From positions 1,091,001-1,155,000 of the forward strand of contig JBBPEB010000015.1 of assembly GCA_039096225.1 (NCBI GenBank): a stretch of 64,000 nt of DNA. The letters are read 5' to 3'. This document shows, one piece after another, positions 1 to 64,000 of the stretch. The notes beneath the pieces are model-generated. The model was not told where the DNA came from. It saw only the letters and a program-made list of their open reading frames with translations, and ran no database searches. The first letter of the stretch is position 1; every line of letters begins with the position of its first letter. The DNA comes from Blastocystis sp. Blastoise (lineage: Eukaryota; Sar; Bigyra; Opalinata; Blastocystidae). Made by a program: the position numbers and the translations under genes.

Positions 1-8
1 ATATATAG

Positions 9-809
9 GTTATGATAATAACGATTTATTACAATTAATAGAAACAAAATTAAATACTTGGCTTGTTCCTAAAAATACGAATTTAAAAACACTTACTTTT
101 GGACAAATGAGAAAAACTAATAAACGAATTATTTGTAATTTTGATAATGCATATAGTGCTGCTGATTTCTCACTGTATCTATTATATATCTATTTATTAT
201 TATAATTCTTTTAAAAACTATACTATATAACTTTATTAACTCTAAACTATATTTGTAGTATATATTACATTCATGATATGATGAATGGACGATATGCGAA
301 TACCGATGATATTCATACCATGAATAATCATAATCAACTATTATTCTCTGAAAAGAATGACTATCAAATTATGGAAATGTCTTGGACTCTTACTCCATCT
401 GTATATATATATATATATTTATAATAAATAATTCAAATTATATAACATATAATTTCTTTTATATATATATATACTATTATCTTATTAATTAAAATGATTT
501 ATAAATATGTTATATATTTATAGACAAAAGTCATTATGGATGGTATAGCTGTTTGGAATCCTCAAAATTTATTGCAATTAGCTGCAAAAGCAAATCAATA
601 TTTCAATGATTTTTATAATTTTAATAAAAATCAATTTGCTGGAATTATTATCGCTGTATATATATCTATATAATAACTCGATTATTCTTTATTTTATTTG
701 AATCTAAATATAATATATACCTTATTTATAGAGTGATAATTTTCAAACTGGTTCCTTCAGAGAGAATTGTGTCAATTTTATTCAAACTTTAGGTCATAAA
801 TCTCTTTAG
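9..809 (+). CDS. PLC-X-like phosphodiesterase, 3' part (5' end outside window)
   Basis: Four exons, 9-174, 259-400, 524-655 and 732-809, stop TAG at 807. The first exon follows an intron acceptor at 8, so the gene starts upstream of the window. 171 residues are visible. The order of motifs fits the PI-PLC X-domain-containing (PLCXD) fold: a helix with NDLLQLIETKLNTWL, then LTFGQMRKTNKRIICNFDN, a region with MSWTLTPS, and a terminal SDNFQTGSFRENCVNFIQ resembling the usual 'DNF...' strand and last helix of the TIM barrel. The catalytic His residues would lie upstream and cannot be checked. Phases agree at all three junctions. Family members cleave phosphoinositide-type phosphodiesters; the substrate here is unknown. 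Confidence 0.7.
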
Positions 810-1919
810 TTCTTAGAATAAACTATTTTTATATTCTTATTGCATGTGATCCATATTTGTATCTACCCACATTTTCATATTAAATAATTGATTTTTATAG
901 TAATTTTTAAAAACAATTGTACTTATGATTTGATATTCTATAATAAATGCTTTGCTTCAATAGTCTCTCTATATGAACTCTATCTACTATAATATTTTTA
1001 TTCTTATTTGGTGAACGTTTTTCTGTTCTATTCAAAATGAGAAACCATTATTTATTTGTTTTGTATGAAATAGTTAAAAATAACACCGATTAATCAACCG
1101 AAATGATATAAAGCATTGTATACTACTATAATCTTTAACAGGAAAGCAAATAGATCTTTGATAATTGACAATTTTGTTTTCTTTAAAGCATTTTTTACTG
1201 ATTAAATAATTGAACACATACTAAAAATATTCTTCGTCCTATATATAGTCTAATAATTGGAAATAATGTCTATGTCATGAGTCACATATTGGTAAATATT
1301 CTTTTATTTTGATTTATCAGCACCCAAATTACTTTCTAAGCACACAGTGTCAATTTCTCAATATTTTATTTCACATATCTATTTTGTGTTCCTTCTCTAA
1401 TGACAGTAACTTGAAAGAATTTTTCAAGAAAATAATCTGTTTTTATTTGTAACATAATACAAAGTATATAGGTATAATCTTTTGTATGAAATCAATCATT
1501 ATTAATTCGTCATGATAAAAAAAATTGTTACAATCTAATAGAAAAAGCATAATAGACATCAAGATTCACATTAAACAGAGATGTTGAAACATTCAGATGC
1601 ATTGAATTTTATGTAAGAATATAGATGGTGCTCATGAAAAAACAGAATTGTCATTTTAAGACAAGATAAATTATAGATCATATATATAAAAATATGATCT
1701 TCCTAATACAGAAGTAATTACTATATGAAGATTCATATATCTAGAGTTAAAAGCTATTAAAATATCTGACGATTGAAAAAAAAAAATGATTGTTATATAT
1801 TGTCTTTATGTGCTGAGTCAGCTTTTTTTTGCTAACAAATATTATGAAAATAGCGAATGGTATATATAATATAAGCTTCAAATTCTTCTAATTATCTATA
1901 GATCCAGAATTATTCAAGT
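810..1919. other. Intergenic region
   Basis: About 1.1 kb between two + strand genes. AT-rich, with no convincing coding frame or RNA gene. It holds a short palindrome GCTGAGTCAGC near 1812 and a 13-mer at 1851 that recurs upstream of the acyl-CoA synthetase gene. It probably contains the terminator of the PLC-like gene and the promoter of the next gene. Confidence 0.6.
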
Positions 1920-2860
1920 ATGAAAGACTCATTTATCCAGGAGAGTTCGGACACAGTAATTACATTTTGTGGAATTGAGAAAAGAATCAAATGCAAAATA
2001 TCGTTAACCGATTTAATCAAATATAAAGATAGTTATCTATATTTATTATGGGAACAAGAGCAAAATCCTCAAAAAGATGATTACAATACAAATTATCCTG
2101 AGATTTATTTACCTCTTGTTATCAGTCATATGTGTGGCCGTCCTTTATTTTTAGAATTAAAATCAAGAACTGAATTAGAATTAATCAAACAACATTTCCA
2201 GTTTTATAATATTCCTTATCCTCTTGAAATTGATGATTTATTGGAAAAAGATTGGAATGATGGATTAAAAGGTGTTTATGGATATTTAACAATGATAGCA
2301 AATCAACTAATTCGTTTGAATCAATCCAATGTTGAACTCCAATCTGTATTTAGTTCGTTATGTAAAACTGTTGAAACTATTCATGTAGATATTCAAGATC
2401 TAAAGAAGGTAATTAATGAAAAGAATATTTCAGACTCATCTCTAAATATATCTTCAACACCATCACTTAAGCCATTACCATCAGCATCTCCATCTCCTAC
2501 AAATCGTTCTACAGATCCTGTTAATACTAAAACAATGCAAGCTGAACTTAAATTAGCACAAGAACAAATCGAAACTATGCAAAAAGATCGTTTATCTATA
2601 GAAAATATTGTTTATATATGCAGACGAGAAAATATTTCATTGCAACAACGAATAAATCGATATATAAGTACACAAGGTGATATATATAATCCAAATATGC
2701 TTTTTGTAGATAGTAAAATTATAGGTGGTATATATATTTACAGAGATGAAATTGTTGAATGGCTAGGAAGAGATACGCAATGGAAATTATTATATAGGTA
2801 TATATATATATATATATATATTAATATTGATAATAGTAATAATATATGTATAATAATAAT

Positions 2861-2904
<44 letters not shown>

Positions 2905-3605
2905 AGGTTCAAAAGATGGTTTTAAGGCGTCTACATTTCATCGTAAATGTGATAATTCATGTAAAACACTTACAATAATAAGGCACATTAATCAAAATGG
3001 ATTTACAAATATATTTGGAGGATATACAAAGCAAAGTTGGAAAGGAAATGGAAATAATCCAAGTATTTATTTTATTTTATTTTATTTAATTATTTTTTTT
3101 ATAATTTTATTTATTTATTTATTATTGCTTTTATTATTTTTATTTATTTATTTATTTATTATTGCTTTTATTATTTATACTTATATATATATATGTAATA
3201 TATAATATATAATATACTATATATATAATTGTTATACTTTTTTTAATAAAAATATAATTTATAATTTATATATAAATAGTAAAAAAGCCAGATACAACGT
3301 CATTTTTATTTTCCCTCGTAAATGAACATAATTTGCCTCCAACACAATTTCCAGTATTATATCCTAATGATGCTATATATTGTGATCCTCTTAAAGGACC
3401 TATTTTTGGTGGAACTATACCTGATCTATTTATTGATGATAACTCAAATATAAGCTGTAATAATTGTACAAATTCACGTGTATATTCTTCTATTCAAATT
3501 CCTCAGAAATCATCTATTTTTGTAAATACTAATTCTTCACAGGAAACTAATTATTTCAAAGTTGATGAAATAGAAGTATATGGAAGATATGAAGAAGAAT
3601 TTTAA
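1920..3605 (+). CDS. BTB/T1-like N-terminus + TLDc domain protein
   Basis: Three exons, 1920-2797, 2905-3062 and 3280-3605, encode 453 aa. Residues about 10-110 (TVITFCGIEKRIKCKIS...YLYLLWEQ...EIYLPLVISHMCGRPLFLEL) look like a BTB/T1 potassium-channel-tetramerisation-type fold. A helical stretch (about 120-170), a Ser/Pro/Thr linker and a second helical segment follow. From about 265 to the end is a TLDc domain, rebuilt only after splicing: WKLLYR|GSKDGFKASTFHRKC, TLTIIRHINQNGFTNIFGG, PIFGGTIPDLFIDDN and a final VDEIEVYGRYEEEF. TLDc proteins bind V-ATPase or act in oxidative-stress responses in other eukaryotes; BTB-like plus TLDc combinations occur in protists. The function here is inferred from family only. 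Start is the first ATG of the frame. Confidence 0.8.
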
Positions 3606-5209
3606 TTATAATAAGATATATATATATATATATATATATAACCATGATTGTGATTATAATTATAATTCTATATACTATTATGATGTGTCTTAAAGTATAA
3701 TAACAAATTATATTGTTTGAGTTTTTATCTTTTTATATTATATATAATAATATTAATAAATAGTATCAAATATATTGAAAATTCTTTTTTATCTTTCTAT
3801 ATGTATATATACATATACATATATATGTGAAGTATTCTTCTGTCAATTGTCTCTATATAATCAAATCACTTACTCTTTTGTTTTTCTTCTCATTCACTTT
3901 TTTTTTTAATTTAATAATATTATCAGTAGTAGATATAATATTTTTATCATTTTTCTGTCTTTTTCAATATTATATTCTTTTTTGTTGTGTAAGTTATTTC
4001 TCTTTTTTTCAACTTGTTTACCTATAATACTCATTTGTTTTAACATATCTATATATATATATATTATATATAATCTGAATGCTTTTTCTATATTATATAT
4101 CTACGTTTTACATCCATTATTATACAAATCATATATTTTTTGATATATATCTGCAGTCTCTCTAATTTTTTAAATTTTCTTCATTTTTAATTTTATTTCA
4201 TTCTCTTGCTATTAAACTACAAGTTTTATCTTTCATATTTCATTTTATATTTTGATATATATGTTTGTTTTAACTTTAACTTTATCTTTTTTTATTTTCT
4301 TTTTTTTCTTTGTAAACAATATATATACTTTATATTTAATCATTTTTATATTTTCTTATACTATTATTTTTTTGTTCTTTATATATATATTTATATATAT
4401 ATATTCATATCTATATATTATAGTTAAATATAATATCTTTTCTATTTTGTTTTTATATAATAATAATAAAATTTAAATTTTATATATAATTTTTTATTTT
4501 ATTATTTGCATAATTTTTATACGTTATTTTTATTATTTATTCATGTTTTTATACTAAAAACAATAATTATTATTTCATACATGTGTACCTTTATTTTTTA
4601 TTTTGAATACCTGATACTATTTTATTATTTCTTATTCTTCCGTGTATTTTATCTATTTTTCTTAAACAATTACGTATTGTTGTATACTTCTATTGTGTGC
4701 TACTAGTTTTTTTCTCATGTTGTCTTTTGTTCTTATATTCCACATTATTATTATTTCTCTTTTAAAAAATATAATCATTTGAGCTTTATAAATATAATTG
4801 TTGTCAATCTGTGTAAAAGGAAAACCTTTGAGAGAATACAATCAATATTTATTATTATGTTTATATGTTATAAAAATGTCCTACAATTATTTAATTTCCT
4901 TTTGATATAATATTATATATAAAGACTTTATTCCTAAGGTTTTATCTCAATTATATATAATATCGTTCACAATACGTTGTGTATAAAAAATATTATTTTT
5001 TAGTTTTTTAAAATAAATAACTTGGTCAATTATATATCGAATATAATAAATAATAATACTTTAAAAAACAATGTATATAATAAATGTATTTAGAAAGGAA
5101 AATATAAAGAATATATATAATATATAAAATAAACTATGAAATGAAACAATAATTAAAATGTTATAAAAATTAATAATAAAAACTAGAATAGTATAGTATA
5201 TAAATTATA
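3606..5209. other. Intergenic region between convergent genes
   Basis: About 1.6 kb between the stop of the BTB-TLDc gene and the stop of VPS13. Very AT-rich with T-runs and short (TA)n. Several open frames of 60-75 codons encode only Phe/Leu/Ile/Tyr-rich strings and overlap in different frames, as expected from base composition. No supported gene. Confidence 0.6.
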
Positions 5210-22542
<17,333 letters not shown>

Positions 22543-23692
22543 ATTTGATAACGATATAAGTAAAACTAAAAGAGACGATATTTAAGAGATGATTTTTTAA
22601 AGATTTTTTCTAAGAAGAAAAACCGGATAGAAAAGAGTTTTTCAGTAACCTTACTGAATGATATTCACGGTTTTCTAAGAAATATTCTGAATTGCTATTA
22701 TCTCCTTCTTTTGCGACTAATAGCATGTAATATTCATTTAAATACGATTAAAATATGATGAGGCATATTTAAACAAAAATGTTTTCGTTAACTAACAAAA
22801 CTGAATGAAAGCAGATTATAAAAGGTTTAAAAAGACGATAAGAAAAATGGGTAAATATATAGTGCATTCTGTGTATTATAGAGATAAGATCTTGAACTAA
22901 ATATATACATAAAAAAATAAAGTCATGAAAACTATTTCACAGTTTAGAATGAGTATAGTGTTTGTTTATGAAATTTGAGTTATGTATTCTTATATAGGAA
23001 TTTTATTTTGATTACTACAAGAGATTTTTATCTTGGAATAAGTATGATTTCCTGTGAATGTCTAATAAAACACAACAAAGATATGATGATAATTAGGTAC
23101 ATATATATTTAAATGAAATATAATGAAGAGAATAGCTAAAGAAATACAAAAACAAAAACAAAAATAAATACGATTTGAAATAAAAATAAAAATGAATAAT
23201 AATAAAAAAAATAAATAAAAAACAATCCACAAATAAATATGCAAAAAAAAGTAAAGAAAAATGAAAAAGAAAAAAAGAGTTTACATTAATAAAATCTATA
23301 ACACAAATAAAAATGTATATTATAAGCAACAACAAAAAGATAGATAAATAAAATACACAGAGTAGTAGGAATTTGAAATGTTAAAAAAAAAGTACTTACA
23401 TATATATATAAAGACTTTTAAGAAATAATTAATTGTAAAAAATAATATTCTACTTATTTATTGAAGAAGATACTTTAGTTTATATATAATAAATAGTATT
23501 ATATTATGATAATCGTATATATTGATATAAGCATGAAATAAGAAATAAAAAAAATCATAATAATATAAATAGAATAAGTCAAATAAAATTATTTGTATAT
23601 ATATATATATATAAATGTAATTATATATATATTCTTATTGAAATAAAATAATAAGAACCATAATTAATGCACTAAGGATTTCATTATTCTTG
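22543..23692. other. Intergenic region upstream of VPS13
   Basis: About 1.15 kb between the VPS13 start codon and the stop of the EST1/SMG-like gene, both on the minus strand. It should hold the VPS13 promoter. The first 400 bp next to VPS13 are less AT-biased than the rest, but I see no recognisable motif. The stretch 23090-23340 is A-rich on the + strand and gives only low-complexity Phe/Ile-rich frames on the other. Confidence 0.55.
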
Positions 23693-24259
23693 TTAATGAG
23701 GTGTCTATAAAGATATATTAGATATATATATATATATAGATATATATATACATTAGAACTATTTCTATATAGATAGGGAGAATAGGGATAAGAACCATGG
23801 GCAGGAGAACTATCTATATATATTCATTATATTATATTATATTATTATATTATATTATATATTATTATATATATTTATTATATTATAGTATGTAAATATG
23901 TTTATATATTAATTATATAAATATTTATATATATGAATTATATAATATAGATTGTAAAAAATATATACCAGTTGATGGAGAGTTCGCTGATACATAAGAC
24001 AAGGAATAAGATCGTGAAGTATAACTATATATATATATATATATTTAAATAATTTTTTAAGAAAATAATGAAATAATATTCTATTTTTAAATAATAATAA
24101 TAATATTAGTAGTAGTAGTAGTATTATATATGTATATAGTTACGAGTTGTCTTGTGTGATTGGAGAAATGATGTTAGTTGGAGTATAGAGAGAGGGTCTG
24201 TCATTGTACATAATGTACTGAGGAGAAGATACAGTATCTTTACTCTAGAAAAAAGAATA

Positions 24260-24328
<69 letters not shown>

Positions 24329-24842
24329 TACATAGGTTGATGAATGACTAGCGAATCGTTGATGACCTGGATGGGAGGGTTTCTATAGAAATAAAGTGTA
24401 ATAAGGATTGAAAGAGGGGTTATTAATATATATATATATATATTATAATCATATCAATATCATATAAATATACAGAAGTAGAAGAATAAACTTGTTCTGG
24501 TGATTCTATATATATGTAATAATAAATATAAAAATACGAATTATATACCTTTATAATTAACTTGATTATATGCTGTTATAGAAGGGAAAGAAGGGTCTTC
24601 ATCCTATAATAGTAATACTAGTAGTAATATAGTTATATAAGATAGATACTTCAGCATCCTTTGAATATTGATGAGTATAATAATACCTATATATAATATA
24701 ATATATATATTAATATATATATTAATATACATAAAAGCATTATGAGGTGATGAATCATTTGGATCCACTAAATCAATACTTGGATCTATATATATATAGA
24801 AGGAATAACAGGTATATACAATAAATATAAAATAATATATAA

Positions 24843-24873
<31 letters not shown>

Positions 24874-27629
24874 CGTCTGGAGTCTTTGAATTGTTCTAAT
24901 TTGCCTCCAGCGATAGGTATACGCGGGTCAGCCATCAATTTACTGAATTCCTCATGATATATCTTTATATAGGAAGAAAGAGGAGCGGAGGGAGGTATAG
25001 TCGATAAATACACAGGATCTATATATATATTATGTTTATTATTATTTATATATATATTATGTTTATTATTATTATTATTATAAAAAGAAGAAGAAGATAT
25101 ATATATATAAACATAAATAATAACATATATTATATATATACAATGAAAGACGTCATTGGTAGGTATATATCCTTTGAGTTCCAATTCATAGGGATATGTA
25201 TATTCCTCTAAAATGAGATAAGATATATATATATATATATATATTAATATAGAGATATCCATGAAAGATAATATATATATATATATATACGTGGATTATT
25301 ATCTTCAGCAGTAAGTCTATTTGCAAGATAATACATTTCTTTATATAGATCTTCTTCTGCAGTTAAATATGTGTCAATAGGTAAAGAAATCGTGTTTGTT
25401 ATATAAGAAGTTGATGTAGAAAGAAGAGTAGGGAAGAATTTAGGTCTGAAATGGTCTGCATATTGTTTATTAAACCATTTCATAAATATACAGATAGCAG
25501 GTAATGGACGAAGATCTGAAGAAGCTATATATGTATATATATATAAGAATAATATAATATATACATATTCCATTAGTAGTATGAGTATTCACTGAGTGTG
25601 CAGTATAACGTAAACACTATATATATAACAATTATATATATATATAAATAATTAAATAAATAATTCTATATGTTTATATAATACTACATATATACAAGAG
25701 TTGTTATTCTGAATAAAATAATCCATCCATATAAACATGTAGCATTCAATTCTGTAGCTAAGAAAGAATTCACTATATATATATATATATAATACTTATA
25801 TAGAAAGAATAATATAAATATGTTATAACAATATATTCAAATTATATAATTTTAAAAAAAATATGTACTAATGTCATAATAATAATATATATACTTTTAT
25901 AAGTTTTTAAATCTATAGTATAAAACAGAGAAACAGCAACTAAACGAAATAGAAATGGAGTAGAACACAAATCTTCTTTCAATAAACATTCTATATATAA
26001 CAATAAGAATAAGAATAATATTAAATAATAAATAGTATAGTAAAAACTATATATAAATATAATAAAAAGTAGAATAGCACGTATAAAAATAATGAATGTA
26101 ATAATATATAAATAGTTTTTATATACTGAATTCAATAAGAGTAGTATTGAGAAGGGCTTCCAGTTTAATATCTGTATCTCCCAGAAATAGAACCGACTGA
26201 AGCTTTGTAAATAAAGTCAAACAATTCTATATATATATATGTTATAATAATTAAAATATATAATTAATATATATATATATATATATTAAATCAAAAATAT
26301 ATAATTAAAATATATATATATATGTTATAATAATTAAAATATATATATAACACATTTCCCTACCTTTAAAGCCGTTCGTCTTCTCATCGGTTCATTCTTC
26401 CCTACTTCTAAATACTCTTTCCGCTCCTGTAAATACTCCTCATAATCGTGGTTATTCTTCTGAAATTGAACGATAAGATTCCTTCGAGCAGTAGAAAAAG
26501 GAAGAGGTGCCGCTAAAGCTCTTATATACTGATATATTATAATACCCTTAATTTGACGATAACTATATATATAGTAATAATATTAGATATGTATATGATA
26601 TGTATATAAAATAACTATTTTAATAAATCATATATATTATAATAAAATGAAATAGTGTAAATATATACGTAGCTAAGATAGCTAGCTGATTTCTTGGATT
26701 TCCATTATTTGGATCTAGAGCACATGCTTGCTTGTAATAGTATTCCGCTTGATTCCAGTTTTTATCTTCTCTTGTATTATTTAATTCTAAATATCTATAT
26801 ATATATATATTAATAAGAAAACGATAATATATTTTATACCTTTCTAAATCTCCTAAATAAATATTCATATTATATAAACATTTTTGCTTTATATTTCGAC
26901 TAAATCGATATGTATTCTCTGACATATGATCTACAAATAGAATATATATAATATAATATTAATAAAAAAAATAATAATAATTTATAAAAAAATAAATAAT
27001 AATTATAAAAATAATATACAAATAAAATAAAAACTATATATATACCCTCAATACATTCTTCTTTTTCTATCCTATCATATATATCTTTCATTGTTTTAAT
27101 ACTTTCCTGAATAAACTCATTATATTCAGAACGAACCTAAAAAAAATATATATATATATATAAACTTAATCAATTATTTAAATAAATAGCTTATAGATGG
27201 TTGGAGAAATATTATTTTTAAATAATAGTTAAAATATATGATATACAGTTTCATCTTCAGACACAAGTTTTCTAAATCGTTCTATAAAAGTATGAAAACA
27301 TTCTTTCCATAGCAATTGTAAAACTCCATGTTCTAAGAAGAAGTCAGGATCCATGAATAATAATTTTGCACAATATGATAATAATCTAAAGAATAAAAAA
27401 AAAATAAAAAATGTAATAACTGAAATAAATAATGAATTACTTCTTACGACCAAGCATAATTTTGCTTTTGCTAATATCATTTCTTCTCAGCAATACATTT
27501 AATGCCTTTGAATAGCTAATAATTCCTCTAAAAAATAAATACTTCTTAAAATTTACAAATAATTCAAGCATACTTATATGTATCTTCTCTAGAATATTCA
27601 TTTTTTGTTGATACAGTATTATTATCCAT
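23693..27629 (-). CDS. EST1/SMG5-SMG7-like protein (NMD/telomerase-associated family)
   Basis: 23 exons give 672 aa. From the 5' end: 27574-27629, 27441-27527, 27247-27385, 27046-27136, 26840-26930, 26669-26794, 26364-26562, 26127-26226, 25895-25990, 25696-25772, 25565-25616, 25291-25524, 25142-25207, 24875-25018, 24731-24785, 24650-24686, 24549-24603, 24474-24505, 24332-24382, 24144-24244, 23969-24024, 23752-23813, 23693-23704. The sum is 2,019 nt. Family signatures: YLGDLERYLELN, then AEYYYKQACALDPNNGNPRNQLAIL (14-3-3-like/TPR segment, about 140-195), YQYIRALAAPLPFSTARRNL, LPAICIFMKWF, and YELELKGYIPTNDVF, matching the EST1 region. The C-terminus is Ser/Tyr/Pro-rich, as in SMG7 tails. Relatives bind phospho-UPF1 or telomerase; which applies here is not shown. 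The last exon (12 nt, ending in TAA) is the least certain. Confidence 0.83.
24245..24331 (-). repeat. (TA)n tract in EST1/SMG-like intron
   Basis: An intron between exons 19 and 20 consisting largely of about 32 TA units (24262-24326). Similar shorter (TA)n tracts are in many introns of this window. Confidence 0.85.
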
Positions 27630-28833
27630 TGAATTTTAATTATTTGTTGTGTTTATTGCTTCAAAAATTAATTGTACATAAAATTAGCACTATTCTATTA
27701 AATAATATATATTCAAATATGCTGAATATAGGATATATGTATTGGAAAATGGAATCAATAACTTTAAAATTCCTTTTGACGAATATCTCAGTTTCTATAA
27801 AGTTATTCTGATTTTTATTCCATTTCTCTAAATTTTATTGGATCTTCAATTCTAAGCCAATCACAAAGCGCAATATTCGTGTCTTTATAAGAATTTTTTG
27901 ATTTTTATGTTTGTTTTGAAGTGAAGACAGAACTAAATGTGTTTTCTTACAAATTAAAGATGATTTTTCTTCATTACCTCTTTAGAACTGACTAGAAAAC
28001 AAGCAATCGCATTTAGGAATATACTTGCTGCATTTTATTAAAAAACAGACCAGCTTATACATAAGAGTCAATCTAAGAATTATTTTTATGCTATTCATTT
28101 ATACATATCAAACTACATGGCATTTTTGGTAAATTTATTGTTATAGTTCTTATTTTATAGTAATTAACTGGCATTCAAAATTAACATTTTAAATATTGGC
28201 TGTTTTTCACAGATTGACTTTTTTAAATTATTTGTGTTAGTTGTTGTTCTTTATAATAAATGTTGTTTTACATTTATACATCAATATTTGAAATCTTCGA
28301 AAGACTTATTTTTTTTCTTTTATTATTGAGATAGTTCAATAAGATTATAGATAATAAAAAAAATAGTTTTTCAAAATGAATTGTGTAACAACGGGATAAT
28401 ATGAGAATCGTGGTTAATCAAGTCAGATATTAATTCTAAATAGCATGAAATAATTTAAATAATATTTATATTATGCTAAATTACTACATAATACTTATTT
28501 TAAGAAAAAAGAAAGCAATGATTAGCAATTGATAAGCTACAATATTAAAGATAATAATTATGTAGTACTCCTAAATGCTTGATATTTTACAATAATTATA
28601 AATTATAATAGAATCTATGTATTTCCCAAAAAAAACTTTTAATATATTATTTTTAATCAAAAAAATCGCATATATCTTTAAAGCAGTATAACATCAGTTA
28701 CAATTATATATAGTATAACAAAACACATATTATTTATATTACGGAATTCATCAAACTAAAGATAAAAGAAAGAAAGAATGGAGAAAAACAAGAAACAGTT
28801 GATACTCCTTTACTCAAACAAGCAATATCAGCT
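27630..28833. other. Intergenic region
   Basis: About 1.2 kb between two minus-strand genes: promoter side of the EST1/SMG-like gene and 3' side of the membrane-protein gene. It contains a CCAAT string near 27855 and scattered A/T runs. Open frames here are short and compositionally AT-driven. No RNA gene recognised. Confidence 0.55.
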
Positions 28834-29886
28834 TCAAATACTGAATTTTCTAAATCCATCTGCATTAATAACAGGTCTAGGGTGTGTTGCATGTTGTCTC
28901 CAATAACCAAAACATACAAATAAGAGAATAACAAATATGATACAAACTACAACAGCAATTAAAAGGACTACTCCTGATTGTTTGTCGTTACATCCTTCAG
29001 AAGTTGAATAATCAGCTATTGCATATCCATTTGAGTTAATAATATAAAAGTGAGAAGCTATAAAAGAAAAATATAGTTAATATGATTATGAAAAATATAC
29101 TTAATATAATTAAGAAAAGAATAGTTAATATAATTAAGAAAAGAATAGTTAATATAATTAAGAAAAGAATAGTTTATAGAATTAAGAAAAGAATAGTTTA
29201 TATAATTAAGAAAAGAATAGTTTATAGAATTAAGAAAAGAATAGTTTATATATAATTAAGAAAAGAATAGTTAATAGAATTAAAAAAAGAATAGTTTATA
29301 TAATTAAAAAAAGAATAGTTAATATAATTAAGAAAAGAATAGTTAATATAATTAAGAAAAGAATAGTTAATGTGATTAAGAAAAATAACTTACTTGACGT
29401 TAAGAATGACGCTCCAGAGTTTTCATATATACAGAAATATTTATGAAGATCCAGTGGTTGTCCATTAGAAGTACATAAAACATCATTGATATCGTACCAT
29501 GTATTTACAGTAACATTACAAGTATAAGGGAAATTAATAAGAGATAGAGATGATGGTTCTTTAGATTTCATTCTCATAGATACTCTGCAATTATCAACTT
29601 GATAATTAACATACCCAGTACTCAATAAAGTAGAGTTTTTGACATCATAACTGACTTTATAAGATAAAACACGATATTCATCAAGACATAATTCGTGATC
29701 ATAGTCGACAGTAGAATAGGAAAATCCAGTAACGGCACTATCTGCATTATTTGTTACAACATAATCAATCAAAGTATGATGATATGGGTGGTCATGATAA
29801 CCTCTGCATGAGTCTTTAAATGTACCGCAAGTTGAACTTAAAGCAACTTGAATGAATACTAAGGCAAAAAGAGCGAAGTTGGCCAT
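28834..29886 (-). CDS. Type I membrane protein of unknown family, secreted ectodomain
   Basis: Two exons, 29394-29886 and 28834-29057, encode 238 aa. I do not recognise the family. Residues 1-18 (MANFALFALVFIQVALSS) are a signal peptide. The ectodomain (about 19-190) has about nine cysteines, several NxS/T sites (for example KNSTLL, CNVTVNTW) and a His/Tyr-rich motif GYHDHPYHH near its start. One transmembrane helix (about 193-216, VVLLIAVVVCIIFVILLFVCF) is followed by a tail of about 22 residues ending FRKFSI. This suggests a small surface or endolysosomal glycoprotein. The frame upstream of the ATG starts with TTG; I chose the ATG because it begins the signal peptide. The intron has a canonical GTAAGT donor, rare in this window. 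Confidence 0.8.
29058..29393 (-). repeat. 24-bp tandem repeat filling an intron
   Basis: The 336-nt intron of the type I membrane-protein gene contains about a dozen copies (about 29098-29385) of a 24-bp unit, AATTAAGAAAAGAATAGTTA plus ATAT, with variants GTTTATAG and GTTTATAT. Translation in the upstream frame gives a repeated Leu/Ile/Thr-rich string that is not expected to be protein. Confidence 0.9.
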
Positions 29887-30233
29887 CAATAGCCTCTAAA
29901 TCTTGAGTTCTTTATAAATTGAATAAAATAAATAATTTATAACTAACATAATGAAGATAAAATGAAAAACCACACAGAGAAAAAAAAAGCCAGCATTCAA
30001 AAAACATGTCAATACCCAATAAACACAAAGAAATGAATGGATTAAAAAATATTTTTGTTATAAATGATTTATGACTCAACTTATAGAAAATGGTCTTTAA
30101 AGATTTATCAAATTATAATTTTTACATTATTTTCTAATAAATAATAGACATATAGGACATATCCGTCCTAATAGGTCCTTTTTGAACAATCACTGAACAG
30201 AATTTTTATGATACTACAAGAAATTCAGCTCAT

Positions 30234-30410
30234 ATGAGGACCCAAAAATATGATGTGTCATCAAATGACACATCTACGTTAGATTCTATTGTCATCGCCA
30301 TTCAAGGGCTTTATTGGGCAATTGATCTTCTAATGCATGAGCAAACGTCAAGACTGAATTTTTTCTGTTTTTATGGTAAAACAACATTTGTAAGATTTCA
30401 TTTTATTTGA
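30234..30410 (+). CDS. Hypothetical 58-aa open frame
   Basis: An ATG-to-TGA frame of 58 codons with a composition more gene-like than its surroundings (residues DSIVIAIQGLYWAIDLLMHE). No family is recognised and no spliced extension could be confirmed, although a GTAAAAC donor-like site occurs near 30377. It could be chance, a small protein, or one exon of an undetected gene. Confidence 0.2.
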   Translation: MRTQKYDVSSNDTSTLDSIVIAIQGLYWAIDLLMHEQTSRLNFFCFYGKTTFVRFHFI

Positions 30411-30974
30411 TTACTTTCATCGTAAATATGTCAATAGCGATAATCTACTGATATGATGTGAACTATACATATATAAGACCATAGGCTGGAACAAACTAGA
30501 ATCTTCTACTGTCACAAGGTTAATTCACAAGCAAAATCTCAACCATTTTGTTTTGTCACATATTCTAATTTCGAAATACATTTACTTCACTATTAGTATT
30601 AAATAAATTAATTCAATAAAACTATCGAAACGTCGTTCTTTTTCATTCACTTTTTTAATTCAAAATGTTTTTGCTGGCTCGTATTATTAAGATATCCTTC
30701 TAATTATGAAATCATTATTTATATACGAAATGATACAAAATCATCATAAAGTGAAAAATAATATAGAAATAAAAAAAGAAAATGAGTCTATTGACTATTG
30801 TTTTCAAAGGAATATTCTAAATGAAAAAAGCTTTAGATCAAAAATTTCAAATATTTAAATAAATCACTTTTATTTATAGTAAAATAATTATGATAAAGTA
30901 CAAAAAGTTTCACAGTCCATAATTTCAAAATTCATGAACTACTCTATATTAATGAAAAAATGTAAAAGTATTTA

Positions 30975-30984
30975 AAAATAAAAA
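30975..30984 (-). terminator. Pol III terminator of tRNA-His
   Basis: Immediately 3' of the tRNA discriminator base (minus strand) is TTTTT, followed by A and a second TTTTT: a primary and a back-up Pol III termination signal. Confidence 0.75.
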
Positions 30985-31057
30985 TGCTCAGACCGTGATT
31001 CGAACACGGGTTACCACGGCCACAACGTGGAGTACTGACCAACTATACTATCTAAGC
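30985..31057 (-). tRNA. tRNA-His(GUG): tRNA-His (anticodon GUG)
   Basis: On the minus strand the cloverleaf is complete. The acceptor GCTTAGA pairs with TCTGAGC over seven pairs (one G-T). The anticodon stem CCACG/CGTGG has the loop TTGTGGC, placing GTG at 34-36. The T-arm CCGTG/CACGG has loop TTCGAAT. There is no intron. The base before the acceptor is C, so the histidine identity base G-1 is not encoded and would be added post-transcriptionally, as usual in eukaryotes. A TTTTT run starting right after the discriminator base is a suitable Pol III terminator. Confidence 0.97.
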
Positions 31058-32416
31058 GCATACATTTTGATTTCTTATCTACACTATTTAGTATCTCATT
31101 TGTTTTGAAATGATGTTTAAATGATTTAAACACAGTATTTACAATTCTTTATTAAATAGATACAACATACATGAATCATACGTCAAAAAACAAGAAAATG
31201 TGTGTTTTTGTTGGTGAAATGAATAGATAATTTAGATAATAAATATAACTGTATGATAAAAAATCATAAATATAACGTAAACGTGTATTTTTTAGAAATA
31301 AAAAAATATATATAAGGTGAAAATCTTAAAAAGTGTAAAAAGTTTGTAATTATATATAAATTTCTCCGTTTTTTTAGAAACTTCGAATTTTCCTGGGGAA
31401 CCATAACTGGAACACGGCGTAATTTATACTCAGCATATTAGAAGGGTTTTCTTTAGAGTATGCATAGTAAGTATGGCCAATAGGTGGGTAGCCTATTGGC
31501 CATACTATACTGAGCATGAATTATCTCTTTTTAAAACAAAAATAGTTTTCAAGAATTAGTTCTCATATTTAAATTGTTTTCTATGAAATAACAGTTATTA
31601 AGTATATAGATACTTTGGCCAATAAATATTGAATTAAAAAATCAAAGAATATGGATTCTTTTATTAGACAAATGTAATTATTATTATTAATATATATTGT
31701 TTAGATGCATTATCTAATTTTTCAAATATTGACACTTAGTATAGAACATGAAAAAGGAGTGAATTATCATATTTTTTTAGAATGATGTTTTTTTTTCAAC
31801 TGTATCATCTGTAAAAAGTATTGTTTAATATATGAATTAAATGCACTACATATAGTAATTAATTTCATATAGATTGTAACACATAATTATGAAATTATTT
31901 CAAACTACTATTGTTTTTCCTTCTGTCTATTCTTCCATTATGTAACAATAATTAATTTCATTATCATAGGATAATATCTATGACGAATATCTGACATAAC
32001 ACAATAAATAATTTGATATTTTATAGCATTTATATATCAGTTACGTATGATTCGTGATTTATAGTTTATGTTACAAATAGTTAACTTGTTTTTTGATTAA
32101 ATAATTAAAAACAAGCATTCTACATAAGACAAAACGATTTCTCTAGAACTTTATAGAAACCATCCATTGATGAAACCAAAGAATTCTTTAAGGAACTCAT
32201 CAAAAAATTGAATGGCTATTATTTGAGTTATCATGATTTTTGAAAGGTATGAGATTTTATAACCATTCATTTTGTAACTGTAGAATAGAAAAGAAGAATT
32301 CCAAAATGGAGCATTAAGCTGTTTTAAATACATGATTCTTAGCTATCTTTATTATTTTTTTTAAAGTTAAAGATATTTTTTTAATTTTTTTTTGACAAAA
32401 TATACATTATTTAATC
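31058..32416. other. Intergenic region between tRNA-His and MFS copy 1
   Basis: About 1.36 kb. AT-rich except for a patch at about 31380-31520 that contains a strong hairpin (listed separately). A minus-strand frame of 60 codons at 32151-32333 has no family features and was not accepted. Confidence 0.55.
31470..31506. repeat. Perfect 15-bp inverted repeat (hairpin)
   Basis: AGTATGGCCAATAGG, a 7-base loop TGGGTAG, then the exact complement CCTATTGGCCATACT. Pairing can extend outwards imperfectly to about 31457-31519 (ATGC/GCAT plus bulges). A T5 run follows at about 31528. The arms are far richer in G+C than the surroundings. It may be a structured RNA, a protein-binding cruciform or the relic of a small inverted-repeat element. 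I recognise no RNA family. Confidence 0.85.
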
Positions 32417-33115
32417 ATGAAACCCTACGTAAGAAACAATGAAACCACAAAACTTCCTGGTTTCCCTCTTTTCGCTGCATTGTCTGTAGCTTTTCTTGAT
32501 TCATTTTGTCTTCAAATCGTTACACCTCAATTACCTTTCATGGTAAAGGATTTTTATCCTCAAGTATGATATTTTCACATTTTTACATTCATTCTTCTAA
32601 AGCTTGATGATACTGAACTTGGTTACTATTCTGGGTTTTTAAGTGCTGCTTATTCTCTTGGAAATATACCAGGAAGTCTTTTCTGGGGTTGGTTTTCTGA
32701 TGAATTTGGTAGACGTACTTGTTTCTTGACTTCTTTAATTTGTATTTTTATATTATGATAAAATTGTTATAAACATGAATATATTATACATAGTATGCTT
32801 TATTTGTATGAATATCTTCGGTTTCTGTCCTGATTTCTGGTCTTGCTTAATTGTTCGTACACTTTGGGGATTCTTCTGTGGTTTTATGGGTACAGCTAAA
32901 ACTTATATTAGTGAAATTTGTAATTCTAAGACTCAAGGAAAAGGATTTTCTTTCTTTATTATGATTGGTGGTGTCTCTAAGTATATATATATATTTATAA
33001 TATATTCTAATAGTATATAGTGTCCTTGGACCTTCTCTTGGAGGTATTTTGTCGAAACCTACTCAAAATATGCCTTGGCTAGTTGATGCTATTCCTTATG
33101 TTAAAGAAGTATATA

Positions 33116-33185
<70 letters not shown>

Positions 33186-34472
33186 AATTTATTCTATTTC
33201 TATAGATTCCTTATTATATTCCTTGTTTTGTGGGTTCTATTTTAACTTTGATTATTTTCTTAATTGTTCTTTTTGGTCTTCCTGAAACTCTTCCTAAAAA
33301 TGAAAGAGATAAGAACAGATCAAGTAAGAAACAAATGAAAGTATATATATATATTATTCTATATATTAATAAAGATAGTTATATATATATTTATTCATCT
33401 TTTATGTATTAGTAATGAATATACATATATATAGGAATCTATTAAGAGTATTGAAGCTAAGAAAAAACAAAATCCTGATTATGAATACACTGAAAAAGGT
33501 ATAATTATATAAAGTAATAAATATAGTAACTATATATGTATATTTATAGAAATTGCTTTAGTTTCATGGAAGGGTGATAATTATGGACATTTATTTACAG
33601 AAAAGAATGCATTCTTAACTTGTGCTTTATATGGTATATATATATAATTCACATTTCTTTATATGTGTCACATATTATATCATTATACATATATATAGGT
33701 ATTATGTCCTTCTTACAAGGTATGCATGATGCTGTATATCCCCTTTGGGTTCTTAATCCTAGAAATATCCTTGTCATTCTATTCTATATATATATATATA
33801 TTATAAACATAATTCTCTATGTCTTTCTATGACAATAATTCAATTCTATATGATTATTATATATGCTGTATTTTTCTATCATTCCATATATTAATTCTCT
33901 CTATTTATATGTATATTTAACTATATTATCCTTAATATAATTACGTAAGAATGGCTTTGAAATGGATCAAACAGCTACTGGGTTCATGTATGCTGGTAAC
34001 GCCTTAGCTCAAATTCTTGATACTCGTATATATATATTATATATATACATAATTATTTTTTATATCATGATGAATAACATATTAATTATTGAACTAACTA
34101 TAATATTTTTTTTTAGCTCTTCTTCTTCCTTTATTTGCTACTTTATTTAACTATTTGGATATCAGTTTCTGGGCTATTATTATCTTTGGTATTGTCATGT
34201 TCATTACTCCTGTTCTTGGTCTTGCTTCTTATGCTCCTGCTTGGGTATATTATTATTATTATTATTTTTATTATTATTATCTGAGATATTATGATTATTA
34301 TGATTATTATTATTATATGGTATTATAATAATAATAATAATATTTTTTTTAATATTGAATCATCTTTCTAAATATATTCTCCTATATATAGTTACAATGG
34401 TTCTCCATTAATGTTATTTATAGTCTTGGTAATATTCCTAAATTAATTGCCTTCAGATATCCTTTTTATTAT

Positions 34473-34503
<31 letters not shown>

Positions 34504-35258
34504 TTATATAACTTTTTTCATGAGATCTCCTTAATATATATACTTCTATTATTGTTCTTGTTTCTAACTCAACATTCGCTGATTTCAGAAGTAAAGTCAA
34601 TGGTATTGGTCAAGTGTATTGTTCTATTGGCCGTTTTATTGTATTTATATATATTAACTATTATATATAGTGTATTTATATATCATTCATCTTCTATAGG
34701 GACCTGTGCTTGCTTCTTCATTATTCGCTTGGTCTGTCACTTCAGGCAACTCATTCCCCTTTGATTATGGTTTCACTTTATATGTATATATATATATATA
34801 TTAATGACTAACATTTATAAAAATTGTTATTATTCCACTATAAGTATTCTATATAAAATGATTCATCACTTTATTCTTTATAGGTGACTGGTATCTTATC
34901 AATTGCTTCTGCTTTCTGGTGTTGGCTTATACCTAAGAGTTGTAATGTGACTTCTATATCTATTGACCAATATGCTCATGAGATCTATACTTCTCGTCAT
35001 CCTGATATTGAAATGAATAAAATTGAAGAAACAGAAAAGAAAGAAGAATCGAAAGATGCTACATCTCCAACTATAGAGGCTACTAATGATACTACTCATG
35101 TTTCTCCCATTGCTATTACTAACGATAATGATACAAATCATCACGAACAATCTTCTCCTGAAACAAATACTACTCCCGATGCTATTAATTCTCCTTCTAT
35201 TCTCCCTTTGAACTCCATTCAAAGTAATACAGTTTCTGTAGAAGATGATCAACACTAA
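32417..35258 (+). CDS. MFS transporter, tandem copy 1
   Basis: 14 exons, 579 aa: 32417-32563, 32603-32741, 32794-32980, 33021-33108, 33206-33340, 33435-33498, 33550-33633, 33699-33764, 33945-34025, 34117-34244, 34392-34456, 34544-34640, 34700-34783, 34884-35258. Hallmarks: LDSFCLQIVTPQLPFMVKDF in TM1, LFWGWFSDEFGRRTCFLT (MFS motif A in loop 2-3), LWGFFCGFMGTAKTYISEIC, and VLGPSLGGILSKP (antiporter-type motif C, TM5). The general pattern resembles ZIF-like/DHA1 H+-coupled exporters. Substrate unknown. After TM12 a hydrophilic acidic/Ser/Thr tail of about 110 residues starts with IDQYAHEIYTS, a motif shared by the three copies. Introns 8 and 11 are AT-AC. One intron present in copies 2 and 3 is missing here (81-nt exon 9 = 36 + 45). 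Confidence 0.92.
33109..33205 (+). repeat. (ATT)n tract in MFS copy 1 intron
   Basis: This intron is mostly TTA/ATT units (about 20, 33118-33184). It interrupts the same codon position as a short intron in copy 3. Confidence 0.85.
33765..33944 (+). other. U12-type AT-AC intron, MFS copy 1, site 1
   Basis: 5' ATATCCTTGTC, branch-like TCCTTAAT 10 nt before the 3' end, 3' AATTAC. Phase 1. Splicing joins LNPR to SKNGFEMDQT. Confidence 0.88.
34457..34543 (+). other. U12-type AT-AC intron, MFS copy 1, site 2
   Basis: 5' ATATCCTTTTT, branch-like TCTCCTTAAT, 3' ATATAC. Phase 2. Splicing joins KLIAF to SSIIVLVSNSTFADFRSKVNG. Confidence 0.9.
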
Positions 35259-36063
35259 AGACTATTCTAGTTTTTAAATATATATATAAATCATTCTAGA
35301 ATTCTTATTATTAACTTCTTGGCTCTTTTTTTGTGTTATCAACTTTTTGATATTCTTTTGCTTTCTTATATATATTCTCATTAAACAGGTTCTCTTTCTT
35401 TGTTGCTATCAGTGACATAAAAGAACTTTTCTTTTTTATTATTTTTATATAAATTTTTAAAGATTCTACTTACTCTTATATATTCGTATATACTTTTTTA
35501 TTATACATACATATGAATTATTGATATAGAATGACTATATACAATATATCTTATGTATTTAGGAAAACCAAATAATAATTGATTTTCCTTATATATTCTT
35601 TCCTTTTTAATTCTTTTCGAACTTCTGTTGAACCCATGTGATCCACGCTACATACTTGTTTTGTTCTATCTTAATTTGTTTAAAAATTAAAAAAATAATT
35701 GAAAGAATGATATTAAAGAACATAGAATCATTTCGGATGAATATAAGCAATCATGGATGAAATAAAATACATATCTGAATAGGTAGCAAAAATATATTAT
35801 TCGTTTTCAAATCTAATTGACGTTTAAAATGTGTTTATATATATATTACTTTCTATAGATTCTCAAATATTCAAAACCGTTCAAAAACAAATTCATCTTA
35901 TGCATATATTCCATAAAAAAGGAAAAACAAAAAAATAATGGAATTTTCTACTTATTAACTGCTCCCGTGAAAACCAATCATTTCATAATACTATTTCAGA
36001 GTAACATTTTCCACATTGTTTTTTTCTCTTGTGTGTTGACATAGAGGCTCTGAGTCATTAAAA
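35259..36063. other. Intergenic region between MFS copies 1 and 2
   Basis: About 800 bp, AT-rich. It holds 3' flanking sequence of copy 1 and the promoter of copy 2. I find no open frame of note and no recognisable element; TTTTTTCTCTTGTGTGTTG lies about 45 bp upstream of the copy 2 ATG. Confidence 0.5.
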
Positions 36064-38725
36064 ATGAAGCCATTTACACACGGAAAAGATCCTAGAAAGA
36101 TGGAATGGGGTCCATTGACTTCTGTTTTGATGGTTGCCTTCATGGATTCGTTTTGTTATCAACTTATTTATCCGAATCTTGCATTTATGATCAAAGATTT
36201 CTTTCCTGGAATCAATGATACAGATATTGGATATTATTCTGGTGTTTTGACTGCTGCTTATTCTCTTGGAGGTATTCCAGGAAGTTTATTTTGGGGATGG
36301 TTTGCTGATAGATATGGGCGTCGAAAGTGTTTTTTGATTAGTCTTATTTGTATATTTATTTGTATGAATGCATTTGGATTAACAATGAATTTCTATGGTT
36401 CAGTTGCAATACGAGTTATTTGGGGATTTGCTAATGGTATTTTAGGTGCAACGAAAACATATATCAGTGAGATTTGTACAGATCATACACAGGCATTTGG
36501 TTTTGCTTTATTTAGTGCAATTGGAGGTGTTGCAGGTGTTTTTGGTCCTGTTCTAGGAGGTTTACTTGCAAAACCAGAACGTAATTTCCCTGGAATTGCA
36601 ATTGCAATTCCATTTTTAAGAGAATATCCTTATTATCTTCCTTGTTTTGTGGGAGGAATTGTGAATATTTTAGTAATCTTTTTAGTTATTTTCTGTCTTC
36701 CAGAAACACTTACCGATGAAGAAATCAAGAAGAATAATGAAAATAAATTATTAACGCAAGTAACTTATTATTATATATATATAGAAATATAGGACTAAAA
36801 TAATAATTGTTGAGATCTTATTCTTATTTATTAATATAGAAATCAATCAAAGAAGTACTTGATAAGAAGAAAAATGATTCAAAATATCAATTAACAGAAG
36901 AAGGTATGCTATTATATATTTATAGTGTATATCATTCATATATGTATATATTTATATATGTATATATTTATGTATGTATATGATTCATATAATATTATAT
37001 ATATATAGAAATTGAGTTAGAGTTATGGTCACAAGATAATTATTGGACAATTGGTGTCAATAAAGTCGTTGTTGTGTCATGTCTTCTCTATTGTATATAT
37101 GTATATAATACTATTCTGGTTATTAAAGAATATATATTATTACTTAATATTCTTAGTACTTATTTCCTTTGCTCAAGCTGCTCAAGATGCTCTTTTCCCT
37201 CTTTTTCTTCTAAATCCTAAAGATATCCTAATAATCTATATATTATATAATGTTATTATCTTACTGATTCATTTTTTACAATATTTTAGTTTTAATTTGT
37301 AATATATATATATTCTTAATTTATTAACAAGATCATGGATTTGAGTTTGATCAAACAGATATTGGTATATATACTACATTCATCTTATGCTTTTTCTACT
37401 ATATCTCTTCTATAGGATATGTATTTTCTGGTACTGTTATTGCACAAGCTTTATGCTCTCGTATATATACATATATTAATTTTATTCCTTATATACTACA
37501 ATACATATATTCTTCAATTACCTCTTTATATTCTTCTCCTATATTATAAATCATTATAAATCTCTCTCTTTATACCTACTTACTTAATTCTCTAGCACTT
37601 CTTTTACCTCTACTTCAAAAGTTCCTCTCCTATCGTCACACATACCTCATTTTCATGATTATTTATGGCTTTTGCAATCTCTTAACTCCTTTACTAGGTC
37701 TTCTTTCCTATGAAAACAAAACAGTAATTATTATTATATATAAATATAATAATAAAATAAGTTCAATTAATTGTTTTATAAATACTTATTAATCATATTA
37801 TTATAAATATATTATTATTATAGATTCAATGGTTTTGGTGCAATTTCTATTTCTCTTTCTCTTATGCTATTAGAATCTTAGCTTTTGCATATCCACTATA
37901 TTTTTTTGAGTTTTTATCATCTTAATATCTTAATTATTAATATCTTAATTATTTACTATAAGATATGTTTTCCTTAATAATTATACAGGATGCATGGTAT
38001 TGATTTCAAATTCTATTTTCTCTAATTTTAGAAGTAAAGTGAATGGTCTTGGTCAAGTATATGCCTCTGTTGGACGATTCTTGGTATATATTATTATATA
38101 TTATAGATAATCATTTAATTTATATTTTATTTATCTATCATTTAATATATTCATATATTATATTTATAGTTAATCCATTTAATATATTCATATTATATTA
38201 ATAGTTAATCCATTTAATATATTCATATTATATTTATAGTTAATCCATTTAATATATTCATATTATATTAATAGTTAATCCATTTAATATATTCATATTA
38301 TATTTATATATATATTTATATAGGGACCACTTATCTTCACTAGTCTCTTTGCATGGTCAACTTCTTCGGGTAATTCTTTCCCTTTTGATTATGGATTTGT
38401 CTTTTATGTATATATGAATCTATTACTTTTTATATATATTATATATTAATTATATATACATTTAATATATATATATATATAGTTATTATTCTTTGTCTGT
38501 ATTTTTTCAGGATTTTTAGCTTTATATATACCAAAACATGTGAATGATTTGCCTCCTACTGTCCATGAATATGCCAAACATCTGTATTCTATTCAACATG
38601 ATATTGAACTAAATAACGTCAATATATCAGAAAAGAAAGAAATTGCTTCTGATGATAAAGAAGATGTGAATAAAGTAATCAATAAAGTCAACCAAGACTC
38701 GAATGAAAAAATTACACCTTCTTAA
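36064..38725 (+). CDS. MFS transporter, tandem copy 2 (5' introns lost)
   Basis: 11 exons, 535 aa: 36064-36759, 36840-36903, 37009-37092, 37157-37222, 37329-37364, 37416-37460, 37596-37723, 37824-37888, 37987-38083, 38324-38407, 38483-38725. Same family as copies 1 and 3: FMDSFCYQLIYPNLAFMIKDF (TM1), LFWGWFADRYGRRKCFL (motif A), GILGATKTYISEIC, GVFGPVLGGLLAKP (motif C), and FRSKVNGLGQVYASVGRF. The tail begins VHEYAKHLYSIQHDIELN and is shorter than in the other copies. The 696-nt first exon equals exons 1-5 of copies 1 and 3 (147+139+187+88+135). Introns 4 and 8 are AT-AC. Likely a plasma- or vacuolar-membrane H+-coupled transporter; substrate unknown. Confidence 0.93.
37223..37328 (+). other. 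U12-type AT-AC intron, MFS copy 2, site 1
   Basis: 5' ATATCCTAATA, branch-like ATTCTTAAT, 3' TATTAAC. Phase 1. Splicing joins LNPK to EDHGFEFDQT. Confidence 0.82.
37889..37986 (+). other. U12-type AT-AC intron, MFS copy 2, site 2
   Basis: 5' ATATCCACTA, branch TTTTCCTTAAT (matches the consensus), 3' ATTATAC. Phase 2. Splicing joins RILAF to AGCMVLISNSIFSNFRSKV. Confidence 0.9.
38084..38323 (+). repeat. Tandem repeat in MFS copy 2 intron
   Basis: About four copies (about 38150-38310) of a unit of roughly 40 bp containing AGTTAATCCATTTAATATAT followed by TCATATTATATT(A/T)AT. It makes this intron (240 nt) longer than its counterparts in copies 1 and 3. Confidence 0.85.
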
Positions 38726-39391
38726 ACTATACAGAATAATTTATAATCAATGTTAACATATTTAAATACGTTTATTTTTTATTTTTAGAAAACACGTTTT
38801 GTTTTCGTATAATAATAATATTCTAATTATGTTATTGCTTTTTTCATAATCATAGAATATATTAATTATCGATAAATAGTAGTTTATCTATGTACTCACA
38901 ATTTGTGATTCATTTTGTATGTAATTCGTGTTGTTTTGTTTTTATAGGCATGTATCAATTTTAAATAAAAAATAAGCTCTTCATTAAGATTATTTTTTAT
39001 TCCTTTTATATAATAAAACCTTTTTTATAATTAAAAAAACAATTCGAAACACTATTACTATAAAGATTTCTCCATTTTGATGATTTCATCCAATATTGTG
39101 TTTTCTCTTAAGAGATCTTATTGGTTAAATCGTTATCGTCGATTTAGGTTTAACTTAGTTTTTTCTTATCTCAAAAACGTGGTTATTTGATCTTTTCTTG
39201 AGGGAAACTATTAATAACCATGAGTTACTCATTGCCTTTTATTTCATCCAATAGAAAACTAAAGAACAAATAGAAATCCGATTATCAAAAAACGAATAGC
39301 CATAAATGAATGGGAAGAATTTAGATAAATCTTTTATTTTAGTGATAATAAGATTTCTTGACATTATATTATATATATTTGACTAATAAAG
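38726..39391. other. Intergenic region between MFS copies 2 and 3
   Basis: About 670 bp with no open frame of note. AT-rich with a slightly less biased patch at 39100-39300, probably the promoter of copy 3. Confidence 0.5.
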
Positions 39392-42346
39392 ATGAAAGTA
39401 TTTGACCGTAGCAGTTATAATGGACAATTTCCTTATGGTCCTATAATTGCAGTTTGTTGTGTGACTTTTCTTGATCAATTTTCTCAACAACTAATAACTC
39501 CAACTATACCATTTATTGTTAAATCTTTTTATCCTGATGTATTTCTATATTTATTTGTGTTTCTTTTTCATAAAAAACACTATCGAATCTTATCTTATGA
39601 TTTGATATTATTAGTTGAATGATACTGAACTTGGATATTATGCTGGTTATTTGAATGCTTCTTTCTCACTTGGTAATATTCCAGGAAGTTTATTCTGGGG
39701 TTGGTATGCAGATCGAGTCGGAAGACGAAACTGCTTTCTTACAACCTTAACAGGTACGAATTGATGCAATAATTATCATTTATCCAGCTATAATATGAAA
39801 ATAATTATCCATTCTATTCGATAGGTGTATTCATATTATCGAATTTATTTGGAATATCTCCGAATTATGCTTTGGCTATCGTTTTTCGTGCATTATGGGG
39901 ATTTTTCCAAGGTAATGTTGGTCCTGCAAAGACTTATATTAGTGAAGTATGTACTCCAAAACAACAGGCACTTGGATTTTCGTTGTTTATTGCAGCTGCT
40001 GGTATTTCGAAGTAAGTTATAAAAAAATGATTGAATTGTCAAACAATAAATATGCAATATTTTATAGTTTTGTAGGTCCAACTGTTGGTGGTCTATTATC
40101 CAATTCCGATACTAACTTTCCTGCTCTAGTTAAAGCGATTCCTTTTTTAAAACAAGTATTTCTTCTTTCATTATTTATTTATATACCTTGTTTATATAGT
40201 ATAAATTCTATTTACCATGTTTTGTAGCCTCTATATTAATGTTATGTGTATTCTTCGAAGTTTTATTTATTGTTCCTGAGACATTGACTAAGAAACAGAT
40301 CAAAGTCAATGATGAAATGAAACATCAAACAAAAGTATTTTTTGATATATATCATTTAAATATATTTATATAGAAATTGTTATTAGAAGTAACAGAAAAA
40401 CAAAAGAAGGATCCAAATTATATGTTATCTGAAAAAGGTAATTTACTCTTTTTTTTTTAATTATCATATGTTAAAATTTAAAATATATTATTTTTCTATA
40501 AATTTTGAATATATAGAAATAGAAATAAAATTATGGGGTCAAGATAATTATATATCTGTTATAAAGAATAAGGATGTTCTTATTTCTGCTTCCTGTTATT
40601 GTATATTATCATTTATTATTATATAGTAATATATTATATATTATTATTCTACTTATTATTGATTATTTGTTTATTCTATTTTACTCTATAGTCTTATTAG
40701 CAGTTATTCAAGGAGCACAAGATTCTATTTATCCTGTATGGCTTCTTAATGATAAAGATATCTTTTTATTATATATTTATATATATATAATTGTTTTTAA
40801 TTCATCTTCTTTCTCATCAATTATTATTATTTCTTAATAATTTTTACAACATCATGGATTTGGATTTGATCAAACACAATTAGGTATATTTACACCATAT
40901 TAAATATATATTAGTATATATTCTATTTATTTAGGTTACTTAACATCTGGAAATTGTGTTGCTTTTATCTTTTCCTCTCGTATATATAGATTATAAATAG
41001 AGTTTTTACTAATTATTTCTATAAATATATAGCACTTCTTCTTCCTCAATTATCTCGTCTTTTCAACTATACCACTATTTTTACGGCTACAAGTATTCTT
41101 TTTGGTTTATTATTATGGATAGCCCCTGTTTCTGGAATTATGACTGAATCACCTGAATGGGTATAGAATACTATTTGTTTTTAATGTTATCTATTTATTG
41201 TATATAGTCTCAATGGTTTGTTACTAACTTTTTATATGGTTTAGCTCTTGGAATTCGTATTCTTGCGTTTGGATATCCTTTAATAACTTTATAGTTATCC
41301 TCTTTTTTTATCATTTTATTATTTATTATAGTATGCAATATATTTGTTATGACATTGTTTATTATATTATTTGTTCATTATTATAAATAGTTTTAAATAT
41401 CTTATTTATATTATAAATAGTTTTAAATATTTTATTTATATTATATATAATTTTAAATATAAATTATATAGTTTATATAAAAACTGTTTAAAATATATAC
41501 ATTATTTATTATATATAATATATTATTTCCTCTATTTCATGATTATATTCTTAATTAATATACTGCTACAATTGTTTTGGTTACAAACGCCACATATTCA
41601 AACTTTAGAAGTAAAGTGAATGGATTTGCTCAAGTCTGCTCTGCTTTCGGAAGAACTATTGTATATATAAATATTATATCTCATGATATCCGCTTTTTTT
41701 AACATTTCAATATTATACACTATGTATTTGATTTGATTTATATTATTCTATTTATATAGGGTCCAATATTAGGAACAAATTTATTTGCTTGGTCTATTGC
41801 TGAAACACGTTCATTCCCCTTTGATTATGGATTTGCTTTTTATGTATATATATATTTTTAAATATATATATAGCATTAGTATATGAATATTAATATATAA
41901 ATGTATGAAATATTATTATTATTCTATTATTAATTCTATTATAGGCAGATGGCTTATTATCTATTATATCTTCTTGTATTCCTATATTTATGCGTAAAGA
42001 TATTAATTGTCCTCCTCCTTCAGTTAGTGAATATGCACATACTCTATATATAAACTCTAGTAAAGATGTAGAATTACAAGTATCACCTAGTGAGGATATT
42101 ATAAATGAAACTAAAACTGAAACAGAAGATATGAAGAATGATCATAATGATAGTAAGAAAGATACTATAACTAATACTACATTGGAAGAGGAAGATAAAG
42201 CAAAAAAGTTAGACAGTCAATCATTTTCTAATTTAAACAGTACTTCTCACCAACTAGAAACAAATGATACTAATAATAGTATCAATCATGAAAATAATAT
42301 TCCTATTTCTATAAAAACTACTGAATCTAGTTCTGAAACAAAGTAA
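39392..42346 (+). CDS. MFS transporter, tandem copy 3
   Basis: 15 exons, 588 aa: 39392-39538, 39615-39753, 39825-40011, 40068-40155, 40200-40334, 40374-40437, 40517-40600, 40692-40757, 40848-40883, 40935-40979, 41033-41160, 41208-41272, 41564-41660, 41760-41843, 41945-42346. Exons 1-8 match copy 1 in length base for base, and exons 9-14 match copy 2. Motifs: [20 protein letters not shown] (TM1), [18 protein letters not shown] (motif A), [26 protein letters not shown] (motif C). The long hydrophilic tail starts [19 protein letters not shown] and is Asp/Glu/Asn/Thr-rich, likely cytosolic and regulatory. Introns 8 and 12 are AT-AC. This copy keeps the full intron set, so it best represents the ancestral gene structure. 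Substrate unknown. Confidence 0.93.
40758..40847 (+). other. U12-type AT-AC intron, MFS copy 3, site 1
   Basis: 5' ATATCTTTTT (one change from consensus), branch-like TTTCTTAAT, 3' TTTTTAC. Phase 1. Splicing joins LNDK to [10 protein letters not shown]. Confidence 0.8.
41273..41563 (+). other. U12-type AT-AC intron, MFS copy 3, site 2
   Basis: 5' ATATCCTTTAA, branch-like ATTCTTAAT, 3' AATATAC. Phase 2. At 291 nt it is the longest of the eight; its body holds AT-rich imperfect repeats (TATAAATAGTTTTAAATAT). Confidence 0.87.
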
Positions 42347-43294
42347 TATCAATATATAAAGAATAAACATTCTAAATGCTCCTTATATTTTTTCAAAAAA
42401 AAATTTCTAAAGATATTATTTATATTTTAATTTTTTTCATTCATTTTTTTATTAGCTATATATGTAGATTTAAATTTTAACTTTTTGTTTTATTTGTGAT
42501 TCTATTATGTATTATAAATACTATATTTTATTTCTTATTAGTTGCTTTTAAAAGAAGACAAAAATTCAATACACAACGAAGAAACACAAATATATCAGCT
42601 GTTTTCAATAAATCTCTATTCATTTTTTTTTAATATTATATTATCAATGTATATTATTCCTTAATATATCAAAACTTATTCTCTTTTTAAAACACTGCTC
42701 TTTTATTAAAAAAAAAATATTGGGTTTCTCATTTCCCAATCGAATTCTCTGTTATATGCAATATTGCGACCTCATTTTTTGATTATTGTAGAATAATTGA
42801 TGTCTTTTAATAATTTTGATTATCATTTTTTAAATGTCATTTCTATCATTCTCTGAAAGAGAATGCGAACTAATAAATTAAGGATACATATATTTTAAAC
42901 TTTTCTTATAAACGGTTTATTGTAAATAATTGTGATCATAATTCTTAAAAAAATATATTATTGTTTTAAAGAAATCTATGTTTATTGATTTAGGGGATAT
43001 GTTATAGATGACCTAAACATAATAATAGTTTTTTCTATTTAAAATATGAATCATATATCTATAATTGACCATATTCTCTCTCTTTTTTGGTCCAGTCGGT
43101 TTAATTATCTTTTCTTTAAATCCATTGATCTATAATACTATTTATTGGCTGTTTATATCCTGATCGTTTGATTGAATAATTCTCTAGGAAAGCCCAATAA
43201 AATCAACGATACATTAATTCAACGAGCTTTGCTTAGAATGGTGAATTGGAATTGTGTAATTGCAGACTTTATTAACATTTTTGTTTTTGTTAAA
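42347..43294. other. Intergenic region upstream of GH35 gene
   Basis: About 950 bp. The frame of the GH35 gene stays open upstream of the chosen ATG to about 43172, with an earlier in-frame ATG at 43238, but that would bury the signal peptide. The rest is AT-rich without recognised features. Confidence 0.5.
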
Positions 43295-46185
43295 ATGAAA
43301 TCGTTATTGTTTATTTATTTTATTTGTTGTGCATTTGCATATAAGAATTTTGTTACCTACGACCAGGTTCGTGGAAACCCTTACTCTGTCACTTATGATA
43401 ATCGTACATTCTTCATTAATGGCACCAGAACACTTATTCTTGGAGGTAGTGTTCATTATCCAAGAGTTACAGCCAGTATACAATATTTATTTATCATTAT
43501 CTTTTAATTCTTCTAAAATAGTTCAACAAGAAATTCTCTTCAAAGAGATGAAACAAGATGGAAACAACGTTGTTGAAACTTATTTATTCTGGAACATTCA
43601 TGAGCCTGTGAAACGACAATATACCTGGGAAGGCTTGGCTGATTTAATTGGCTATATTGAGAGAGCGGCTAAGAATGACTTGTTTGTTATGGTTCGTCTT
43701 GGACCGTATTTATATAATATTTAGAGTTTTAAAAAATCAATAATATTTTTACATTTTTTTAAATATTTAGTTATATTAATGCTGAATGGCTTAACGGTGG
43801 TTTACCTACATGGCTTATGGAAGATCCTAAAATACGTATGAGAATTAATAATACTGCATATATGGAAGTAAGAGTTATTGATATTTTGCAAAATATTGTT
43901 TGTGTTTTTTTTAGGAAGTCAAAACTTGGATCACACTTGCTTATACTAAACTAGAACCTTATTTATGTCATCATGGAGGTCCTATTCTTATGCTTGGAGT
44001 ATACTGAATATATTATTTGAATTTATTAGTTTATAGTTTATTTCATTATACTATATATATACTATTATTCTGTAGATTGAAAATGAATTCTTTTATCATT
44101 CTCCTGGTTCTGAAGAGTATCGTAATTTCTTTACTCAACTTGCTCTATCTTTAGATGTAAATATATATAATAATGATATTATTATTTTTCTTTTATTAAT
44201 ATATAATAATGATATTTTATTTTTTATTTTTATTAATATATATAATAATGATATTATTATTTTTCTTTTATTAATAAATAATAATGTATATTATTTTTCT
44301 CTTTATTAATATATATAATAATGATATTATTATTTTTCTTTTTATTAATATATAATAATAATATTATATTATGTATATAAAGTCTTCTATTCCATGGGTA
44401 TCTCATAACAGTCCTGTGAAACTTCCCATTATTGATACTGATGGAATACATGTATCTGATAAATTTGGATGGATGGAAAATCATGGATGGGGAGGTCATG
44501 TATATATATATATATATAATTATTCTATTGCTATTTTTTTATGTTTTACAACCTATATCTATTTATTATTATTATTAATTATTATATATAGGCAATGATT
44601 GATACTCCTGTTTTTGTTGATGAAGATGAACTCTGGTTCACTTCTTGGGGACAATCAAATCCGTATATATATATATATATGTATCATCTAAATATGCTAT
44701 TTGTTTACTATATTTGCTATTTAATAACGATTATATATAGTGAAGACCAGCAATCTCCTGTTAACACAAATAGAGGTGTCTATGATACTATGTATACATA
44801 TCTTAGATATCTTGCTAGAGGAGGGTATATATATATATTTATAATATATAAATACAATTTTATTCCATTAAAAAATATTCTTATTTTCTCTAATAATTAT
44901 AGTTATCAACATATATTTTACATGTATTACGGAGGTAATCATTATGGTCCTTATGCTGGTGGTGCTACTACAACTGCCTATGCTAATGGAGGTATATACC
45001 TATATATATAATCTATTTATTATATTACACATTTATCTTTATATATTATATTTAATTATTCTCTATAACTTTATTATCCTTAGCTATTTATCATTCTGAT
45101 ATGCTTCCAAATGAACCTCTACATACACATATGGCTCATTTCCAACGCCTTTTACCCTCAATTGCAGATATATTAACTGAATGTCCTCCACAAATATTTA
45201 TTAAAGAACTTATTGAAACAGATACAGAGTAATATTTTTAATTTATATACTATTCTATAGCATTCAATTGTTTGTTAATATTTTAAATAAGAATAACATT
45301 TACATATTCATTTTTTTTTATTTATTTAGAAATCAATTTGTAGAAGTATATACTTGTAGTAATAGATATGGAACAATCAAATTTATGGATAATTATAATG
45401 ATAAACCTCATGAAATTATTTATGAATCAAAATCATTCTATTTATCTCCTAAGACCGCTGTAATCACTAGAAATAATGGAGTTATCTATAATACTACAAG
45501 TGTTGATCGTATATATATATTGATTCTAATTTATATATATTATATACATAATATATACAATATATATTATATATATATTCAAAAATACAAATTTTATTTT
45601 TATATAATTATTCTTTTTTTTTCAATATCTATGTTTTCTATATTTAGAGCATGTTGCTTATACTCGTAAATATTATCCAGCTACTGCTCCTCTTACTTGG
45701 ACTGTATATATAATGTCTTATTAAATAATATATATTATACATATTATTTACTCTGTATTATTACTCTATTTATGAAATATATAGAAATGGAAAGAAGATA
45801 TATATGCTGAAGATGAAAAGCAAAAAGTAATGGATCAAGAAACTCCTAATAATCATTTACCTGTATATATATTATATATATATTATTAATCTATATATTA
45901 TAGACTTTACCTGGTTATTTTTCTGAGTATGCAGTATATCAATCTAAATTTACTTTTTCTTCTAAATCGACTTTATATACTACTAATGATACATGTACTG
46001 CTGAGTTCCATGGAGATAGTGGCGCTTGTTTTGGTATTTATATAGATGATCAATTTATCAATGAAGTCTGTAATAAAGAACATACCGTTCATAAGGAAAT
46101 AAAATATACTATTGAGAAGATTCTTATCACTCCAGGTGACCATAAGATAGCTATTCTAAGTGAAGTATATAATATTTATTTATAG

Positions 46186-46224
<39 letters not shown>

Positions 46225-47087
46225 TTGGGTTTAGAGAATAGTATGGATGAGAATTTATCTCAAGATATGATGTTTAAAGGAATGAGAGGTGATTTCAAAT
46301 TATGTATTTATATATTATTATGATGTTTATTATTATTATTATTTATATATGATTATTATATATCTTATTTAGGTGGTATGACTATAAAGAATTGGCATGT
46401 TAAAGGAGGCCTTCAAGGAGAAATAAAAGAAATGTATATTATGATGTTAATTATGTTTAGCATTATATGTTTATTATTATTATATTTATTATTATTATAA
46501 TATTTATTTTATTTTTATATGTTTATTATTATTATATTTATTATTTTTATATGTTTATTATTATTTTTTTTTTTATATTATTTTTATTTTATTTATATAG
46601 CTACCATAGTTTTATAATAATATAATAATAATTATTTTTCTTATCATTATCATTATATAGATTTTCTGATAGTAAGCAAGTAGAATGGTCTTCTATAACT
46701 CAAGAAGATGAACCTTTAACTTGGTATAAGACAACATTCACTTTATTAGATTCTGTATGTAATGGAAATATATACTGTAGTTATAAGAAAGGTCAACAAG
46801 TATTAGGACCTAACAAACCTTTACTTCTTAATGTGAATAGATTTGGTCGTGGTTATGCTTATATAAATGGTCACAACCTTGGTAGATATTGGAGTATTTA
46901 CGCAAATCAAGGAAAATATACTCAACAATACTATAATATTCCTTATGATTTTATTAATGTATGTTAATCAGCTCTTATTTTCTATATATTTCTATAGCTT
47001 GAAGGTGAGAATGAATTAATTTTATCTAATGTCTATAAGAGTGCTGATGTTTCTCAAGTTGAGGTTCAAATTACTTCTCAATATTAA
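43295..47087 (+). CDS. Secreted GH35 beta-galactosidase
   Basis: 18 exons, 740 aa: 43295-43475, 43522-43705, 43771-43867, 43915-43998, 44076-44156, 44383-44499, 44592-44662, 44741-44824, 44903-44991, 45084-45228, 45330-45508, 45648-45703, 45785-45862, 45904-46164, 46222-46288, 46373-46433, 46661-46958, 46998-47087. Residues 1-16 (MKSLLFIYFICCAFAY) form a signal peptide. GH35 signatures: SVTYDNRTFFINGTRTLILG followed by GSVHYPR, VVETYLFWNIHEP, VRLGPYINAEW, GGPILMLGIENEF (probable acid/base Glu186) and DELWFTSW (probable nucleophile Glu261), YMYYGGNHYGPYAGG, and C-terminal NRFGRGYAYINGHNLGRYW. The pattern is closest to plant-type BGALs. Hydrolyses terminal beta-galactosyl residues, probably in a digestive vacuole or outside the cell. 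Start chosen at the ATG that begins the signal peptide. Confidence 0.93.
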
Positions 47088-47870
47088 ATTGAAATAATTC
47101 TATCTTACTCTAATCAGTAAATATTTTATTTTTAAAAAAATAGCTTGTTTCTTTATTAGTTACACAGATGAAATTTTGTAATTATTTTTGTGCTCTATTT
47201 TCATACTCAAAAATGACATCTAACTCTTTATATATATATACAAACAATATCCATGTTTTTATATACTGATATAATTAGGACATTGAACATCATTTTTTTA
47301 TCATTATAACTTTGTAGTTGAATAACTTTATTTAGATCGTAGTCTTTATTACTTTACAGAAGACGAATAACCAAAAATAGACTCGTATTTTGGAATAAAA
47401 TGACTGATCAATAACAAAATTGGTATTCGTTTCAAAAAAATAACAGAGAATAAAGAATTTCTAATCGAAGTTCGAAATTTTAGCGAATGGTATTCCTATA
47501 CAAGAAATATTATTGGATAAAAACCATATTTCTATAGTATCATTGGTTAACAAATCCATGATGAAAAAGAACAAACCAATCTCAATGGAATATTCTAGAG
47601 AGTTTAACCGTTACGGTAGTATAGGAATGACATTATTTTGGGGAATTATCTGTGTTTTCCCCGTAATTATTTTAAATGAAATCTTGGATCAGTTGTTCAG
47701 TATTCGTCATAAATTCATAATAACCATACAAAAAGAACAATCATTTGGAAATTACGTCTGAGATGGACGTCTTTTCTTGGATTTCTATAATTCTTAGAAG
47801 TCCAACACATTTTTTGATTATCAAAAACTACTGTTAATCATTTTTTATTAATTATTTTAAATTATTTACC
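47088..47870. other. Intergenic region
   Basis: About 780 bp between GH35 and the acyl-CoA synthetase. It includes a weak 67-codon open frame (listed) and the recurring 13-mer TAGCGAATGGTAT at 47481. Confidence 0.5.
47558..47761 (+). CDS. Hypothetical 67-aa single-pass frame
   Basis: ATG-to-TGA frame with a possible membrane helix (SIGMTLFWGIICVFPVIILN) and a basic N-terminus (MMKKNKPIS). Base composition is less AT-biased than typical intergenic DNA here. No family recognised. It might be a small gene, an upstream frame of the acyl-CoA synthetase transcript, or chance. Confidence 0.2.
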   Translation: MMKKNKPISMEYSREFNRYGSIGMTLFWGIICVFPVIILNEILDQLFSIRHKFIITIQKEQSFGNYV

Positions 47871-50846
47871 ATGAATTACGGGGATTTTAATTATTGCTTT
47901 GAAGTTGAACCTGCTAAGGCTGGACATAGTGCTATTTGCCGTTCTAATCAATGCCCTAATCATGTGAATGTTTCTAAATATTATCCTGAAGTTGAAACAT
48001 GGTATGTTTTTTATTAAATATCTGTTGCTGTTGTTTTATTTTATTTATTCTTTTATTGTTATATATTTATATAATGTGTGAAATGATTTGAATTTCAAAT
48101 ATACTATGATTGATATAAATAAATTTATTAATTACCGTTTCTATCCTTAAAAATAATATAGTTATGATTGTTTCCAAAGAGGTAAACGTCTTTCTCCTAA
48201 TGGTCCTTGCTATGGTTACCGTCCTGTATATATATATTAATGTTATTAAAGAATATTTATATTAATATATATATATATATTTCTATTTCATATATTATAA
48301 ACACTATTAATTTATAATATTATAGGTTGTTGATGGAGTTGCTCAAGATTATAAATGGGAAACTTTTAATGAATTCTGGGAAAGAATTCAAAATTTTGGT
48401 TCTGGCCTAAAATATCTTAATCTTGTTCCTGCTAACTGTGGTGTATATATTATATAATATATATTTATAATATATATTTATAATAGAATAATATTATATT
48501 ATATATCTTTATAATACTATTATATAATATTATTATATAATTATCACATAATTTAATAACAATTAATAATAGTAATAATATCTATATGTTGATATATAGT
48601 ATAGTTGTATTGGTCTTTTCTGTAAGAATTGTATGGAATGGGTATTAACTGCACAAGCTGCTTATGCTTATCAATTAACTATTGTACCTATATATGATAC
48701 TTTAGGAGCTGAATCTGTAGAATTTATTGTTTCTCAAACTAAGATGAATTGTGCTGTTTGTTCTCAATTAGAAATGATGAAATTATTAGCTCTTGCTGAG
48801 ACTATAAAGACCCTTAAAGCTATTATTCAAATTGAAGAAGTTTCAGATAATGATAGAAAAGTAGCTAATGAAGCTGGTGTTACTATGTATAGTGTTGCAG
48901 AAATTGAAAAGATTGGTTCTGAACATCGTAGTGCTCCTATTCCTCCTAATCCTGATGATGTTCATACTATTTGTTATACTTCAGGTACTACTGGTAAAGC
49001 TAAAGGTGCTTTATATACACATCGTCAATCTATGTCTTGTTTAGCTGGTTGTTTATTTACTGGTATTAATACAAATCCTGGTGACCGTTATTTATCTTAT
49101 TTACCTCTTGCTCATGTCTTAGAAAGATTATTAGAAGATGCTATTACTATTAATGGTGCTGCTATTGGTTTCTATCAAGGATCTACTAAGCTTATTCTTG
49201 ATGATATTAAAGCTTTAAGACCTACTCTTTTCACATCGGTTCCTAGATTGTATGTTAGAATTTATTATTATTAGATATTTTAAATATTATTTTTATAAAA
49301 TTTTATTATTATTTATAATATATATCTATATAGATTAAACAAGATTTATGATGCTATTAATGCTAAAGTGAAAGCTAAAGGTGGTATTGCTGAATATTTA
49401 TTTTATAAAGGTATTGCTGCCAAGAAGTATCAAATGACTCATGGAGGTAGTAATTATCATTGGTTCTATGATAATTTTGTCTTTAATACTGTATATATTT
49501 ATTTTATTTTTAATATTTTTATATGTTTTTTTTTTTTATTATTATTTTTTTTTATTATTTATTTTAATTTTTTTTAATATTTATTGTATATATATTATAT
49601 ATATATATATATTCCTACAATACTAAGCTTTCTGTATATATAGGTAAAGGCTACAATTGGTTTAGATGCTGATCGTTTGACTATTTCTGGATCTGCTCCT
49701 TTATCTACGGAAGTCTTAGATTTCTTTAGATGTGTATTAGGAGGTATTGTTGTTGAAGGATATGGTTCTACTGAAACTGCTGCTGCTACAGGTCTTCAAG
49801 TTGGATGGGATTACTCTTGTGGTATATATTTTTTATATATTATTATTTTATTTTATTTTATTTTTTTTTATTTTTTTTTTATTTTTTTATTTTATTATTA
49901 TTTACATATATATTAATTAAAGACAGAATAATATTATATTATTACTTATATAGGTAACATTGGTGGTCCTCTTGCTTGTTGTGATTTCAAGGTAGTTGAT
50001 GTTCCTGAAATGAATTACTTTACTACTGATAGATATCATAATGATATTCCTTGTCTTGCTAGAGGTGAATTATGTATTCGTGGATATAATGTTAGTCCTG
50101 GTTATTTTGAGAATCCTGAAGAAACAGCTGCTGCTTTTGATTCTGAAGGATTCTTCCATACTGGTGATGTTGCTGTTATCTTACCTAATTATTCATTCAA
50201 AGTACATATATATATTAACATTATTTTTAATTTATTTTATTTATTGATTTTTTCTTACATACATATATATATATTATTTTATTTTATTTTATTTTAGATT
50301 GTTGATAGAAAGAAGAATTTCTTCAAATTATCTCAAGGTGAATATGTTGCTGCTGAAAAATTAGAAATTATTTATGGTAATTCTCCTTTTATATCTCAAA
50401 TTTTTGTTTATGGTAATAGTCTTGAAAATTATTTGGTAGCTATTATTGTTGCTGATGAAGGTTATACTAAGAAATGGGCTAGAGATAATAATCATTCTGA
50501 TTTAACATTCAAACAAATTACTGATTTAGATGAATATAAAAATGCTCTTAAACAAGATTTAGCTCGTTTATTCACTGAAAATGGCTTAAGAGGATTTGAA
50601 AGAATTGTAAAGTTTGAAATTGAAACTGAAGCTTGGAGTTCTGATAATGGTCTTTTAACACCTACTTTCAAATTAAAGAGAAATGCTGTGAAAGCCAAGT
50701 ATATTTATATTTTTTATATTTATATTTATTTATTTTTTATATTTATATATATATTTTAATATTTATTTATATTCACTTTGCATAATTATTATCTTTTTTT
50801 ATATAGGTATGAACAAGAATTAAATACTTTATATACTAAAAATTAA
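47871..50846 (+). CDS. Long-chain acyl-CoA synthetase (AMP-binding family)
   Basis: Nine exons, 661 aa: 47871-48001, 48162-48225, 48326-48442, 48600-49249, 49334-49490, 49644-49821, 49954-50201, 50298-50698, 50807-50846. Converts long-chain fatty acid, ATP and CoA to acyl-CoA. Motifs: ACSL linker region with [41 protein letters not shown]-loop [16 protein letters not shown] (about 230-245), [90 protein letters not shown] and a C-terminal [20 protein letters not shown]. The length is usual for eukaryotic ACSLs. No signal peptide or clear membrane anchor at the N-terminus, so cytosolic or peripheral. Confidence 0.95.
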
Positions 50847-51554
50847 CGTCTTTAATTAATTATTATCGACAATACAAATCTATTTAGCTGTTCAATTTGT
50901 TTAACACCAATCATTTGTAAACATTATTTTCTCTTTCGTTTCTATGTAATTTTCGATTTATTAGTTTTTTTTTTAACTTCTATCTTATGTACTATTAATT
51001 CGTTCTTTTGATTTTTCTTCTCATGTTTTGTTATATGTAACTATTTTGTAAAATTTGTAAATACACTTCTGACTAACATTAAAATACATTTTACTAGTGA
51101 ACACAAGTTAAGCAATTAAGCCATCATTACTGTTTTTCTTGAATAAAATAAAAAGGCTTATTAATATTTTCTTATCAAAGATAATTTATCATTCATTCAT
51201 ATATATAGTATCTCTAAAGAATCAATCTATGTTGCAGTATATTAAAATAAATTGTAGAAAACAGCTGAATAATTATCAGCCGATACTAGCAATCTCTGTA
51301 AGAAAAGTGGTTCATGTTAAAATATTATAAAAATGTTTAGTAATCATCATGTTCAGCCACTTTTTAGTATCATAAAAATCATGGCTTTTGATACATGAAA
51401 CCCATACTGCGAATACAAATAGTGATTCACTTTGACTATCAATTTCTATATATATCATGACTTTCAATTCATTGAGCTTTTTTATCTCAAAATGGTTTTA
51501 TGGTTTCAATTATAAACATTTATTTGTCTCCTTTTAAGCTAATTCATTTAGAAA
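50847..51554. other. Intergenic region upstream of RPL9
   Basis: About 700 bp. 3' flank of the acyl-CoA synthetase and promoter of RPL9. A 63-codon frame at 51139-51330 has no family features. A TTTTTATCTC tract precedes the RPL9 start by about 75 bp. Confidence 0.5.
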
Positions 51555-52224
51555 ATGAAGATTATCTTATCTACTGGTTTCGTTCATATTCCCGAAGGTG
51601 GTATGTACTATGTCTTTCTTTGATTTATATCTAAACTATTGTTAATTACATTTTAATTTCTTGCTATTTTACTTATTTTATCTCTATTTTTTTGTAACTG
51701 TTGAAGTTCATCACCGTAATGTCACTGTCACTGGTCCTCGTGGTTCCCTTCACCGTGAATTCAAACATCTTCCCGTTGATATGTCTCTTACCAACGATAA
51801 AAGAGTTAGAGTTGATATGTGGTTCGGTTTACATAAGAATATTGCTTGTGTCCGTACTGCTTGTTCTCACATTAAGAACATGATCACTGGTGTCGTCCAA
51901 GGTTTCAGATATAAGATGAGACTTGTATACGCTCACTTCCCCATCAACGCCTCTATTAATAAAGAAGGTAACATCTGTGAAGTCCGTAACTTCCTCGGTG
52001 AAAAGAGAGTTCGTGTTATTAACATGTTAGAAGGTGTCAAGATCTACAAATCTGATGATGTTAAGGATGAACTTGTTCTTGAAGGTAACTCTATTGAAAA
52101 CGTTTCTACTTCTGCTTTCCAAATCTATCAAAGCTGTCTTGTCAGAAATAAGGATATCCGTAAGTTCCTTGATGGTATCTATGTTTCCGAAAGAGGTGTT
52201 ATTCCCATCGAAGATGATGAATAA
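51555..52224 (+). CDS. RPL9: 60S ribosomal protein L9 (uL6)
   Basis: Two exons, 51555-51600 and 51707-52224, encode 187 aa, the usual length of eukaryotic L9. The start is [15 protein letters not shown], spliced to [19 protein letters not shown]. Other conserved blocks: [60 protein letters not shown] and [21 protein letters not shown]. Structural protein of the large subunit near the factor-binding site. Codon choice uses C-ending codons (AAC, TTC, CCC, GTC) more than its neighbours, as expected for a highly expressed gene. The single intron interrupts codon 16. Confidence 0.98.
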
Positions 52225-52506
52225 GACAATTAACCCGTTTGATATTTATAAACTGGAGACGATAATTCTTTGTGTTTTGTTTATTATTATTATATATTAT
52301 TAATAGTATATTGAGTGTTTAACTTAACTAGTTTTTTTTTTTTAAATCTAATTTTTTTTTTCTAACAAATTTAAAACTAAACAAGAATTTAATAATCTTA
52401 AAAATAAAATACATGTGCAACTTACAAAAAAAAATAAAAAGAAATAGTATGTTATAAGAAAGGAAAACAAATGAGAGTATACAAAAAAATAAACTATTAA
52501 TCACAA
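52225..52506. other. Convergent 3' spacer
   Basis: 282 bp between the stops of RPL9 (+) and the EH-domain gene (-). T-runs on one strand and A-runs on the other are compatible with back-to-back polyadenylation regions. Confidence 0.5.
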
Positions 52507-54845
52507 TTACTTTTTAGCAGCAGCCTTCTTTCTTGGTTTCTTTTCCTTAGATAAATCACCAAGAGCACCTAGAGCAAGAGATCCAGAAGCAACTCCTTCC
52601 TTACCACGACGTCTACCACGACTCTTCTTTTCTTCTCCAGCAGGAGCATCAAAACCACTTAAATCTAAAGCAGGAGCAGCAGGAGCAGCAGGTTCTTCTT
52701 CAGCACTCTTCTTACCCTTCTTACCAGCCTTCTTCTTAGGTTTTTCTTCCTCAGCAGGTTCATCACCACCAAAATCAAAGCCTATATCAGCAATAGGAGC
52801 AGCAGGTTCACTACTAGAAGGAGCATCAAATGAACTAAAATCTAAAGCAGGAGCAGCGTCAGCAACTGGTTCTTCTTCAGCACTCTTCTTACCTTTCTTA
52901 CTACCTTTCTTACCAGCCTTCTTCTTAGGTTTTTCTTCTTCAGCAGGTTCATCACCACCAAAATCAAAAGCAGGAGCAGCGTCAACAGCAGGGGCAGAAG
53001 CAGAAGGAGTTTCAAAAGATGACCAATCCATTGCAGGCATAACTGGAGCAGCAGGAGCAGCTGGTTCATCAAAAGAAGGTTCTTCAGCAGGTTCTTCACT
53101 TACAGCAGCATTCTTCTTACCTTTCTTACCCTTCTTTTCTTTCTTTTCTTCACTATTCTTCTTACCCTTCTTCTTAGGTTTTTCTTCCTTAGCAGGAGTA
53201 TCAAAAGCACTAGCATCAAAAGAGAATTCAGGTTGAGGAGCTTCTTCTTCTTCATCTCCAGAAGCAGCGAAATCTAAAGTTTCAGCAGGAGGAGGAGGAG
53301 GAGGAAGAGGTTTCTTAGATTTAGGAGGAGGTGGAGGAGGAGCATCAAATTGATCTTCTTCATCTTCATCAGCATTATCATCATGAGCTTCATTATTATC
53401 ACCACCAAAATCAAAGTCGAAATCATTATCATTATCATCAATAGCATTATCATCACCACCAAAATCACCCCAATCATCTTCACCATTATTAGAAGTAGGA
53501 GCAGGAGCAGAAGCTGTAGGTACAACACCAGGAGCAGAATCAAAATTGAAATCATCATTATCACTTACAGGAGCAGCAACAGGTTCAGATTCTTCAGGAA
53601 CAACAGGTTCAATAGGTTCAGCAGCAACAGGTTCAGGTTCAGCAGCAGGAGTTTCTTCAATATCTTCAGACTTACTCTTCTTACTCTTCTTATCCTTTTT
53701 ATCTTTCTTATCTTTCTTATCTTTCTTATCCTTTTTATCCTTTTTATCTTTCTTATCTTTCTTATCTTTCTTACTCTTCTTACCAGTAGATTCAGGTTCT
53801 ACACTTTCCATAGATTCAGCAGGTATTTCAGCAACAGGTTCAACAGATTCAGCAGGTACTTCAGGTTCAGCAGCAGGAATACCTTCATCAAAAGCAGGTT
53901 GTTCAGCAGAATCAAATCCCCATCCTTCTTGAGCAGCAGGTTCATCAGTATTTTCATCACCAAATCCCCAATCACCATTTTCAGCAGCTACATCAGCATT
54001 ATCACCACCAAATCCCCAATCATCACCACCTTGTTGTTCTTGTTCTTGTTCTTCAGGTTCAGCTTTTTCTTCTTCTTCTTGTTCTTCTTGTTCTTCAGGT
54101 TCTTCTTCAGGTTCTTCTTCATCTTCATCTACAAATTTAGGTTTAGCAGCAGGTTTAGGAGGTAACTAAAAATATTATTATCATAATTAAATTAATATAT
54201 ATTAATATTAATTATATAATTGAAAAAAAAAAAATATATATATATATATATATAAAAAGTATAAAAAGTAATTAACAATGAATTATAAATAGTATTAACA
54301 ATAATCATAAATAAATAGACAATAAATATATACAGGAGCAACACCCTTCTTAGCATTCAATACAGCTTGTGTGTTTTCAGCAATTGAATCAACCTTAGCA
54401 ATATAGTCAGTATTAAAAGCAATTTGAGAATCAAGTTCTTGTTTAATTCCATTAAGCATATTTAATTCCATATGCATAGCATTAATTTGATTTAATTTAT
54501 TTTGAATTTCAATATGTTGTTTAGATAATTTAGCTTTACACTTTTGAACTTCTTCACGTAATTTAACAAGATCATCACTAACCATCTTAATTTCTTCATC
54601 CTTTTCAGCAATTTCAGCCTTATTTTGTCTGAATTCATCCATACCTTGTTTCCAAGTCTTATTTAATTCAGTTTCAGTGTGAATGGATTCATCAACAGAT
54701 TCAGTAATCTAAAAATATATATAGATTTAAATAAATTGAATTATATATACAGAAGAGCTACGAGACATTTGAGCAAAAGCAGCCTATAAAAATAATAAAT
54801 ATTATATATAGAGATCAACCAAAATAATAAATAAATAGTGAAATA

Positions 54846-54881
<36 letters not shown>

Positions 54882-56484
54882 GAGCACCAGGACCCATAGG
54901 AGGTCTAGGAGGGAACATACCAGGACGAGGTGGAAGAGGTTTACCATCAGGTCCCATCATAGGTCTAGGAGGGAACATACCTGGTCTAGGAGGTAAAGGT
55001 TTACCATCAGGTCCAAGAGGAATAGGAAGAGGTTTACCATCAGGACCGATAGGAGGTCTAGGGAACATACCAGGACGAGGAGGTAAAGGTTGACCATCAG
55101 GTCCCATCATAGGACGAGGAGGCATACCAGGCATACCAGGCATACCAGGACGAGGAGGAAGAGGCATAGGAGCAGCAACAGGAGCAGGAGCAGCAACAGG
55201 AGTAGGAACAGGATTGACTTCTTCTTCAGGTTTTTCTTCTTCTTCTTCTTCTTCTTCTTCTTCTTTAGGTTCTTCTGTAGCAGGTTGTTCAGTGTCCATA
55301 CCAAAACCGAAATCCATACCCATATCAGTAGCAGGAGCAGGAGCAGCAGGAGTAGAGGAACCAAACATATCATCTATATATATAATAGAATAATAATATA
55401 TAGGAACAAATGAATATGATGAATATTATAATATAATATAATAAATATAATAAATATAATAAATATAATAAATAAATACCCATTCCCATTCCCATATTAG
55501 AATCAGAAGCAGCAGGTTCTTCAGCAGGTGTAGAATTACCAAATCCACCAAACATATCATCATCTTGAGTAGTAGCAGGTTCTTCAGCAGGTGTAGAATT
55601 ACCAAATCCACCAAACATATCATCTTCTTGAGTAGCAGCAGGTTCTTCAGGTTTAGGTGAAGTAGGAATACCACCAAAACCACCAAACATATCATCTTCT
55701 TCTTGTTTAGGTTCTTCAGGTTTAGGTGAAGTAGGAATAGTACCAAAACCACCAAACATATCTTCTTCTTCTTGTTTAGGTTCTTCCATAGCTACAGGAG
55801 CTTGAGGTTCAGCCATAGGGGAAGCAATAGGAGACATCATAGGAGAGACATTTTGACCTTGTAATTTCTGCATATAAGCTTGTTGTTCAGGATTAAGAGG
55901 TTTTTGAGCTTCAAATAAAGCACGTTTGGAAGGAGGAACAAGACATTCAGGAAGAGTATCAGGAATAGGTACACCCTAAAGGAAGAATTAAAATAAGAGA
56001 AGAATTATATATATATATTATATATAAAGATAAAAATGCAATATTAAATATACAATTAGAATAAGTTAATAAATAAATATATATATATATATATACAGTT
56101 CTACAAACCATAGCAAGATGAGTAGCAACAATAAATTCAGCTAAATCTAATTGACCATCTTGATCAAGATCAGCTAAGGTCCAAATCTTAGTTAACATCT
56201 ATAGAAATATGTATATCAATAATATATAAATTACAACATAAAAAAATATATATATAATATATTTACAATAAAATATTTATATATATATAAATGATATACT
56301 TCTTGAGGTAATTGAGATAAAGTGAGGAAATTAAAGGCTTCAGCTCCAGTAACAAATCCATTACCATCAACATCCTATAGATTGATGTTTAATAATAATA
56401 TAGGTGAAATATTTAATAATAAAATAGAAAATAATTCATTTGAATTATTAATATATTCAATAAAATAATAATAATAATTATTAT

Positions 56485-56544
<60 letters not shown>

Positions 56545-56823
56545 TTTGTAAGAAGTATTGTCTGTATCCTTCTCTCTGTTCAGGAGTACTCATAAAAGGA
56601 GAAGGTGCCATTTCAGTAGCAGGAGCTACACCAACAGTAGGAGTAGTAACAGGAGCAACAGGAGTAGAAGCTACAGCAGCAGCAGGAGCACTAGAGAAGA
56701 AAAAGAAGAAATATAATATGTAATAAATATAGAATTATAATGAATAATAATAGAAAAAAATAAAGAATAAATCAAGTTAAGTATAAAATATATTATGAAG
56801 AACGATTTTATTTGAAAAATGAA

Positions 56824-56867
<44 letters not shown>

Positions 56868-58004
56868 GCTTCCATTTCAGGTCTAGATCTAGAAGGAGCA
56901 GGAGCACCATTAAAAGAAGGAAGAGGAAGTTTCTCATCAGCATATACTTGTATCTATATAGATAATATATAATTATGATATATTTATATATATTATAATA
57001 TCAAATTCATATAATAATACAAATAAAAAATAAATGAATGACATATACATATATAAATCAAATGAAAATAAATATATATATAAAAATATATATATACAGC
57101 AAAGTTAACAAGTTCTTTCTTATTTTGAATCAATTGAACATATCTAAATGCCTTTAAGAAAGCATCTTCATCAAGTTTATCTTTACCATCAGCAGCAAGA
57201 GACCATACCTAATAATTATATTATTATTAATACATATATATATATATATATAAAATAATAATAATAATTTTAAAAACAATAATTTCTTTTAAATAATAAT
57301 CTAAAACAATAATAATTTAACCCAATAAATGATTTAACGCAATAAACATAGATACATACCTTTTGAGCAAGTTCTCTATTGAGATTTCCTTTATATAAGA
57401 AAGAAATTGTTTCTCTTTCATCAACAAATCCTTTGTGATATTTATCAATAAATAAGAAAAGTAAACTGCTGTAATTCTTTTCATCGACAGTAGGTTCCCA
57501 GACTTTAGCCTGTTAAAAATAATTATATTATATATTAATATTTGTCTAATACAGAATAGTTATAAATTAAAAATATACGGGAGGAGCACCACTGGGAAGC
57601 ATAGGCATACCAGGAGCACCAGGCATACCAGGACGAGGAGGAAGAGGTTTACCATCAGGTCCCATCATAGGTCTAGGAGGCATACCAGGCATACCAGGAC
57701 GAGGAGGCATTCCAGGCATACCAGGACGAGGAGGAAGAGGTTTACCATCAGGTCCCATCATAGGACGAGGAGGCATTCCAGGCATACCAGGTCTAGGAGG
57801 TAAAGGTTTACCATCAGGACCAATCATAGGACGAGGAGGCATACCGGGCATACCAGGACGAGGAGGCATTCCAGGCATACCAGGACGAGGAGGCATTCCA
57901 GGCATTCCAGGTCTGGGCATCATTCCAGGCATACCAGGACGAGGAGGCATACCAGGCATACCAGGTCTTGGAGGCATTCCAGGTCTAGGAGGATATTGAC
58001 TCAT
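52507..58004 (-). CDS. EH-domain endocytic adaptor (Eps15/Pan1-like) with repeat-rich linkers
   Basis: 12 exons, 1,384 aa: 57579-58004, 57360-57509, 57098-57208, 56868-56953, 56543-56690, 56300-56374, 56097-56198, 55480-55975, 54880-55373, 54751-54783, 54334-54708, 52507-54165. Order: Pro/Met-rich PPRPGMPGM repeats (1-142); EH1 (143-229, with [20 protein letters not shown]); EH2 (about 285-366) with EF-hand loops [14 protein letters not shown] and [13 protein letters not shown]; five (D/E)DMFGGFG-type repeats (about 420-531; the last splits across an intron); a second PPRPGM block; a coiled coil (708-832); an acidic DWGFGGD region; a KKDKKDKK run; and a C-terminal half built of [17 protein letters not shown] repeats. 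EH domains bind NPF peptides in clathrin-mediated endocytosis; the FG/WGF motifs resemble adaptor-binding linear motifs. Eps15/Pan1-like by architecture; exact orthology unclear. Confidence 0.88.
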
Positions 58005-59948
58005 TTTTGTATATATATATTATAAGAAAAATGTCTTAAATTAAGGAAAATAAAGTATTTGCCCTTTAAAATAGATTAAAGACAGTATTATACAATTGTT
58101 TTAAGAAAAACAGAAACAAAATGTAAAATTTCCTTAATATGGGATTATTTCTAAAGATGGCCTATAAAATTGTTGTTTATGAACCTTTATTCAATACTTG
58201 AAGCTTCCCTTGAGAATATCTAATAAACATGGGGATTTAGAAAAAATCTCGAACTTCTCTTTTAGATACACCATATCTTGTTGAATTAAGATACATATAA
58301 CAAGAAACGACCATTTATCTTTGAAAGAAATTATTCTTTTATTCAGATATCATGTATTTAATTGTCACTATATTAGCTTTTTTTTAAGCTTTAATGATTT
58401 ATTTTTCTTCTAAATAGTACATATTTTTGTAAAATGAAAGAAAAATCTTATCAAAGGAATCTCTATATATTTTTCACATTTTTATCTTGAAAACTAAAGA
58501 TTGTTTAATTTATTATTATATATGAATATAACTTTACTCATAATACATATGAAACTATTATTATTCTAAGCAAACAAGTTAATTATTTACTTTTTCTTTA
58601 AACCAAAGCTTAGTAAAGTAGTATATAAATATATTTACTTTATATAAATGCTAATGAGTAGATTAAGAGAATATTTCTCAAGAGATAAAGTTGATTCTCG
58701 ACAACTTGAGAATGTGAAATGCAAGAATACATAGAATAAATAATATGAAACGTATATACATATAAGAATAGTAACTATATATATTTTTCAACTAATTAAA
58801 AAAAAGTGTTTCATTTAAAATGAAGACATTTCTAATTTATATTTTTTTATTCAATAAATTTACTATGAAAGTAACATTTTTGTTTTTTTAACTGATATTT
58901 ATTTATTTAACTATTATGCTATTATATTTTATATATATCAAGTCAGTGATTAATTATTTATTTTCTTTGAGATGTTTTTAAATTAAATTTTGGTTCATTA
59001 TCTGTATGCTAGTTGAATGAAGTATTTCTGAATAGTTGATTATATAAAGAAGACGTTAAATATTAATATAGGGAGTAAATTACTGATTTTTGATGCACAA
59101 TTTTAAACAATGTATATTTGTTTTTCTGTTCAAATTGTAATTTTGATTCTAAATGTTAAAACCCAAGTATTACGTATTCTTTTAATATGAAAATAATAAT
59201 TAATAATAGCATTAATCAATCATTATATACATTTATTATCATATTTTTAATTAAAACATAAATAAGAATGCTTCAATTTGGTATTTATACAGAAAGAAGA
59301 ACAAAAAAAGAGATCTTAGGACCATTTTGAGTATCATTATACAACCCAATGGTTTATTTCGTATATTTATGTTTCTTTTGCTTTGAGAAAAGTTAGTACT
59401 TTGCCTAACAAAGAATTTCTAGTTATTATTTAACAGTTTCAATTGATTCAATGATAATCAATGCTCTTTTTATTGATGATAAATATATATGTATTTAGTA
59501 TATATTATAACATATAATAATTCAAGTATTTCTATGCGAAAATATTCGAATGAATTATATTTTTTTAGCATTCTTGTGTTTTTGTTACGTAAATAGTTAA
59601 TTAGAGGCACAAAATACACTGTCTTAAGATATATTATATACTAATTAATACGATAATATATATTCATATATATTATTTAATGAATGAAGAATTAATGAGT
59701 GACTGTTGCTTTCTTATATAGAAAAATCATATTGATGGAAATAATAACCAAACGATATATACATAAGAAAAAAATGAAATAGTATATGTAATAAAATTAC
59801 GATAAAAACGAAAAAGGAACGGCAACAATAGTATAAAAGAGTATAATGAGAATATATATAATTAAATTTATATATATATATATATAGATAAATCATGAAA
59901 AAATAAAATAATATTCTATATAAAGTGAATACATATATATGTTATAGT
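58005..59948. other. Intergenic region
   Basis: About 1.9 kb between the start of the EH-domain gene and the stop of the WDR81-like gene (both minus). AT-rich throughout; no frame beyond about 60 codons and none with a recognisable motif. Part must be the EH gene promoter. Confidence 0.55.
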
Positions 59949-62307
59949 TTATTGAATAATATATAGATCTCCTTCGTCATTACCAGAAATAGCAAGTCTT
60001 CGTAAAGGGCATAAATCAATACAATTTAATTTGAGTTTTGATAAAGGAGCAAGTGTTATACCATCACATACATTATTACTCTTTGTTTGAAGATATATAG
60101 GTAATTGTTCAGGTTCAGGGTCAAAAATTAATTTATTTTCTATAGTAGATGTATAAATATGATTATTAATAGCTCCATAAACAGAGAAAGCAGATGTAGA
60201 AGGTAATATAGAGACACAAGAGGAGGAATTAATAGAAGGATAAGAAGATAAAGAAATAAAAATATGAGGAGATATCTTCTGATCAATAGAATCTTGTATT
60301 CTTTGTAAAGACCATATATTAATAGATCCATCAATGGAACATGTAATCATACGAGAAGAAGATAAAAATTGTATCTTTTTAATCTCTCTATTATGAGCTG
60401 CAAATTTATGTAAACAACTACCTGTTCTTTGATCAAGAATAGAAATATATCCATCAGTCCATCCTAAAATAATATACATATCTTGATAATTTGCCATAAC
60501 ACTGATTGTAGGTCTAGATTCATAAGTAGACCAAATAGGAAGAAGTTGCCAACGAGCGACTGTAGATATATCATTTGATTTCTCACGTAAATCAAAACAA
60601 TAAATATCATAATTATAAGAACTTGTATAGATTTGTTGATAAGGAGTATAATTACCAACACCACCTCCTGTAATAGAATCTGAAGAACATATCATAGAAG
60701 TATATTTAGAAGATTTATTATGATATATAAATTGTTCAGAAACATAATTATAGACAGAAAGAGTAGAAGCACAAGAAACTAAGAAATCTGAAGAAGCAAT
60801 AAAATCAAGAGAATGAATTCGACTTTCTTTTGAAGTTAAACTAATATGTGACTTCAAAGGACGTTTATCGAACTTCCATAACTTGACTACATTTTGATTT
60901 CCAACAGAAGACGATTCGATTCCCGCGGTTACAAAGAGTCTTTCATTAAAATGAGATTTAACTTGATAAATACTTGTATCATAAGCATTAATTTTTTGTT
61001 TTACAGAATATTGAAGATTAATAGGCATATCAATATCACATCGACCAGCACTATATCCTGAACATCCACCCACCATATACATACCTTGAGCAGATAACCA
61101 GGATTTAGGAGAAACTAAAGAAAATATACAGGAATTATATACGGAAATAGTTATAATGATAAAATAAAGAAGAATTAAATATGAATAAAAGACTCATGAA
61201 GGGATAAAGGAATAAATAATGAATGAGTAAAGAATATATTTTGTATAAATTGAAAGAAAACTAAAGAATAAGATAATAAAGGTAATATACTATTTCGAAG
61301 ATTGTTGTTCTTATATTGAGATGGAGGAGGAAGAGAAGTATAATGTTAAGAAATACATATAGTATATAGATATAAATAACATTTATTATAAATATATATA
61401 TATGAATAGTGGATATCCAGTAGATTGTGAGTAAGGAGAACTATAAAAATAATAATATATAATAATATATATATATAATAATAAATAATAATATATAATA
61501 ATATATAGTAAACATACATATCGTCTAATAAATCTGGATACATATCAAATATATTGTCTATATAGTATAAATATTATTAAAACTGATTTATATTATTACT
61601 TTTTAAATAATAATAACTGAAAATAAATATACTATTATAAAAATCTAATGCCAAGTGTATATATATAAACATTCCAAAAAAGAAAGAATAATTTTTAAAT
61701 ATGAAACAAAGAATAAAAATAAAGAATAAAAAACGTTTTGTATATATATATTATTATAATACCTTTAAGAAGTTCTACAAGTGGAGTAAAGAATACTTGT
61801 CGATTGGAATTGAGATAAGGAGTTACAGCTTTATCATATACCGCCTTTTTAATGGCGCCATATATACTGGGAATATCATCAGGCTAAATAAATAAGATAA
61901 TAGGATTTGAGATATATATCATATATATCTTGATAAAACGAAAGAAAGAAAAACTTATATATATTAATATTATAAGATATCTATGAGATTAACAGAAAAA
62001 TAATAATAAAAAAAAAGAAATACTTTTGTAATTTCAATAGCTTTATAATAGTCATGGAACTTCTTAAAGAACATGATGAGATCCATATATATATATTGCT
62101 TTTGAGCATCAATAGAGTAACGAGTGCAGATGTATATAGATTATGGATACACATTGAATATAGTAATTCTTTAAAAAAGTAATAAATTAATAGAATATTA
62201 ATATAAATAAAATGAATATATAAACATCTGTATATATGTGTTAATAAGGATATTTCATAGAAGAAACAAAGAATATCCACAATTAAACATATTTCTGCAT
62301 CCATATC

Positions 62308-62349
<42 letters not shown>

Positions 62350-63966
62350 TATATATATATATATCTACAAGGTCGTTCATCGGAGTAGGAGGGAAGAGGT
62401 ATATTCATGAGAATATCAAATAATCGAGGACTACTGGATTGAAGGATATTATATAAGAATTGCTAAATATATAAAAATAATTATAGTAATAAAATTAAGT
62501 CTAATTTCAATTTCGAAAGATATATATTTTTATTATTAAATAAATAATTATATATATATATATATATATACTTTATCAGAGAGTATATAAAGTGTATTTC
62601 TAAGTACTTGAAGTATTTCATAAAGAGAAATAGCAGTTATAAGAGATTTAGAAGAATAAGGGAAAAGTTGAGCCAAGAGAGAATAGGACTTTGGTAAGAG
62701 ATGACTGATACAGAGAGCTATAGAAAGACATAATGAATATATATATACATACATATATAATATAATATAATATAATATAATATAATATAATATAATATAA
62801 TATAATATAATATAATATAATATAATATACCAATGATAGCTTCTGTAGAAATTAGAGGGAGCAGTTGGAGAAGGCACGTGGCAGGAGGGGCCAAAGGGAG
62901 AGTCATAGAGGGATCTAAATGAAAATATTAATAACAATAATAATAAATGTCAATATATATATATACTTTGATCAAACGATATAACATCTTTGTTTCTATA
63001 AATATATGAACCAGTCTTCAAAATTAACGTGGGGAAAATGACTCTAGTAGCTATACTTGGAGATAAACACACAGGAGACGATACAAAGTACTATATATAT
63101 AATAATAATAAAATAGTATATATAATAAAATAGTATATATATACTAATGCACTAATAAATTTGGGAAGTAATTCTGGAGTAATTTTATTACTTATTCTAT
63201 ATATAATAATATTTATATTCAATTGAACCATTCTATTATATAATCTTATATATATATATATATACATATATTCAAGTAAATAAGGGACAATATATTTCAC
63301 AAGACAACCGGCACCTGAAGATTGATATAATACTCTTAAGAACTCATGGTCTAAAACACCAATTAATGGTCCATTCCCACGGGAGGCCGATGTATCCTAA
63401 ACGTAAACGAGATATATATATAGAAGAGAGGAATCGATTAAAGAATTGAATATAAAAGAATATATATATAAGATAAATATTATAATGAACATAATGGTAT
63501 TGTATTATCTAATATGTGATAAATAATAAATAATAAATAAAAAATAATAAATAATAAATAATAAATAATAAATAATAAATAATAAATAATAAATAATAAA
63601 TAATAAATAATAAATAATAAATAATATATCATAAATAATAAATAATAAATAATATATCATAAATACTTCTAATATGGTATTAAGTAGTGGTAATAAATAT
63701 GTTTCGATTTGTGATTTATGAAGATGTTGGGAGAAAGCTTGGAAGAGGGGGAGGAAAAGTGCTCGTAGGGATGGTGCTGATGATGTTTGAATTGTAAGGA
63801 GGAGAGGAAGAAGAAGTGGTAGTTGTGTGATCGATACCGAAGAGAATAAAGAAAGATGAGACTAAATAAAACAATAACAGAAATTATAGTATATATAGTT
63901 ACCTTAATAATAGACTCAGTAGCTTGTACAGATGTTGCATTATAAAACTGACCAAGAACAGTGTAT
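59949..63966 (-). CDS. WDR81: WDR81-like protein, 3' part: helical repeats plus C-terminal WD40 (5' end outside window)
   Basis: 15 exons are visible, 815 aa: 63903-63966, 63667-63861, 63266-63396, 63145-63196, 62967-63090, 62831-62914, 62572-62717, 62369-62462, 62254-62306, 62024-62131, 61763-61883, 61518-61557, 61417-61440, 61291-61337, 59949-61114. The first part is leucine-rich helical HEAT/ARM-like sequence ([46 protein letters not shown]). The large last exon carries WD40 repeats: FVTAGIES...VVKLWKF, ILGWTDGYISILDQRTGSCL, AAHNREIKKIQFL, ITCSIDGSINIWSL, ending LCPLRRLAISGNDEGDLYIIQ. This order matches the C-terminal part of WDR81, an endosomal BEACH-WD40 protein that limits class III PI3K activity. 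The BEACH domain would lie beyond 64,000. PIK3R4/VPS15 is the main alternative. Two introns are AT-AC. Confidence 0.72.
61338..61416 (-). other. U12-type AT-AC intron, WDR81-like gene, 3' one
   Basis: Minus-strand 5' ATATCCACTA, branch TTTCTTAAC about 10 nt from the end, 3' ATTATAC. Phase 2. It lies between a 24-nt and a 47-nt exon and joins SPYSQSTG to SLPPPSQYK. Confidence 0.85.
62132..62253 (-). other. U12-type AT-AC intron, WDR81-like gene, 5' one
   Basis: Minus-strand 5' ATATCCTTATT, branch-like TCCATAAT, 3' TATATAC. Phase 0. Splicing joins CFFYE to ICTRYSIDAQ. The only nearby alternative frame meets a TAA. Confidence 0.8.
62756..62829 (-). repeat. (TATAA)n repeat in WDR81-like intron
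   Basis: About 14 copies of a 5-bp unit (TATAA on the + strand). The unit has no stop in some minus-strand frames, giving a repeated Ile-Leu-Tyr-Tyr-Ile open frame that is not coding. Confidence 0.85.
63515..63662 (-). repeat. AAATAAT repeat in WDR81-like intron
   Basis: About 140 bp of ATAAATA/ATAATAA 7-bp units inside the 63397-63666 intron, similar in sequence to the repeat at 12415-12675 in VPS13. Confidence 0.85.
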
Positions 63967-64000
63967 CTATATATATAATAATTAATAATAAATAATTAAT

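Follow-up and report, generated by a model that had tools for sequence, protein, structure and literature searches.

Predicted U12-type AT-AC introns at two shared positions in Blastoise transporter genes, and a candidate U6atac with an altered donor-pairing box

The tandem transporter genes and their AT-AC introns

The window, the whole 64-kb stretch of Blastocystis sp. Blastoise DNA that was analysed, contains a tandem trio of MFS transporter genes, g1-g3. Profile searches with the first 499 aa of g1 and the first 500 aa of g3 matched MFS_1 at 5.2e-37 and 2.5e-37, respectively. The gene models below are those obtained under an AT-AC splice model.

32417..35258, plus strand: g1, MFS transporter gene, 14 exons, 579 aa; deposited as WA158_001184, P0002
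36064..38725, plus strand: g2, MFS transporter gene, 11 exons, 535 aa; deposited as WA158_001185, P0001
39392..42346, plus strand: g3, MFS transporter gene, 15 exons, 588 aa; deposited as WA158_001186, P0007

Together the three genes have 37 introns, 31 with GT-AG ends and 6 with AT-AC ends. The AT-AC introns occupy two common positions, site 1 (phase 1) and site 2 (phase 2), and a fourth paralogue, g4 on contig C11, has AT-AC introns at both. The six predicted U12-type AT-AC introns of the window, placed by the splice model, homologue alignment and enumeration of joins, are as follows.

33765..33944, plus strand: g1 site 1, phase 1, 180 nt, ATATCCTTG ... TCCTTAATATAATTAC
34457..34543, plus strand: g1 site 2, phase 2, 87 nt, ATATCCTTT ... 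TCCTTAATATATATAC
37223..37328, plus strand: g2 site 1, phase 1, 106 nt, ATATCCTAA ... TTCTTAATTTATTAAC
37889..37986, plus strand: g2 site 2, phase 2, 98 nt, ATATCCACT ... TCCTTAATAATTATAC
40758..40847, plus strand: g3 site 1, phase 1, 90 nt, ATATCTTTT ... TTCTTAATAATTTTTAC
41273..41563, plus strand: g3 site 2, phase 2, 291 nt, ATATCCTTT ... TTCTTAATTAATATAC

All six introns begin with ATATC and five with ATATCC, resembling the 5' splice site (A/G)TATCCTT; three depart from CTT at +6 to +8, as ATATCTTT (+6), ATATCCTA (+8) and ATATCCAC (+7, +8). A TCCTTAAY-like branch motif lies near each 3' splice site (TCCTTAAT in three introns and TTCTTAAT in the other three), and in every case 8-9 nt lie between its last base and the intron end. 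The 31 neighbouring introns of g1-g3 all start with GT, and 17 of them with GTATAT. At g2 site 2, an AG lies 2 bases downstream of the AC end and would shift the frame if used.

The site 1 introns had been proposed in an original prediction, whose coordinates for all three match exactly. The starts (ATATCC, ATATCC and ATATCT in g1, g2 and g3), the branch motifs (TCCTTAAT, TTCTTAAT and TTCTTAAT, in the same order, leaving 8-9 nt to the end) and, under the splice model, the AC end and phase 1 were likewise recovered. That observation is confirmed, yet the pattern is wider, since the AT-AC position at site 2 in all three genes had gone unmentioned.

Coding joins, homologues and deposited models

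Alternative joins were enumerated at eight sites (site 1 and site 2 in each of g1-g3, and the two sites of g4) for GT-AG, GC-AG, GT-AC, AT-AG and AT-AC ends. At all eight, the only join of conserved length with any of these end types was AT-AC, accompanied by U12-type signals. No GT-AG join of conserved length was present at any of the eight sites. An open, in-frame GT-AG join within 20 aa was available at one site only, g1 site 1 (33773-33949), and gives a protein one residue longer than the paralogues; the claim that no GT-AG choice yields a common frame is thus upheld. When any end letters were allowed, 12-16 joins of conserved length were found per site, so spacing by itself is insufficient to set the intron ends. 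On the sequence evidence, the ends are fixed by spacing and end letters jointly.

The joined g1-g3 proteins were also compared with eight outside proteins, chosen by the authors from match lists of 44 and 27 rows. The set comprised three Blastocystis-like proteins (P0003, P0004 and P0005) and five more distant ones (P0008, P0009 and P0045-P0047). The alignment was free of gaps at both junctions; P0009 has a one-residue gap before site 2 and a one-residue insertion after it. Two paralogues in the same genome are intronless at site 1 and keep equal spacing, C31 (LNPTEYHGF) and C20 (LNPISKGGF). Elsewhere in the window, U12-like motif pairs at 8011 and 26168 on the plus strand and at 52157 on the minus strand were set aside; judged by eye, their coding joins were unconvincing.

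The deposited gene models depart from the AT-AC joins at all eight sites of the four paralogues. They handle these sites with GT-AG introns, by reading through pieces of them or by skipping exons; if they are correct, the AT-AC introns would be an artefact of AT-rich sequence. Such structures are indeed present in the deposited proteins P0001, P0002, P0006 and P0007, and the open GT-AG join at g1 site 1 gives the LNPRNILNGF of P0002. However, set against the eight outside homologues, every deposited model has extra or missing residues at both sites, and the four are mutually inconsistent, whereas the AT-AC models agree with one another. With an open GT-AG join at one site of eight and none at the conserved length, it is very improbable that the deposited structures are right. 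The AT-AC reading would correct four deposited transporter models. Going by these four genes, other AT-AC introns in the same deposited record may be misread too; if so, surveys built on that annotation would inherit the errors. In the portions of the Eukan paper available, trouble with Blastocystis annotation is mentioned and AT-AC introns occur 0 times.

Minor-spliceosome candidates and the class of the introns

The original prediction had pointed to the U11, U12, U4atac and U6atac snRNAs as a check, and Rfam model scans (39-48 of 946-4012 first-look candidates scored in each) gave genomic candidates for all four. Those for U11 (62.9 bits) and U6atac (63.8 bits, E 5.4e-14) score above the Rfam cut-off. 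The U12 (46.8 bits, E 6.1e-7) and U4atac (29.7 bits, E 0.045) candidates are full-length matches below the gathering score. An element, CTTCTAATCA, lies 57-64 nt upstream of all four genes and of U6; it is promoter-like and has a background of 2 occurrences in 400,000 sampled positions. Complementarities are retained in U11, U12 and U4atac: the U11 5' end, AUAAAGG, is complementary to CCTTTAT, with which the strongest donors start from +5, the U12 candidate carries the branch-site element GUAAGGAA, and U4atac is predicted to form stems of 13-bp and 8-bp with the U6atac of its own genome. Predicted U11 pairing averages -3.9 kcal/mol for the six window introns, weaker than the -5.0 for the 25 ATATCCTT rows of the genome scan described below.

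Profile searches of the genome also returned candidate protein components. The Ubiquitin_4 domain, which we take to be that of the 25K protein, scored 45.9 bits together with its neighbour, above cut-off. The zf-U11-48K finger exceeded its cut-off at three places (best 40.5 bits), although the same model did so in 1 of 14 prokaryote control genomes, and the 48K-type zinc finger also occurs in tRNA methyltransferases. The C-terminus of PDCD7, presumably the 59K protein, scored 25.3 bits, below the cut-off of 27. With four snRNA candidates and candidate 25K, 48K and 59K genes, this is not a genome lacking all minor-spliceosome parts.

A genome-wide scan for ATATC...TCCTTAAY...AC returned 97 rows (53+44), or 73 without the 2 nested starts and the 22 rows that are copies of a single repeat. 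CTT at +6 to +8 was present in 25 of the 73 rows against 1.7 expected (P about 1e-22, assuming independent rows). The expectation derives from 25/1071 for ATATCNNN in a 200-kb sample made up of 20 stretches of contigs C3 and C8. Two of the 25 CTT rows are identical, leaving 24 distinct ATATCCTT donors. Genome-wide, the whole pattern read backwards gave 73+94 matches, more than the true pattern. In the 200-kb sample, the strict ATATCCT/branch/AC count was 3, against 1 for a reversed donor and 5 for a reversed branch motif, and looser donors were close to their reversed-donor controls (ATATCC, 7 vs 6; ATATCT, 17 vs 14). Against these controls, motif counts carry little weight by themselves in so AT-rich a genome; as far as the sequences go, the case is carried by donor enrichment and coding evidence. 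The sample counts, near their controls and with no hint of thousands, do not favour a Blastoise genome with far more minor introns than that of Blastocystis ST1.

Taken together, the six window introns and the two in the C11 paralogue are almost certainly U12-type AT-AC introns, which the Blastoise minor spliceosome would remove. The 5' splice site, branch site, short branch-to-3' splice site distance, frame, spacing in paralogues and outside homologues, snRNAs and candidate 25K, 48K and 59K genes all support the U12-type identity first proposed. U2-type AT-AC introns occur in other organisms and AT-AC ends alone are no proof of class, but that the major spliceosome removes these introns in a U2-dependent manner is extremely unlikely, given donors unlike the GT that opens every neighbouring intron (GTATAT in 17/31), TCCTTAAT or TTCTTAAT at 8-9 nt from the end, U12-kind rather than major-kind signals in 6/6, and candidates for all four minor snRNAs.

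In the presumed U12-type pathway, U11/U12 would bind both intron ends, the U4atac/U6atac.U5 tri-snRNP would displace U11 from the donor, and two transesterifications would join the exons. With two AT-AC introns per gene, each transcript would have to undergo minor splicing twice to yield a full-length transporter. The introns were probably passed down through the duplications that produced g1-g4. Their persistence in diverged copies had been taken to argue for function; that argument is weaker than stated, because inheritance through duplication explains persistence as simply.

U12-type AT-AC introns of the canonical animal and plant kind combine a ATATCCTT donor, TCCTTAAY near the AC acceptor and U11/U12/U4atac/U6atac. 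Blastoise shares the donor, the branch motif close to AC and candidates for the four snRNAs. It differs in that its U6atac candidate is without the AAGGA box and its GT-AG members seem rare, since a stringent GTATCCTT...AG scan with equal gaps gave 1 match, which is repeat-like, against 25 ATATCCTT rows for AT...AC.

In the sections consulted, Gentekaki et al. (2017, PMC5608401) describe U12-type introns and the corresponding machinery in Blastocystis ST1 and ST7; for ST1 they report 346 such introns, spread over 319 genes, together with the full set of 4 snRNAs and 7 proteins. The Blastoise introns are therefore further members of a published kind and not a new class. A later survey, also seen in excerpt, counts 196 AT-AC among 253 Blastocystis U12-type introns (Larue and Roy 2023, PMC10639083). 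So far as these excerpts go, genus, AT-AC dominance and machinery are the same. The window introns differ from those of ST1 in length (87-291 nt, against a median of 39 bp; PMC10639083), in phase (1 and 2, against 49% phase 0; PMC5608401, PMC10639083) and in density (two per gene in four paralogues, against 346 in 319 genes). No literature naming both Blastoise and Blastocystis was found. In the same excerpts, Larue and Roy expect comparative study of additional species in the clade to clarify whether the minor introns of Blastocystis were gained recently (PMC10639083), a question for which these paralogues, some having the site 1 intron and others lacking it, offer material. In a 9-row tree of N-termini with a midpoint root and one of six inner branches well supported, C31, which has no site 1 intron, falls outside g1-g4 and the three Blastocystis-like proteins.

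The donor-pairing box of the candidate U6atac

The U6atac candidate matches Rfam RF00619 over its full length and shares with it the core GAGAGAAGGUUAGCA, the 3' stem-loop, the T-run and the predicted U4atac pairing. The difference lies at the positions that pair with the 5' splice site, where the lone U6atac found has GCCGA and the Rfam consensus AAGGA. AAGGA would be complementary to donor positions +4 to +8. Against the 24 distinct ATATCCTT donors, the candidate pairs at +4, +5 and, by wobble, +8, and at +6 and +7 in 0/24. Donors matched to the GCCGA box (ATATCGG) were absent from the 97 rows of the ATATC...AC scan. The U6atac/5' splice site helix was reportedly found to be required by Incorvaia and Padgett in 1998, and the mismatches at +6/+7 conflict with that requirement. 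This leaves two accounts: a minor spliceosome that functions despite a weakened helix, or a true U6atac that the search missed. No literature on an altered U6atac box was found. U6atac sequences of other eukaryotes had 0 matches in the viral and 0 in the prokaryote collections; a looser pattern had 2 viral and 5 prokaryote matches, in none of which Rfam recognised U6atac.

The altered box may not belong to the working RNA, a standard U6atac being absent from the assembly, missed by the scan or hidden by wrong base calls; we place this just short of an even chance. The assembly may be incomplete, the U6atac model scan scored 46 of 946 first-look candidates, and donors strongly keep CT at +6/+7, as expected if U11 or a standard U6atac reads them. 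Against this, the whole-genome scan gave one U6atac, the only other match being weak and corresponding to U6, and the core word GAGAGAAGGTTAGCA has one exact occurrence in the genome. At 11 other places it is found with 1-2 mismatches, and the promoter element is absent from the 7 that were fetched. The GCCGA-box gene, by comparison, has both the promoter element and a T-run, and is predicted to pair with U4atac.

A second reading, which we hold tentatively and rate somewhat below even, is that the sole U6atac of Blastoise no longer forms the canonical five-base helix at the 5' splice site, its AAGGA having become GCCGA, and that ATATCCTT donors persist through U11 reading. As the U6atac found is without the AAGGA box, donor choice probably rests mainly on U11, and donors would stay ATATCCTT because U11 still reads them. 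Activation of the 5' splice site might then tolerate the two-base mismatch at +6/+7, lean on proteins or use a shifted register, GAAGGUUAG, the commonest alternative U6atac/donor duplex. Loss of the helix would separate donor recognition from donor activation in a natural system. If real and expressed, the change would be a natural test of how much U6atac/5' splice site pairing the minor spliceosome needs.

AT-AC introns of the MFS genes

Three AT-AC introns of the U12 type (33765-33944, 37223-37328 and 40758-40847) had been predicted at one phase 1 position, site 1, of three tandem MFS transporter genes (g1, g2 and g3). When the genes were rebuilt, the coordinates, motifs, phase and rejoined peptides of all three introns proved exact. 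A second AT-AC position, site 2 (phase 2), is common to the three genes. The 37 introns of the rebuilt genes comprise 31 GT-AG introns, 17 of which start with GTATAT, and six AT-AC introns. The encoded proteins align without gaps across the transporter core, with pairwise identities of 253/535, 250/569 and 239/532 aligned residues. Both sites are likewise occupied in a fourth paralogue (WA158_002641, deposited model P0006) on contig C11 of the same genome:

C11:76558-76673, one AT-AC intron of the fourth paralogue
C11:77061-77155, the other AT-AC intron of the fourth paralogue

Elsewhere in the window, a possible seventh AT-AC intron lies at 61338-61416 (-), reading ATATCCACTATT...TTCTTAACATTATAC with an open phase 2 join (SPYSQSTG/SLPPPSQYKNNN). 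A tRNA-His gene is found at 30985-31057 (-), upstream of the MFS array, and G+C content is 34-37% in 52001-56000, compared to 16-28% in the other 2-kb steps.

Intron ends and conserved spacing

All open in-frame joins between conserved anchors, with GT-AG, GC-AG, GT-AC, AT-AG or AT-AC ends, were enumerated at eight sites, six in the window and two in the C11 paralogue. The target was the spacing of the AT-AC models, which equals that in outside homologues. At all eight sites exactly one join kept this spacing, and in each instance it was an AT-AC join with U12 motifs at both ends. The original prediction that no GT-AG choice gives a common frame held, as GT-AG ends gave an open join no longer than 20 amino acids at just one of the eight sites (g1 site 1), where it adds one residue. 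With arbitrary ends, 12-16 joins per site had the conserved length, and the end letters therefore do part of the work. Judged by sequence, the MFS AT-AC introns are almost certainly U12-type.

Eight outside proteins were chosen from protein-search matches, from other Blastocystis (BT1, Nand II and one further assembly) and five more distant sources. All were gapless against the AT-AC models at both junctions except P0009, in which one residue is missing and one is inserted near site 2. In two divergent paralogues from this genome, no intron interrupts site 1 and the spacing is unchanged (LNPTEYHGF on contig C31, LNPISKGGF on C20). In contrast, the four deposited Blastoise models differ from this spacing at 8/8 sites. 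P0001 (g2) retains intron pieces at both sites, P0002 (g1) has one extra residue at site 1 and seven residues in place of ten at site 2, and P0006 and P0007 (g3) skip stretches flanking the sites.

Minor-spliceosome components and the U6atac donor box

The snRNA search proposed with the original prediction returned full-length matches to U11, U12, U4atac and U6atac in the genome of Blastocystis sp. Blastoise (stramenopiles, Opalinata). Matches to U11 (62.9 bits, cut-off 39) and U6atac (63.8 bits, cut-off 33) were above cut-off, whereas those to U12 (46.8 bits, E 6.1e-7) and U4atac (29.7 bits, E 0.045) were below their cut-off of 53 and, taken alone, would be weak. The genome's own U4atac and U6atac are predicted to fold together through 13-bp and 8-bp stems (complex at -42.8 kcal/mol, a value that also covers the 5' stem-loop within U4atac). 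A promoter-like element, CTTCTAATCA, lies 57-64 nt upstream of U11, U12, U4atac, U6atac and U6 (loci L009-L013); a sample of 400,000 positions contained two occurrences of this word, and the window none. At its 5' end U11 carries AUAAAGG, complementary to CCTTTAT; U12 contains the branch-site element GUAAGGAA. Protein searches of the genome for the 25K, 48K and 59K types found a Ubiquitin_4 domain (which we take to be 25K), a zinc finger of the 48K type at three places and, below threshold, a match to the PDCD7 end (presumably 59K).

The candidate U6atac gene is otherwise well conserved, with a changed 5'ss box:

L010 1501-1617 (C21:544821-544937), minus strand, candidate U6atac with GCCGA replacing the consensus AAGGA

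The U6 gene (L011 1523-1634, minus strand, 94.1 bits) lies about 7 kb away on the same contig and strand.

The box region reads UGAAAGGAGAGAAGG in the Rfam consensus and UGAGCCGAGAGAAGG in Blastoise. Pairing was assessed in the standard register against 24 distinct ATATCCTT donors and the eight MFS introns. Blastoise U6atac paired with all 24 donors at +4, +5 and +8 (the last by wobble) and with none at +6 and +7, whereas the consensus box paired at all five positions in 24/24. For the eight MFS introns, pairs at +4 to +8 numbered 8, 8, 0, 0 and 7 with the Blastoise gene and 8, 8, 8, 7 and 6 with the consensus. With the register left free, the changed U6atac most often shifted to GAAGGUUAG in its best duplex, which was weaker (mean -4.85 vs -6.87 kcal/mol). 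Genome searches found no second U6atac gene, the GCCGA form being the only copy found. One figure legend calls the AAGGAGAGA box interaction perfectly conserved (PMC8283771), and the title of a paper cited in PMC3584512 describes U6atac/5'ss pairing as required in vivo. The U6atac/5'ss helix in Blastoise may be weakened, which we put at somewhat below an even chance.

Precedent and genome-wide scans

Gentekaki et al. 2017 (PMC5608401) described 346 U12-type introns in Blastocystis ST1 together with the four snRNAs and seven proteins, and both introns and components in ST7 as well; a later count for ST1 is 253, AT-AC rich and very short (Larue and Roy 2023, PMC10639083). The MFS introns thus extend a known class. 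They exceed the ST1 median in length and are paired within one gene family. Given two U12-type introns per gene, the g1-g3 and C11 transporters would by their anatomy depend on two minor-splicing events each; the snRNP events would presumably occur in the order of the known pathway.

A genome scan for ATATC, 30-60 bases, TCCTTAAY, 4-9 bases and AC gave 97 rows, compared to 167 with the pattern reversed as a control, and the loose pattern alone therefore proves nothing. Setting aside one repeat (22 copies) and 2 nested starts left 73 rows, in which donors were counted. CTT occupied +6 to +8 in 25 of these 73 against 1.7 expected. Some rows resemble coding sequence. An equivalent scan for GTATCCTT...AG yielded one repeat-like row, and its control none. 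Taken together, the donor enrichment and this single row make strong-motif U12-type introns in Blastoise seem overwhelmingly AT-AC, compared to the 77% AT-AC share reported for ST1 (PMC10639083). The dispersed repeat, with ATATCACGTGCTTTTCTTCATTTGATTCGGGAGTACAAATACATCCTTAAC in small variants, was counted by eye in the AT-AC scan at 22 places on many contigs.
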